Positions 1 through 64,000 of a stretch of 64,000 bases of DNA are shown here, piece after piece. This DNA is from Herminiimonas sp. (lineage in GTDB: Bacteria > Pseudomonadota > Gammaproteobacteria > Burkholderiales > Burkholderiaceae), in contig NZ_JAURVN010000002.1 in assembly GCF_030655415.1 (NCBI RefSeq), positions 468,817 through 532,816 of the forward strand. Reading direction: 5' to 3'. The notes beneath the pieces are model-generated. The model was not told where the DNA came from and searched no databases. It saw only the letters and a program-made list of their open reading frames with translations. How positions within the stretch are numbered: position 1 is the stretch's first letter; every line of letters starts with the position of its first letter. The position numbers were made by a program, and so were the translations under genes.

Positions 1-846
1 AGCGCGCAGGCACTGCAAAACAAAGCCTTGCGTGACGAGCACCTGCAACAAGCGCTGGAAACCAGCACGCACCGCAGCGCCCAGGAGACCCGCGAAGGGG
101 TGCAACTGCGGGCGGCGGGCTGGGCAACCGACGACCGCGACCCCACCGCGGCGCTGGCGCTGCTCAACGAGTTGCCACAAGGCACAGCGCGGCGCACGCT
201 GGCCCTGCGCATCAAACTGCGCGCCACGCAGCAGGCCAGGCAAACGCCGCAGGCGCTGGAAACCGCGCGTTTGCTGGCCAAGCACCGGGCGTTTTCGCCG
301 GCCGCCGCGCAAAGCCTTGTGCGCGGGCTGGCGCTGGAGTTATTGCGCGGTGCGCACGATCCGGCGCAGTTGCAAGCCGCCTGGTTGTCGCTCGATGCCA
401 ACGAGCGCGCCATGCCCGAGCTGGTGATTCATGCCGTCTCACGCCTGATGGCTTTGCACGGCGACGCCGATCTGGCCCGCGCCTGGCTGCTGCAGGTGTG
501 GGAGCCAGTGATGCAGCCGCGTTCGGAGATCGGCGACAACCTGCGCATCAAGCTGATCCAGGTGCTCGAAGCCGGGCTGGCGTCAATTGACGCCGCCTGG
601 CTGGCGCGTATTGAAACGGCGCAGCAACAGCGCCCGCGCGATGCCAACATGCAGTACCTGGCGGGCATGGCCTGCCTGAAGCGCCAACTCTGGGGCAAGG
701 CCCAGCAGTTGTTGTCCCAGGCTGTGCCGGCCTTGCAGGACGCCGGCTTGCACCGCAATGCCTGGCGCGCACTGGCGCTGCTGGCCGAGCAACGGGGCGA
801 TGAGGTGGCTGCGACGCAGGCTTACAAGCGGGCGGCTGAGGTTTAA
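1..846 (+). CDS. hemY: HemY-like protein, C-terminal part (5' end outside window)
   Basis: The frame is open from base 1 to the TAA at 844-846, so the start lies upstream of the window. About 280 codons remain. The protein is Ala/Leu/Gln-rich and helical, with tetratricopeptide-like periodicity (for example the stretch around MQYLAGMACLKRQLWGKAQQ). This fits the C-terminal half of HemY, the inner-membrane TPR protein usually encoded after hemC-hemD-hemX and linked to haem biosynthesis. Its exact role is unsettled in the family. The membrane anchors would be in the missing N-terminal part. It is convergent with rne and shares a terminator with it. The assignment rests on sequence character and the known neighbourhood, so HemY is likely but not proven. 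Confidence 0.7.
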   Translation, partial: SAQALQNKALRDEHLQQALETSTHRSAQETREGVQLRAAGWATDDRDPTAALALLNELPQGTARRTLALRIKLRATQQARQTPQALETARLLAKHRAFSPAAAQSLVRGLALELLRGAHDPAQLQAAWLSLDANERAMPELVIHAVSRLMALHGDADLARAWLLQVWEPVMQPRSEIGDNLRIKLIQVLEAGLASIDAAWLARIETAQQQRPRDANMQYLAGMACLKRQLWGKAQQLLSQAVPALQDAGLHRNAWRALALLAEQRGDEVAATQAYKRAAEV

Positions 847-927
847 TTTTCCTCAGCCAGTTCGCGCTGCGTTTGTCGAAGGCCGTTGCCAGCTTTGCCT
901 GCGTAGTGCTTCCGGCAAGCCGCACCC

Positions 928-955
928 AAAAAAAGGCAGCCCGAAAGCTGCCTTT
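928..955 (-). terminator. Rho-independent terminator of rne (probably bidirectional with hemY)
   Basis: A perfect 9-bp stem AAAGGCAGC/GCTGCCTTT (932-940 and 947-955) closes a 6-base loop. On the minus strand it is followed by seven T residues (complement of 928-934), a textbook intrinsic terminator for rne. The plus-strand side has only TTT, so it is weaker for hemY. Confidence 0.85.
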
Positions 956-976
956 GATCGTTGAAATGCCAAGCCA

Positions 977-3900
977 TCACTGGCTGTGCAATGACCCCGT
1001 GCGTTCACCTGCTGCCGGCGCGGCAGGCTGCTCAAACGGCAGGGTCATGCTGCGCAGGTCGCGTTTGGTTTCGACCAGCACCAGCGGACCGGCGTCCAAT
1101 TGGGGCGCCGGCGGACGTTCGCGCGGGACATGACTCGGTTTGGCTTCGGCGGCCATGGCGGCTTGTGCTTCGGCGATTTTTCCGGCGTCCGAGTGGACCC
1201 ATTGCAAACCGGAAGCGCTGGCCACCTGGGCCAGGTCCTGCAGCGGTAAATCGAAGGACTGGACTTTCGGCAGGGCGCGGGCTGTGGGCGCAGCAGCAAG
1301 TACCACGATGGCCGGGACCGGTGTCGGCACCCCAGGTGCGGCCGGCTCGGCTTGGGCCGGCTCCCTATTTGCCATCAATTCAGTTGCTACTTGCGCACGT
1401 TCCGCAGGGGCTGTTGCCTGATTTTCCTCAAAATTTTTGGCTGGAGCGGCGCCACGGTCGGTCGCTGCGATGCCCTCAGCCGTGCCCTCGGCAGACGACT
1501 CGCCGCGCTCTGAACGCTCACGGCGGTCGCGGCCATAACGGTCACGGCTGCGGCGTTCACGCGGCTGGCGGTCCTGGCCTTCTTCCTGGCCCTCAGCGCG
1601 CGCCTGCATGTCGGTGGACGATGCCGGGAAGGCCGGGTTGCCGGCTTCGTCCAAGCCCGCCACGACGCCGGGGTGGGCGGCGTCAAAGCTGTCGGCCTGG
1701 GTGCCGGTGATCGGTGCGTTGCCGCCATCGGGGCGCTCGTCACGGCGTTCGTTGCGACGGCCATTGCCGCGCTCGCCACGTTCACGGCGGCCCCCCTGGC
1801 CTTCAGCGCGGGCTTCGTTGCGGCCGCCTTGCTGGCGTTCGCCTTCCTGTCCGGCGTCTGCAGGACGTTCCTGGCGCTGGGGGATGTCGCCGCCGGCCAT
1901 GGCCGCGGCCATGGCGGCCTGGTTGGCCAGAGCGAGGTTCTGCTGTTCTGCGTCACGCGGGGCGGCGCGTTCACCGCGTTCACCACCACGCTCGCCACGG
2001 CCACGGCGGCTGCGCTCGCCACGTTCGCCGCGGCCTTCGCTGCCGCCCTGGCCTTCAGGACGTTCTGCGCGGTCTGCGCGCTCGGGACGTGCTTCACGGT
2101 TTTCGCCGGCGGGACGTTCCTGGCGCACGCCTTCAGCGCGGCCTTCGGTGCTGCGTTCACGGCGCTCACCGCCACGGCCTTCACCACGCTCGCCACCGCG
2201 GCCTTCGCCGCCACGACCTTCGCGCTGATCCGGGCGGCCTTCGCCGCGCGCTTCGCCACGTCCTTCACCGGCACGGCCACCCCGGCCACCGCGACGGCCA
2301 TCGCGGCCATCGCGGCCACCGCGTTCACCGCCACGCTCGCCGCGTTCACCGCGCTGCTGTTCGTCGCGACGGCCTTCGCCGCGCTCGTCTTTCCTGACTT
2401 CCTTGGCGGGCGCTGCGGCGGGTGCTGCTTCCTCGCCGACAAAGAAGGCCTTGAGCTTCGCGAAAAAGCTCTTCTCAGCCGGCGCTGCGACCACCGCGCG
2501 GACCGGTTGGGCAGCCACGGGCGCGGCCACCGGGACCGGTTTCGGAACGGCCTGCGGTGCCGGCGCGTCGGGCAGCACGCCCTTGATGACCGGCTCCTGC
2601 TTGTTGTGTTTTTCCTGGCTGCGGCGCGTGACGGTGGTCGGGTCTTCCATCTCTTCGGCCATCTTGTAGCTCGCTTCGATGTTGTCCAGGCGCGGGTCGT
2701 CGTGTTTGAGACGTTCGAGTTTGTAGTTCGGCGTTTCCAGGGTCTTGTTGGGCACCAGCAGCACATTGATGCGCTGCTTCATCTCGATTTTGGCGATCTC
2801 GGAGCGTTTTTCGTTCAGCAGGAAGGACGCCACATCGACCGGAACCTGGCACAGCACCGAGGCCGTGCTGTCTTTCATCGACTCTTCCTGGATGATGCGC
2901 AGGATCTGCAGCGCCGAGCTTTCGGTGTCACGGATGTGGCCGGAGCCGCCGCAACGCGGGCAGGGAATCGACGCGCCTTCCGACAGGGCAGGGCGCAGGC
3001 GCTGGCGGCTCATTTCCATCAGGCCGAACTTGCTGATGGTGCCGAACTGCACGCGTGCGCGGTCTTGCCGCAGCGCGTCGCGCAAACGGTTTTCGACATC
3101 GCGGCGGTTGCGCGACTCTTCCATGTCGATGAAGTCGATGACGATCAGGCCGCCCAGGTCGCGCAGGCGCATCTGGCGCGCCACTTCGTCGGCGGCTTCC
3201 AGGTTGGTGCGGGTGGCGGTCTCTTCGATGTCGCCGCCCTTGATGGCGCGGGCCGAGTTCACGTCCACCGAGACCAGCGCCTCGGTGTGGTCGATCACGA
3301 TCGCGCCGCCGGAAGGCAACTGCACGGTGCGGGCATAGGCCGACTCGATCTGGTGTTCGATCTGGAAGCGCGAGAACAGCGGCGCGTCGTCGCGGTAGCG
3401 CTTGACGCGGTGCTCATGCTCGGGCATCACATGGGCCATGAACTGCCTGGCTTGCTCGTAGACGTCGTCGGTGTCGAACAGGATGTCGCCGATGTCGCTG
3501 TTGAAGTAGTCGCGGATCGCGCGGATCACGAGGCTGGACTCCTGGTAAATCAGGAAAGCGCCTTTGCCCTCTTTGCCGGCGCCGTCAATCGCGGTCCACA
3601 GCTTGATCAGGTAATTCAGGTCCCACTGCAGCTCGGCCGCGCTGCGGCCGATGCCGGCGGTGCGCGCAATGATGCTGGCGCCGGCCGGGTATTCGAGCTG
3701 GTCCATCGCCTCCTTGAGTTCGGCCCGGTCATCGCCCTCGATGCGGCGGCTCACGCCACCGCCGCGCGGGTTGTTCGGCATCAGCACGACGTAGCGGCCG
3801 GCCAGGCTGACAAAGGTCGTCAGGGCCGCGCCCTTGTTGCCGCGCTCTTCTTTTTCGACCTGCACCAGGATTTCCTGGCCTTCGCGGATCACGTCCTGGA

Positions 3901-4165
3901 TGCGCGCCTGGCTGACCGACACGCCCTGGGCGAAGTACTGCTTGGAGATTTCCTTGAACGGCAAAAAGCCGTGGCGGTCCTCACCGTAGTCGACAAAACA
4001 GGCTTCGAGCGAAGGCTCGACACGTGTCACGACGGCCTTGTAAATGTTGCCCTTGCGCTGTTCGCGCCCTTCAATCTCGATTTCGTAGTCGAGGAGTTTT
4101 TGTCCGTCGACAATGGCCAGGCGGCGTTCTTCCGACTGGGTGGCATTGACCAGCATGCGTTTCAT
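977..4165 (-). CDS. rne: Ribonuclease E
   Basis: This is a 1062-aa RNase E, the 5'-end-sensing endoribonuclease that starts mRNA decay and processes rRNA and tRNA precursors. The start is the ATG at 4165 ([10 protein letters not shown]), preceded by GGAAA; it matches E. coli RNase E closely. In order it has an S1 RNA-binding domain (about residues 35-120), the catalytic region with the acidic pair in ALVSVDVNS and LIVIDFIDM (about 303 and 346 by alignment from memory to E. coli), and the zinc-link CPRCGG near 404. After about residue 520 comes a long low-complexity tail of Arg/Gly/Glu repeats ([12 protein letters not shown] and similar), then an Ala/Pro-rich end. The tail is presumably RNA- and partner-binding. 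The gene is divergent from rluC, as in E. coli. Confidence 0.96.
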
Positions 4166-4358
4166 GGGGTTTCCTTCGTTCTTCTCTGTCTCAAACATCA
4201 CTGCCCGAAAAACGGGCAAACGACGCCGGGAGCAGACGCTGTGCGAACGTGGGGAATTGCCGGAGAGCTTTTGACGCGCTATGGCGACTGAAATAATCAG
4301 TCAGCCGAGCGGTCTGGGCGTAGGCGCGTGGATGGGGCGAGTCGGGGTCTGACAGGTG

Positions 4359-4408
4359 TTTGCTACCAAAACAGTAGCTGCTTGCGCCCGTGAAACAAGG
4401 GCTGGCGG
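4359..4408. repeat. Short dispersed repeat with GCTAC/GTAGC hairpin
   Basis: GCTAC (4362-4366) and GTAGC (4374-4378) form a small hairpin followed by CTTGCGCCCGT. The 17-mer at 4375-4391 recurs with one mismatch inside trpF (51623-51639). It looks like a short genome-wide repeat, lying in the rne leader. Confidence 0.45.
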
Positions 4409-4521
4409 CTGATCCATGCCTGAAAGCGGGGCTAAAAAGCGCCGCAGGCACAGATACATCAGTCCAACCAGTGTTGTTGTCAAAGGGCTACCCATTCAAA
4501 GACCAGATTTCACCTGGATCC

Positions 4522-4546
4522 GTGTCCAGCCCGTGGGGCTGGACAC
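4522..4546 (-). promoter_or_regulatory. Perfect 11-bp hairpin in the rne leader
   Basis: GTGTCCAGCCC (4522-4532) and GGGCTGGACAC (4536-4546) are perfect inverted repeats separated by 3 bases. There is no T tract, so it is not a terminator. In the rne leader RNA it would be a very stable stem-loop, about 360 nt before the rne start. By analogy with E. coli rne autoregulatory stem-loops it could be an RNase E target; that is inference. Confidence 0.5.
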
Positions 4547-4750
4547 ATCGTATTCCGTAGTTGTATTCGCATAACGTCGACTCGTCTGCACTGCATTTTT
4601 CCGCCGCGGGGTGCCTGGCACCGTGCGCTTGCGGGCAATTGCTGCCAGTGGCGTCGACCTTCCAGCAAGGCTGTTGGCAGTGGGTTGATGGGTGTGTGGA
4701 CTAAACTCCCAGACAAATCAACCACTTACAGCTTGTCGCTAGTGAAACAC

Positions 4751-4756
4751 ATTATA
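4751..4756 (-). promoter_or_regulatory. Possible rne promoter -10 (TATAAT, minus strand)
   Basis: The minus strand reads CGCCTATAATGTG. The -10 is perfect, but no good -35 is seen 16-18 bases upstream. It would give an rne leader of about 580 nt. Confidence 0.3.
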
Positions 4757-4855
4757 GGCGCAGGTTCAGGTAAAACACGCCGTCCGGGTAAACCCCTGAC
4801 GGCGGCTGTGCCTGACCGCCCAAGTCCCCCAACGCCCCCGCAAGCCCTGTCGGAC

Positions 4856-5908
4856 ATGCCGGACATGCCGGACATGCCCGCGAAAGCGGCCCCGCAGGCG
4901 ACGCTGGTGACAGTGGACGCTGACTTGGCGGGCCAGCGCCTGGACAACTTCCTGATCCGCCAGCTCAAGGGCGTGCCCAAAACCCACGTCTACCGCATCA
5001 TCCGCAGCGGCGAAGTGCGCATCAACAAGGGCAGGGCGCAGGCCGACACCCGGGTCGAGGCCGGCGACATCGTGCGCCTGCCGCCGGTGCGCACCTCGGA
5101 GCGGGCGGACGACAAGGCCCGGGCCATGGCGGCCCTGGTGGCCCGGCATGGGGCGGCGTCGAGCATCGGCGGTTTTGCGCCATCGCGGGAATTTCCCATC
5201 CTGTTTGAAGACGAACACTTGCTGGCCATCGCCAAACCGGCCGGCGTGGCCGTGCATGGCGGCAGCGGCGTGGCGTTTGGCGTGATCGAGCAGTTGCGCA
5301 TGGCGCGGCCCGAGGCGAAATTTCTGGAGCTGGTGCATCGGCTGGACCGCGAGACCAGCGGCATTTTGCTGATCGCCAAAAAAAGAGTGGCCTTGAGAAA
5401 CCTGCAGGAGCAGTTTCGCGAGCGTGAAACCGACAAGATTTACCTGGCGCTGGTCAGCGGGGCCTGGCCGGTCAACAAAAAAGTGCTGGACGAGCCGCTG
5501 CAAAAATATTTACTGCCCGACGGCGAGCGCCGGGTCCAGGTGGTGGGCAAGGAGCACCCGGACGGCATGCGGGCGGTGACGCTGGTCAAGGCCAAGGCGG
5601 CGCTGTCTTTGCCGGGGCGTGTTTTCACGCTGCTCGAAGTCACCCTCAAGACCGGCCGCACCCACCAGATCCGCGTGCATCTGGCCAGCGAGGGCCATCC
5701 GATTGCCGGCGACGACAAATACGGCGACTTCGAACTGAACAAAGCCTTGCAAAAAGAAGCCGCCGGTGCGGCCCTCAAACGCATGTTTCTTCACGCCTGG
5801 CGGTTAAAGTTCACGCATCCGTCCAGCGGCAAACGCATTGACCTGCTGGCCGCGCTTCCCCCCGATCTTGAGAGTTTTATTGCCCATGCAACACCCATTG
5901 ACCTTTGA
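4856..5908 (+). CDS. rluC: 23S rRNA pseudouridine synthase RluC-type
   Basis: This RluA-family pseudouridine synthase has an N-terminal S4 RNA-binding domain (GQRLDNFLIRQLKGVP...VYRIIRSGEVRINKGR) and a catalytic domain with the signature HRLDRETSGIL, whose Asp is the nucleophile. It ends with the family's RTHQIRVHL motif. RluC modifies U955, U2504 and U2580 of 23S rRNA in E. coli; the same sites are inferred here. I chose the ATG at 4856 (350 aa), the first of three in a tandem ATGCCGGAC repeat. The frame is open back to 4685, but that stretch is not family-like. It is divergent from rne, and the next gene overlaps its 3' end by 23 bases, suggesting one transcript. Confidence 0.9.
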   Translation: MPDMPDMPAKAAPQATLVTVDADLAGQRLDNFLIRQLKGVPKTHVYRIIRSGEVRINKGRAQADTRVEAGDIVRLPPVRTSERADDKARAMAALVARHGAASSIGGFAPSREFPILFEDEHLLAIAKPAGVAVHGGSGVAFGVIEQLRMARPEAKFLELVHRLDRETSGILLIAKKRVALRNLQEQFRERETDKIYLALVSGAWPVNKKVLDEPLQKYLLPDGERRVQVVGKEHPDGMRAVTLVKAKAALSLPGRVFTLLEVTLKTGRTHQIRVHLASEGHPIAGDDKYGDFELNKALQKEAAGAALKRMFLHAWRLKFTHPSSGKRIDLLAALPPDLESFIAHATPIDL

Positions 5909-6548
5909 CCTGATTGCCTTCGACTGGGACGGCACGCTGTTTGACTCCACCAAAATCATCGTGCGCTGCATCCAGGCGGCCGTGCGCGACGTGGGCGGCA
6001 CCGTGCCCACGGACGAGGCGGCCGGGTATGTGATCGGCCTGGGGCTGATGCAGGCGCTGGCCCACGCCGCGCCGGACGTGCCAAAGCACAAATACCCCGA
6101 ACTCGGCGCGCGCTATCGCCACCACTACATCGGGCACCAGAACGACATCAGCCTGTTTGACGGGGTGCTGTCGCTGCTGGGCGCGCTGAAGGCGCGCGGT
6201 CACACGCTGACGGTGGCGACCGGCAAAAGCCGCGCGGGGCTGGACGAGGCCCTGCGCGCGGTGGAGCTCAAGGGCCGCTTTGACGGCTCGCGCACGGCCG
6301 ATGAAACCGCTGGCAAGCCGCACCCGCGCATGCTGCACGAGCTGATGGAAGAATTTGGCGTGAGCCCGGAGCGCACGCTGATGATTGGCGACACCACACA
6401 TGACCTGCAGATGGCGCTCAACGCCGGCTGCGCCAGCGTCGGTGTGAGTTATGGGGCGCATCAGAGTACTGATTTTGGCGTACACAAACCGCGCTTCATC
6501 GCGCATTCCGTGCAGGAGTTGCACGACTGGCTGCTCCAGAACGCATAG
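5886..6548 (+). CDS. HAD-superfamily hydrolase, phosphoglycolate phosphatase-like
   Basis: A 220-aa HAD subfamily IA phosphatase. Motif I is FDWDGTLFDST (nucleophile Asp and acid Asp), motif II lies near TVATGKSRAGL, the Lys is in GKPHP, and motif IV is IGDTTHDLQMALNAG. A cap insertion lies between motifs I and II. The ATG at 5886 overlaps the rluC end by 23 bases, and the downstream Rieske gene starts 1 base after its stop. A HAD gene of this kind commonly follows rluC in betaproteobacteria. The substrate cannot be read from sequence; Gph-like 2-phosphoglycolate hydrolysis is one option. Confidence 0.85.
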   Translation: MQHPLTFDLIAFDWDGTLFDSTKIIVRCIQAAVRDVGGTVPTDEAAGYVIGLGLMQALAHAAPDVPKHKYPELGARYRHHYIGHQNDISLFDGVLSLLGALKARGHTLTVATGKSRAGLDEALRAVELKGRFDGSRTADETAGKPHPRMLHELMEEFGVSPERTLMIGDTTHDLQMALNAGCASVGVSYGAHQSTDFGVHKPRFIAHSVQELHDWLLQNA

Positions 6549-6549
6549 C

Positions 6550-6939
6550 ATGGCGATCCCTGCGCCGGATCCGGCAAACGCCTCCATTGCCCTGTGCCGG
6601 GCCAGCGATCTGGCCGAAGGTGGCGAGGCCGTGCCTTTCGATGTCAGCTACGCCGGTCAGACCTGCCGCGCTTTTGCGATCCGTTTTGAAGGCCGGCCCC
6701 ACGCTTACCTGAACCGCTGCACCCACGTGGCGATGGAACTGGACTGGCAGCCGAATCGGGTGTTTGACGACAGCGGGCAGTGGCTGCTGTGCGCCAGTCA
6801 TGGCGCCGCCTACCGGCCCGACACGGGCGAGTGCAGCGGCGGGCCTTGCCATGGCGGGCTGGTCAAAATCAGTCTGTCTGAACGGGATGGCCTTGTTTTT
6901 TGGCACGCTTCCTACCAACTCAAGGCAATCGAGTTCTAG
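6550..6939 (+). CDS. Small Rieske [2Fe-2S] protein
   Basis: A 129-aa stand-alone Rieske domain. The two cluster-binding motifs are present: CTHVAMELDW (Cys-x-His) and CASHGAAY (Cys-x2-His), with a Gly/Pro-rich stretch GECSGGPCHGG closing the cluster loop. There is no signal peptide or catalytic partner domain, so it is a soluble electron carrier or redox sensor like the small ferredoxins of dioxygenase systems. No oxygenase lies nearby; its partner is unknown. It starts 1 base after the HAD gene and is 16 bases from the S49 peptidase gene, so all are probably co-transcribed. Confidence 0.85.
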   Translation: MAIPAPDPANASIALCRASDLAEGGEAVPFDVSYAGQTCRAFAIRFEGRPHAYLNRCTHVAMELDWQPNRVFDDSGQWLLCASHGAAYRPDTGECSGGPCHGGLVKISLSERDGLVFWHASYQLKAIEF

Positions 6940-6955
6940 GGCCTAAACTACCCTT

Positions 6956-8011
6956 ATGAATGATTCAAACCGCCCCGCCCCGTCCGATAGCCCGGACTAC
7001 CAGCCAGATCGGCCGCCAGTCCTTGACGAAACTATGCAGACAGCTCCTGAAAATATAGCAAACCGCGGCGCCAGAACCGATCCTGCGGCCAGCCCCGGAT
7101 GGGAGCGCGCGACGCTCGAAAAGCTGGCCTATGCGTCGCTGAACGAGCAAAAAACCGCGCGCCGCTGGAGAACCTTTGTGCGCCTGTCCTGGCTGGCGTT
7201 TTTTGTGTTTCTGGTGGGGTTGGCGATGCATCGCGGCACACCCACCGTCAGCGGACCGCATACCGCGGTGATCGAGATCAAGGGCGAGATTGCCGCCGGC
7301 TCCGAGGCCAGTGCCGAGTTTGTCAATGCCGCGCTGCGCGCCGCTTTTGAAGACACAGGCGCCAAAGCCGTGGTGTTGCTGATCAATTCGCCCGGCGGCA
7401 GCCCGGTGCAGGCCGGCATGATGAACGACGAAATTGTTCGTCTGAAGACCAAACACAAAAAGCCGGTGTATGCCGTGGTCGAAGAAACCTGCGCGTCGGC
7501 CGCGTATTACATTGCCGCGTCGACCGACAGGATATTTGTCGACAAGGCCAGCATCGTGGGTAGTATCGGCGTATTGATGGACGGCTTTGGATTCACCGGC
7601 CTGATGGACAAAGTGGGTGTGGAGCGACGGCTGATGACGGCCGGCGAAAACAAGGGCTTTCTCGACCCGTTCAGTCCGCAAACCGACAAGCAGCGTGTTT
7701 ATGCCCAGGCCATGCTCGACCAGATTCACCAGCAGTTCATCACGGTGGTCAAGACCGGCCGCGGCAAGCGCCTGAAGGAAAAGCCCGAGATGTTCAGCGG
7801 CCTGTTCTGGACCGGCCAGCAGGCGATCGAGCTGGGCCTGGCGGACCAGTTGGGCACGTTGGAATATGTGGCCCGCGAGATTGTCAAGGCCGAAGACATC
7901 ATTGACTACACCCGCCGCGAAAACGTGGCTGAGCGCCTGGCCAAGAAATTTGGCGCGGCCATCGGTAACGGCGCGATGACGGCGTTCAAGGCGATACCGG
8001 CGATTCGCTAG
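6956..8011 (+). CDS. sppA: S49-family signal peptide peptidase, SppA-like
   Basis: A 351-aa short-form SppA. A cytoplasmic N-terminal region of about 70 residues is followed by one transmembrane helix (WLAFFVFLVGLAM) and a periplasmic S49 domain. The likely serine nucleophile is in ETCASAAYYIA and the general-base Lys in GENKGFLDPF, matching the Ser/Lys dyad of Bacillus SppA; GSIGVLMDGFGF is a conserved core segment. The enzyme would cleave signal peptides left in the inner membrane. It is the last gene of the rluC operon, and a dispersed repeat follows directly. Confidence 0.88.
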   Translation: MNDSNRPAPSDSPDYQPDRPPVLDETMQTAPENIANRGARTDPAASPGWERATLEKLAYASLNEQKTARRWRTFVRLSWLAFFVFLVGLAMHRGTPTVSGPHTAVIEIKGEIAAGSEASAEFVNAALRAAFEDTGAKAVVLLINSPGGSPVQAGMMNDEIVRLKTKHKKPVYAVVEETCASAAYYIAASTDRIFVDKASIVGSIGVLMDGFGFTGLMDKVGVERRLMTAGENKGFLDPFSPQTDKQRVYAQAMLDQIHQQFITVVKTGRGKRLKEKPEMFSGLFWTGQQAIELGLADQLGTLEYVAREIVKAEDIIDYTRRENVAERLAKKFGAAIGNGAMTAFKAIPAIR

Positions 8012-8023
8012 GCCCATGTTCTC

Positions 8024-8100
8024 GCCCCCACTCTTGCCACTGCGTGTGCTGCGCTGCCCCCCGAGGGGGGCTGTGCTTGCTCGGGGCGGCCCTTCGCTGC
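8024..8100 (+). repeat. Dispersed 84-bp-type C/G-rich repeat, diverged copy
   Basis: Begins GCCCCCAC, has the hallmark TGCCCCCCGAGGGGGG inverted block, and ends GGGGCGGCCC. It lies 13 bases after the sppA stop, between two convergent genes. It is the same family as copies near 26.3, 28.9, 46.2 and 63.9 kb. Confidence 0.65.
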
Positions 8101-8116
8101 GCACTCGCCGACAGTG

Positions 8117-8881
8117 TCAGCGGCCTATGCAAAAAACCGTGGGCAGGCCCAGCGCCGCGCCGCCCTTGTCGCGCTTCCAATTGCTGACCTGCGCGCTGCG
8201 CGACCAGCCGCTGGCCATCGTCAGGCCGCAGCTCAAAGCCAACCGGGTGCCCGGTTGCAGGGTCTGCAGCAGCGCCTGCAGCAGGGCGGTGTTGCGGTAG
8301 GGCGTTTCAATGAAAATCTGCGTCTGGCCGGTCTTCAGCGCCAGTGATTCGAGTTCGCGGATGCGCTGGCTGCGTTCGCCGCCGTCCTGCGGCAGGTAGC
8401 CGACAAACGCAAAGTTTTGGCCGTTCAGGCCGCTGGCGCTCAGGGCCAGCATCAGGGACATCGGCCCGACCAGCGGCAGCACCTGCAGGCCCAGGTCGTG
8501 GGCGGCGCGCACCACCGACGAACCCGGGTCGGCAATCGCCGGCATGCCGGCTTCGCTGACCAGACCGATGTCGCGGCCTGTGAGGGCCGGTTGCAACAGG
8601 GGTCGGGCATCGAAGTTGCCGCCATGGTCGCCTTTTTTGTGTACCTCGCGCGGCAGCTCTTGAATCTGTTGCAATTGCACGGCTTGCTGCAACGGCTGCA
8701 CTTCATTGACCCGCTTGAGGTAGGCGCGTGTGCTTTTGGCGTTTTCGCAAATCCAGCAGGACAGCGCGGCGGCTCGCTGCAGCGTGGCCAGCGGCATCAC
8801 GTCCTGGATGGGCGTTTGAACATCGCAGCCGAAATCCAACGGCGCGGGCACCAGGTAGAGCTTGCCTTTGACGCTGCTCAT
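8117..8881 (-). CDS. SAM-dependent methyltransferase, tetrapyrrole-methylase/RsmI-like
   Basis: A 254-aa protein beginning MSSVKGKLYLVPAPLDFG, a variant of the RsmI start. Family motifs include the S-adenosylmethionine-binding segment GLVSEAGMPAIADPGS and the proline-rich VLPLVGPMSLMLALSASG. RsmI 2'-O-methylates C1402 of 16S rRNA, but this protein is a shorter, diverged relative (YraL-like paralogue) and its substrate is unproven. It overlaps the Maf gene by 4 bases (ATGA), so the two are translationally coupled. RsmI proper is elsewhere or absent from the window. Confidence 0.75.
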   Translation of the reverse strand: MSSVKGKLYLVPAPLDFGCDVQTPIQDVMPLATLQRAAALSCWICENAKSTRAYLKRVNEVQPLQQAVQLQQIQELPREVHKKGDHGGNFDARPLLQPALTGRDIGLVSEAGMPAIADPGSSVVRAAHDLGLQVLPLVGPMSLMLALSASGLNGQNFAFVGYLPQDGGERSQRIRELESLALKTGQTQIFIETPYRNTALLQALLQTLQPGTRLALSCGLTMASGWSRSAQVSNWKRDKGGAALGLPTVFCIGR

Positions 8882-9528
8882 GACTCGTTTTTCTTGTTCG
8901 CCAGCAGGATCACGCCGGCGGCCTGGATCAGCCGGCAGGTGCGGATCAGGGGCAGGCCGACCAGGGCGGTCGGATCGTCGTTCTCGATGGAGGCCAGGAG
9001 GGCGATGCCCAGGCCTTCGCTCTTGGCGCTGCCGGCGCAGTCGTAAGGCTGCTCGGCGTACAGGTAGTTTTCGATCTCATCGTCGCTGAGCAGTCGAAAC
9101 CGCACCTTCACCGCCGCCAGATCGGTCTGCTCGAAACCGCTTTGCTGGCACACGACCGCCACCGCGGTCTGGAACACGACGGTCTGGCCGCGCATCTGGC
9201 GCAACTGGGCGACGGCACGGGCGTGGCTACCGGGTTTCCCGAGCGGCTGGCCGTTCAGGTCCGCCACCTGATCCGAGCCGATCACCACCGCCTCCGGGAA
9301 GTTGGCGGCCACGGCCCTGGCCTTGGCCAGTGCCAGACGCCGGGCGAGTAGCGCCGGGGCTTCACCGGGCCGCGGGGTTTCATCCACGTCGGGCGAGGCG
9401 ACGTCGAAGGGGATTTGCAGGCGCTGCAGCAATTCACGGCGATACGGCGAGGTGGAGCCCAGAATCAGTCGGCGCGATGTTTGGGGAAGGAGGCCGGCGC
9501 GGGCATCCGGGGACGGTGCAGGGTTCAT
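8878..9528 (-). CDS. maf: Maf-like nucleotide pyrophosphatase (YceF type)
   Basis: A 216-aa Maf-family protein. The core begins LILGSTSPYRRELL, then VDET, and VIGSDQVADL includes the conserved acidic residue; later KPGSHARAVAQL and YDCAGSAKSEGLG follow. Maf proteins hydrolyse nucleotide triphosphates such as m7GTP or dTTP/UTP to monophosphates; the SDQV variant resembles the YceF (m7GTP) group. It is divergent from yceD with only 25 bases between them, the classic yceF/yceD-rpmF arrangement. It is co-transcribed with the downstream methyltransferase. Confidence 0.85.
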   Translation of the reverse strand: MNPAPSPDARAGLLPQTSRRLILGSTSPYRRELLQRLQIPFDVASPDVDETPRPGEAPALLARRLALAKARAVAANFPEAVVIGSDQVADLNGQPLGKPGSHARAVAQLRQMRGQTVVFQTAVAVVCQQSGFEQTDLAAVKVRFRLLSDDEIENYLYAEQPYDCAGSAKSEGLGIALLASIENDDPTALVGLPLIRTCRLIQAAGVILLANKKNES

Positions 9529-9553
9529 GCTTCGATTCTCTTACACTGCTGCC

Positions 9554-10099
9554 ATGTCCAGACATCTTCACGCCCAGCGGCTCAATATGCGGGTTTTTGC
9601 CCAGGAAGGCGTGCCGCTCGTCGAAATCACGCCGCTACAAAATTTACAGCGCCTGGCGCAGGAAATACAAGGGCTGGAACCCGACTTGACGGTCAGATGG
9701 CGGGCCACCGGCGAGTTGCGGCCCCGTGCCGGGTCCGATGACGATGTCTGGCTCCGGCTGGAAGCCAGGGCGACGCTGCCGCTGACCTGCCAGCGCTGCA
9801 TGGGCGCCGTGGCGACCGTGGTGGAAGTCGATCAGTGGTACCGCTTCGTCGCCGATGAAGACATCGCGATGCTTGAGGACGACCAGTCCGAAGAAGACCT
9901 GCTGGTCATGGCGCCGCAATTCGATTTGCTGGAAGTGCTGGAAGACGAGTTGCTGATGGCTTTGCCGCTGGTGCCCATGCATGAAACCTGCCCCGAAACC
10001 CCGGTGTTCAGCGCAGGGGAGTCCGAGCTGGCGCAGCAAGAGGATGCCAAGCCCCATCCCTTTGCGGCGCTGGCTCAGCTCAAAAAGCCGAAGCAATGA
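9554..10099 (+). CDS. yceD: DUF177 family protein YceD, 23S rRNA accumulation protein
   Basis: A 181-aa YceD protein, with the start at the ATG at 9554 (MSRHLHAQRL). It carries the family motif LTCQRCMGAV and is acidic after it (EDIAMLEDDQSEEDLLV). In E. coli YceD is linked to 23S rRNA accumulation; its molecular role is not established. It is encoded immediately before rpmF, as in most proteobacteria. Confidence 0.85.
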   Translation: MSRHLHAQRLNMRVFAQEGVPLVEITPLQNLQRLAQEIQGLEPDLTVRWRATGELRPRAGSDDDVWLRLEARATLPLTCQRCMGAVATVVEVDQWYRFVADEDIAMLEDDQSEEDLLVMAPQFDLLEVLEDELLMALPLVPMHETCPETPVFSAGESELAQQEDAKPHPFAALAQLKKPKQ

Positions 10100-10154
10100 T
10101 GGGGTTTTCCCCATGCGGTGAATGGGCCGGTGTTTTGCCAATGGGCGTGGCGAC

Positions 10155-10183
10155 TGGAAAAACCGGACGTATCGCGCTATAAT
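10155..10183 (+). promoter_or_regulatory. Predicted sigma-70 promoter for rpmF and the fab operon
   Basis: TGGAAA (10155-10160), a 17-base spacer and a perfect TATAAT (10178-10183), 76 bases before rpmF. The -10 is strong and the -35 weak. Confidence 0.5.
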
Positions 10184-10258
10184 CCGAGGCTTGACGTTGC
10201 TGCCCTCTGATGGGTGGCTGCGTAATTTACCCACCCTATACCCCCTCAGGAGCGGATC

Positions 10259-10441
10259 ATGGCCGTCCAGCAGAACAAAAAATCACCTTCCAAGCGCGGC
10301 ATGCACCGCGCTCACAATGCATTGACCGTGCCCGGCATCGCCGTCGAATCCACCACTGGCGAGACGCACCTGCGTCACCATATCAGCCCCACCGGTTTTT
10401 ACCGTGGCCGCAAGGTGCTGAAAACCAAATCCGAAGCGTAA
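10259..10441 (+). CDS. rpmF: 50S ribosomal protein L32
   Basis: A 60-aa bL32 protein: [20 protein letters not shown], then the conserved [11 protein letters not shown] motif. It has no Cys pair, so it is a zinc-free form. The Shine-Dalgarno is AGGAG, 6 bases before the ATG (CTCAGGAGCGGATC). A terminator follows at 10459-10489, so only some transcripts reach plsX, fitting high L32 demand relative to fatty-acid enzymes. Confidence 0.97.
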
Positions 10442-10458
10442 TTCGCGCTTTAACGACC

Positions 10459-10489
10459 GGCCCGCACTGATACTGCGGGCCTTTGTTTT
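10459..10489 (+). terminator. Intrinsic terminator between rpmF and plsX
   Basis: GGCCCGCA (10459-10466) pairs perfectly with TGCGGGCC (10474-10481), followed by TTTGTTTT. It probably terminates most rpmF transcripts while letting some through to the fab genes. Confidence 0.8.
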
Positions 10490-10525
10490 GTTGAATTCCC
10501 CCATTTTGACTGCACAGGTCCTGCC

Positions 10526-11632
10526 GTGATCAGGATAGCCGTCGATGCCATGGGCGGGGATTTCGGCCCGTCCGTCACCATCCCGGCCAGTCAGGCTTTT
10601 CTGGACAGCCATCCGGAGGCCGCCATTGTGCTGGTGGGCCAGCCCGCCGCACTGGCCTCGCAGCCCCAGTATTCCCACCTCCAGTCCCATCCGCGCTGTC
10701 AGGTGCTGGCTGCTTCCGAGGTGGTGGCCATGGACGATCCGATCGAGGTCGCCTTGCGCCGCAAAAAAGACTCGTCGATGCGCGTCGCAATCACCCAGGT
10801 GAGGGACGGTGCCGCCCAAGCCGCGGTCTCGGCCGGCAACACCGGCGCGCTGATGGCCATTGCCCGTTATGTGCTCAAAACGCTGGACGGCATTGACCGC
10901 CCGGCCATTGCCACCCAGTTGCCCAATGCGGCTGGCGGCGCGACCACTGTGCTTGATCTGGGTGCCAATATCGATTGCACCGAAGACCATTTATTTCAGT
11001 TTGCGGTGATGGGCTCGGCCCTGGTTTCGGCCATCGCCAATAAATCAAATCCCAGTGTCGGCCTGCTCAATATTGGCGAAGAAGCAATCAAAGGCAGCGA
11101 AATAATAAAAAAAGCCGGCAAATTGCTGCGATCTGCCTCTAATGCCGGCGATTTGAACTTTCATGGCAATGTCGAAGGCAATGACATTTTCAAAGGCGTC
11201 GTTGACATCGTGGTCTGTGACGGCTTTGTCGGTAATGTCGCGCTGAAGGCCAGCGAAGGCCTGGCCAGCATGATTGGCGACTTCATGCGGGCTGAATTTT
11301 CACGCAATATCTTCACTAAATTTGCTGCTATCGTTGCTTATCCGGTGTTATCTGCCTTTAAAAACCGGGTTGATCACAGGCGTTACAATGGTGCGGCGCT
11401 GCTGGGCCTGCGTGGCCTGGTGTTTAAAAGCCACGGTTCGGCCGATGCGTTCGCTTTTGAGCGGGCTCTGAATCGGGCTTATGATGCAGCTCGCAACAAT
11501 TTGCTGGAGAGGGTGAGGGAACGCATTGCCCATGCTGCGCCGCTACTGGCTAAAGCCTCGGCGCAGCCGGGCGCCGCAGCCGCTCCGGTGGTTTTCCAGA
11601 TTGCTGATTCAATACCCTTGCACCCACTTTAA
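10526..11632 (+). CDS. plsX: Phosphate acyltransferase PlsX
   Basis: A 368-aa PlsX that makes acyl-phosphate from acyl-ACP, the first committed donor for membrane phospholipid. It starts with a GTG ([12 protein letters not shown] follows shortly). The family segments [23 protein letters not shown] and [12 protein letters not shown] are present. Bases 11040-11350 use noticeably AT-richer codons (ATA, AAA, TTA) than the rest, including an A7 run at 11107-11113. It lies between the rpmF terminator and fabH. Confidence 0.96.
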
Positions 11633-11637
11633 TCACA

Positions 11638-12615
11638 ATGAGCCCTTATTCACGCATCACAGGCACGGGCAGCTACCTGCCGCCGCGCCGCTTGAGCAAC
11701 GCCGAACTGGTCGCTGAACTGGCCGCTCAAGGTGTTGAAACCTCTGACGAATGGATTGTCGAGCGCACCGGGATTCGGGCCCGCCACTTTGCCGCGCCCG
11801 AAGTGTGCAGCAGCGATTTGGGGGCCGAGGCTGCCAAAAACGCCTTGCAGGCCGCAGGCGTCGAAGCCAAAGACATTGATCTGATCATCGTCGCCACCTC
11901 AACCCCCGACATGATCTTTCCGTCGGCGGCATGCATTTTGCAAAACAAGCTCGGCATGGCTGGCTGCCCGGCGTTTGACGTGCAGGCGGTTTGCAGCGGC
12001 TTTGTGTATGCGCTGACCATTGCCGACGCGATGATCAAAACCGGTTCGGCCACCAAGGCGCTGGTGATAGGCGCGGAAGTCTTTTCGCGCATTCTGGATT
12101 TTTCAGACCGCACCACCTGCGTGCTGTTTGGCGACGGCGCCGGCGCCGTGGTGCTGGAAGCGTCCGAGACGCCCGGCATCCTGGCCACCGACTTGCACGC
12201 CGATGGCAAACACGTCGGTATTTTGTGTGTGCCGGGTACCGTGGCGGGCGGCAAGGTGCTGGGCGACCCGCTGCTCAAGATGGACGGGCAGGCCGTCTTC
12301 AAGCTGGCGGTGGGTGTGCTCGAAGACGCGGCGCGCGCGACCCTGGCCAAGGCTGGCCTGCAGGAGGCCGATATCGACTGGCTGATTCCGCACCAGGCCA
12401 ATATCCGCATCATGCAGAGCACCGCGAGGAAGCTCAAGATGTCGATGGAAAAAGTGATCGTCACGGTGGACCAGCACGGCAACACCTCGGCCGCTTCCAT
12501 TCCGTTGGCGCTCGACGTGTCGGTGCGCAGCGGCAAGATCAAAAAGGGTGACACCCTGATGCTCGAAGGCGTGGGCGGGGGCTTCACCTGGGGTGCCGTA
12601 CTCCTGAATCTATAG
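11638..12615 (+). CDS. fabH: Beta-ketoacyl-ACP synthase III
   Basis: A 325-aa FabH that condenses acetyl-CoA with malonyl-ACP to start fatty acid synthesis. The active-site Cys is Cys119 in [10 protein letters not shown]; His is in IPHQANIRI and Asn in HGNTSAAS. The start is ATG at 11638, five bases after the plsX stop. It is encoded between plsX and fabD as in most proteobacteria. Confidence 0.96.
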
Positions 12616-12666
12616 CCTCCTACGCCTGTCACCTAGGGGTTGGAAACTGTTTTTATTGATGACTTC

Positions 12667-13613
12667 ATGAAACCTTTTGCTTTTGTTTTTCCCGGGCAAG
12701 GCTCCCAGTCGGTGGGCATGCTGGACGCCTGGGGTGATCACCCTGCCGTGCTGGAGACGCTCCGGGAGGCATCCGACGCGCTCGGCGAGGACCTTGCCAG
12801 ACTGATCAGGGAAGGCCCGAAGGAAGCGCTGGCGCTGACCACCAACACCCAGCCGGTGATGCTGGTTGCCGGTGTGGCGGCTTACCGTGCCTGGATGGCC
12901 GAGACTGGCGCGGCGCCTTCTGTCGTTGCCGGCCATTCGCTCGGTGAATATTCCGCGCTGGTGGCCGCCGGTGTCTTGAGCCTGGCGCAGGCGGCGCCGC
13001 TGGTGCGTTTTCGCGCGCAGGCCATGCAGGATGCGGTGCCGGTGGGCGTGGGCGCGATGGCTGCGATTTTGGGCATGCCGGCGTCCCGGGTCGTTGAAGG
13101 TTGCACCGAAGCTGTTCGCACGTTTGGCCCGAACACCGCTGAAGTCGTGGAGGCTGTCAACTTCAACGACCCGATGCAGACGGTGATTGCCGGCAGCAAG
13201 GCCGCCGTGGAAAAAGCCTGCGAAGTGCTCAAGGCCAGGGGCGCCAAGCGCGCCTTGCCGCTGCCGGTGTCGGCCCCGTTTCACTCCAGCCTGATGAAAC
13301 CCGCCGCCGACAGGCTGAAGGAAAAACTCTCTGGCGTGAGTTTCGCCGCGCCGCGGCTCCCGCTGATCAACAACATCGAGGTCGCCGTCGAGACAGAGCC
13401 CGACCGTATTCGCGCAGCCTTGTACAAGCAGGCCTTTGGGCCGGTCCGCTGGGTCGAATGTGTGCAGGCCATCAAGACGCGCGGGTTGTCCGTCCTTGTC
13501 GAGTGCGGCCCCGGCAAGGTTCTGGCCGGCATGGTCAAGCGCATCGATGCGGAACTGACAGGCGTGGCCCTGTTCGATCCCGATAGCATGGCGCAAGCCA
13601 AGGAATTGCTGGC

Positions 13614-13617
<4 letters not shown>
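12667..13617 (+). CDS. fabD: Malonyl-CoA-ACP transacylase
   Basis: A 316-aa FabD that transfers malonyl from CoA to ACP. It starts MKPFAFVFPGQGSQSVGM and has the catalytic Ser91 in AGHSLGEYSAL. The preceding sequence lacks a clear Shine-Dalgarno; an in-frame TTG at 12640 is possible, but the ATG at 12667 places the family N-terminus correctly. It overlaps fabG by 4 bases (ATGA). Confidence 0.95.
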
Positions 13618-14777
<1,160 letters not shown>

Positions 14778-14779
<2 letters not shown>

Positions 14780-14796
14780 AGACCCCGGTCTTTTTT
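14778..14796 (+). terminator. First acpP terminator
   Basis: AAAGAC/GTCTTT stem with loop CCCG and six T residues (14791-14796), starting inside the acpP stop codon. The stem is short, so termination may be partial. Confidence 0.6.
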
Positions 14797-14807
14797 CATC
14801 CCGCTTG

Positions 14808-14828
14808 AAGGGCCGTCTCCGGCCTTTT
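14808..14828 (+). terminator. Second acpP terminator, tandem
   Basis: GGCCG (14811-14815) pairs with CGGCC (14820-14824), with flanking A-T pairs, followed by TTTT. It sits 12 bases after the first and 23 bases before fabF, giving tandem terminators that may adjust acpP:fabF ratio. Confidence 0.55.
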
Positions 14829-14851
14829 GAGAATTTCTTCAGGATTTGCGC

Positions 14852-16096
14852 ATGAGCCGTCGTCGCGTCGTTGTGACAGGTCTGGGTTGCATCAGCCCCG
14901 TGGGTAACACGGTGGCTGAGAGCTGGGCCAATTTGCTGGCGGGTCAGTCCGGCATTGACCTGATCACCAAATTCGATGCCAGTGCCTTTGCCTGCAGGAT
15001 TGCGGGCGAAGTCAAGGGTTTTTCCATCGGGGACTACATCCCCGAAAAAGAAGCCCGGCACATGGATACCTTTATCCACTACGGTCTGGCGGCGGCCTGC
15101 CAGGCGGTGGCCGACAGTGGCCTGAAAACCGGTGAAGCGCTGACCGGCGACGAGGCCGTGCGCATCGGTTGCGTCATCGGTTCGGGCATTGGCGGCTTGC
15201 CGCTGATTGAAGACACCCACGATGAACTGGCCAAGCGCGGTCCGCGGCGCATCACGCCGTTTTTTGTACCCGGCACGATCATCAACATGATCGCCGGCCA
15301 TGTGTCGATGAAATTCGGTTTCAAGGGCCCCAACATTGCCATCGTCACGGCATGCACGACCGGCTTGCATTGCATCGGCGATGCTGGCCGCATGATCGAG
15401 TACGGCGATGCGGACGTGATGGTTGCGGGCGGCTCCGAGGCGACGGTCTCGCCGCTGGGCATAGGCGGGTTTGCCGCGATGCGCGCGCTGTCCACCCGCA
15501 ACGACGACCCCAAGACCGCCAGCCGCCCCTGGGACAAGGACCGGGACGGTTTTGTGCTGGGCGAGGGCGCCGGCATGATGGTGCTCGAAGAGTACGAACA
15601 TGCCAAAGCGCGGGGCGCCAGAATTTATGCCGAGCTGGCGGGTTTCGGCATGAGTGCCGATGCCGGGCACATCACGGCGCCCAACATGGACGGCCCGCGC
15701 CGCGCCATGCTGGGCGCGCTGCGCAATGCCGGCCTTAATGCCGATGCGGTGGATTACCTCAATGCCCACGGCACCTCGACGCCGCTGGGCGACACCAACG
15801 AGAGCAACGCCATCAAGGCCGCGTTCGGCGACCATGCCAGACGCATGGTGGTGAGCTCGACCAAGTCCATGACCGGGCACCTGCTCGGCGGCGCGGGCGG
15901 CATCGAGTCGGTGTTTGCCGTGCTGGCGCTGCACCATCAGAAGATTCCGCCGACCATCAACATCTTCAGCCAGGATCCCGAGTGCGACCTGGATTACTGC
16001 GCGAACACGGCCCGTGACGCCAAAATCGACGTTGCCGTCAAAAACAACTTCGGTTTTGGCGGCACCAACGGGACGCTGGTGTTCAAGCGGGCCTGA
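14852..16096 (+). CDS. fabF: 3-oxoacyl-ACP synthase II
   Basis: A 414-aa FabF elongating condensing enzyme. Cys168 is in [11 protein letters not shown], with His residues in [11 protein letters not shown] and [13 protein letters not shown], forming the Cys-His-His triad. The start is the ATG at 14852 ([10 protein letters not shown]). It is the last gene of the fab cluster, followed by the YgfX-like gene. Confidence 0.96.
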
Positions 16097-16150
16097 TGCT
16101 TCTTTCTTTCACGCGATCAGTCTCAAGCCCCGTCAAGTCCTGCCCTGACC

Positions 16151-16669
16151 ATGCATAACGCCCCACCGGTTGTCTATCCGCTGGGGCGCTCGCATTTTCA
16201 GGGCTTGGTGCTGCTGGGCCTCTGGCTGGCCGGGCTGGCGGTGCTGGCGCTGTGGTGGCATGCCGCGCCAGGGTTTGACTGGCGGCTGGGGGCGGCGCTT
16301 GCCGCCACGCTGGCATCCGGTGCATTGGCCGGGCTGGGATGGAAAAACTCGCCCATCGGCCAATTGCGCTGGGACGGGCAGGTCTGGCGTTGGGAAAGTC
16401 AGGGTTATCAGGCGGGAACACTGGTGCGAGAGCTGTCGGTTGAGCTTGATTTTCAGCGCATCCTGCTGCTTAGGCTGGAGAACCACGACCACGCCACCCT
16501 ATGGCTGTGGGCCGGCCGGACAGCCCTGCCGGAACGCTGGCTGGATTTGCGCCGTGCCGTCTATTCGCGGTCCAAGGCATTGCCCATCGCCATGCCGCCT
16601 GATCCCATGCCACCTGTTGCCGCAGCGGATTGTTTGACCGAACCCCATCGGCCGCGCCCTTATTCATGA
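16151..16669 (+). CDS. YgfX/CptA-like membrane protein
   Basis: A 172-aa protein with two hydrophobic segments near the N-terminus (LVLLGLWLAGLAVLALWW and AALAATLASGALAGLG) and a soluble tail. LRWDGQVWRW, LLLRLEN and LWLWAG...WLDLRRAVYSR align by eye with E. coli YgfX (CptA), a membrane protein reported as the toxin partner of CptB/SdhE. The identity to E. coli is moderate, so this is a family-level guess. The C-terminal 25 residues are Pro-rich. The last base of its stop region overlaps the rpoE ATG (ATGA), so rpoE is translationally coupled to it. Confidence 0.5.
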   Translation: MHNAPPVVYPLGRSHFQGLVLLGLWLAGLAVLALWWHAAPGFDWRLGAALAATLASGALAGLGWKNSPIGQLRWDGQVWRWESQGYQAGTLVRELSVELDFQRILLLRLENHDHATLWLWAGRTALPERWLDLRRAVYSRSKALPIAMPPDPMPPVAAADCLTEPHRPRPYS

Positions 16670-17310
16670 GCGCCGACACGCCCCCTCAAGAACCTGCCAC
16701 GGCCAGCGATAGCGATGCCATGCTGGTCGAGCGTACGGTCGCGGGCGACCAGAAAGCGTTTGAGCTGCTGGTGATCAAATACCAGCGCCGCATTCAGCGC
16801 CTGATCGGTCGCATGGTGCGTGATGTGGACCTGGTGGAAGACATTGCCCAGGACACTTTTATCCGGGCTTACCGCGCGCTCGCCCAGTTCCGGGGCGAGG
16901 CCCAGTTCTACACCTGGCTGTACCGGATTGCCGTCAACACCGCGAAAAAGGCGTTGATGGAGCTCAAGCGCAACCCGACGGTCTCGGAAAATTCCTTTAG
17001 ATCCGGCCAAAGCGATGAAGGCGATGAAACTTCCCCGCTGGAAAACGAACTAATCAGTTCGGAAACGCCCGAAGCCGTGCTTGCCGGCAAGGAGATTGCA
17101 CAAATGGTCAACGCCGCCATGGACGCTTTGCCCGAAGAGTTGCGCCTGGCCATTACCTTGCGGGAGATTGAAGGTTTGAGCTACGAAGAGATCGCTGAGG
17201 CGATGAATTGTCCGATTGGCACCGTGCGTTCACGTATTTTCAGGGCTCGGGAAGCTATTTCCGAAAGAATAAAACCCTTGCTGGAAAATCAGTCCGGCAA
17301 GCGGTGGTAA
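16666..17310 (+). CDS. rpoE: ECF sigma factor RpoE (sigma-E)
   Basis: A 214-aa ECF sigma factor. Region 2 reads YQRRIQRLIGRMVRD...EDIAQDTFIRAYRALAQF and region 4 is LREIEGLSYEEIAEAMNCPIGTVRSRIFRAR, the helix-turn-helix that reads the -35. The start is the ATG at 16666; the frame is open upstream to 16630. It is followed by genes for an RseA-like anti-sigma factor, RseB and DegP, so it is the sigma-E envelope stress factor (AlgU/RpoE). A long palindrome lies right after its stop. Confidence 0.93.
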   Translation: MSADTPPQEPATASDSDAMLVERTVAGDQKAFELLVIKYQRRIQRLIGRMVRDVDLVEDIAQDTFIRAYRALAQFRGEAQFYTWLYRIAVNTAKKALMELKRNPTVSENSFRSGQSDEGDETSPLENELISSETPEAVLAGKEIAQMVNAAMDALPEELRLAITLREIEGLSYEEIAEAMNCPIGTVRSRIFRAREAISERIKPLLENQSGKRW

Positions 17311-17323
17311 AGGAACCCACAGG

Positions 17324-17499
17324 ACACTGGTACTGCAACCCAAAAATATCGAAACATGAAAGCGCGTCTTTGCACCCATGGCGGCGTTGCAACCCTTGCG
17401 AAGGCGGCCACCAGCCTTCGCTGCGGCTTGCGCCTTGCCCTGGGTACGAATCCATCACTTTCATGATGTTTCGCTACTTCCGGGTTGCAGTACCAGAGT
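17324..17499. repeat. ~175-bp near-palindromic element between rpoE and rseA
   Basis: CTGGTACTGCAACCC (17327-17341) is a perfect 15-bp inverted repeat of GGGTTGCAGTACCAG (17482-17496). Inside it, the arms continue as imperfect inverted repeats: CGAAACA...TGAAAG (about 17350-17361) against CTTTCATGATGTTTCG (about 17459-17474), and a central GCGAAGGC (17399-17406) / GCCTTCGC (17413-17420 region) with an 8-base loop. The whole interval can fold into one long hairpin. It has no open reading frame on its own and looks like a palindromic MITE-type or REP-type repeat inserted between rpoE and rseA. Confidence 0.7.
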
Positions 17500-17540
17500 A
17501 AATGATTGAAACCGGCAGGCACAAGCTGCCCAGGGACACC

Positions 17541-18176
17541 ATGAAACCGATAACGCAAAACCGTGAACTGATTTCCGCCCTGGTTGACGGCCAGTTGGAG
17601 GGTGAGGACTTTGCCGATGCACTCGCGGTGTGCGAAGGCGATGCCCAGGCGCTGGCCCGCTGGAATGCCTATCATCTTATTGGTGATGTGTTGCGTTCGC
17701 CCGGGCTGACGGCGCATGCGTCTGATGCGGCGTTTGTCACGCGCCTGAGCGCTCGCCTGAGCCTGGAGCCGGCCCTCGATGCAAAACCGGGGGTGGCTGC
17801 GTCTGCCGATTCGGAAGGACAAAAAAGCCTGCCGATAGCCGGGCAACCGGCAGGCAATGTTCCGCGCGAGGCCGCCAACGATGCCGGCTTTCGCTGGAGG
17901 CTGGTGGCGGGTTTTGCTTCCATCACGGCCGTGGCGGCGATTGCCTGGCACGTCGGGTCGGGTCTGCTGACGCCTTCTGCCGCGCCACAACTGGCCCGGT
18001 CAGATACCGCGCAGCAGGTGCTGGTCGTGTCCGGACAGGGCACCATGGTGCGCGATGCCAGAATGCAGGAACTGCTGGCTGCGCACAAGCAGTTTGGCGG
18101 TACCTCGGCTTTGCAGGTGCCCTCGGGCTTCCTGCGGAACGCCACGTTTGAAACGTCTCAGGACGAACGGCGTTGA
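17541..18176 (+). CDS. rseA: Anti-sigma-E factor RseA-like
   Basis: A 211-aa protein. The N-terminal domain (ISALVDGQLEGEDFADAL...ARWNAYHLIGDVLR) matches the RseA/MucA sigma-binding region. One transmembrane helix lies near residues 120-140 (LVAGFASITAVAAIAWHVG), leaving a periplasmic tail. It would hold sigma-E at the inner membrane until cleaved by DegS-type proteases. I chose the ATG at 17541 (MKPITQNREL, SD GGGA); an ATG at 17502 is in frame but lies right against the palindromic element. It overlaps in reading with the start region of rseB (TTGA). Confidence 0.88.
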   Translation: MKPITQNRELISALVDGQLEGEDFADALAVCEGDAQALARWNAYHLIGDVLRSPGLTAHASDAAFVTRLSARLSLEPALDAKPGVAASADSEGQKSLPIAGQPAGNVPREAANDAGFRWRLVAGFASITAVAAIAWHVGSGLLTPSAAPQLARSDTAQQVLVVSGQGTMVRDARMQELLAAHKQFGGTSALQVPSGFLRNATFETSQDERR

Positions 18177-18214
18177 AGCGGTCGCTGTCCGCAACGCCAC
18201 GCCTGTCCAGCGCC

Positions 18215-19225
18215 ATGAACCTCAAGACTTTTCGCCTTGTTGCCCTTGTCGTCTGTTCGTTGACAGTTGCTGATTTCATGGCGGCTCAGACACGGGAACC
18301 GGCCGCTTCGGGGCTTGCCGCGGAGGCCAACAACATCAACGACTGGTTGATGCGCATGCATGAAGCCTCCAGAGACCGTTCTTATGTGGGCACGTTTGTG
18401 GTGACTTCCGGCGGTGTGATGGCCAGCGCCAAAATCTGGCATGTCTGCGACGGTGTGCAGCAAATTGAACGGGTCGAAACGCTGACAGGCGTACCGCGCG
18501 CGATCTTCCGGCATAACGACCTGGTTGTGACCTTCATGCCTGAGCGCAAGGTGGTCCGTACTGAAAAGCGGGAATCGCTGGGCCTTTTTCCCGAGTTGCT
18601 CAAATCCACCAACAACCGGATTGCCGACTTCTACAAAGCCCGGCAGGAGGGCAGAGAGCGGGTGGCGGGCGTGGAGACCGACATCATTGCCTTGACGCCG
18701 AAAGACGCGATGCGCTTTGGTTACCGCGTCTGGGCCGAGCAGAAGAAGGGACTGGTCGTCAAGCTGCAAACGCTGGACACCGACGGCAAAGTGCTTGAGC
18801 AGGCGGCATTTTCAGAATTGCAGTTTGACGCGCCCATCAAAATTGACGAACTGCTGCAAATGATGGGCAGGATCGATGGTTACCGGGTTGACAAGCCTGG
18901 CTTGGTCAAAACCACGGCCAGCGCCGAGGGCTGGGTGCTGAAAACACCGGTGGCCGGCTTTCAGCCCATGAGCTGCTACAAGCGCCCGGATGCGACGCAG
19001 TCCAGGGGCGACCCCATGCAGTGGATTTTTTCCGACGGCCTGGCTTCCGTGTCGATTTTTGTCGAGCCTTTCGACAGTCAGCGCCACACCAAGGAATCCG
19101 GGCTGTCCCTGGGCGCCACCCAGTCGCTGACCCGGCGTGTCGACGCTTACTGGCTGACCGTGATGGGCGAGGCGCCCATGACCACCCTGCGCCTGTTCGC
19201 CGACGGTCTTGAACGCATGAAGTAG
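18215..19225 (+). CDS. rseB: Sigma-E regulatory protein RseB/MucB
   Basis: A 336-aa periplasmic protein. The signal peptide is MNLKTFRLVALVVCSLTVADFMAAQ, after which the RseB fold continues (WLMRMHEASRDRSYVGTFVV, then FMPERKVV and RFGYRVWAEQKKGLVVK). RseB binds the periplasmic part of RseA and protects it from proteolysis; lipid or lipoprotein ligands relieve this in E. coli. A TTG at 18173 overlapping the rseA stop is in frame, but the ATG at 18215 puts the signal peptide at the N-terminus. Confidence 0.87.
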   Translation: MNLKTFRLVALVVCSLTVADFMAAQTREPAASGLAAEANNINDWLMRMHEASRDRSYVGTFVVTSGGVMASAKIWHVCDGVQQIERVETLTGVPRAIFRHNDLVVTFMPERKVVRTEKRESLGLFPELLKSTNNRIADFYKARQEGRERVAGVETDIIALTPKDAMRFGYRVWAEQKKGLVVKLQTLDTDGKVLEQAAFSELQFDAPIKIDELLQMMGRIDGYRVDKPGLVKTTASAEGWVLKTPVAGFQPMSCYKRPDATQSRGDPMQWIFSDGLASVSIFVEPFDSQRHTKESGLSLGATQSLTRRVDAYWLTVMGEAPMTTLRLFADGLERMK

Positions 19226-19275
19226 CGCCTCATTTTTCCGATAATTTCTGTTCCGGCAATTTTTTTCGAAGGCTG

Positions 19276-20736
19276 ATGATGTTTAATCTGAATTGGAAAC
19301 CATGTCGCTCGTACCTCGTCGTCGTCGCGCTCGCGCTGGGAGGCGCCCTGGCCCTGATGCCTGCTCAAACGCTGATGGCGCAAACCCGCAGCCTGCCCGA
19401 CTTCACCGATCTGGTGGAGCAGGTCGGTCCGTCGGTCGTCAATATCCGGACGGTGGAAAAAGTCAAGGCCGGCGCAGCCGGTAGCGCTGACGAGCAAATG
19501 CTGGAGTTTTTCCGGCGTTTTGGCATTCCGGTGCCGCCGAACCTGCCGCGCCCGCCGCGTCCGGACCGCGGCCAGCAGGAAGAAGAGCAGCCGCGCGGCG
19601 TGGGTTCGGGGTTCATCCTGACATCTGACGGGTTGGTCATGACCAATGCCCATGTCGTCGAAGGCGCCGATGAGGTGCTGGTGACGCTGACGGACAAGCG
19701 CGAGTTCAAGGCCAGGATCATAGGCACGGACAAGCGCACCGATGTGGCGGTGGTCAAAATTGAAGCCGCGGGTTTGCCAGCGGTGAAAATCGGCGACGCC
19801 GGTCGCATGAAGGTCGGTGAATGGGTCATGGCGATTGGCTCACCCTTTGGTCTTGAAAACACCGTGACCGCCGGCATCGTCAGCGCCAAGCAGCGCGACA
19901 CGGGCGACTACCTGCCCTTCATTCAGACCGATGTGGCGATCAACCCCGGCAATTCTGGCGGTCCGCTCATCAATATGCGCGGCGAGGTGGTGGGCATCAA
20001 CAGCCAGATTTATTCGCGTTCCGGCGGTTTCCAGGGAATATCGTTTGCCATCCCGATCGACGAGGCCACCCGCGTGGCGGACCAGTTGCGCAGCAACGGG
20101 CGGGTCACCCGCGGACGCATCGGCGTGCAGATTGACCAGGTCAGCAAGGACGTTGCGGAGTCCATCGGACTGGGCAAGGCGCAGGGCGCGCTGGTGCGCG
20201 GCGTCGAGGCCGCTTCGCCGGCTGAAAAAGCCGGCATCGAAGCGGGCGACATCATCACCCGATTTGAAGGCAAGGTGATTGATAAAGCGAGCGACCTGCC
20301 GCGGCTGGTGGGCAACGTGAAACCGGGCACCCGGGCCACCATCACGGTGTTCAGGCGCGGCAGCGCCAGAGACCTGAGCGTGACGATTGGTGAAGTAGAG
20401 GCGGAAAAACCGGTGCGCAAGGCGCAGTCGCCCGAGGGCAAGCCGCCGGTGGCCGGCCCCGCCCAGGTGCTGGGCCTGGTGGTCAGCGAATTGCCTGACG
20501 CGCTGAAGAAAGAGCTCAAGCTCAAAGGCGGCGTCAAGGTCGACGCCAGTGAAGGTGCTGCCGCCCGCGCCGGGCTGCGCGAAGGCGATGTGATTCTGGC
20601 CATTGCCAATACCGAAATTACCGGCGTCAAGGATTTTGAAGCGGCGCTGGCCAAAGTTGACAAGAGCAAAGCCGTCAACGTGCTGTTCCGGCGTGGCGAG
20701 TGGACTCAATACGCGCTGATTCGCTCGCCCCGTTAA
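19276..20736 (+). CDS. degP: Periplasmic serine protease DegP/MucD (HtrA family)
   Basis: A 486-aa HtrA protease. A signal peptide ends near residue 36 (LMAQTRS). The catalytic triad is visible as His in NAHVVEG, Asp in RTDVAVVKI and Ser in NPGNSGGPL. Two PDZ domains follow, the second ending LFRRGEWTQYALIR. A Gln/Glu-rich insertion (RGQQEEEQPRG) is the LA-loop region. It degrades or chaperones misfolded periplasmic proteins and closes the rpoE-rseA-rseB cluster, a common arrangement in proteobacteria where sigma-E controls it. The start ATG is one of two adjacent (19276/19279). Confidence 0.93.
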   Translation: MMFNLNWKPCRSYLVVVALALGGALALMPAQTLMAQTRSLPDFTDLVEQVGPSVVNIRTVEKVKAGAAGSADEQMLEFFRRFGIPVPPNLPRPPRPDRGQQEEEQPRGVGSGFILTSDGLVMTNAHVVEGADEVLVTLTDKREFKARIIGTDKRTDVAVVKIEAAGLPAVKIGDAGRMKVGEWVMAIGSPFGLENTVTAGIVSAKQRDTGDYLPFIQTDVAINPGNSGGPLINMRGEVVGINSQIYSRSGGFQGISFAIPIDEATRVADQLRSNGRVTRGRIGVQIDQVSKDVAESIGLGKAQGALVRGVEAASPAEKAGIEAGDIITRFEGKVIDKASDLPRLVGNVKPGTRATITVFRRGSARDLSVTIGEVEAEKPVRKAQSPEGKPPVAGPAQVLGLVVSELPDALKKELKLKGGVKVDASEGAAARAGLREGDVILAIANTEITGVKDFEAALAKVDKSKAVNVLFRRGEWTQYALIRSPR

Positions 20737-20788
20737 CGTCATAAGCGTCGAGGCGAGGGCCTGCTCGACGCAGGCGCTTGCGTTCTTC

Positions 20789-20821
20789 AACCCCCATACC
20801 CTGCTCAGGGCTGGGGGTTTT
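20789..20821 (+). terminator. degP terminator
   Basis: AACCCCCA (20789-20796) pairs with TGGGGGTT (20812-20819); inside, CCCT and AGGG extend the stem. It is followed by TTTT. Strong intrinsic terminator after degP. Confidence 0.8.
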
Positions 20822-20878
20822 GCCTGCCGGGCCTTTTTCAGACAATAAAAAAATATTTTTTCAAGCCCCCGGCACTGG

Positions 20879-20908
20879 TTTTAATGTTTGTAATCACTAA
20901 CATTAAAA
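20879..20908. promoter_or_regulatory. 10-bp perfect inverted repeat, operator-like
   Basis: TTTTAATGTT (20879-20888) and AACATTAAAA (20899-20908) around a 10-base centre TGTAATCACT. It is AT-rich with no T tail, so it is more like a DNA-binding site than a terminator. No regulator is identified. Confidence 0.45.
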
Positions 20909-21056
20909 TCTGTCTAATGACGAATTTAGGTAGAATGAACATGGAATTTTTGATATTTTTAATATATTAAACAACCAAAAAATCGCGATTCAGCATGAAT
21001 TGACGGGATTCGCTATCGCTCCACAGATCGCCCACAAGTTGTCCAGAATCTTCAAA

Positions 21057-21086
21057 TTGAAATTGTGAGTAAGCTGTGCATAAAAT
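21057..21086 (+). promoter_or_regulatory. Strong predicted sigma-70 promoter
   Basis: TTGAAA (21057-21062), an 18-base spacer and TAAAAT (21081-21086), each five of six matches to consensus. It would start RNA near 21093. It overlaps a 9-mer at 21075-21083 that resembles a DnaA box on the reverse strand. Confidence 0.55.
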
Positions 21087-21092
21087 CCATGT

Positions 21093-21230
21093 TGCTGCCT
21101 TGCAACGAGAAAAATTTGGCAATTTCGCGACCATATCTTGCCGGCTTTTTGCCTACAATGAAGCTTCCAACTATCGCAGTTGCCATAGATTGTTGGTTCA
21201 GGGCGCGTCTCAAGTGACGCGCCCTTTTTT
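21093..21230 (+). ncRNA. Candidate ~138-nt small RNA or lepA leader attenuator
   Basis: Defined by the promoter above and an intrinsic terminator at 21201-21230. Its 5' end can form a small hairpin (GTTGC...GCAAC), its middle CCAAC...GTTGG, and its 3' end the terminator stem. No open reading frame with a ribosome site is seen. It ends 64 bases before lepA, so it could be an independent small RNA or a terminated leader. No family was recognised. Confidence 0.45.
21201..21230 (+). terminator. Strong intrinsic terminator upstream of lepA
   Basis: GGGCGCGTC (21201-21209) pairs perfectly with GACGCGCCC (21216-21224), followed by six T residues. It is in front of lepA rather than after a gene. Confidence 0.85.
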
Positions 21231-21294
21231 ATGGCTCTCGCGAATTGGCCTTGGTTTCTTCGCAATATTTTCAAGTACTTAGGCGTTCCCTTTG

Positions 21295-23106
21295 ATGAAT
21301 CACATCAGAAACTTTTCGATCATTGCGCATATTGATCACGGCAAATCCACGCTCGCTGACCGCATCATCCAGCGTTGTGGCGGTTTGCAGGACCGTGAGA
21401 TGAGTGCGCAGGTTCTCGACTCCATGGATCTGGAAAAGGAGCGTGGGATAACCATCAAGGCGCAGACTGCTGCGCTCCAATACAAGGCGCTCGACGGCCA
21501 GATCTACAACCTCAATCTGATCGACACCCCCGGCCATGTGGACTTCTCTTATGAGGTGAGTCGTTCGCTGTCGGCCTGTGAAGGCGCCTTGCTCGTTGTC
21601 GACGCGAGCCAGGGCGTTGAAGCGCAGACGGTGGCCAACTGCTACACCGCACTCGACCTCGGCGTGACGGTGGTGCCGGTGCTCAACAAGATGGATTTGC
21701 CGCAGGCCGACCCGGACAATGCGAAGCAGGAAATCGAAGACGTGATCGGCATCGACGCGACCGATGCGATTCCCTGCAGCGCCAAGACCGGCATGGGCAT
21801 CGACGAGATTCTGGAAGCCGTGATTGCCAGAATACCGCCGCCCCGAGGCAATCCGGACGGACCGCTGCGCGCGATGATTGTCGACAGTTGGTACGACGCC
21901 TACGTGGGTGTGGTCATGCTGGTGCGTGTGGTCGATGGCAGGCTGGCCAAGGGTGATCGCATCAAGCTGATGGCCAGCGAAGCGACCTACAACGCCGACC
22001 AGTTGGGGGTTTTTACCCCGCATACCGAAGCGCGCGATGCGCTGGAGGCCGGCGAGGTCGGCTTCATCATTGCCGGCATCAAGGAACTGCAGGCGGCGCG
22101 GGTCGGCGACACCGTGACCCTGATCAAACCCGGCACGGGCGGGGCGGCCGCCACGGCGACCGAAGCCTTGCCGGGCTTCAAGGAGATCCAGCCGCAGGTG
22201 TTTGCCGGCCTGTACCCGACAGAAGCCAGCGAGTACGATTCGCTGCGCGACGCGCTGGAAAAGCTCAAGCTCAACGATGCGTCGCTGCACTATGAACCGG
22301 AGGTCAGCCAGGCGCTTGGTTTTGGGTTTCGCTGCGGCTTCTTGGGCCTGCTGCACATGGAAATTGTTCAGCAGCGGCTCGAGCGTGAATTCGACCAGGA
22401 CCTGATCACCACCGCGCCCAGTGTGGTGTACGAAGTGGTGAAGGCCGATGGCGAGATCATCCGGGTCGAAAACCCGTCGAAGATCCCCGACGCCGGCAAG
22501 GTGAGCGAGATTCGCGAGCCCATCGTCACCGTGCATCTGTACATGCCGCAGGATTATGTGGGCGCCGTCATGACGCTGGCCAACCTCAAGCGCGGCGTGC
22601 AGCTCAACATGGCCTACCACGGCAAGCAGGTCATGCTGACCTACGAAATGCCGCTGGGCGAGATCGTGCTGGACTTCTTCGACAAGCTCAAGTCGGTCTC
22701 GCGCGGCTACGCCTCCATGGACTACGAGTTCAAGGAGTTCAGGGCGTCCGACGTGGTCAAGGTGGACATTCTGCTCAATGGCGAGAAGGTCGATGCGCTG
22801 TCCATCATCGTCCACCGCAGCCAGTCGGCCTACCGCGGCCGGGCGGTTGTCGCCAAGATGCGGGAAATCATTTCCAGGCAGCAGTTCGACGTGGCGATCC
22901 AGGCCGCCATCGGGGCCAACATCATCGCGCGTGAGACAATCAAGGCGCTGCGCAAAAACGTGATTGCCAAGTGTTACGGCGGCGATATCTCCCGCAAGCG
23001 CAAGCTTCTCGACAAACAAAAAGCGGGTAAAAAACGCATGAAACAAATCGGTTCGGTGGAAGTGCCTCAAGAGGCCTTCCTGGCCATATTGCAGGTGGAA
23101 GAATAA
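21295..23106 (+). CDS. lepA: Elongation factor 4 (LepA)
   Basis: A 603-aa LepA GTPase that back-translocates or helps ribosome assembly. G1 is [10 protein letters not shown]2 includes RGITIK, G3 DTPGHVDF, and G4 NKMDLP. The LepA-specific C-terminal domain follows. Starts with ATG at 21295 ([10 protein letters not shown]). Its stop shares bases with the lepB start (TAATG), so lepA and lepB are translationally coupled. Confidence 0.97.
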
Positions 23107-24083
23107 TGCTGAGCCTGATGAGTCCAATCACCGCGGCGGTGCTGGCCGTGTTTGTCGGCTACGGCGGCGCCTGGTATTTCGGCGTGGTGGACGGCAACTT
23201 CTCGCTGCTGCTGTTCTTGGCGACTGTGGTCACCGGCATCTACTGGCTGGCCGAGAAGTTTTACTTCTGGCCGCAGCGCCGCCAGGCGGCCGTGCTCATT
23301 GAGCAGGAGGCGGCCAGGCGCCGCAGCGAGCTGGCCGGCAGGGGCATCAGCCAGGTCGATGGCAGCATCGAGGAAGCCCGGGCCAAAATCCTGCTGCAGC
23401 CGTGGTGGCTGGACTGGACCGCGGGTCTGTTTCCGGTCATCGTGGTGGTGTTTCTGCTGCGCTCCTTCCTTTTCGAGCCTTTCAAGATCCCGTCCGGCTC
23501 GATGATTCCGACCTTGCTGGTGGGCGACCTGATTCTCGTGAACAAGTTCCATTACGGCGTACGCCTGCCGGTCATCAACCTCAAGGTGATAGCCAACAAC
23601 AGCCCCCAGCGTGGTGACGTAATGGTGTTTCGATACCCCCCGAAACCGAGCCAGGATTACATCAAACGGGTGGTCGGTGTGCCCGGCGACGAAGTGGCCT
23701 ACCTGAACAAGACGCTCACTGTCAATGGCAAGCCCCTGCCTAAAGTTGCGCTGCCTGATTTTTTTGACGAAGACGCCCTGCGTTATGCCAAACAGTTTCA
23801 GGAAACCAGCGGCAACAAGGCCTACCGTCTGCTCAATGACGAAGACCGTCCGGCCTTTATCGCCGGGGCAGATGACTTCCAATATCGGCAAAATTGCCGT
23901 TACAGTAGCGAGGGCGTGGTTTGCAAGGTGCCCGCGGGTCACTACTTCATGATGGGTGACAATCGCGACAACTCGCTGGACTCGCGTTACTGGGGTTTTG
24001 TCCCTGAGAAAAACATCGTGGGCAAAGCCTTTTTTGTCTGGATGAACTTTGGTAATCTCAAGCGCATTGGAGCGGTTGACTGA
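23106..24083 (+). CDS. lepB: Signal peptidase I
   Basis: A 325-aa type I signal peptidase that cuts signal peptides from exported proteins. Two transmembrane segments lie near the N-terminus and at about residues 107-120. The catalytic Ser132 is in KIPSGSMIPT, the Lys is in YIKRVVGVPGDEV, and GDNRDNSLDSRYWG is the conserved box E region. It follows lepA by TAATG overlap, the usual lepA-lepB operon. Confidence 0.96.
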   Translation: MLSLMSPITAAVLAVFVGYGGAWYFGVVDGNFSLLLFLATVVTGIYWLAEKFYFWPQRRQAAVLIEQEAARRRSELAGRGISQVDGSIEEARAKILLQPWWLDWTAGLFPVIVVVFLLRSFLFEPFKIPSGSMIPTLLVGDLILVNKFHYGVRLPVINLKVIANNSPQRGDVMVFRYPPKPSQDYIKRVVGVPGDEVAYLNKTLTVNGKPLPKVALPDFFDEDALRYAKQFQETSGNKAYRLLNDEDRPAFIAGADDFQYRQNCRYSSEGVVCKVPAGHYFMMGDNRDNSLDSRYWGFVPEKNIVGKAFFVWMNFGNLKRIGAVD

Positions 24084-24167
24084 TCGGGGCGGCCCTGGAC
24101 ATGGCACGTCAGCAGGGCAGAGACAAAAACAGTTTATTGGACTAAATTGGCAACGCTGGAGAAACGC

Positions 24168-24509
24168 ATGAAAAATCGGCAACGTGGCATTTCGTTCATT
24201 GGCATCCTGTTCGTGGGCGGGGTGCTGGCCTTCAGTGGAGTGATAGTCGCCCAAGTGCTTCCCACGCTGATCGAGTTTCAGGCCATCACCAAAGCCGCCA
24301 ACAAGGCTGCCGAAGGCGACACGGTTCCCGAAGTGCGGGCGATTTTCGACAGGGCGGGTGCCATCGACGACATCAAGTCGATCAGCGGCAAAGACCTCGA
24401 AGTCAGCAAGGACGGTGACAAAGTGACCGTCAGTTTTGCCTACAACAGGGAAATTCATATTGGTGGGCCGGCTTACCTGCTGCTCAAATACGCGGGCCGA
24501 TCCAAGTAA
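24168..24509 (+). CDS. DUF4845 family protein
   Basis: A 113-aa protein with one N-terminal hydrophobic segment (ISFIGILFVGGVLAFSGVIVAQVLP), after a short basic start MKNRQRG that resembles type IV prepilins but lacks a clear prepilin signature. The rest is a small soluble domain (ISGKDLEVSKDGDKVTVSF). DUF4845 genes sit between lepB and rnc in many betaproteobacteria; no function is known. GGAGA precedes the ATG at 24168. The stop is directly followed by the rnc start. Confidence 0.75.
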   Translation: MKNRQRGISFIGILFVGGVLAFSGVIVAQVLPTLIEFQAITKAANKAAEGDTVPEVRAIFDRAGAIDDIKSISGKDLEVSKDGDKVTVSFAYNREIHIGGPAYLLLKYAGRSK

Positions 24510-25208
24510 GTGCGTGCGAGTCCCCTTTTGAGCCCTGGCCTTCAGGCGCTGCAACAGCGTCTGGAGCATGTATTTTCCAATTCCCGTCTGCTGCAGCAGG
24601 CACTGACTCATCGCAGCTTTTCGGCGGACCACAACGAACGCATCGAGTTTCTGGGCGACTCCGTGCTCAACCTGGCGGTGGCCGGTTTGCTCTATGAACG
24701 CCTGAGCGAACTGCCCGAAGGCGATTTGTCGCGGGTGCGCGCCAATCTGGTCAAGCAGGACACGCTGCACCAAGTGGCGGTTCATCTTGGCTTGCCGCCG
24801 TTGGTACGCCTCGGCGAGGGCGAAGCCAGGTCGGGCGGGCAGAAGCGGCCGTCCATCCTGGCCGATGCGCTGGAGGCGGTCATTGGCGCCGTTTACCTTG
24901 ACGCCGGGTTTGACAAGGCGAACCAGCTCGTGCGCCGTCTGTTCAAGGACGTGGAGATCAACCCGCAAATGCAGGCGATTGGCAAAGACGCCAAGACCGA
25001 GTTGCAGGAATGGCTGCAGGGCCGCAAAATGAACCTGCCGATTTACCGCGTGGTCGGAACGCTGGGCGCGGCCCACAAGCAGACCTTTGATGTGGAATGC
25101 GAAATCGGCGAATATGGACGGGCCGAACGCGGTATTGGCGGTTCGCGGCGTGCCGGTGAGCAGGCGGCGGCGGCGGCCATGCTGGCTTACGTGAAAACAC
25201 TCGATTGA
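24510..25208 (+). CDS. rnc: Ribonuclease III
   Basis: A 232-aa RNase III that cleaves double-stranded RNA in rRNA and mRNA processing. The signature is [11 protein letters not shown], the second metal site [15 protein letters not shown], and a C-terminal dsRNA-binding domain follows ([12 protein letters not shown]...). The GTG at 24510 is directly after the upstream stop; a TTG at 24528 is an alternative. The era gene follows after 52 bases. Confidence 0.95.
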
Positions 25209-25260
25209 TGGTGATGAACCAGGCGCTGCAAGCACAGCCGCCAGCAGAGACCCCCCAACC

Positions 25261-26313
25261 ATGACGCCAGGCAAAAAAACCTCCAAAAAACCGGCGCGGC
25301 CTGCTGCGCCCATCGACACCCCGCCTGCGCTGGCGGGCGTTGCAGCCGCACACGCGCCGGAGCAGAACCAGGCGCTGGAAGCCATGCTGGCCCGAGCCAT
25401 GTCGTCGCAGGCCAATAACGCGCCACCAGATGAAGGGCAGCGTTGCGGGCTGATCGCCATCGTCGGCAAGCCCAATGTGGGCAAATCGACCCTGCTCAAC
25501 GCACTGGTGGGGCAGAAAATCAGCATCACCTCGCGCAAGGCGCAAACCACGCGGCACCGCATCACCGGTATGCGCACGGTCGGTGCGACCCAGTTCGTGT
25601 TTGTCGACACGCCCGGTTTTCAGACCCGGCACGGCAACGCCCTGAACCGCTCGCTGAACCGCACCGTGGTCGGCGCCGTCAATGACGTGGACCTGATTGT
25701 GTTTGTCGTCGAGGCCGGTCAGTTCAACCAGGCCGACGCCAAAGTGCTGTCCTTGCTGCCCGAGAAAACCCCGGCGATTTTGCTGGCCAACAAGTTTGAC
25801 CTGATCCACCGCCGCGCCGAGATCGCGCCCTGGCTCAAGGAGATGCAGGAGCGCCACAAGTTTGCCGAGTTCGTGCCCATGTCGGCCAACAATGCCAGGG
25901 ACGTCGAGCGGTTGTTCGGCATCTGCGAAAAATACCTGCCCGAGCAGCCCTGGATGTACGGCGCCGACGAACTGACCGACCGCAGCGAACGCTTCATGGC
26001 CGCCGAGATCGTGCGTGAAAAGCTGTTCCGACTGACCGGCGACGAGCTGCCTTACACCTCGACCGTGATCATCGACAAGTTCGAGCAGGAGGGCGAGCTG
26101 CGCAGGATCGCCGCCACCATCGTCGTCGAGCGTGAGGGCCACAAGGGCATGATCATTGGCGAGAAGGGTGAAAAACTCAAGCGCATAGGCACCGAAGCGC
26201 GGCATGAGCTCGAAGCCCTGACCGGCGGCAAGGTGTTTCTGGAGATATGGGTCAAGGTGCGCTCCGGCTGGGCCGATGATGAGGCGCGCGTCAAAACCTT
26301 CGGTTACGAATGA
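25261..26313 (+). CDS. era: GTPase Era
   Basis: A 350-aa Era, which binds 16S rRNA near its 3' end and helps 30S assembly. G1 [11 protein letters not shown]3 DTPGF, G4 NKFD, and a C-terminal KH domain ([18 protein letters not shown]). An N-terminal extension of about 60 residues, Ala/Pro/Lys-rich, precedes the G domain; its length is unusual and the true start could be internal. The dispersed repeat begins 2 bases after its stop. Confidence 0.94.
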
Positions 26314-26314
26314 T

Positions 26315-26389
26315 GCCCCCACGGTCGCTCACTGCGTGTAGCTTTCTGCCCCCCGAGGGGGCCGCTGCGCCTGCGGCCCGGCAAAGCCG
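26315..26389 (+). repeat. Dispersed C/G-rich repeat, copy after era
   Basis: Starts GCCCCCAC two bases after the era stop, with TGCCCCCCGAGGGGGC and a CTGCGGCCCGGCAAAGCC end. First of two tandem copies. Confidence 0.75.
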
Positions 26390-26399
26390 ATGAACACTA

Positions 26400-26498
26400 G
26401 CCCCCACGGTCGCCCACTTCGTGTGGCTTCCTGCCCCCCAAGGGGGCGCTGCGCCTGCGGCCCGGCAAAGCCGGTTCCGCGGCCCCGGCTTGGATTTT
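26400..26498 (+). repeat. Dispersed C/G-rich repeat, second tandem copy
   Basis: Second copy 85 bases downstream of the first; it continues into CCGGTTCCGCGGCCCCGGCTTGG, a tail shared with the copy after leuB (46249). It ends 50 bases before recO. Confidence 0.75.
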
Positions 26499-26548
26499 CT
26501 TTTGCCGGTCGCGCGTTGGCCTGCCATTTTTTTTCCTGACACTTTTCT

Positions 26549-27298
26549 GTGGCAATCAAACGCATCAGCGACGAACCGGCCTATGTGCTGCACCGCTACG
26601 ACTGGAGCGAGTCCAGCCTGATCCTGGAAGTCTTCACCCGCAGTTATGGCCGCATTGCGCTGGTGGCGCGCGGCGCCAAAAAACCAAGTTCGAATTTCAG
26701 GCCCATCCTGCTGCCGTTGCAGCCGCTGCATATTGCCTTTGGCGGCGATGCTGAAATCCGCATGCTCCGAAGTGCCGAGTGGCAGGGCGGCCACGTCATG
26801 CCGACCGGCGACGCCTTGCTGTCGGGTTATTACCTGAACGAGCTGCTGATGCGCCTGCTGGCGCGGGACGACCCGCACCAGGCGCTGTTTGACGCGTATG
26901 CCGCCACCGTGCAACTGCTGGCCAGCCAGAGCGCGGGCACCTTGCAGGTGGCCTTGCGCGCTTTCGAGTTGCGCCTGCTGCGTGACATCGGCCTGCTGCC
27001 GACGCTGGACGCACAGACCGCGACGCTGGCGCCGCTTCAGGCGCAGACCCGCTACGTGCTGGTGGCCGAAGCCGGCTTGCGCGAAGCGCACGACGATGAC
27101 CGCGCCAGCCTGCACGGTGAGCAGTGGCTCAGCCTGCAGGGCACCCTGCGCGATAACGCACCGTTTACCGACACGGTGCAGGCCTGCGTCAACCACCTGC
27201 CCGAGCTCAAAACCCAGTTGCGCGCGCTGCTGCACTACCATTGCGGCGTGAAGGTTCTCAAGACCCGGCAGATGATGATCGATCTGCAGGCTTTGTAA
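26549..27298 (+). CDS. recO: DNA repair protein RecO
   Basis: A 249-aa RecO, which loads RecA in the RecFOR pathway. N-terminal OB-fold ([21 protein letters not shown]) then helical domain. The GTG start at 26549 gives the conserved [10 protein letters not shown]. It forms the era-recO-pdxJ-acpS cluster usual in proteobacteria. Confidence 0.9.
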
Positions 27299-27314
27299 TT
27301 CACAGGCCACACCC

Positions 27315-28115
27315 ATGACAGCAACACACGCCTCAAGCTCCAAAACCGCCTTGTCGGTCAACGTCAACAAGGTCGCCCTGCTGCGCAACACCCGCCATCT
27401 GGGCATTCCCGATGTGCTGCGTGCTGCGCGTCTGTGCCTGGAGGCCGGCGCGCAGGGCATCACCGTCCACCCGCGGCCCGATGAGCGGCATATCCGCAGC
27501 AGCGATGTCTATGAACTGGCAGCGCTGATGAAAGACTGGCCGGACCGCGAGTTCAATGTGGAGGGCAATCCCCTGCATAACCTGATGACGTTCGTTCGCA
27601 ACCTGTCGGCGCGGGGCCTGCCATTGCACCAATGCACTTTCGTGCCCGACAGCGAAGGCCAGTTCACCAGCGACCACGGCTGGAACTTTCCCGACGATGC
27701 CGAGCGTCTGAAACCGCTGATAGACGAAGTGCATCGACGGGGTGTGCGGGTCAGCCTGTTCATGGACCCGCTGCCGCAGGCCATGGCGGCGGCCCAGGCG
27801 GTCGGCGCGGATCGGGTGGAGTTCTACACCGAGACCTATGCGCGGGCCTGGGGCACGGCCGAAAAAGACAGGGTTTTAAGCAATTTTGTCCATGCGGGGC
27901 AGGCGGCGGCGGCTATTAATTTAGGCGTCAACGCAGGCCACGACCTGAACCGGGACAACCTCACGGAGTTCCTGCGCGCGGTGCCCGGTGTGCGGGAGGT
28001 GTCGATTGGTCATGCGCTGATTTCCGATGCGCTGGAGCTCGGCTACAGCGCCGCCGTGAAGGATTATTTGCGCTGCATTGATGATGCTTTTGAACCGAGG
28101 TTCAAGCCAGAATGA
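27315..28115 (+). CDS. pdxJ: Pyridoxine 5'-phosphate synthase
   Basis: A 266-aa PdxJ, condensing 3-amino-2-oxopropyl phosphate and 1-deoxyxylulose 5-phosphate to vitamin B6. Motifs are [34 protein letters not shown] and [11 protein letters not shown]. The stop overlaps the acpS start (ATGA). Confidence 0.96.
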
Positions 28116-28513
28116 TTTATGGCATAGGCACCGACATCTGCGACGTGCGCCGTGTGCGCGCCAGCGTGGAGCGGCACGGCGAACGCTTCGCGCAGAGAAT
28201 CCTCAGCGACGCCGAACTCGCGACCTGGAAAGCCCGCAGTGCGCGCTGGCCCGAGCGCGGCCTGCGCTACCTGGCCACGCGGTTTTCGGCGAAAGAGGCT
28301 TTCAGCAAAGCCGTTGGCTTGGGACTGCGTTTGCCCATGACCTGGCGCCATTGCGAAATTACCAAAGCCGTCAGTGGCAAACCTGAAATTGTGCTGCATG
28401 GTGCGCTCAAGGAATGGTTTGAGGCGCGCGGCCTGACCGCCCATGTCAGCGTGACCGACGAGACCGACTATGCCGCCAGCTTTGTGGTGGTCGAGCAAAA
28501 CGCGCCAGGCTGA
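28112..28513 (+). CDS. acpS: Holo-ACP synthase
   Basis: A 133-aa AcpS, which transfers 4'-phosphopantetheine from CoA to apo-ACP; its target AcpP is encoded at 14.5 kb. It has [14 protein letters not shown] and [15 protein letters not shown], the Mg-binding Asp and Glu motifs. ATGA overlap with pdxJ. Confidence 0.95.
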
Positions 28514-28543
28514 GCCTGCCCATTTTTTTACAACCCAGCACCC

Positions 28544-29680
28544 ATGAGCCTACACGCCCCCCTGATCATCGACATTGCCGGCCTGACCTTAAGCAAAACC
28601 GACTGCCGCCGCCTCAAGCATCCGCTGACCGGCGGCATCATTTTGTTTGCGCGCAACTGGGAAAACCGCAAACAGTTGGCGGCGCTGTGCCGCGACATCA
28701 AAAAAGTGCGCCAGGACCTGCTGATCTGCGTGGACCATGAAGGCGGCCGCGTCCAGCGCTTCAAAAGCGATGGCTTCACCCACCTGCCGCCGATGCGCGC
28801 GCTGGGCGAGTTATGGCTCAAGGACCCCATGGCCGCGACCAACGCCGCCACCGCTTGCGGCTATGTGCTCGGTGCCGAGCTGCGCTCCTGCGGCGTGGAC
28901 TTCAGCTTCACGCCGGTGCTGGACCTGGACTATCAGGATGGTGCCCCCACGCAAGCGCAGGCGCTTGCTGCCCCCCGGGGGGGCTCGGTCAGCTTGGGGC
29001 GGCCCGGCGCTTCCCGAAGCAGTGTCATCGGCGACCGCGCGTTTGCCAGAGACCCGCGTGCCGTCAGCCTGCTGGCCAAGAGTCTGATGCACGGCCTGCT
29101 GCAAAGCGGCATGGCCAACTGCGGAAAACACTTCCCCGGGCACGGTTTTGTGAAGGCCGATTCGCACACCGACATTCCGGTGGACAGGCGCAGTCTCAAG
29201 GCCATTTTGCTGGACGACGCCGCGCCTTACGACTGGCTCAACACCACGCTCACCAGCGTGATGCCGGCGCATGTGATCTACCCCCGGGTCGATGCCCGCC
29301 CGGCAGGTTTTTCGGAAAAGTGGCTCACCTACATCCTGCGCGGCCAGCTCGGTTTCGGCGGCGCGATTTTCAGCGACGACCTGAGCATGGCCGGCGCCCG
29401 GCTGATTGATGGCAAACAAGTCAGCTACACCGAGGCGGCCATGGCCGCGCTGAACGCTGGTTGCGACATGGTTTTGCTGTGCAACCAGTCGGTCGACGGG
29501 GGCGAGGCGGTGGACGAATTGCTCGATGGCATGGCGGAAAGCCTGCTCAAAGGGGCCTGGGAGGCGCTGGAAGCCAGTGAGCTGCGCCGGCTTGATCTGC
29601 TGCCGACGACACCGGCGCACGAATGGGATGCGCTGATGGTGCATCCCGCCTACATGCATGCGATGGGGCTGATTCCCTGA
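28544..29680 (+). CDS. nagZ: Beta-N-acetylhexosaminidase NagZ, with in-frame repeat insertion
   Basis: A 378-aa GH3 family NagZ, which removes GlcNAc from anhydro-muropeptides in wall recycling. The family signature is present: VDHEGGRVQRFK, KHFPGHG (His loop ADSHTDIPVD) and SDDLSMAG with the nucleophile Asp. Between LDLDYQ and SSVIGDRAF it carries about 25 extra residues (DGAPTQAQALAAPRGGSVSLGRPGASR) whose DNA (about 28937-29022) is a copy of the dispersed 84-bp repeat. This raises the length above the usual ~340-350 aa; the frame is kept. Whether the enzyme stays active is unknown. Confidence 0.9.
   Translation: MSLHAPLIIDIAGLTLSKTDCRRLKHPLTGGIILFARNWENRKQLAALCRDIKKVRQDLLICVDHEGGRVQRFKSDGFTHLPPMRALGELWLKDPMAATNAATACGYVLGAELRSCGVDFSFTPVLDLDYQDGAPTQAQALAAPRGGSVSLGRPGASRSSVIGDRAFARDPRAVSLLAKSLMHGLLQSGMANCGKHFPGHGFVKADSHTDIPVDRRSLKAILLDDAAPYDWLNTTLTSVMPAHVIYPRVDARPAGFSEKWLTYILRGQLGFGGAIFSDDLSMAGARLIDGKQVSYTEAAMAALNAGCDMVLLCNQSVDGGEAVDELLDGMAESLLKGAWEALEASELRRLDLLPTTPAHEWDALMVHPAYMHAMGLIP
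28937..29022 (+). repeat. Dispersed C/G-rich repeat inserted inside nagZ
   Basis: GTGCCCCCACGCAAGCGC, a TGCCCCCCGGGGGGGCT block, and CTTGGGGCGGCCCGGCG, matching copies at 63.9 kb. It encodes the extra NagZ residues. Confidence 0.75.
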
Positions 29681-29801
29681 GATACGAAGAATTCCGTTCC
29701 GTTCTCTTCTTGTTGTCGCTCGGGAAAAGGCTGGGCTAGCCGGTCAGGTAATTCATGGTGTTTGTCACGGTGCTGTGTCCGATTCTTGCTAAGCTAAACA
29801 C

Positions 29802-30980
29802 ATGCCTCCTCCTGACTCTCCTTCTTCGCACAGTTCTGAAACACAAATACCCCGCATCAACCTGGCGCTGCAGGGTGGCGGCTCGCACGGTGCGTTCACC
29901 TGGGGTGTGCTCGAGGCCTTGCTGGAAGACGGACGTGTCGATCTGGAAGGCATCAGCGGCACCAGTGCCGGCGCAATGAATGCGGTGGCGCTGGCGCACG
30001 GTTTTGCCCAGTCGGAAGGCAAACCCCGGGCCGACCGGAATGACGCGGCGCGCCAGGCGCTGGACAGTTTCTGGAGCGGCATTGTCGACATGGGCGCGCT
30101 GTCGTCCTCGCTGTCGCAGATGCAGCGCGCCCCTTTTGGCATTTTGTTCGGCCAGATGGGTGGCGGCAACTGGCCGACCAAGCTGTGGGCCGATGCGATG
30201 ATGCGTTACTGGTCCAATGCGCTGTCGCCCTACCAGAGCAATCCCTTCGATATCAATCCGCTGAAGGATTTTCTCGAAAAGCAGGTGGACTTCGAACGGC
30301 TGGCAGCCGCCCAAGGTCCAGGCACGCCCAAGGTGTTTGTGGTCGCCACGCGCATGACCAGCGGCAAGGCCGAGGTGTTTGCGGGGAAACGGCTGACCGC
30401 CAGCGCGGTGATGGCCTCGGCCTGCCTGCCGATGGTGTTTCAGGCGGTGGAGATTGACGGCGACCACTACTGGGACGGTGGTTATTCCGGCAACCCGGCC
30501 ATGCACCCCTTGATCCACCACTGCGACAGCCGCGACATCGTGCTGGTGCAAATCAACCCGATCCGGCGCGACAGGCTACCGAAAAATGCCGGTGAAATCA
30601 TGGATCGCGTCAATGAGATCACCTTTAATGCGGCGCTGATTGCCGAGATGCGTGCCATTGATTTTGTCAAACGCCTGCTGGCCGAGGGCAAGCTGGACGC
30701 CACGCATTACAAAGACGTGTTGATGCATCGCATTGACGGGGGCGACGCGATGGAGAAATTCACGGCGGCGACCAAGTCGTCAACGGACAAGGCCCTGATT
30801 CATTCGCTGCGCGATCTGGGCATTGCCTGCGGCAGGCAGTGGCTGACCGAGCGCTACCGCTCGCTGGGCGTGGAGAGTACGGTCAACATTGCACATGACT
30901 ATCTGGACGACTTGCGCGTGCCGGTGAACAAGACCGAGCCACCCGTTTTTCCCTCGGGTGCAGCCCGAACGGCTTGGTGA
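29802..30980 (+). CDS. Patatin-like phospholipase
   Basis: A 392-aa patatin (RssA-type) esterase. LALQGGGSHGAF carries the oxyanion glycine motif, ISGTSAGAMNA the nucleophile Ser, and DHYWDGGYSGNPAM the Asp of the Ser-Asp dyad. There is no signal peptide, so it acts in the cytoplasm or on the inner leaflet; substrate unknown. The last ten codons (FPSGAARTAW) lie in the dispersed 40-bp repeat at 30961-31000, so the native C-terminus may have been altered. No operon partner on this strand; an intergenic stretch of 120 bases precedes it. Confidence 0.87.
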   Translation: MPPPDSPSSHSSETQIPRINLALQGGGSHGAFTWGVLEALLEDGRVDLEGISGTSAGAMNAVALAHGFAQSEGKPRADRNDAARQALDSFWSGIVDMGALSSSLSQMQRAPFGILFGQMGGGNWPTKLWADAMMRYWSNALSPYQSNPFDINPLKDFLEKQVDFERLAAAQGPGTPKVFVVATRMTSGKAEVFAGKRLTASAVMASACLPMVFQAVEIDGDHYWDGGYSGNPAMHPLIHHCDSRDIVLVQINPIRRDRLPKNAGEIMDRVNEITFNAALIAEMRAIDFVKRLLAEGKLDATHYKDVLMHRIDGGDAMEKFTAATKSSTDKALIHSLRDLGIACGRQWLTERYRSLGVESTVNIAHDYLDDLRVPVNKTEPPVFPSGAARTAW

Positions 30981-31124
30981 ACAGTATGGCGCCTTAGGCC
31001 CAATGCTGTTCATTTAAGCGCTACAACCCCGTTCGCCCTGAGCCTGTCGAAGGGTCATCACAGTGCAAACAGGCTTCGACAAGCTCAGCCCGAACGGTTA
31101 AGCGAACAGTATGGTGCTTAGGCC
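30961..31124. repeat. Imperfect 40-bp direct repeats flanking a palindromic repeat
   Basis: Direct copies at 30961-31000 and 31086-31124 share CAGCCCGAACGG...GAACAGTATGG.G.CTTAGGCC. The palindrome at 31029-31097 (CCGTTCGCCCTGAGCCTGTCGAAGGG against CAGGCTTCGACAAGCTCAGCCCGAACGG) is of the TTCGACAAGCTCAG type, widespread in proteobacteria. One copy contains the patatin stop codon and the other the acnB stop. Confidence 0.7.
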
Positions 31125-33733
31125 GGCACGCCATCTTTCACGGTATCCGCCACGTCTGTGTAATCTTTGACCTGGTCAAAGTTCAGATACTGGTACACCG
31201 TGTCGCTGGCCGCCATCAGCACGCCCATGTCGGCCATGTACTCGGCGTTGTTCGGAATGCGGCCCAGCTTGGAGCAGATGGCGGCCAGTTCGGCGGAACC
31301 GAGGTACACATTGGAGTTTTTGCCCAGACGATTCGGGAAGTTGCGCGTCGAGGTGGAAAACACGGTGGCGCCTTCTTTGACCTGGGCCTGGTTGCCCATG
31401 CATAGGCTGCAGCCCGGCATTTCCATGCGCGCGCCGGCCGAGCCCAGCACGCCGTAGTGGCCTTCTTCGCTCAACTGCCTGGCGTCCATCTTGGTCGGCG
31501 GCGCCATCCAGAGCTTGACCGGAATGTCGCGTTTGTTCTCTAGCAGCTTGGACGCTGCGCGGAAGTGGCCGATGTTGGTCATGCAACTGCCGATGAATAC
31601 TTCGTCGATCTTCGCACCGGCCACATCGCTCAGGGTTTTCACATCGTCCGGGTCGTTCGGGCAGGCGACGATGGGCTCATGGATGTCGGCCAGGTCGATC
31701 TCGATGATGGCGGCGTATTCGGCATCGGCGTCACCTTTGAGCAACTGCGGGTCGGCCAGCCAGGCTTGCATCGCGGCGATGCGGCGCTTGATGGTGCGCG
31801 TATCCTCGTATCCGCTTGCAATCATCCACTTGAGCATGGTGATGTTGCTGTTGATGTACTCGATGATCGGTTCCTTGTTCAGATGAACCGTGCAGCCGCC
31901 CGCCGAACGCTCGGCCGACGCATCGCTCAGCTCGAACGCCTGCTCGACCTTCAGGTCCGGCAGGCCTTCAATTTCAAGAATGCGGCCCGAGAAAATGTTT
32001 TTCTTGGCGCTTTTGGCCACCGTCAGCAAGCCGGCCTTGATCGCGTACAAGGGAATCGCATTGACCAGGTCGCGCAAGGTAATGCCGGGCTGCATCTTGC
32101 CCTTGAAACGCACCAGCACACTCTCGGGCATGTCCAGCGGCATCACGCCGGTGGCGGCGCCAAAAGCCACCAGGCCGGAGCCTGCGGGGAAACTGATGCC
32201 GATGGGGAAGCGGGTGTGGCTGTCGCCGCCGGTGCCCACGGTGTCGGGCAGCAGCATGCGGTTGAGCCAACTGTGGATGATGCCGTCGCCGGGGCGCAGC
32301 GGCACACCGCCACGTGTGCTGATGAAATCAGGCAGCTCGTGATGCATCTTCACATCGACTGGTTTCGGATAAGCCGCGGTGTGGCAGAAAGACTGCATCA
32401 CCAGATCGGCGCTGAAGCCCAGGCAGGCCAGGTCTTTCAACTCGTCGCGGGTCATCGGGCCGGTGGTGTCCTGCGAGCCTACCGAGGTCATCTTCGGTTC
32501 GCAGTAAGTGCCGGGGCGCACGCCTTGGCCTTCAGGCAGGCCGACGGCGCGGCCGACCATTTTCTGCGCCAGGGTGAAGCCGCGGCCGCTGTCGGCCGGG
32601 TTCTGCGGCAAACGGAATTGCGTTGACACCGGCAAGCCCAGCGCGGTGCGCGCCTTGGCAGTCAGGCCGCGGCCGACGATCAGGGGAATGCGGCCACCGG
32701 CGCGCACTTCGTCAAACAGCACATCGCTCTTGAGCCCGAACTCGGCAATGACCTTGCCGTCTTTCAGGACCTTGCCTTTGTAAGGGCGCAGCTCGATCAC
32801 GTCGCCCATGGCCATCTGGCTCACGTCAAGCTCGATCGGCAGTGCGCCGGAGTCTTCCATCGTGTTGTAGAAAATCGGCGCGATTTTGCCGCCCAGGCAG
32901 ACACCGCCAAAGCGTTTGTTCGGTACGTGGGGAATATCTTGCCCGGTGAACCACAGCACCGAATTGGTGGCGGACTTGCGGGAGGATCCGGTGCCCACCA
33001 CGTCGCCGACGTAGGCCACGAGGTTGCCCCTGGCCTTGAGCTCTTCAATGAACTTGACCGGGCCGCGTTTGCCGTCTTCTTCCGGCGTGACACCGGGGCG
33101 GGCATTCTTGTGCATGGCCAGCGCGTGCAGCGGAATATCGGGGCGGCTCCAGGCGTCGGGCGCGGGCGACAAGTCGTCGGTGTTGATCTCGCCGGCCACC
33201 TTGAACACGGTCAGCTTGATGGATTCGGGCACTTCCGGGCGGCTGGTGAACCACTCGGCATCAGCCCAGCTTTGCAGCACGGCTTTTGCGTAGGTGTTGC
33301 CCTTGTCGGCTTTTTCCTGGACGTCGTGGAACTGGTCGAACATCAGCAGCGTATTCTTCAGGCCGTTGGCAGCTTGCGTGGCAACGCTGTCCTGCGCGTC
33401 GTCGAGCAGGTCGATCATCGGGCTGATGTTGTAGCCGCCCAGCATGGTGCCCAGCAGTTGCGTGGCTTTTTCACGCGAGATCAGCGCGCACTTTTCGGTG
33501 CCGTGCGCCACCGCCGCCAGGTAGCTGGCCTTGACCTTGGCCGCATCGTCCACGCCGGCGGGAACGCGGTGGGTGATCAGATCGAGCAAAAACGCTTCTT
33601 CGCCTTTGGGCGGATTTTTCAGCAGATCAATCACTTCGCCAGTCTGCTTGGCAGACAAGGGCAGCGGCGGAATGCCCAGTGCCGCGCGTTCGGCGACATG
33701 CTGACGGTAGCTTGAAATGAACTGGGGCAACAT
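31118..33733 (-). CDS. acnB: Aconitate hydratase B
   Basis: An 871-aa AcnB that interconverts citrate and isocitrate with a [4Fe-4S] cluster. Cluster ligands are in [17 protein letters not shown] and [11 protein letters not shown]. An N-terminal HEAT-like domain, found only in AcnB, precedes the catalytic domains. Starts with ATG at 33733, with a strong Shine-Dalgarno (AGGAG). The last codons (VKDGVPA) lie in the dispersed repeat. In the window a second aconitase, AcnA, is at 61 kb. Confidence 0.96.
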
Positions 33734-33779
33734 GGTTTCTTCTCCTGTATTCAAAAATCGGCTGGATCGCGGAACGCGT

Positions 33780-34397
33780 TCATTCGGACGGCATGGATGG
33801 CCGCGCCGCGCCCGTATCGGCCTGGGTGGGCGCCGCCTGGACGACCATGGGCACCGGGGCATCCAGAATGCTGGGGAGTGGGTTCTTTTTCAGCTCGTCG
33901 GCAACAGCCACCTGCGCCGGGCTCATGCATTCGTCGGCAAGCCGCTGGCCCAGCTTCTGGCTCATCAGCATGGACTTGTTGCCCAGTTGCAGCCACATCG
34001 CGCCGGCTCTAGGGTCTTCCAGACGGATCGCGCCGGTACGGCTTTCGACCGGATGCATATGGAACCGGGCTGTCCTGGTCTGCACGAGGAAAAGGCCCGG
34101 TCGCTTGTCGCTCGGCGTGATGGTGACGGAAGCGCCCAGCTCGCAGGCGATGAGGCCGACATAAACACGCTTGGCGATCTCCATGTCTTCTGCGGTCAGC
34201 TTGACGTTGGGATCGTCGTCGATGGCGGTCACTTCTTCAACGGCTCTGGCGGCAGACTGTCTGATGGGTACACGCGGTTTGGGCGCGGCCGGTTTGGCGC
34301 TTGCAGCCTGGGCAGTGGCTGTTGTGGGCTGGGCCGTCTGAGCCAGCAGCAAGGCGGGCGCAGCGAGAATAATTGCGGCGGCAAAAATGAGTCTCAT
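33780..34397 (-). CDS. Conserved secreted protein of unknown function
   Basis: A 205-aa protein. A signal peptide ([20 protein letters not shown]) is followed by an Ala/Pro-rich linker and a domain with [24 protein letters not shown] and [14 protein letters not shown]. Two Cys residues (about 90 and 160) could form a disulphide. I do not recognise the family. It lies between acnB and the CitE-like gene on the same strand, 46 bases upstream of acnB, suggesting co-transcription with TCA genes. SD AAGGAA. Confidence 0.7.
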
Positions 34398-34425
34398 GAG
34401 GGTTCCTTGAAAACGGTGGACCAAA

Positions 34426-35415
34426 TCAATTCAGCGTGGCGGCAAAGTAGCCTTGCGCCTCGGGCGGCAAAACACGGCCGGTCTGGTGGGCGCGCTCCAG
34501 CACCTGCCAGAAATAGCGGTAACTGGCGCGATCATGCAAGCTGGCTTGAAAACTGATGGGGGCCCAATCGGCGCGGTCGGCAGCGGCTATTATTTTTGCG
34601 GCGTTTTCAATCTCGCCTTCGCTCGGGGCAAAAGCCTCCAGGATGGGGCGGATCTGGCTCGGGTGAATGCTCCACATCCGGGTGTAGCCAAATTCGCGGG
34701 CGGCCTTGCCGGCAGCGGCTTTCATCGCCGCAGTGTCACTGAATTCCGTGACAACGCAATGCGAGGGGACTTTGCCCCAGGCGTGACAGCCTGACGCAAT
34801 TTCCAGCTTGGCGCGCACCACCAGCGGATGCGTGAATTGCCCCAAGCTGCTCATGCCGTCCACCGGAATCGCCCCGCCGTGGCTGGAGACAAAGTCCATC
34901 AAACCAAAACTGAGCGACTGCACCCGCGGATGCGCGGCAATCTCGAAGGCGCGATGTACCGCGGCGGGCGACTCCAGCAGCACATGCAGCGGCACATCGG
35001 CCTGCGACACGGCCGCCAGCGCGCTGACAACGCGGTTGACCACATCGACGGACTCGACCTTGGGAATCATGATGTGGCTGAGCCGGTGCCCCACCTTGCC
35101 GGCAATGGTGGCAATGTCCGATTCAAACGCCGGATGATCCACCGCATGAACCCGCACCGCCACACGCGCCTTGTCGCTGGCCAGCGACACCAGCGCGACG
35201 ACCAGCGCGGCATGGTCGGCCTCGCCGCCGACCGGGGCGCCGTCTTCGCAGTCCAGCGTCACGTCAAACACGCAAGTGCCGAACTCTTCCGTCATTTCGG
35301 CCTGCAATTGCAGGCTTTTACGCATCCGCGTCTCGACGCCGCTGTAATGGTCGCAAACCGGCAGAAAAGCTGTTGCGGCCTGGGCGCCAAGGAGGATGTC
35401 GCGGGGGTGGGTCAT
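34426..35415 (-). CDS. CitE/HpcH-type lyase (HpcH/HpaI aldolase family)
   Basis: A 329-aa CitE-like protein. The fold is the HpcH/HpaI TIM barrel: DVTLDCEDGAP carries the metal-binding acidic pair, IMIPKVES the Lys-Glu segment, and SFGLMDFVSSHGG the metal/phosphate site, ending with YTRMWSIHPSQIRPI. Members cleave citryl-CoA, malyl-CoA or beta-methylmalyl-CoA. There are no citD/citF partners, so it is not citrate lyase; a malyl-CoA or related lyase feeding the TCA cycle is plausible. It sits between mdh and acnB on the minus strand. Confidence 0.8.
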   Translation of the reverse strand: MTHPRDILLGAQAATAFLPVCDHYSGVETRMRKSLQLQAEMTEEFGTCVFDVTLDCEDGAPVGGEADHAALVVALVSLASDKARVAVRVHAVDHPAFESDIATIAGKVGHRLSHIMIPKVESVDVVNRVVSALAAVSQADVPLHVLLESPAAVHRAFEIAAHPRVQSLSFGLMDFVSSHGGAIPVDGMSSLGQFTHPLVVRAKLEIASGCHAWGKVPSHCVVTEFSDTAAMKAAAGKAAREFGYTRMWSIHPSQIRPILEAFAPSEGEIENAAKIIAAADRADWAPISFQASLHDRASYRYFWQVLERAHQTGRVLPPEAQGYFAATLN

Positions 35416-35438
35416 GGGGTTGGACTTTGGGATTTTCT

Positions 35439-35536
35439 CCTTCCCCCGCTGGGGGAAGGCTGGGAGGGGGGTCGTGTGTCGGCAAACGGGACTTGGCGCG
35501 CGGCCCCCGCCCCAGCCCTCCCCCGGAGAGGGAGGG
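35439..35536. repeat. Two inverted repeats between mdh and the CitE-like gene
   Basis: CCTTCCCCC/GGGGGAAGG (35439-35447, 35451-35459) and CCCTCCC/GGGAGGG (35516-35522, 35530-35536). Both are C/G-rich hairpins of a type common in Burkholderiales intergenic DNA, with no T tail. Confidence 0.6.
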
Positions 35537-35547
35537 AGCGAACTGCC

Positions 35548-36534
35548 TTAGAGCAGATGCGCCACGCCGGCCTGTTCATCCTGCAATTCCTTGAGCGTCT
35601 TGTCGATGCGCTCCTGGCTGAATGCGTCGATTTCAAGGCCTTCGACCAGCTTGTACTCGCCGCCTTCGCAGGTGACCGGAAAGCCGAACATCGTGTCTTT
35701 CGGAATGCCGTACTGGCCGTCCGACGGAATGCCCATCGTGACCCACTTGCCCTGGGTGCCCAAGGCCCAGTCGCGCATATGGTCGATGGCGGCGTTGGCC
35801 GCCGAAGCGGCCGAGGACGAGCCGCGCGCCTCGATGATCGCGGCGCCGCGCTTGCCAACGGTCGGCAGGAAGGTGTTGGCGTTCCATTCCTGGTCATTGA
35901 TCATCTTGGCAACGCTCTGTCCGTTGAGGGTGGCGAAACGGTAGTCGGCATACATCGTCGGCGAGTGGTTGCCCCAGACGGTGAGCTTTTCGATGTCAGC
36001 CACCGCCTTGCCGGTCTTGGCGGCAATCTGGCTCAGGGCGCGGTTGTGGTCCAGGCGCAGCATGGCGGTGAAGTTCTTGCGCGGCAGATCCGGCGCGCTC
36101 TTCATGGCGATATAGGCATTGGTGTTGGCGGGGTTGCCGACGACCAGCACCTTGACGTTGCGGCTGGCCACGGCGTTGAGCGCCTTGCCCTGGGCCGTGA
36201 AAATGGCACCGTTGACGGCCAGCAGTTCGGCGCGCTCCATGCCGGGGCCGCGCGGACGCGAACCGACCAGCAGGGCGTAGTCGGCGTCCTTGAAGGCCGT
36301 CATCGGGTCGCCGTGGGCCTCCATGCCGACCAGCAGCGGGAACGCACAGTCGTCGAGCTCCATCATCACGCCCTTGAGCGCCTTTTGCGGGCCTTCGACC
36401 GGCACTTCCAGCAGTTGCAGAATCACCGGCTGGTCCTTGCCCAGCATCTCGCCGGAAGCAATGCGAAACAGCAGCGCATAACCGATTTGACCAGCGGCCC
36501 CCGTAACGGCAACACGGACGGGTTTTTTGCTCAT
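35548..36534 (-). CDS. mdh: Malate dehydrogenase
   Basis: A 328-aa NAD-dependent [15 protein letters not shown] is the nucleotide-binding loop; the catalytic His is in [12 protein letters not shown], and [10 protein letters not shown] precedes the substrate region. Starts with ATG at 36534; longer frame upstream is not family-like. It is divergent from gntR, with the operator region between them, and followed by the CitE-like gene. Confidence 0.96.
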
Positions 36535-36703
36535 GATTGAGAACTCCAGGAAGGTTGTGAATCGGTTGTTGAAACGGGTAGGAACGAAGTGTTTTTTTCG
36601 CGGCTTGCGGCACCTGAAAAAGCATGCGAACTGCGTCATACTGGCGCCCGCCTTGCGTCCACTCAGCCGAAGATTCTACGCTCGAAAACCGAGGGTCGTC
36701 AAT

Positions 36704-36731
36704 TTGTCTTATGTCTTATATAAGATAAGAT
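36704..36731 (+). promoter_or_regulatory. GntR-type operator array at mdh/gntR
   Basis: Two tandem GTCTTAT (36706-36712 and 36713-36719) face two ATAAGAT-type half sites, and TCTTATATAAGA (36714-36725) is a perfect 12-bp palindrome. The array overlaps a possible gntR promoter (TTGTCT 36704-36709, 16-base spacer, TAAGAT 36726-36731). It is likely bound by the adjacent GntR regulator; it would control gntR and mdh. Confidence 0.55.
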
Positions 36732-36753
36732 TCGGGTCAATTGAAATCATTCC

Positions 36754-37542
36754 ATGGCGATCCTCCCCAGCCCTCTGTCAGACCCTGTTGCGTCCGCAGC
36801 CGAGACGGGCGCCGTCACGCCGGCCTTCAGTCCGCTGTACCAGCAGATCAAGGCGCTGATTTTGCAGAGCCTGCAGGCCGGCGAGTGGAAACCGGGCGAA
36901 GTGATTCCCAGCGAAATGGACCTGGCCGCGCGCTTTCACGTCAGTCAGGGCACGGTGCGCAAGGCCATCGACGAGCTGGCCGCCGAGAACCTGGTGATGC
37001 GACGTCAGGGCAAAGGCACGTTTGTCTCCACCCATGCCGAGCAGCGGGTGCAGTACCGATTCTTGCGCCTGATGCCGGAAAGCGGCGACGCCGGCAGTGA
37101 AGGCCCGGCCGAGCGCCAGATCATCGACTGCAAACGGCTGCGCGCGCCCGCCGACATTGCGCGGGCGCTCGCCCTGCGCAGCGGTGACGCGGTGCTGCAA
37201 GTGCGCCGCGTGCTGGCATTTCAGGACGCGCCGACGATTCTGGAAGACCTGTGGCTGCCGGGCGGCCCGTTCAAGGGCTTGACCGCGGAGCGGCTGGCCG
37301 GCTACCGCGGCCCCATGTACGCGCTGTTCGAAACCGAGTTCGGTGTGCGCATGGTGCGGGCCGAGGAAAAAATCCGGGCTGTCGCGGCCGATGCCGTGGC
37401 GGCGCAACTGCTGGACGTGCCGGCAGGCACCCCCTTGTTGAGCGTGGAGCGCACGGCGTTCACTTACAACGGCACACCGATGGAACTGCGCCGCGGCCTC
37501 TACAGAACCGATACGCACCACTACAAAAACGAACTCAGTTGA
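36754..37542 (+). CDS. GntR family transcriptional regulator (UTRA type)
   Basis: A 262-aa regulator. The N-terminal winged helix-turn-helix reads LYQQIKALILQSL...EVIPSEMDLAARFHVSQGTVRKAIDEL; the C-terminal UTRA ligand domain spans about residues 110-255, ending MELRRGLYRTD. It is encoded between mdh (divergent) and sdhC (same strand), so it probably regulates TCA genes and itself. The effector is not known. Confidence 0.85.
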   Translation: MAILPSPLSDPVASAAETGAVTPAFSPLYQQIKALILQSLQAGEWKPGEVIPSEMDLAARFHVSQGTVRKAIDELAAENLVMRRQGKGTFVSTHAEQRVQYRFLRLMPESGDAGSEGPAERQIIDCKRLRAPADIARALALRSGDAVLQVRRVLAFQDAPTILEDLWLPGGPFKGLTAERLAGYRGPMYALFETEFGVRMVRAEEKIRAVAADAVAAQLLDVPAGTPLLSVERTAFTYNGTPMELRRGLYRTDTHHYKNELS

Positions 37543-37675
37543 TGACCTCCGTCAAGCAAGCCACGAGGGGTTTCACGGGGGGGTGCTGCGTTGCAATAGA
37601 ATTTACATGTTTTCAGTTGTAATTGAGCAACCCAGTTACCAACCAGTTCCCAGTATTCCCCACGAAAGCCCAACC

Positions 37676-38119
37676 ATGACAGAGCTGGCATCCAAACAGC
37701 GCCTAACGCGGCCTGAATTCCGCAACATCAACGCGTTCAAAGACCTGACGACCTACCGCATGACCCCGGCGGCCTGGGTCTCCATCCTGCATCGTGCCAG
37801 CGGCGCCATCCTGTTCCTGCTGATGCCTTTCATCATCTGGATGTTCGACACCTCGATTTCTTCCGAAATTTCGTTCGAAAAATTCAAGGCAGCCTTCAAC
37901 GTCGGCATGCTGGGTTTGCCGGGCTTCATCTGGAAGCTGGCGGCCCTGGCGCTGATCTGGGCCTACCTGCACCACTTCATCGCCGGACTGCGCCATCTCT
38001 ACATGGACGCAACACACAGGCTCAGCAACGAATTCGGCAAAAGCACGGCGCTGGTCACCTTGGGCCTGAGCATTTTTCTGACGCTGGTGCTGGGCGCCAA
38101 GCTGTTCGGCCTTTACTAA
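37676..38119 (+). CDS. sdhC: Succinate dehydrogenase cytochrome b subunit
   Basis: A 147-aa membrane anchor with three predicted transmembrane helices. It has RMTPAAWVSILHRASGAILF (the conserved S-x-x-HR-x-(S/T)G motif) and YLHHFIAGLRHLYMD, where the haem-b His is located. It binds ubiquinone with SdhD. Starts with ATG at 37676. Confidence 0.94.
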   Translation: MTELASKQRLTRPEFRNINAFKDLTTYRMTPAAWVSILHRASGAILFLLMPFIIWMFDTSISSEISFEKFKAAFNVGMLGLPGFIWKLAALALIWAYLHHFIAGLRHLYMDATHRLSNEFGKSTALVTLGLSIFLTLVLGAKLFGLY

Positions 38120-38132
38120 CAAGGAGCAACTG

Positions 38133-38498
38133 ATGTCTGTAAATTACGGCTCGAAACGCCTCGTTGTCGGCGCGCACTACGGCACGCGTGACTGGCTGGC
38201 CCAGCGCGTCACCGCGGCCCTGATGGCCCTTTTTACTGTTTTGCTGCTGGCCCAGGTGATCTTCAGCAAAGGACCCATCGGCTACGACCAATGGGCCGGC
38301 ATTTTTTCGTCTCAGTGGATGAAAGCGCTGACCTTCACCGTCATCATCGCGCTGGCCTGGCACGCGTGGGTCGGCATGCGCGACATCTGGATGGACTACA
38401 TCAAGCCCGTCTGGCTGCGTCTGTCGCTGCAGGTCGCCACCATCGTGTGGCTGGTCGCTTGCGCCGGCTGGGCCATTCAAGTCCTGTGGCGCCTTTGA
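38133..38498 (+). CDS. sdhD: Succinate dehydrogenase membrane anchor subunit
   Basis: A 121-aa anchor with three transmembrane segments. Family motif ALAWHAWVGMRDIWMDYIKP holds the haem/quinone-site His and Asp-Tyr pair. 13 bases after sdhC with a strong SD (AAGGAG). Confidence 0.94.
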   Translation: MSVNYGSKRLVVGAHYGTRDWLAQRVTAALMALFTVLLLAQVIFSKGPIGYDQWAGIFSSQWMKALTFTVIIALAWHAWVGMRDIWMDYIKPVWLRLSLQVATIVWLVACAGWAIQVLWRL

Positions 38499-38538
38499 GC
38501 CCCTTCTGACTTTTTGACGATCGACTGAAAAAACAATC

Positions 38539-40335
38539 ATGACCGCATCTTCCAAGCTTCCCAAACGTAAATTCGACGTGGTGATCGTCGGGGCCGGCGG
38601 CTCCGGCATGCGCGCTTCACTGCAACTTGCGCGCGCCGGTTTGAACGTCGCCGTGCTCTCCAAGGTGTTTCCGACCCGCTCGCACACGGTGGCGGCGCAA
38701 GGCGGCATCGGCGCGTCGCTGGGCAACATGTCCGAAGACAACTGGCACTATCATTTTTACGACACCGTCAAGGGCTCCGACTGGCTCGGCGACCAGGATG
38801 CGATTGAATACATGTGCCGCGAGGCGCCCAAGGTCGTGTACGACCTGGAGCACATGGGCATGCCTTTCGACCGCAACCCCGATGGCACGATTTATCAGCG
38901 CCCGTTTGGCGGCCACACCGCCAACTACGGCGAAAAGCCGGTGCAGCGCGCCTGCGCCGCGGCCGACCGCACCGGCCACGCCATGCTGCACACGCTGTAC
39001 CAGCAAAACGTCAAGGAAAAAACCGGTTTCTTTGTCGAGTGGCTGGCGATGGACCTGATCCGCGACGCCGATGGCGACGTGGTTGGCGTGACCGCACTGG
39101 AGATGGAAACCGGTGATGTGCATATTTTTGAAGCCAAGACCACGCTGCTGGCCACCGGCGGCGCCGGCCGGATTTTCGCCGCATCGACGAACGCCTTCAT
39201 CAACACCGGCGATGGCCTGGGAATGGCCGCGCGGGCCGGTATCCCGCTGCAAGACATGGAGTTCTGGCAGTTCCACCCCACCGGCGTGCATGGCGCCGGC
39301 GTATTGCTGACCGAAGGCTGCCGCGGCGAGGGCGCGATTTTGCGCAACAGCAATGGCGAGCGTTTCATGGAGCGTTATGCGCCTGCCTACAAAGACCTGG
39401 CGCCGCGTGATTTTGTGTCGCGCTGCATGGACCAGGAGATCAAGGAAGGCCGCGGTTGCGGTCCGAACAAGGACTACATCAATCTCGACATGACGCACAT
39501 TGGCGTCGCAGACATCATGAAGCGACTGCCTTCGGTGTTCGAGATCGGCCACAATTTTGCCAACGTCGATATCACCAAGGAACCCATCCCGGTGGTCCCC
39601 ACCATTCATTACCAGATGGGCGGCATCCCGACCAACATCCATGGTCAGGTGGTCACGCAGAATGCGGAGAACAAGAGCGTGATTGTCAACGGCCTGTATG
39701 CCGTCGGCGAATGCGCCTGCGTCAGCGTCCACGGCGCCAACCGGCTGGGCACCAACTCGCTGCTCGACCTGCTGGTGTTCGGCCGCGCTGCCGGCAACCA
39801 TATTGTTGAATTCAACAAGGCCAACACCACGCACAAGCCTCTGCCGCTTGACGCGGCCGACAAGGCGCTTGCGCGTATTGCACGCCTGGACAACGCGACC
39901 AGCGGCGAATATGCGCAGGACGTGGCCGACGACATCCGGACCGCGATGCAGCAGCATGCCGGCGTGTTTCGCACCCAGGCCATCATGGACGCAGGCGTGG
40001 CGAAAATCGCCGCGCTGCGCGAACGTGTCAACAGCATCGGACTGAAAGACAAGTCGAAGATTTTCAATACGGCGCGCATCGAGGCCCTGGAAGTTGAAAA
40101 CCTGATTGAAGTGGCCGAGGCCACCATCGTGTCGGCCGCTGCCCGCCACGAAAGCCGGGGCGCGCATTCGGTTGATGACTACGGTGATACGCCTGAACAT
40201 CCGAACGGCCGCAACGACACAGACTGGCACAAACACACGCTCTGGTACAGCGAAGGCAGCCGTCTGGCCTACAAGCCGGTGCAGATGAAGCCGCTGACGG
40301 TGGAGTCCGTGCCCCTGACAGTTCGTACCTTCTGA
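38539..40335 (+). CDS. sdhA: Succinate dehydrogenase flavoprotein subunit
   Basis: A 598-aa SdhA that oxidises succinate to fumarate. FAD-binding GAGGSGMRA, the covalent FAD His49 in SHTVAAQGG, the active-site region FHPTG, and HGANRLGTNS. FAD attachment would need SdhE, encoded downstream. Confidence 0.97.
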   Translation: MTASSKLPKRKFDVVIVGAGGSGMRASLQLARAGLNVAVLSKVFPTRSHTVAAQGGIGASLGNMSEDNWHYHFYDTVKGSDWLGDQDAIEYMCREAPKVVYDLEHMGMPFDRNPDGTIYQRPFGGHTANYGEKPVQRACAAADRTGHAMLHTLYQQNVKEKTGFFVEWLAMDLIRDADGDVVGVTALEMETGDVHIFEAKTTLLATGGAGRIFAASTNAFINTGDGLGMAARAGIPLQDMEFWQFHPTGVHGAGVLLTEGCRGEGAILRNSNGERFMERYAPAYKDLAPRDFVSRCMDQEIKEGRGCGPNKDYINLDMTHIGVADIMKRLPSVFEIGHNFANVDITKEPIPVVPTIHYQMGGIPTNIHGQVVTQNAENKSVIVNGLYAVGECACVSVHGANRLGTNSLLDLLVFGRAAGNHIVEFNKANTTHKPLPLDAADKALARIARLDNATSGEYAQDVADDIRTAMQQHAGVFRTQAIMDAGVAKIAALRERVNSIGLKDKSKIFNTARIEALEVENLIEVAEATIVSAAARHESRGAHSVDDYGDTPEHPNGRNDTDWHKHTLWYSEGSRLAYKPVQMKPLTVESVPLTVRTF

Positions 40336-40405
40336 TAACTTGCGGGACAGATATTCAATTCAGCGCTGGCCCCAACTGATTAAGTCCTGAGACTGAGAGC
40401 CCAAC

Positions 40406-41110
40406 ATGACCAAACGCACTTTCCAGATTTACCGTTACGACCCCGACCAGGATGCCAAGCCCTACATGCAGACCCTGGAGGTCGAGCTCGACGGCAGCGA
40501 ACGCATGCTGCTCGACGCCCTGATGAAACTCAAGGCGCAGGACCCGACGATCTCATTTCGCCGCTCCTGCCGCGAGGGCGTTTGCGGCTCGGACGCGATG
40601 AACATCAACGGTAAAAACGGCTTGGCCTGCCTGACCAATATGCGCACGCTGCCCGGTACCATTGTTCTGAAGCCGCTGCCGGGTCTGCCGGTGGTGCGCG
40701 ACCTGATCGTGGACATGACGCAGTTCTTCAAGCAGTACAACTCGATCAAACCTTATTTGATTAACGGCAATTTGCCGCCGGAAAAAGAACGCTTGCAAAG
40801 CCCGCAAGAGCGCGACGAACTCAACGGCCTCTATGAGTGCATTCTGTGCGCCAGTTGCTCGACGGCATGCCCCAGTTTCTGGTGGAACCCGGACAAGTTC
40901 GTCGGCCCGGCCGGCCTGCTGCAAGCCTACCGTTTTATTGCCGACAGCCGCGATGAAGCCACGGCCGAACGCCTGGACAACCTGGAGGACCCGTACCGCC
41001 TGTTCCGCTGCCACACCATCATGAACTGCGTGGATGTTTGCCCCAAGGGCTTGAACCCCAGCAAGGCAATTGGCAAGATCAAGGAAATGATGGTTCTGCG
41101 GACCGTCTAA
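40406..41110 (+). CDS. sdhB: Succinate dehydrogenase iron-sulphur subunit
   Basis: A 234-aa SdhB. [2Fe-2S] Cys residues are in CREGVCGSDAMNINGKNGLAC by pieces (CREGVC and LAC), then CILCASCSTACP and CVDVCPKG for the [4Fe-4S] and [3Fe-4S] clusters. It passes electrons from FAD to quinone. Operon sdhCDAB. Confidence 0.97.
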   Translation: MTKRTFQIYRYDPDQDAKPYMQTLEVELDGSERMLLDALMKLKAQDPTISFRRSCREGVCGSDAMNINGKNGLACLTNMRTLPGTIVLKPLPGLPVVRDLIVDMTQFFKQYNSIKPYLINGNLPPEKERLQSPQERDELNGLYECILCASCSTACPSFWWNPDKFVGPAGLLQAYRFIADSRDEATAERLDNLEDPYRLFRCHTIMNCVDVCPKGLNPSKAIGKIKEMMVLRTV

Positions 41111-41134
41111 ATCTTTTTCCACGGCCCCGGCGCA

Positions 41135-41431
41135 ATGAACACGATGGACGAGCGGCTCGGCGAACGGGCCCTGAGCAAGCTCAAATGGCGTTGCCGCCGG
41201 GGTTTGCTGGAAAACGATTTGTTCATCGAACGGTTTTTTCGCGGACATGAAGCGGGCCTGACCGTCAGGCAGGCCAAAGGTCTCGATGATTTAATGGACT
41301 TGTCCGACAACGACCTGCTGGATTTGCTGCTCAAACGTAAAGAACCTGGCGAGCTTTCAGCCGCCAGCGCGGCGACCGCCGAAGCGCTGGAAGTGCTGAT
41401 CCTGATGCGGACACCGCCCGTCACCCCCTGA
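41135..41431 (+). CDS. sdhE: FAD assembly factor SdhE (CptB/YgfY family)
   Basis: A 98-aa SdhE. The family motif RGxxE appears as RRGLLEND. SdhE flavinylates SdhA in E. coli and is also CptB, the partner reported for the YgfX/CptA toxin. 24 bases after sdhB. Confidence 0.93.
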
Positions 41432-41462
41432 CTGCCTCATTGACGAAAGAAAGAAAGTAGAA

Positions 41463-42773
<1,311 letters not shown>

Positions 42774-42789
42774 TGCCGCGGCATTTTAA

Positions 42790-42823
42790 GCGCCCGTCGG
42801 ATGACAACGCCGGCGGGCGTTTC
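42790..42823 (+). terminator. gltA terminator
   Basis: CGCCCGTCGG (42791-42800) and CCGGCGGGCG (42810-42819) pair with one G.T; only three T residues follow. Moderate. Confidence 0.55.
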
Positions 42824-42882
42824 ATCTGGAGCGCACCGGATTCAGTACGCCGCATAAAATCACGCATTGCCAAGGAAATACC

Positions 42883-44304
42883 ATGGGACGCACCCTTTAC
42901 GACAAGATCTGGGACGAACACGTCGTCCACACCGAAGAAGACGGCACGGCCATTCTTTACATCGACCGGCACCTGGTGCATGAGGTCACCAGCCCGCAAG
43001 CCTTTGAAGGCCTGCGCGAAGCGGGCCGCAAAGTCTGGCGCATCAGCTCGATCGTGGCGACGGCCGACCACAACACGCCAACGACCGGCTGGGAGCGCGG
43101 CTACGACGGCATCACCGACCTGGTGAGCAAGGAGCAGATCACCACGCTGGACAGCAACATCGCCGAGTTCGGTGCGGCGGCCTACTTCCCCTTCCTGTCC
43201 AGACGCCAGGGCATTGTGCATGTGATCGGCCCCGAAACCGGCGCGACCCTGCCCGGCATGACGGTGGTCTGCGGCGACTCCCACACCTCGACGCACGGCG
43301 CGTTTGGCGCGCTGGCCCACGGCATAGGTACCAGTGAAGTCGAGCATGTGATGGCCACGCAAACCCTGCTCGCCAAAAAAGCCAAAAACATGCTCGTGAA
43401 GGTCGAAGGCACGCTGGCCCCAGGCCTGACTGGCAAGGACATCGTGCTGGCCATCGTCGGCAAGATAGGCACGGCAGGCGGCACCGGCTACACCATTGAA
43501 TTCGGTGGCTCGGCGATCCGCACCCTCAGCATGGAAGCGCGCATGACGGTCTGCAACATGGCGATCGAAGCCGGGGCCAGAGCCGGCCTGGTGGCCGTGG
43601 ACAAGAAGACGATAGCCTACGTCAAGGGCAAGCCGCTGGCGCCGACCGGTGTGGAGTGGGACCAGGCTGTCCAATACTGGAGCACACTGCAGTCCGACGC
43701 CGATGCGAAGTTCGATACCGTCGTGTTGCTCGATGCCAGCCAGATCCGTCCGCAAGTCACCTGGGGCACCTCGCCCGAGATGGTGCTGGCTATTGACGAC
43801 GTGGTGCCCGATCCGGACAAGGAAAAAGACCCGAACAAACGCGACGCCATCGAGCGTGCGCTCATCTACATGGGCCTGCAGCCGGGCAAGGCGATCAACG
43901 ACATCCTGGTCGACAAGGTCTTCATCGGCTCATGCACCAACAGCCGCATCGAAGACATGCGCGAGGCGGCTGCCATCATCCAGAAAATCGGACGGAAAGT
44001 CGCCGGCAATGTCAAGCTCGCGATGGTCGTGCCCGGTTCGGGCCTGGTCAAGGAGCAGGCCGAGCGCGAAGGCCTGGACAAGATTTTCACGGCCGCAGGG
44101 TTTGAATGGCGCGAGCCCGGCTGCTCGATGTGCCTGGCCATGAACGCCGACCGGCTGGAGCCGGGCGAGCGCTGCGCCTCCACCAGCAACCGCAACTTCG
44201 AAGGCCGGCAGGGCGCCGGCGGCCGCACCCACCTGGTCAGTCCGGCCATGGCGGCCGCCGCGGCAGTGCATGGCCACTTTGTTGACATCCGTAGATTCGT
44301 TTGA
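42883..44304 (+). CDS. leuC: 3-isopropylmalate dehydratase large subunit
   Basis: A 473-aa LeuC. [4Fe-4S] Cys residues in [13 protein letters not shown] and CSMCLAMN. With LeuD it isomerises 2-isopropylmalate to 3-isopropylmalate in leucine synthesis. An entericidin-like gene lies between it and leuD. Confidence 0.96.
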
Positions 44305-44327
44305 ACCGCATTCCAAAGGAATTCAAC

Positions 44328-44456
44328 ATGAAAAAGATGACTGCCTTACTCGCCCTGTTGTTTGCATTCATGCTGGCCGGCTGCAACACGGCCAAGGGAT
44401 TTGGGCAGGATCTGCAGAAGGTCGGCGAGAAGATTGAAGACAAAGCGAAAAAATAA
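44328..44456 (+). CDS. Entericidin-like small lipoprotein
   Basis: A 42-aa protein: [19 protein letters not shown], a lipoprotein signal peptide with lipobox LAGC (cleavage before Cys19), then [18 protein letters not shown] and a Lys-rich end. The sequence resembles the entericidin (EcnA/EcnB) family of small outer or inner membrane lipoproteins linked to programmed lysis or stress. It starts 23 bases after leuC, with AAAGGA upstream, and its TAA overlaps the leuD ATG (TAATG), so leuD may be translationally coupled to it. Confidence 0.8.
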
Positions 44457-45106
44457 TGAAACCTTTCACCGTACACAAAGGCCTCGTGGCCCCGATGGAC
44501 CGCGAGAACGTCGACACCGACGCCATCATCCCCAAGCAGTTCCTCAAGTCCATCCGCAAGACCGGCTTCGGCCCCAACCTGTTCGACGCCTGGCGCTACC
44601 TCGACGCCGGCTTTCCCGGCCAGGACCCGGCGACACGCAAGCCGAATCCGGACTTCGTGCTGAATCAGCCGCGCTACCAGGGCGCGTCCATCCTGCTGGC
44701 GCGCAAGAACTTCGGTTGCGGTTCCTCGCGCGAGCATGCCCCCTGGGCGCTGGACCAATACGGCTTTCGCGCCATCATCGCGCCGAGCTATGCCGACATC
44801 TTTTTCAACAACAGCTTCAAGAACGGCCTGCTTCCGATTGTGCTGAGCGAGGCGCAGGTCGGCCAATTGTTCGACGAGGCGCTGGCCTTCCCGGGCTACC
44901 AACTCACCATTGACCTGGAGCGCCAGGTCATCATCAAGCCGCAGGGCGAAGAAATCGCGTTCGAGGTGCAGGCCTTCAAAAAATTCTGCCTGCTCGGCGG
45001 TTATGACGATATCGGCCTGACCCTGCGCCACGGTGGCAAGATCAAGGCGTTCGAAGCCGAACGCCTGGCACAAAAGCCCTGGCTGGCCCACACCCACCTC
45101 GGCTGA
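44456..45106 (+). CDS. leuD: 3-isopropylmalate dehydratase small subunit
   Basis: A 216-aa Leu[19 protein letters not shown] and [13 protein letters not shown] are the family motifs. Forms the isomerase with LeuC. Confidence 0.96.
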
Positions 45107-45174
45107 TATTGATCAATCCAATCTGGTTTCAACCCCATACCAACGGGCGCGGCCAGCCATAAAAGACCATAAAC

Positions 45175-46245
45175 ATGAAAATTGCAATTCTTCCGGGCGA
45201 TGGCATTGGCACGGAAATCATCGCCGAAGCGGTCAAGGTGCTGAAGGCGCTGGACCTGAAGTTTGAAACCGAAACCGCACGGGTCGGCGGTGCCGCTTAC
45301 GAGGCCCACGGCCATCCGTTGCCTGATGCCACGCTCAAGCTGGCCCAGGAATCCGATGCCGTGTTGTTTGGCGCCGTCGGCGATTGGAAATATGACAAGC
45401 TGGAGCGTTCCCTGCGGCCCGAGCAGGCGATTCTGGGTCTGCGCAAAAACCTGGGCCTGTTTGCCAACTTCCGTCCGGCCATCTGCTACCCGCAACTGGT
45501 GGACGCCTCCAGCCTGAAGCGCGAGCTGGTGGCGGGCCTGGACATCCTGATCATCCGCGAACTGACCGGCGACATCTACTTCGGCCAGCCGCGCGGCCGC
45601 CGCATCGCCATCGACGGGCATTTCCCCGGCAGCGAGGAAGCCTTTGACACCATGCGTTATTCGCGCCCCGAGATCGAGCGCATTGCCCACATCGCTTTCC
45701 AGGCAGCGCGCAAACGCGGCAAACGGGTCACGAGCGTCGACAAGGCCAACGTGCTGGAAACCTTCCAGCTCTGGAAAGACGTGGTGACAGAGATCGGACT
45801 GCAGTACCCCGACGTGGCGCTGGACCACATGTATGTGGACAACGCCGCGATGCAACTGGTCAAGGCACCGAAGAAATTCGACGTGATGGTGACCGGCAAC
45901 ATGTTTGGCGACATTCTCAGCGACGCGGCCGCCATGCTGACCGGCAGCATCGGCATGCTGCCTTCGGCCAGCCTGAACACCAAAAATCAGGGCCTGTATG
46001 AACCCAGCCACGGCAGCGCGCCGGACATCGCCGGCAAAGGTGTGGCGAATCCGCTGGCGACGATTTTGAGCGCGGCCATGATGCTGCGCTTCAGCCTGAA
46101 CCAGCCCGAAGCCGCCGCACGCATCGAAAAAGCCGTGGACGCCGTGTTGACGCAGGGCCTGCGCACACCCGACATCTACAGCGAAGGCACGACCAAGGTC
46201 GGTACGGTGGAGATGGGTAACGCAGTGGTCAAAGCCCTGGGGTAA
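45175..46245 (+). CDS. leuB: 3-isopropylmalate dehydrogenase
   Basis: A 356-aa LeuB that oxidatively decarboxylates 3-isopropylmalate. [38 protein letters not shown] and [17 protein letters not shown] (NAD/Mg region). A dispersed repeat starts 3 bases after its stop. Confidence 0.97.
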
Positions 46246-46248
46246 CAG

Positions 46249-46349
46249 GCCCCCACGTTCGCTCACTTCGTGTAGCTCTCTGCCCCCCGAGGGGGCCGCT
46301 GCGCCTGCGGCCCGGCGAAGCCGGTTCCGCGGCCCTGGCTTGCATTTTT
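46249..46349 (+). repeat. Dispersed C/G-rich repeat after leuB
   Basis: Starts GCCCCCAC three bases after the leuB stop; TGCCCCCCGAGGGGGC, then CTGCGGCCCGGCGAAGCCGG and the CCGCGGCCCTGGCTTGC tail, as in the copy before recO. Confidence 0.75.
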
Positions 46350-46407
46350 AACTCCTGTGGCGGCCCGGCGGAAAAACATGACCTGACGTTTTTTTTGCCG
46401 CAAAACT

Positions 46408-46441
46408 GCGCCAAACCGGCCTGTTGACGGTGGTTTGGCGC
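46408..46441. promoter_or_regulatory. 10-bp perfect inverted repeat before small ORF/asd
   Basis: GCGCCAAACC (46408-46417) and GGTTTGGCGC (46432-46441) around 14 bases containing TTGACG. No T tail; could be an operator or RNA stem. Confidence 0.5.
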
Positions 46442-46484
46442 GAGCGTCAGCGACGGTAAAGCCAAGCCTGGCTACAATCAGCAC

Positions 46485-46589
46485 ATGCGCAAAAACCCCG
46501 CACTCACCCGCTTTGTCGCCGCTTCGCGCGCGATGGGCGCTGCGCCGGTTTTTGCCCAGACCACCAAAACGACGACCATTAAAGGCTGA
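46485..46589 (+). CDS. Possible small secreted peptide
   Basis: ATG to TGA, 34 aa: MRKNPALTRFVAASRAM then GAAPVFAQTTKTTTIKG. It looks like a short signal peptide with an AxA-like end (VFA) and a polar tail, but no strong ribosome site precedes it (TACAAT 7 bases upstream suggests promoter-proximal). It may not be real; it is too short to judge by composition. Confidence 0.3.
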   Translation: MRKNPALTRFVAASRAMGAAPVFAQTTKTTTIKG

Positions 46590-46661
46590 CACAGCCCGCC
46601 TCGTCGCGCCCTGCCGGCTCGATGAGCCGGGTCAAAAAGCATATTTTTGAAGGGCAACCCC

Positions 46662-47801
46662 ATGAAACTCGCAGGAAATCTCACAGGACTCGTCGGCTGG
46701 CGCGGCATGGTCGGCTCGGTGCTGGTCGACCGCATGCAGGCCGAAGGCGATTTCGACCTGATCGAACCCGTGTTCTTCTCGACCTCCAATGCCGGCGGCC
46801 AGGCCCCGGCCCAGGCAAAAAACGAGACCACCCTTAAAGACGCGTTCGACATTGCAGCCCTCAAGAAGTGCGACGTGATCATCACCGCGCAGGGCGGCGA
46901 CTACACGAGCGAGGTCTACCCCAAGCTGCGCGCCGCCGGCTGGACCGGTCACTGGATCGACGCCGCCTCGACGCTGCGCATGAACGACGACGCCATCATC
47001 ATCCTGGACCCCGTCAACCTGCCCGTGATCCAGAAGGCTTTGGCCAAAGGCGGCAAAAACTGGATTGGCGGCAACTGCACCGTCAGTTGCATGCTGATGG
47101 GCGTGGGCGCCCTGTACAAGGCCGGCCTGGTCGAGTGGATGACCAGCATGACCTACCAGGCGGCTTCCGGCGGCGGCGCGCAGCACATGCGCGAGCTGCT
47201 GACCCAGTTCGGCACGCTCAACGGCGAGGTCCAGGCCCTGCTGGATGACCCGAAGTCCGCGATTCTGGAAATCGACCGCCGCGTGCTGGCCAAACAGCAA
47301 TCCTTGAGCGCTGTCGAAACCGCCAACTTCGGCGTGCCGCTGGGCGGCTCGCTCATTCCCTGGATCGACAAGGACCTGGGCAACGGCATGAGCAAGGAAG
47401 AGTGGAAAGGCGGCGCCGAAACCAACAAGATCCTGGGCCAGGGCGCGAGCTTCGGAACGGCCGAAACCCCGGTGGACGGCTTCTGCGTGCGCGTCGGCGC
47501 GATGCGCTGCCACAGCCAGGCACTGACCTTCAAGCTGAAAAAAGACGTGCCGCTGGCGGACATCGAAGCGATGATCGCGGCTGATAACCCCTGGGTCAAA
47601 GTGGTGCCGAACACGCGCGAAGCGACCATCACCGACCTGACCCCGGTCGCCGTGACTGGCGCCATGACGATTCCGGTCGGCCGCCTGCGCAAGCTGGCGA
47701 TGGGTCCCGACTACCTGGGCGCTTTCACCGTCGGCGACCAGTTGCTGTGGGGGGCTGCCGAGCCCTTGCGGCGCATGCTGCGTATTCTTTTGCAGGCCTG
47801 A
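46662..47801 (+). CDS. asd: Aspartate-semialdehyde dehydrogenase
   Basis: A 379-aa Asd that reduces aspartyl phosphate to the semialdehyde for Lys, Met, Thr and diaminopimelate. [12 protein letters not shown] is the NADP site; the catalytic Cys is in [10 protein letters not shown], and the later His in [11 protein letters not shown]. Starts ATG at 46662. Confidence 0.96.
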
Positions 47802-48048
47802 AGCAGCTTGGCAGGAAACCGCAAAGCCGGATCACTGGTAAGCAGTTGTATCTGGACGTTGCCCTCAGACAACAACTCCAAGTTGTAAGTTGTTGCTTGC
47901 CCTCAGTGTCAAAACTTAAGTGCCGTCTTAGCTTGTCAGCCTAATGCCTTGATGTTAATGTTGTTTACTGAAAATTAGCGCTGAGGTTTTTGTGCGGACA
48001 AGCAGAATAAATTTTTATGCAGACCGAGCATCGGAGGCTCAAATTCCC

Positions 48049-50577
48049 ATGAATCATCCTCGCCGTTGGCGTATAGGTGCCGTGGCGGCCGCCATTGCAT
48101 TGTCAGGTAGTCTTGCCAGCCTGCAAGTCCATGCTTTGGGATTGGGCCGGATCAGCGTTCAGTCCGCTCTGGGCGAACCGTTGCGCGCTGAAGTCGAGAT
48201 TGTCGAGATCAACGCCGACGAAGCGGCAACGCTGCGGACCAGTGTCGCCAGTTCCGACGCGTTCAAGGCGGCCGGCCTGGAATACAGCACGGCGGTTGCC
48301 AATGTGCAGATCAGCCTGCAACGCCGCCCGGATGGCCGGTCCTACCTGCGCTTGAGCAGTGACAAGCCCGTCAGTGAGCCTTTTGTCGACTTGATTCTGG
48401 AAGCCAGGTGGGCTTCCGGCCGTATCGTGCGTGACTACACGATGCTGTTCGATCCGCCCAACCTGCGCCAGGCGGGCAATGCGCCGCCGATGGCAGCCCC
48501 GACCGCGCCCACCGTGTCGCCGCCAGCCCGTCCTGCGCCTACCCTGCCCGCACCGGCGGCGGCGGTGGTGGCTCCACCACCGACCAGTTCGCCGCCTTCA
48601 ACGCCAGCACCCGTGGCCGTGGCGCCTGTGCCGCAGGCTCTTGCCGCCGACAAAGCGCCTTCCGCTGGCGGCCAGAAAATCACCGTGAAAGTGGGCGACA
48701 CGGCCGGCAAGATTGCAGCGCAACACAAATCCGCCAGCGTCTCGCTCGACCAGATGCTGGTGGCCCTGCTGCTCAGCAACCCCGATGCCTTCATAGGCGG
48801 CAACGTCAACCGCCTTAAAACCGGTGCTGTGCTGGAACTGCCAGGAGCCGACCAGGCAGGGGCCATCCCTGCCGGTGAGGCGAGACGAACCATCGTCGCG
48901 CAAAGCAAGAACTTCAATGAGTTCCGCCGCAAGCTGGCCGAAGGCGCGCCGGACACCCGCCTTGCCGGCGCCGGCCGCCAAGCCACAGGCCAGGTCCAGG
49001 CCAAGGTGGAAGACCGGGTGCCTGCTGCCGCGACGCCTGACAAGCTGACCCTGTCCAAGGGCGCAGCCCAAAGCAAGGCGGCAGAAGAAAAAATTGCGCA
49101 GGAGCGCCAAGCCAAGGAAGCGGCAGCCCGCGTGGCCGAGCTGTCGAAAAACATCAGTGACCTGAACAAGCTGGGCAGTACCCCGGCCGCGCCCGCTGCG
49201 CCTGCCGCTCCCGCCGCGCCCAGTCCTCAAACGCCGGGCGTGGTCGTTGCCAAACCTGGTGTATTGGCGGGTGCATTGCCCGCTGCTTCGGCGCCGGCTT
49301 CTGCATTGAGCCCGGCCAGCAGTGCGGTCGCTTCGGCGCCGGCAACGCCAGCGTCAGCAGCAGCCCCGGTCGCCAGTGTGCCGGCATCCGCCGCTGCTGC
49401 GCCCGTCAAAAAACCAGTGCTTGCTGCGCGCCCGCCACCTCTTGCGCAGACCAGCCTGATCGACGATCTGATCGAGAATCCGCTGGTACTGGCGGGCGGC
49501 GCCGGCTTGCTGGTGCTTCTGGCTGCCTTCGGTGTGTACCGTGTCCGCCAGCGCAAAAATGCCGTCGCGGTAGACAGCTCATTCCTGGAAAGCCGTTTGC
49601 AGCCTGACTCCTTTTTTGGCGCCAGCGGCGGCCAGCGGATCGACACCGACGAGGCCAGTGCCACCGGCTCGTCGATGGTGTATTCGCCCAGCCAGCTTGA
49701 TGCAGCCGGCGATGTGGATCCGGTGGCCGAAGCCGATGTCTACCTCGCCTACGGTCGCGACCTGCAGGCCGAGGAAATCCTCAAGGAAGCCATGCGGGTC
49801 AGCCCCAGCCGGATCGCCATCCATTCCAAGCTGCTGGAAATTTATGCCAAACGCCGCGACGCCAAGGCGTTTGAAGTGGTGGCGGCCGAGGCGTTCAGAT
49901 TGACCAAGGGCCATGGCACGGAATGGGCGCAGGCGGTTGAAATGGGCCGGGGCCTGGACCCTGCCAATCCGATGTACCAGCCAGACGGCCAGCCCGCGCC
50001 TAGCAGTGCGGGTGGTGTGGCCCAAGCAGGCGCTGTTGCCGCGGGAGTTGCATCGCCACCCATGGCGCAAGCCGTTACGCCAGCGCCAGCACTCTCGACA
50101 GCCGCGGTTGACTTCGACCTGGACCTGGATTTCTCGCTGGACGACAAGCCTGCGACGCCCGCACCGGTTCCTTCTGCGCGAACCGAGCCGACCGCGAGCA
50201 TCCCGTCGGCCGTGTCGCCACCCACAAAAGTCGCTGCGCCCGAGACTCCTTCGCAGGCCGGCGGCCTGAGCTTCACGGCTGCGCCCGTCGTCACGTCGGC
50301 AGCAAGCTCGTTGGATACCAGCGGCATGATGGAGTTCGATCTGGGCGCCTTGTCGCTGGACCTGGATGGCCCGACCACCGAAAGCCCGAAAATCGCGGCG
50401 TCAGCGCCTGCGCCATCTGGCATGGAAGACCCGCTGGCAACCAAATTTGCGCTGGCTGAAGAGTTTCGCGCGATTGGCGACGTGGAGGGTGCCCGCTCAC
50501 TGGCCGAGGAAGTGCTGGCGCAATCGAGCGGCTCACTCAAGGGCCAGGTCCAGGCTTTTATCAACGCCTTGTCCTGA
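48049..50577 (+). CDS. fimV: FimV/HubP family protein
   Basis: An 842-aa FimV-type protein. A signal peptide and FimV N-domain (LGLGRISVQSALGEPLRAEV) lead, then a Pro/Ala-rich segment, a LysM-like peptidoglycan-binding domain (KITVKVGDTAGKIAAQH), more low-complexity sequence, one transmembrane helix (LVLAGGAGLLVLLAAFGVYRV), a TPR region (DVYLAYGRDLQAEEIL), and the FimV C-terminal domain (ATKFALAEEFRAIGD). In Pseudomonas and Vibrio relatives organise polar proteins and type IV pili. Start ATG at 48049 with SD GGAGG. Gene order asd-fimV-truA is conserved. Confidence 0.9.
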   Translation: MNHPRRWRIGAVAAAIALSGSLASLQVHALGLGRISVQSALGEPLRAEVEIVEINADEAATLRTSVASSDAFKAAGLEYSTAVANVQISLQRRPDGRSYLRLSSDKPVSEPFVDLILEARWASGRIVRDYTMLFDPPNLRQAGNAPPMAAPTAPTVSPPARPAPTLPAPAAAVVAPPPTSSPPSTPAPVAVAPVPQALAADKAPSAGGQKITVKVGDTAGKIAAQHKSASVSLDQMLVALLLSNPDAFIGGNVNRLKTGAVLELPGADQAGAIPAGEARRTIVAQSKNFNEFRRKLAEGAPDTRLAGAGRQATGQVQAKVEDRVPAAATPDKLTLSKGAAQSKAAEEKIAQERQAKEAAARVAELSKNISDLNKLGSTPAAPAAPAAPAAPSPQTPGVVVAKPGVLAGALPAASAPASALSPASSAVASAPATPASAAAPVASVPASAAAAPVKKPVLAARPPPLAQTSLIDDLIENPLVLAGGAGLLVLLAAFGVYRVRQRKNAVAVDSSFLESRLQPDSFFGASGGQRIDTDEASATGSSMVYSPSQLDAAGDVDPVAEADVYLAYGRDLQAEEILKEAMRVSPSRIAIHSKLLEIYAKRRDAKAFEVVAAEAFRLTKGHGTEWAQAVEMGRGLDPANPMYQPDGQPAPSSAGGVAQAGAVAAGVASPPMAQAVTPAPALSTAAVDFDLDLDFSLDDKPATPAPVPSARTEPTASIPSAVSPPTKVAAPETPSQAGGLSFTAAPVVTSAASSLDTSGMMEFDLGALSLDLDGPTTESPKIAASAPAPSGMEDPLATKFALAEEFRAIGDVEGARSLAEEVLAQSSGSLKGQVQAFINALS

Positions 50578-50608
50578 ACCTCTTTCTTCTTTCTGCTGAG
50601 GGTAGCCC

Positions 50609-51391
50609 ATGAGGATCGCCCTGGGTCTGAGCTACAGCGGCAGTGCTTACGAGGGCTGGCAAAGCCAGTTGTCCGGCAACACGGTTCAGGACCAGTTGGA
50701 AAAGGCGCTGGGCAAGTTCGCGAACCAGCCCCTGCGCACCCTGTGCGCCGGACGCACCGACGCCGGAGTCCACGCGCTGATGCAGGTGGTTCACTTTGAC
50801 ACCGATCTGCGGCGTGATCTGTCCTCCTGGGTGCGCGGCACCAACGCCTTTTTGCCGCGCGACATCGCCGTGCAGTGGGCGCATGAAGTTCCCGACGAGT
50901 TCCATTGCCGCGGCAGCGCGATCAGCCGGCGCTACGCCTATGTGCTGCTCGAGTCGCCGGTGCGCCCCAGCGTCGAAGCCGGCCGCGTCGGCTGGGTCTA
51001 CCGGCCCATGGACGCACAGGCCATACGCGCAGCCATCACCCACCTAATCGGCGAACACGACTTCAGCGCCTTCCGTGCGGCGCAATGCCAGGCCAAAACG
51101 CCGGTCAAAACCATAGCGCGCATAGCAGTTTCGCAGCGGGCAGGCTACTGGCGCTTTGAGTTTGAAGCGAATGCATTTTTGCACCACATGATCCGCAACA
51201 TCATGGGTTGCCTGGTGGCGGTCGGCCAGGGCCAGCATACGCCGGACTGGATCGCCGAGGTGCTGGCCGCTCGCCGCCGGGACGTGGCCGCCCCCACGTT
51301 TTCCCCCGACGGCCTGTATTTCCTCGGTCCGCGTTATGAGGCGCACTACGGCCTGCCCGAGCGCACCGCGGCTTATGATTGGTTGCCATGA
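50609..51391 (+). CDS. truA: tRNA pseudouridine synthase A
   Basis: A 260-aa TruA that makes pseudouridine 38-40 in tRNA anticodon arms. Catalytic Asp in CAGRTDAGVHA; FRAAQCQAKTPVKTI and FLHHMIRNIMGCLVAVG are conserved. Overlaps trpF by ATGA. Confidence 0.96.
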   Translation: MRIALGLSYSGSAYEGWQSQLSGNTVQDQLEKALGKFANQPLRTLCAGRTDAGVHALMQVVHFDTDLRRDLSSWVRGTNAFLPRDIAVQWAHEVPDEFHCRGSAISRRYAYVLLESPVRPSVEAGRVGWVYRPMDAQAIRAAITHLIGEHDFSAFRAAQCQAKTPVKTIARIAVSQRAGYWRFEFEANAFLHHMIRNIMGCLVAVGQGQHTPDWIAEVLAARRRDVAAPTFSPDGLYFLGPRYEAHYGLPERTAAYDWLP

Positions 51392-52087
51392 ACAGCGCTT
51401 CAATTCCGGCCCCGGGCAGGACACGAATCAAGATCTGCGGCCTCACCCGTGAAGAGGACGTGGACGCTGCAGTGGGCGCCGGCGCCGACGCCGTGGGTTT
51501 TGTCATGTACGCACGCAGTCCGCGTTTTGTCAGCGCCGGACGCGCCGCCGAGCTGGCCGCCCGTCTGCCGCCTTTTGTCACCCCGGTGCTGCTCTTCGTC
51601 AACGCATCCGCTCCTGAAATAATAGCTGCCTGCGCCCGTCTGCCAACGGCCTTGATCCAGTTTCATGGCGATGAGACGCCGGAGGCCTGCCGGCAGGCCG
51701 GTCGGCCTTTTTTGCGTGCCGCGCGCATTCCGCTGGACGAAAACCCCGCCACGGCCGGCCCCCGCTTTGATCTCGTAAAATACGCACAAGACTTCAAGGC
51801 TGCCCAGGCCATCCTGCTCGACGCCCATGTCGACGGTTTTGGGGGCGGCGGAAAAACATTCAATTGGTCACTTCTTCCTCCAAGCGTCAACGCTCACCTC
51901 GTTTTGTCTGGTGGACTCACACCTGCAAATGTGACCGATGGCATTTTGCAAGTCAGGCCGCGTTGTAAAACGCTGGCCGTTGATGTCAGCTCGGGCGTCG
52001 AGATTTCGAAAGGAATCAAAAGCTTTGAGAAAATCAACCAGTTCGTCGCAGCCGTTCGTGCCGCCGACGACTTACTTGCAAAAAACC

Positions 52088-52110
<23 letters not shown>
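51388..52110 (+). CDS. trpF: Phosphoribosylanthranilate isomerase
   Basis: A 240-aa Trp[15 protein letters not shown] with the catalytic Cys, [11 protein letters not shown], and [13 protein letters not shown]; later VDVSSGVE with the catalytic Asp. The DNA at 51623-51639 matches the short dispersed motif found in the rne leader. It overlaps trpB by 23 bases. Confidence 0.95.
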
Positions 52111-53340
<1,230 letters not shown>

Positions 53341-53344
<4 letters not shown>

Positions 53345-54174
53345 GCCGCATCGCTGCCACCTTTTCCGCGCTGAAGGCGCAAAACCGCAAGGCCCTGATT
53401 CCCTACGTGACGGCCGGCTTCCCGTTTGCCGACATCACGCCCGAGCTGATGCACGGCATGGTGGCCGGCGGTGCCGACGTGATCGAGCTTGGCGTGCCGT
53501 TTTCCGACCCGAGCGCCGACGGGCCGGTCATCCAGAAGGCCGGCGACCAGGCGCTCGCGCTGGGCATCGGCATGGTGCAGGTGCTGGAGATGGTGCGTGT
53601 CTTCCGCCAGCAGGACGACAACACGCCGGTCGTGCTGATGGGTTACGCCAACCCGATCGAAGCCTATGACCTCAAGCGCGGGGAGGGCGCGTTTGTACGC
53701 GACGCATCAAAGGCCGGCGTGGACGGTGTGCTGGTGGTGGACTACCCGCCAGAGGAATGCGTGGCCTTTGCGGCCGCGCTGCGCGCCCACGGCATGGACC
53801 TGATCTTTCTGCTGGCCCCCACCAGTACCGATGAACGCATGGCGCAGATCGCCGGCGTGGCCAGCGGTTATGTCTACTATGTCTCGCTCAAGGGCGTGAC
53901 CGGCGCCGGCACGCTGGACCTGGGCGCCGTGGAGGCCATGCTGCCGCGCATTCGCCGGCATGTCGGCATCCCGGTCGGCGTCGGTTTCGGCATCCGCGAC
54001 GCTGCGACCGCCCAGGCCATCGGCCGCGTGGCCGACGCCGTGGTCATCGGCAGCCGGATCATCGGGCTCATCGACGGCCAGCCGCGCGGCCAGATTGTGC
54101 CGGTGGTGCGTGACTTCCTGCGCGAAATCCGCAGCGCGCTCGACGGATCAACGGGGTCTGCTGACAGCGCATAA
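53341..54174 (+). CDS. trpA: Tryptophan synthase alpha chain
   Basis: A 277-aa TrpA that cleaves indole-3-glycerol phosphate. The catalytic Glu is in [16 protein letters not shown]; the second acid (Asp60 equivalent) follows in the same loop. It forms the trpFBA run ahead of accD. Confidence 0.97.
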
Positions 54175-54249
54175 TCGCATTTATTTTCAGGCTTTCCCCC
54201 TGTCGAACGGACCCGGGGTTGCCCTCCAACAAGGACATAAGGACTGCCC

Positions 54250-55122
54250 ATGTCTTGGCTAGAAAAACTCCTCCCGCCCAAAATCACCCCGACCAATCCG
54301 ACCGAGCGCCGCAGTGTGCCGGAAGGCCTGTGGATCAAGTGTCCCAGTTGTGAAGCCGTGCTCTACAAGACCGATCTGGAAAAAAACCAGTGCGTCTGCC
54401 CGCAATGCAGCCACCACCACCGCATGGATGCGCGGGCCCGGCTGGACTCGTTTCTGGACCCCGAGGGCCGCTACGAACTGGGCCAGGAAGTGCTTCCGGT
54501 CGATCCGCTCAAGTTCAAGGACAGCCGCAAATACCCCGAGCGCCTGAAAGAAGCGCTGGAAAACACTGGCGAGACCGATGCGCTGGTGGTCATGGGCGGC
54601 GCGGTGCATAGCATTGGCGTGGTCGTGGCCTGCTTCGAGTTCGACTTCATGGGCGGCAGCATGGGCAGCGTGGTCGGCGAGCGCTTCGTGCGCGGCGTGC
54701 ATGCCGCGATCGAGCAGAAAGTGCCCTTCATCTGCTTTACCGCCACCGGCGGCGCCCGTATGCAGGAAGGCCTGCTCAGCCTGATGCAGATGGCCAAGAC
54801 CAATGCCTCCCTGACCCGCCTGGCCAAAAAAGGCCTGCCCTACATCAGCGTACTGACCGACCCGACCATGGGCGGTGTGAGCGCCGGCTTCGCTTTTGTC
54901 GGCGACATCGTCATTGCCGAGCCGAAAGCGCTGATCGGTTTTGCAGGTCCGCGTGTGATCGAATCGACTGTGCGTGTCACGCTGCCGGAAGGTTTTCAGC
55001 GTGCCGAGTTCTTGCAAACCAAAGGCGCGATCGACTTCATCTGCGACCGGCGTGAACTGCGAAAAACGGTGGCGAACTCGCTGGCCATGCTGCTGCGGCA
55101 ACCGGCGGACGCGGTCGTCTGA
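54250..55122 (+). CDS. accD: Acetyl-CoA carboxylase beta subunit
   Basis: A 290-aa AccD carboxyltransferase beta chain. Zn ribbon: [20 protein letters not shown] pieces with four Cys, then [16 protein letters not shown] and [12 protein letters not shown]. Supplies malonyl-CoA for the fab cluster at 10-16 kb. Starts [11 protein letters not shown]. Confidence 0.97.
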
Positions 55123-55215
55123 GGCCGGGCAAGCCCAGCCACGGCATGGGGAAACAAGTTCGTGGGAAGATGCTGTTGACCAAGAACTTGTCCGTAAATT
55201 CCCAGCCCTGAATTG

Positions 55216-55875
55216 ATGTCTGACGCCCTCACCCTGTTCTCGCTCCCGCTGTTCCCGTTGAGTGCCGTGCTCTACCCTGGCGGCTTGCTGTCGCTGCGGA
55301 TTTTTGAAGTTCGTTACCTCGACATGATTGGCAAGTGCCACAAGACCGGCGCACCGTTTGGCGTGGTCGCGCTGACCCAGGGCTCGGAGGTTCGCAAGCC
55401 GGATACGGCCAACCCTGATGGTGACGGTTTTACCACCGAAGCCTTCAATGCCGTGGGAACCCTGGCCGCCATCACCGAATTTTCCGTGCCGCAGCCGGGC
55501 CTGATGACGATTCGCTGCACCGGCATGCAGCGCTTTGAGATTTCCAGCCGTGAAAAGCTCAGGCACGGCTTGTGGATTGCCAACGTGACCCGGCTCGCCG
55601 ACGACCAGGCCGTCAAGGTGCCCGAAGACCTGCGCGGCGCGGCCAACTCGCTGGGCCGGCTGATCAAAACCCTGCAGGAGCGGGCTGTGCCGGCCGGGCA
55701 GATGCCCCTGCTGCCGCCCTACCGGTTTGACGACTGCGGCTGGGTCGCCAACCGCTGGTGCGAGCTGCTGCCGATGCCTCTGGAGCTCAAGCAGCGCCTG
55801 ATGGCGCTGGACAACCCGCTGGTCCGGCTGGAACTGGTCAGCGACATCCTGGAGCGTACCGGCATCGCGCTGTGA
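55216..55875 (+). CDS. LON substrate-binding domain protein
   Basis: A 219-aa protein consisting only of a Lon N-terminal (substrate-binding) domain: LFPLSAVLYPGGLLSLRIFEVRYLDM then GVVAL. No ATPase or protease domain follows, so it is not Lon. These stand-alone proteins are common in betaproteobacteria near folC/accD; role unknown. An adjacent TTG at 55213 is an alternative start. Confidence 0.82.
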   Translation: MSDALTLFSLPLFPLSAVLYPGGLLSLRIFEVRYLDMIGKCHKTGAPFGVVALTQGSEVRKPDTANPDGDGFTTEAFNAVGTLAAITEFSVPQPGLMTIRCTGMQRFEISSREKLRHGLWIANVTRLADDQAVKVPEDLRGAANSLGRLIKTLQERAVPAGQMPLLPPYRFDDCGWVANRWCELLPMPLELKQRLMALDNPLVRLELVSDILERTGIAL

Positions 55876-56067
55876 GGTCCGCGGGGCGGCAGCGGCAGCT
55901 TTCAGTCCCCACGCCCGGAGGGGGATTGGCGTAAGAAGGTGCCCGGGCTCTGACCGGAGCGACGCAGCCTAAAATCGGAGCTTCGTGCTCTTGCCGGCTT
56001 GTGCCCTCCTTTTTGTCATCGCGCGGCTGGCCCAGCACGCTGCTGTTTTTTTCGAGAACCTTTTTTC

Positions 56068-57627
56068 ATGTCCAACAACACAAACCCTCCAGCCGCTGCG
56101 GCCGTTCCGGCACCGGACGACAACCAGATGATGGCCGAGCGCCGCGAAAAACTCAATGCGCTGCGCCAGCAGCAGGCCGAGGGACTGGGCGTGGCTTTTC
56201 CCAATGACGTCAAACCGACGCATCGTGCCGGCGCGCTGTTTGCCGCCTACGACGATAAAACCAAGGAAGAACTGGTGCCGCTGGCCGTCAGCGTCAGCGT
56301 GGCTGGCCGCATGATGCTCAAGCGCGTGATGGGCAAGGCCAGTTTTGCGACGCTGCAGGACGCGTCCTTCGGACCCTCGGGCGGGCGCATCCAGATTTAC
56401 ATCAACAACGAAGGCGTGGGTGAAAATGTCCACAACGCATTCAAGCACTGGGACCTGGGCGACATCGTGGCCGCTACCGGCACACTGTTCAAGACCAAGA
56501 CCGGCGAGCTGTCGATTCACGCCACCAGCATCCGCCTGGTCACCAAAAGCCTGCGCCCGCTGCCCGACAAGTTTCACGGCGTGGCCGACCCGGAGGTCAA
56601 ATACCGCCAGCGTTATGTGGACCTGATCACCGACGAAGCCGCGCGCAAGCGTTTTGCCGCCCGCAGCAAGGCCGTCTCGGCAATGCGCAATTTCATGGTC
56701 GACAATGATTTCCTAGAAGTCGAAACGCCCATGCTGCACCCGATTCCGGGCGGCGCCAATGCCAAGCCCTTCATTACGCACCACAACGCGCTGGATCAGC
56801 AGATGTTTTTGCGCATCGCACCCGAGCTGTACCTCAAGCGCCTGATCGTCGGTGGCTTCGAACGGGTGTTCGAGATCAACCGCAGCTTTCGCAACGAAGG
56901 CATCAGCGTTCGGCACAACCCCGAGTTCACGATGATGGAGTTTTATGCCGCCTGGTGGAACTACCAGGACTTGATGGTTTTCACCGAAGACCTGATTCGC
57001 CACGTGGCCACGCAGGTGACCGGCGGCACGCAGCTCAGTTACCAGGGTCGGCCGGTGGACCTGAGCCAGCCGTTTGAACGCCTGACGATACGCGAGGCCA
57101 TCCTCAAACACACCGATGCCGGCGTCCATGTGGACGACGCGGCCTGGCTGGGCAGCGCACTGAAAAAGCTGGGGAAATTCAGCGCCAAGGACAAGCCGGA
57201 GAGCCGCTCGCTGCCCAGCCTGCAGGTGACCTATTTTGAAGAGACGGTCGAGCACGAACTCTGGGCGCCGACCTTCATCATGGAACACCCGACCGAGATA
57301 TCGCCGCTGGCGCGCGCCAACGATGCACGGCCCGAGGTGACCGAGCGCTTTGAGCTCTACATCACCGGCCGCGAGTTCGGCAACGGCTTTAGCGAGCTGA
57401 ACGACGCCGAAGACCAGGCGGCGCGTTTTCACGCCCAGTCGGACGCCAAGGACGGCGGCGACGAAGAAGCCATGCACTTTGACGCCGACTATGTGCGCGC
57501 CCTCGAATACGGCATGCCGCCCACCGGCGGCTGCGGCATTGGCATAGACCGGCTGATGATGCTCTTGAGCGACAGCGCCAGCATTCGCGACGTGATTCTT
57601 TTCCCCGCACTGCGCCGTGAAGGTTGA
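56068..57627 (+). CDS. lysS: Lysyl-tRNA synthetase, class II
   Basis: A 519-aa class II LysRS. Anticodon-binding OB domain ([19 protein letters not shown]), motif 2 near [18 protein letters not shown], and motif 3 [13 protein letters not shown]. Starts [11 protein letters not shown] at 56068; the first 30 residues are poorly conserved. Confidence 0.96.
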
Positions 57628-57711
57628 GTCCGACCTGGCCGAATCTTTATAAAAATGGACAAAGTGAAGACTGTTGTTGTGAACGTCAAAACCGAATGAA
57701 AGTAGCGCGCC

Positions 57712-58536
57712 ATGAAAATCAGACAAATCGCAGGTGCCTTGGGTGCCGAAATTTCCGGTGTTGATCTCTCCGGGGGCGTGTCCGTCGCGCTGGCTGCCGA
57801 CATTCGCCAGGTGTTTCTGGATCATCAGGTTATTTTCCTGCGCAACCAAAACCTGACACCGCAGCAGTTCATGGTTTTTGCGCAGGCCATGGGCGAGCCG
57901 ATGGAGTACCCTTTCGTCAAGGGGCTGGAGGGCTTTCCCCACATCATCGAGGTGAAAAAGCTGGCGCACGAAACCGTGAACTTCGGTGGTATCTGGCATT
58001 CGGACACCACCTATCTGGAAGCGCCGCCCATGGGCTCCATGCTGCTGTCGCGTGAAGTGCCGTCCTATGGCGGCGACACCCTGTTTGCCAACCAGTATCT
58101 GGCCTACGAGTCGCTCTCTGGCACCATGAAGCGCTTGTTGGATGGATTGACCGGCATCAGCAGTTCGGCCAAGGCGGATACTTCCAAGACCCGTGAAGAC
58201 CGCATCAAGTCGGACGGCAAGGAAGCCGCCCTGCAAGAGTACCGGGCCGAGCACCCGGTCGTGCGTACCCACCCGGAAACCGGACGCAAGGCTTTGTTCG
58301 TCAATGTCGCGCACACCGCGGGCATCAAGGGCATGACGGACGAGGAAAGTGCGCCGATCCTCAACTTTCTTTTTGCCCACCAGGTCAAGCCGGAGTTCAC
58401 CTGCCGCCTTGCCTGGGAGCCGAGCGCCATTGCATTTTGGGATAACCGGTGTACGCAGCACAACCCGGTCAACGACTACCATGGTTTTCGCCGCGTCATG
58501 CACCGCATCACGCTCGAGGGCGACAAACCGGTCTGA
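57712..58536 (+). CDS. TauD/TfdA family dioxygenase
   Basis: A 274-aa 2-oxoglutarate- and Fe(II)-dependent dioxygenase. The iron site is HSDTTYLEAPP (His and Asp) and the later His in DNRCTQHNPVNDY, with an Arg in GFRRVMHR that would bind 2-oxoglutarate. Related to taurine dioxygenase and to TfdA, which opens phenoxyacetate herbicides; the actual substrate cannot be told. It is alone between lysS and serC, with an 80-base leader. Confidence 0.85.
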   Translation: MKIRQIAGALGAEISGVDLSGGVSVALAADIRQVFLDHQVIFLRNQNLTPQQFMVFAQAMGEPMEYPFVKGLEGFPHIIEVKKLAHETVNFGGIWHSDTTYLEAPPMGSMLLSREVPSYGGDTLFANQYLAYESLSGTMKRLLDGLTGISSSAKADTSKTREDRIKSDGKEAALQEYRAEHPVVRTHPETGRKALFVNVAHTAGIKGMTDEESAPILNFLFAHQVKPEFTCRLAWEPSAIAFWDNRCTQHNPVNDYHGFRRVMHRITLEGDKPV

Positions 58537-58645
58537 CGCCGGCTATGCCGCGGGACTTTCTTGTATGCTGTGCGTTTTGGCGATCCGCTGGCGTGACCAT
58601 ACGCCACACTAGGCCGACTCCCTTTTCCTTTAGAAAGTCTTGTTC

Positions 58646-59728
58646 ATGACACGCGTTTTCAATTTCAGCGCCGGCCCGGCGACCCTTCCTGAACCCGTGC
58701 TGCGCCAGGCCGCCGCCGAAATGCTCGACTGGCACGGCTGCGGCATGTCAGTCATGGAGATGAGCCACCGGGGCAAGGAATTCATTGCCATCCACGCCGA
58801 GGCCGAGGCGGATTTGCGCGAGTTGCTGGCCATTCCGGCCAACTACAAGGTGCTGTTTCTGCAGGGCGGCGGTCTCGGGCAAAACGCCTTTGTTCCGATG
58901 AACCTGCTGCGCGGCCATGCCGGCGCGGACTTCATCAACACCGGCGAGTGGATGAAAAAGTCCATCAAGGAAGCCAAAAATTTCTGCAAGGTCAATGTCG
59001 CCGCCAGCGCCGAAGCCAGCGGCTTTACCAGCGTGCCCAAGTTCGAGACCTGGAAACTCGACCCCAACGCGGCCTATGTACACATCTGCTCGAACGAAAC
59101 CATTGGCGGCGTCGAATACCACTGGACGCCCGACACCGGCGCGGTCCCGCTGGTCGCCGACATGTCGTCCAACATCCTGTCGCGCCCGGTCGACGTCAGC
59201 CGCTACGGCCTGATCTATGCCGGCGCGCAAAAGAACATCGGCCCATCAGGGCTGACCCTGGTGATCGTGCGTGACGACTTGATCGGCCACGCGATGCCGC
59301 AAACCCCATGGGTGTTCGACTACAAACAGCAGGCCGACAACGACTCGATGTACAACACGCCGCCGACCTACGCGATCTACATCGCCGGCCTGGTGTTCAA
59401 ACACATCAAGGCGCTCGGCGGCCTCAAGGCCATCGAAGTGCATAACCGCCGCAAGGCGGCGCTGCTGTATGACTACCTGGACTCGACCTCGTTTTACGTC
59501 AACCCGGTCGCGCGCGAAGACCGCTCACTGATGAACGTGCCTTTCAAGCTCAAAGACGAGTCGCTGGACGAGGTCTTTTTGAAGGGCGCGCAGGCGCGCG
59601 GCATGGTGCAGCTCAAGGGGCATCGTTCGGTCGGCGGCATGCGCGCATCGATCTACAACGCGATGCCGGTGGAAGGCGTGCAGGCCCTGGTGGCTTATAT
59701 GCGGGAATTCGAGGCCAGCCATGGCTGA
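58646..59728 (+). CDS. serC: Phosphoserine aminotransferase
   Basis: A 360-aa SerC, making phosphoserine (and a pyridoxine precursor). [13 protein letters not shown] at the N-terminus, PLP Lys in [12 protein letters not shown], and [15 protein letters not shown]. Start ATG at 58646. It overlaps the next gene by 8 bases. Confidence 0.96.
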
Positions 59729-60941
59729 GCCGACTGGCCTGCAGGGGCGGCGCTTCGGGATTCTGGTGCTCAACCAGATTTCCGCCAATGGCCTCAGGCG
59801 CCTGCCGGTTGAGCGGTACACCGTTGGCAAGGACGTGGCCCGTCCGGACGCCGTTCTGGTGCGTTCGGCCGACATGTTTGCAATGACCGTGCCCGACAGC
59901 GTGCAGGCCATCGCCCGCGCCGGCGCCGGCACCAACAACATCCCGGTTCAGGCGATGAGCGCGCGCGGCGTGCCGGTGTTCAATGCGCCGGGGGCCAACG
60001 CCAACGCGGTGAAGGAACTGGTGCTGACCGGCATGCTGCTGGCGGCGCGCAACGTCGCTCCTGCGCTGCGCTTTGTCGCCGGCCTGGACGCCGGGCTGCC
60101 GGACATGGACAAAGCGGTGGAAGAGGGCAAGAAAAATTTTGCCGGTTTCGAGCTCGCCGGGCACACGCTGGGCATCGTGGGTCTGGGCAAAGTCGGCTGC
60201 CTGGTGGCCGATGCGGCCATCAAGCTGGGCATGCAGGTGCTGGGGTTTGACCCCGACATCACGGTCGATGCGGCATGGAGCCTGCCCGCACAGGTCAAGA
60301 AAGCAGCCAGCGTGGCCGACGTGCTGAAAAACGCGCACTTCGTCACCTTGCATGTGCCGCTGGTCGATGCCACGCGCGACCTGGTCCATGCCGACAATCT
60401 CAAGCTGATGCGTCCCGGCGCGGTGCTGCTGAACTTTGCGCGCGAGGGCGTGGTCAGTGAAAGCGCGGTGCTGGCCGCGCTGGATGCGAAACAGTTGGGC
60501 GGGTATGTCTGCGACTTTCCCTCCGCAGCCATCAACCGCCACGAGCGGGTCATTGCGCTGCCGCACCTGGGCGCGTCCACCCGCGAAGCCGAAGAAAACT
60601 GCGCCATCATGGTGGCCGACCAGTTGCGTGACTACCTGGAGCACGGCAACGTGGTCAATGCGGTCAACTTCCCGGCGGTGGCCATGGCGCGCGAGTCGGC
60701 CTACCGCGTGGCGATTGCCAACGCCAACGTGCCCAACATGCTGGGGCAGATATCCACCGCCATGGCCCAGGCCGGCCTGAACATCCACAACATGGTCAAC
60801 AAGTCGCGTGGCGACATGGCCTACACGCTGGTCGATGTCGACAGCCCGGTCTCAGGCGCGGTGCTGGATCACCTGCGGGCAATTGACGGCGTGCTGGGCG
60901 TGCGCTACCTGCCAGATGAAGCCCTGCTGACCTTGCGGTAA
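59721..60941 (+). CDS. serA: D-3-phosphoglycerate dehydrogenase-like protein
   Basis: A 406-aa D-isomer 2-hydroxyacid dehydrogenase. The NAD loop is [14 protein letters not shown], the catalytic Arg lies in [10 protein letters not shown], and the Glu-His pair in [23 protein letters not shown]-terminal ACT-like domain ([20 protein letters not shown]) fits serine-regulated SerA. Adjacent to serC in one unit, so it is the serine-pathway enzyme. Confidence 0.9.
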
Positions 60942-60989
60942 ACCTGACAGGGTGACAATAGCGAAAAACCACCAGACAAGGAGTTCGCC

Positions 60990-63851
60990 ATGGCCCACGC
61001 GTTTGCCAACACCCTGAAAACCTTCAAAACCGCTTCGGGAAAAACGGGCAGTTTCTATTCCTTGCCCGCGCTGACCAGGCAGTTTCCAAAAATCTCGCGG
61101 CTGCCGGTGTCCCTGCGCATCGTGCTGGAGTCGGTGCTGCGCCAAAGCGTGATGGGCGACGGAAAAAAAGTCGGTGCCGAACACGTCAGGCAACTGGCCA
61201 ACTGGCTCCCCCATGCCGACCGCACCGATGAAATTCCGTTTGTCGTCTCGCGCGTGGTGCTGCAGGATTTCACCGGTGTGCCGTTGCTGGTCGATCTGGC
61301 CGCGATGCGCAGCGTGGCCCTGAAGCTGGACAAGAATCCGAAACTCATTGAGCCGCTGGTGCCGGTGGACCTGGTGGTCGACCATTCCATCATGGTGGAC
61401 CACTACGGCAAGAAGAATTCGCTGGACCTGAACATGTTGCTCGAATTCCAGCGCAACCGCGAGCGCTACGAGTTCATGAAATGGGGCATGCAGGCCTTTG
61501 ACACCTTCGGCGTCGTGCCGCCGGGCTTCGGCATCGTGCATCAGGTCAACCTGGAGTACCTGGCGCGCGGCGTACACAGGGGCACAGACGGCATTTATTA
61601 CCCCGACACACTGGTCGGCACCGACAGCCACACCACGATGATCAACGGCATCGGGGTGGTCGGCTGGGGCGTGGGCGGCATTGAAGCCGAGGCCGCGATG
61701 CTGGGCCAGCCGGTCTACATGCTGACGCCCGACGTGGTCGGTTTCGAGCTGAGCGGGCGGCTGCGCGAGGGCGTCACCGCCACCGACCTGGTGCTGCGTG
61801 TCACCGAAACATTGCGTCGCGAAAAAGTGGTCGGCAAGTTTGTCGAATTCTTCGGCGAAGGCACACGCACCTTGCCCTTGCCGGACCGCGCGACGATTGC
61901 CAATATGGCGCCCGAATATGGCGCGACCATGGGGTTCTTTCCGGTCGATGAAAAAACCATTGCGTACTTCACCGGCACCGGCCGCACCCAGGCCGAGATG
62001 GAGGCCTTTGAAGCCTACTTCAGGGCGCAAGGTCTGTTTGGCGTGGCCAAAGCCGGCGAGATCGATTTTTCGCAGGTGGTCCAGCTCGACCTGGGCGACG
62101 TGACCCCCAGCCTGGCCGGCCCGAAGCGCCCGCAGGACCGCATCGAGTTGGGCAATGTGGCGAGCCAGTTTGCTTCACTGTTCAGCAAGCCGGTGGCCGA
62201 AAACGGCTTCAACCAGCCGGCGGCCATGCTGGGCACGCGCCATTTGCTCCGGCACACCGACCATGGCCGGGCCGACACGCTGCCGGGCGCTCCGCCCACA
62301 CCGGCGGGCGCGCCCCGCATGGTGGCCGAGATGGAAGCCAACCGTCCCACGCTGGCAACAGCGCACTCGGATGCCGCCGCACCCGCGTCCAAGGCGACCG
62401 GTATCAGCATCGGCAACGGCGATGTGCTGATCGCGGCGATTACCAGTTGCACCAACACCTCCAACCCCAGCGTGCTGCTGGCCGCCGGCCTGCTCGCCAA
62501 AAAAGCGGTGGAAGCTGGCCTGCGGGTAGCACCGCATATCAAGACATCGCTGGCCCCGGGCTCGCGCATCGTCACCGAGTACCTGACAAAAACCGGTTTG
62601 CTGCCCTACCTGGAAAAGCTCGGTTTTGCACTGGTCGGCTACGGCTGCACCACTTGCATCGGCAACGCCGGCGATCTCACGCCCGAGATCAACGAAGCCA
62701 TTACCAAGAGCGACCTGGTGTGCGCCGCCGTGCTGTCGGGCAACCGCAACTTCGAAGCGCGCATTCACCCCAACCTGAAAGCCAATTTCCTGGCCAGCCC
62801 GCCGCTGGTGGTGGCCTATGCGATTGCCGGCACGGTGCGGCGCGACCTGATGACCGAGCCGGTCGGCAAGGGCAGGGGCGGCAAAGATGTTTACCTCGGC
62901 GACATCTGGCCGAGCAGCGACGAGATTGACAAACTGATGAAGTTCGCCATGAACGGCAAGGCCTTCCGCGAGAACTACGCCAAGGTCAAGACCGAGCCCG
63001 GCGAGCTGTGGGGAAAGATCAGGGGCGTGCCAGGGACCGCCTACACCTGGCCGACCAGCACCTATATCGCCGAGCCGCCGTTCTTCAAGAATTTCGCTAT
63101 TAAAAACATGGAAAATGAGGCTGTGTCGGTGAAGGGTGCCCGCATCATGGCGCTGTTTGGCGACTCCATCACCACCGACCATATCTCGCCCGCCGGGGCT
63201 ATCAAGGCCAGCTCGCCGGCCGGGCAGTGGCTGCTGTCCCACGGTGTGCAGAAGGCCGACTTCAACAGCTACGGCGCGCGCCGCGGCAACCACGAGGTGA
63301 TGATGCGCGGCACCTTTGCCAATGTGCGCATCAAGAACCTGATGATCCCGGCTGGCCCCGACGGCTCACGCGAGGAGGGCGGTATCACGCTGTTCCAGCC
63401 AGGTGGCGAAAAGAAGTTCATCTATGACGCCGCCATGCAGTACCTGGACGAGGGCACGCCGACGGTGGTTTTTGCCGGCGAGGAATACGGCACCGGCTCC
63501 TCGCGCGACTGGGCCGCCAAAGGCACGCAACTGCTCGGCATCAAGGCGGTGGTGGCCCGCAGCTTCGAGCGCATCCACCGCAGCAACCTGGTCGGCATGG
63601 GCGTGTTGCCGCTGCAATTCAAAAGCGGCGACTCCTGGCAAACCCTGGGTCTGACCGGCAAGGAAGTGATCGACGTGTTACCCGATCCCGGTCTGAAGCC
63701 GCAAAGCGAAGCCACGCTGGTCGTCACGCGCGCCGACGGTACGAAGCAGCAACTGCAGGTGATTTTGCGCATCGACACGCCGATTGAGGTGGACTACTAC
63801 CGCCACGGCGGCATTTTGCCTTTTGTACTCAGGCAGTTGCTGGCTGCATGA
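60990..63851 (+). CDS. acnA: Aconitate hydratase A
   Basis: A 953-aa AcnA/IRP-type aconitase. Cys ligands in [15 protein letters not shown] and [12 protein letters not shown], and the catalytic Ser/Arg region [10 protein letters not shown]. It is about 60 residues longer than E. coli AcnA, with an inserted Pro/Ala-rich segment around residues 420-475. Second aconitase of the window besides AcnB. Repeat copies follow. Confidence 0.95.
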
Positions 63852-63863
63852 GAACGCGAACAT

Positions 63864-63947
63864 CAACAATTTCCCGCCGGGCCGCCCCAAGGGAAATTAG
63901 CCCCCGTGGGGGGCAGAGAGCTACACGCAGTGAGCGAACGTGGGGGC
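63864..63947 (-). repeat. Dispersed 84-bp repeat after acnA, first tandem copy
   Basis: Reverse-orientation copy starting 13 bases after the acnA stop; the AACAATTTCCCGCC unit start recurs exactly 84 bases later (63865 and 63949). Confidence 0.75.
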
Positions 63948-64000
63948 GAACAATTTCCCGCCGGGCCGCCCCAAGGGAAATTAGCCCCCGTGGGGGGCAG
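63948..64000 (-). repeat. Second tandem copy, cut by the window end
   Basis: Identical to the first copy over the visible 53 bases. Confidence 0.75.

What the first reader, a model, noticed from the sequence alone, without database searches (positions are those of the whole stretch)
28937..29022. Dispersed repeat spliced in frame into NagZ
The NagZ coding sequence carries about 25 extra residues between LDLDYQ and SSVIGDRAF, and the underlying DNA has the same GCCCCCAC, TGCCCCCC and GGGGCGGCCCGGCG landmarks as the intergenic repeats. Two tandem copies at 63.9 kb have an 84-base period, a multiple of three, so insertion need not break the frame. A mobile repeat may thus be adding protein sequence to a housekeeping enzyme.
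Basis: partly seen in the sequence, partly recalled or inferred. Interest (0 to 1): 0.75.

Follow-up and report, generated by a model that had tools for sequence, protein, structure and literature searches.

The report
Dispersed DNA repeat inside NagZ enzyme
A short GC-rich repeat that is scattered around Polaromonas genomes has landed in frame inside the gene for a cell-wall recycling enzyme, adding a 26-amino-acid loop, and the version with the loop now occurs on many different backgrounds of the gene, so it is a natural example of a mobile repeat writing new protein sequence.

Summary
Confirmed. The window's NagZ (28544-29680, 378 aa) has 26 residues that most close relatives lack: 43 of the 120 best-listed homologues carry them, 2 of 80 genome loci do and 78 have a clean empty site. 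The inserted DNA is a divergent member of a GC-rich dispersed repeat (31-111 strict copies in each of four genomes, reversed-pattern control 0), probably the published Beta-proteobacterial Repeat Element (letters not compared). NagZ is not alone: in one Polaromonas genome 14 of 97 examined copies lie open and in frame inside genes, TrpE, RecQ, MetX and CobQ among them, and a close relative lacks the TrpE, RecQ and MetX inserts. The NagZ insert follows the gene tree only in part: a protein with an otherwise identical 349-residue backbone lacks it, and identical inserts sit on backbones 78-82% alike. Best reading: repeat insertion into a tolerant, probably disordered loop, then spread between lineages by recombination (inferred). 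In-frame palindromic repeats are known from Rickettsia and from intragenic REPs.

The parts
28544..29680 (+). nagZ, beta-N-acetylhexosaminidase (GH3), 378 aa, with insert
   Evidence: NF003740, 410.6 bits against cut-off 207, two matched stretches; PF00933; fold match to B. cenocepacia NagZ 4mss/4gnv, TM 0.82-0.84 by query length
28943..29020 (+). in-frame repeat insert, 78 nt, 79.5% GC against 64.6% for the gene; codes APTQAQALAAPRGGSVSLGRPGASRS; true boundaries uncertain by a few bases
28952..28967 (+). hairpin CAAGCGC-AG-GCGCTTG; in L001 CAGGCAC-AA-GTGCCTG, two pairs changed on both sides
   Evidence: letters read directly
28969..28984 (+). TGCCCCCC/GGGGGGGC central palindrome of the repeat
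28996..29009 (+). GGGGCGGCCCGGCG core, lying in the loop of the second hairpin of class-I copies; here the stem is down to AGC/GCT
8024..8110 (+). dispersed repeat copy, end approximate (a minus-strand ORF 6965-8104 overlaps it on paper; not tested)
26315..26474 (+). two dispersed copies in tandem, 85 apart
46249..46323 (+). dispersed repeat copy
63865..64000 (-). two tandem copies, period 84, the second cut by the window end

Best explanation
A copy of a dispersed GC-rich palindromic repeat (BRE-like, 75-90 bp class) inserted in frame into the nagZ of a Polaromonas-like ancestor, in the loop between the strand that ends PVLDLD and the helix after GDRAF. The loop tolerates 26 extra, probably disordered residues, so the enzyme keeps its fold and conserved residues and the allele survives. 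The insertion-bearing stretch has since been passed between nagZ alleles of different lineages, most likely by homologous recombination over short tracts, so that presence and sequence of the insert follow the gene tree only in part. The same repeat has inserted in frame into many other protein genes of the genus; out-of-frame hits are presumably purged. Shown: insert, family landmarks, empty sites, other in-frame genes, disagreement with the gene tree. Inferred: the mobilising machinery, recombination as the route of spread, neutrality for the enzyme, purging.
For: Empty sites: 78 of 80; listed matches split at residues 130-133 and 157-159; 77 of 120. Repeat: 111, 31, 104 and 70 strict copies, reversed control 0; 126 by a looser pattern in G001, control 1. 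Other genes: (14 of 97 strict copies in G001 in frame and open, in 13 genes with nagZ), names; further genomes. Recent insertions: beside the TrpE and RecQ inserts G016 aligns with G001 at 90-94% DNA and lacks them; MetX is empty too. Spread: 22 changes of the insert label on the tree built without the insert, at least 9 forced by branches with support of 95 or more; L001 core identical over 349 residues to P0105, which lacks the insert; P0065 and P0012: cores 78.5%, inserts identical; P0059 and window: cores 81.7%, 26-residue insert identical; window and sister P0001: cores 96.3%, different insert subtypes. One origin: in all loci fetched, the nagZ-type hairpin spacing was found only in nagZ. 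Tolerance: residues 130-140 and 143-164 under pLDDT 50 in a model of mean 83; D206, H208, D278 invariant in 58 rows.
Against: The insert label is still clustered on the tree (22 changes against 38 for shuffled labels), and for 16 of 30 insert-bearing proteins the nearest other row also has the insert, so there is vertical descent as well. The tree is a quick one with many weak branches. With the DNA at hand support for transfer is mixed: against the rest of the gene the insert is more alike in 6 of 10 pairs of five alleles and less alike in the 4 pairs with L117; against the adjacent 150 bases the excess is smaller and for L001/L010 downstream reversed (0.82 against 0.88). No imported flanking tract is visible around the L001 insert; only the bases directly left of it differ more (7 of 34 and 4 of 34). 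P0001-P0171 are proteins only, many from metagenomes, so assembly error cannot be excluded for single rows. The RNA fold of the insert is no more stable than shuffles (z -0.40). No clean target duplication was seen.
Confidence: 0.8

Rival explanations
1. Single ancient insertion, inherited vertically, then lost many times by exact restoration of the short loop.
For: Inserts share frame and orientation, and the four alleles window, L001, L010 and L116 share the right-hand junction GGCGCTTCCCG; the L117 copy is decayed as an old copy would be; the label is clustered on the tree.
Against: It needs repeated losses that restore the short loop without scar, also on a backbone identical to an insert-bearing one; identical inserts on 78-82% backbones do not fit slow vertical drift. 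Loss by recombination with an empty allele would merge this with the best explanation.
Confidence: 0.2
2. Independent insertions of the repeat at a preferred site in nagZ (site-specific integration).
For: Different family members occupy the same MetX loop in G001, G079 and G051 while G016 is empty, so a loop can be hit more than once.
Against: The nagZ copies share a private hairpin subtype, found in no other fetched locus, and most share the same right half; no other orientation, frame or class was seen at the site in 44 proteins.
Confidence: 0.07
3. The loop is an ancestral variable region of NagZ that resembles the repeat only by GC-rich composition.
For: The repeat is GC-rich and the landmarks are low in complexity.
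Against: Rhodoferax, Curvibacter, Ramlibacter and Burkholderia NagZ lack it; the insert carries the ordered landmarks of the family.
Confidence: 0.02
4. The insert is selected for a function of NagZ (substrate range, stability, partner binding), not merely tolerated.
For: Length almost constant in 44 inserts including the window's (43 with 30 residues between the anchors, one 28); mean pairwise identity 0.79 against 0.87 for core windows, and only 17% of core windows are lower.
Against: Closely related proteins lack it; two paired changes between window and L001 keep the hairpin while altering amino acids (A to V, L to P; letters); the loop is modelled with low confidence.
Confidence: 0.15

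Closest known systems
BRE, Beta-proteobacterial Repeat Element (Hot et al. 2011, PMC3110155; section 14 and passages read)
   Same: 75-91 bp, GC-rich, dispersed in chromosomes, tandem in places, in Polaromonas, Rhodoferax, Delftia, Acidovorax and Bordetella; [quoted passage not shown]
   Different: The text read gives no reading-frame, empty-site or protein analysis; its alignment is a figure and its supplement was not open to me, so letters were not compared. Copy numbers here are higher (111 strict in G001 against 29 in JS666, by different criteria).
Rickettsia palindromic elements (RPE; described in PMC10969869 and PMC3733652, passages read)
   Same: Palindromic repeats inserted in frame into many unrelated protein genes.
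   Different: About 150 bp, in Rickettsia; here a shorter GC-rich repeat in Comamonadaceae, read in several frames and both orientations, with an insert allele found on different gene backbones. RPE letters were not compared.
Intragenic GTAG- and CGTC-tagged REPs (Di Nocera et al. 2013, PMC3733652, passages read)
   Same: Small palindromes found within ORFs, encoding tens of residues, thought to be neutral where they sit in linkers or loops.
   Different: No such tag as a rule: 4 of 96 copies have GTAG near the left end, 0 have CGTC there (right ends not examined).
MITEs reported in Polaromonas JS666 (Mattes et al. 2008, cited in the review PMC10969869; the paper itself is not held)
   Same: Same genus, small repeated elements.
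   Different: Cannot tell: I saw only the citation. It may or may not be the same repeat.
Inteins (general knowledge; a halobacterial intein paper was seen only as a listing)
   Same: In-frame insert whose presence does not simply follow the host gene tree.
   Different: 26 residues only, so no splicing or endonuclease domain.

Membership tests
BRE | length 75-91 bp, partial copies 40-60 bp | tested here: met
   nagZ insert 78 bp; tandem period 84
BRE | GC-rich (mean 69%, range 63.7-78.9% in Bordetella) | tested here: met
   63.9-kb unit 66.7%, mean of 96 G001 copies 76.8%, nagZ insert 79.5%, the last just above the published range
BRE | sequence match to the published alignment | not testable with these tools
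   alignment is a figure; look-ups in supplementary files were capped at 0
BRE | dispersed in Comamonadaceae, usually intergenic, some inside genes, some tandem | tested here: inconclusive
   dispersed, 14 of 97 in frame in genes, two tandem pairs among the G001 loci; the share that is truly intergenic was not resolved
Rickettsia palindromic element | in-frame insertion into unrelated protein genes | tested here: met
Rickettsia palindromic element | Rickettsia host | tested here: not met
   nearest genome loci are Polaromonas and other Comamonadaceae
Rickettsia palindromic element | sequence of an RPE family | not tested
   no RPE sequence was at hand
GTAG/CGTC REP | conserved GTAG or CGTC tag at one end | tested here: not met
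   4 of 96 and 0 of 96 at the left end; the right end was not examined
GTAG REP | associated Y1 transposase (RAYT) flanked by the repeat | tested here: inconclusive
   Y1_Tnp match in 5 of 6 genomes, one each in G001, G003, G004 and G016, three in G045, none in G002 which has 31 repeats; no repeat landmark in the seven fetched loci
NagZ (GH3) | family profile above cut-off, fold, conserved residues | tested here: met
   that D206, H208 and D278 are catalytic is recalled
Rfam RNA family | match to any curated family | tested here: not met
   0 matches in the window at gathering thresholds

The most novel reading that the evidence does not exclude
The insert behaves as a minimal selfish coding element: a GC-rich palindrome inside an open reading frame that promotes its own transfer between alleles (hairpin-stimulated recombination or template switching), keeps its stems paired by copy-correction even at the cost of amino-acid changes, and so spreads through nagZ alleles of several species without an enzyme of its own.
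Probability: 0.15. Interest if true: 0.85.

Novelty: new variant of a known kind. Interest (0 to 1): 0.6.

Why it matters
It extends in-frame repeat insertion, best known from Rickettsia, to the genus Polaromonas, and supplies natural pairs of filled and empty proteins (NagZ, TrpE, RecQ, MetX). These make two questions testable: how much random peptide an enzyme loop tolerates in nature, and how such inserts move between alleles. It also warns annotators that length variants of this kind are repeat insertions.

Tried and rejected
Own genome: none held for the window, so relatives had to stand in. First AlphaFold model on 44 close homologues was poor (mean pLDDT 66) and is not used; the second, on 58 more diverse rows, is. 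RNA stability as evidence: three nagZ inserts and two other copies fold no better than shuffles by a clear margin (z -0.40, -1.17, 0.90, 0.81, -1.16). Paired changes are better evidence (50 distinct copies, G-T counted as paired): four stem positions exceed every one of 500 shuffles (0.86 against a mean of 0.50, 0.92 against 0.59, 0.88 against 0.61, 0.82 against 0.69); six other position pairs tested show no such signal; and 10 of 25 class-I stems have 7-8 perfect pairs against about 0.6 expected. 'Coding-ready' repeat: open fraction per frame 0.66-0.92 over 160 copies against 0.76 for shuffles, so mostly composition. Y1 transposase as mobiliser: present but unlinked. Rfam: nothing. Plasmids: 3 Variovorax records with 67-68% of the query covered. 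Literature: 10 searches, several with lists capped at 10-20 titles; nothing listed there was an account of in-frame BRE insertions or of an insert in NagZ; I read passages of five papers and one section, and the JS666 genome paper that a review cites for MITEs is not held. PMC5217627 (passages) reports another motif in Polaromonas naphthalenivorans, partly in genes, with different letters. Some matches of the loose patterns (for example 53783 in the window) look like chance coding matches and were not counted.

Rows dropped: L034 and L041 were not parsed (they are). The tree used 123 of 202 parsed rows: 48 with insert (L115 left out as the genome of L001), 30 empty proteins drawn at random and the first 45 empty loci. 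One search used 30 of 43 standard-length inserts (equal core length only). Three of 171 proteins were not parsed. In one search, 4 'in frame but with a stop' and 11 'same strand, other frame' copies of G001 mix neighbouring genes with possible broken genes and were not resolved. One candidate (L089) is not among the 14. 100 of the 126 G001 places were listed and fetched; 26 were not seen. One search stopped with an error after printing its list; one search repeated the rest. MAFFT junction alignment failed to show the sites; searches replaced it.

Full report
What is there. The window encodes NagZ at 28544-29680 (+), 378 residues, above the NCBIfam cut-off as beta-N-acetylhexosaminidase with two matched stretches. 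Between LDLDY and SSVIGDRAF stand residues coded by a GC-rich stretch with the ordered landmarks GCCCCCACG, TGCCCCCC and GGGGCGGCCCGGCG. Copies at 8.0, 26.3, 26.4, 46.2 and 63.9 kb share landmarks; the 63.9-kb pair repeats at 84 bases with identical copies. The insert is 79.5% GC, the gene 64.6%.

Is it an insertion. Of the 120 listed best protein homologues 43 carry it and 77 do not; over the 171 proteins listed in the two searches 43 carry it, 125 do not and 3 were not parsed. Both lists are the best rows of 7999 scored. Of 87 genus genomes searched, 83 had a match; G001, G040 and G053 match without a break, and the other listed matches end at residues 130-133 or begin at 157-159 of the query, apart from one that begins at a contig end; some are partial contigs that cannot tell, and the list was cut. 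Solved NagZ structures of Burkholderia cenocepacia and Neisseria lack it. So the short loop is the ordinary state.

What the repeat is. The strict pattern has 111, 31, 104 and 70 copies in four genomes, with 0 in each for the reversed pattern; a looser one 126, with 1 reversed, in G001. Copies hold a first hairpin in which four stem positions keep pairing through changes beyond what shuffles give, six other tested pairs showing nothing, and, in class-I copies, a second stem that differs from copy to copy yet is often complementary around TTGGGGCGGCCCGGC. No Rfam family matches the window. The closest published thing is the Beta-proteobacterial Repeat Element of PMC3110155 (section 14 read): same size class, same hosts, tandem in places, and some copies 'entirely within coding sequences'. 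Its alignment is a figure, so I did not compare letters; identity with BRE is likely, not shown.

NagZ is one of many. In G001, the genome of L001, 97 strict copies were examined with a codon-usage score on both flanks: 14, in 13 genes with nagZ, lie inside an open frame with coding flanks in the same frame and strand. Translations and family scans point to MetX, a UdgX fusion, RecQ, TrpE, CobQ, FdhD, a GlcD-like oxidase, a molybdopterin oxidoreductase, an alpha-2-macroglobulin, an alpha/beta hydrolase and a FemAB-like protein with three copies; one protein (L114) had no family hit. MetX, UdgX, RecQ and CobQ pass NCBIfam cut-offs; TrpE falls just short (513.3 against 517.7 bits) and the GlcD-like, FdhD and hydrolase matches are below theirs. 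Twenty more places with long open frames were fetched from G001, G016, G038, G042, G045 and G051; frames with the insert include an M20 peptidase, an Ada/AlkA protein, a luciferase-like monooxygenase, a topoisomerase and a DNA ligase. The list also holds frames overlapping on the opposite strand and chance matches, so it is not a count, and empty sites were not sought for these. Inserts occur in both orientations and in more than one frame, which suggests that lack of stop codons matters more than the peptide; but the repeat is not clearly more stop-free than its composition gives.

Clean empty sites. G016 is close to G001: next to the TrpE and RecQ inserts it aligns at 90-94% DNA on both sides and lacks them; MetX is likewise empty there (94.5% on one side, 84.8% over the other), and of the three copies in the FemAB-like gene G016 has one. 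In MetX, G079 and G051 carry other members of the family in the same loop, so this loop has probably been hit more than once. RecQ of G045 has an insert at that place without the landmarks. FdhD of G001 and G016 share an insert at the same position.

History of the NagZ insert. A tree of 123 NagZ backbones with the insert removed needs 22 changes of the insert label, at least 9 forced by branches with support of 95 or more; shuffled labels need 38, so the label is clustered but not one clade. It is a quick tree and many branches are weak. For 14 of 30 insert-bearing proteins the nearest backbone lacks the insert, for 16 it has it. Direct comparisons are firmer: L001 and P0006 have a backbone identical over 349 residues to P0105, which lacks the insert. 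P0065 and P0012 are 78.5% identical in backbone with identical inserts; P0059 and the window 81.7% with the 26-residue insert identical; while P0001, the window's sister at 96.3%, carries a different insert subtype. So insert and backbone have partly separate histories. In all fetched loci the nagZ-type hairpin spacing occurs only in nagZ, which speaks for one origin. At the DNA level, with five alleles only, six of ten pairs have the insert more alike than the rest of the gene and the four pairs with L117 less alike; compared with the adjacent 150 bases the excess is smaller and once reversed. Around the L001 insert no foreign tract is visible beyond a few bases on the left. I read this as one original insertion followed by exchange among alleles over short tracts; repeated exact loss is the main rival.

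Hairpin against peptide. Between window and L001 the first hairpin differs at two pairs, both compensated (CAAGCGC/GCGCTTG and CAGGCAC/GTGCCTG). Read as codons the left-side changes are silent and the right-side changes alter amino acids (A to V, L to P). Pairing was thus kept at the price of the peptide, as expected of template-switch correction in palindromes (general knowledge) or of selection on the hairpin. This is two pairs in one comparison; L010 and L117 show decayed stems.

Effect on the enzyme. The AlphaFold model has mean pLDDT 83.2; residues 130-140 and 143-164 are under 50, between a strand (120-123) and a helix (171-187). The best structural matches are B. cenocepacia NagZ (TM 0.82-0.84 by query length for 4mss and 4gnv). 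Loops after strands in such barrels lie on the catalytic side (general knowledge), so an effect on activity is possible. D206, H208, D278, K195 and R165 are invariant in the 58-row alignment. Insert length is nearly constant, and its mean pairwise identity is 0.79 against 0.87 for backbone windows of equal length: less conserved than most of the enzyme but not free.

Mobiliser. A Y1-type transposase gene beside a glutamate-synthase-like gene (name recalled) is found once each in G001, G003, G004 and G016, three matches in G045, none in G002, and the fetched loci held no repeat landmarks. It is a candidate by analogy with REP/RAYT systems, nothing more.

Verdict. The kind is known; the extent in a free-living genus, the clean empty sites in core genes, and the partial independence of the NagZ insert from its gene tree are the parts that I did not find in print in the ten searches listed under Tried and rejected.

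Noticed in passing
window 1966-2374: Nine-member degenerate 43-nt repeat family; it lies in the arginine/glycine-rich tail of a long minus-strand protein (977-4219) that looks like RNase E (name recalled, not searched).
   Followed up: partly
window 17324-17357 and 17466-17499: Inverted repeat with 34-nt arms, 85% complementary, 108 nt apart, with no landmarks of the GC-rich repeat.
   Followed up: no
L245, L246, L247, L248 (ORF of 232 aa): Y1-type transposase, one match per genome, at a conserved place beside a glutamate-synthase-like gene in four Polaromonas-genus genomes.
   Followed up: partly
L209, L210, L211 (MetX): Three different repeat members in the same MetX loop of three genomes, empty in G016: a loop probably hit repeatedly.
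   Followed up: partly
class-I repeat copies in the fetched loci: The outer stem around TTGGGGCGGCCCGGC has a different sequence in many copies but is often complementary (10 of 25 with 7-8 perfect pairs); how new stem sequences arise is unexplained.
   Followed up: partly
L147 and L227 (FdhD): The same in-frame repeat insert position in FdhD of G001 and G016.
   Followed up: no
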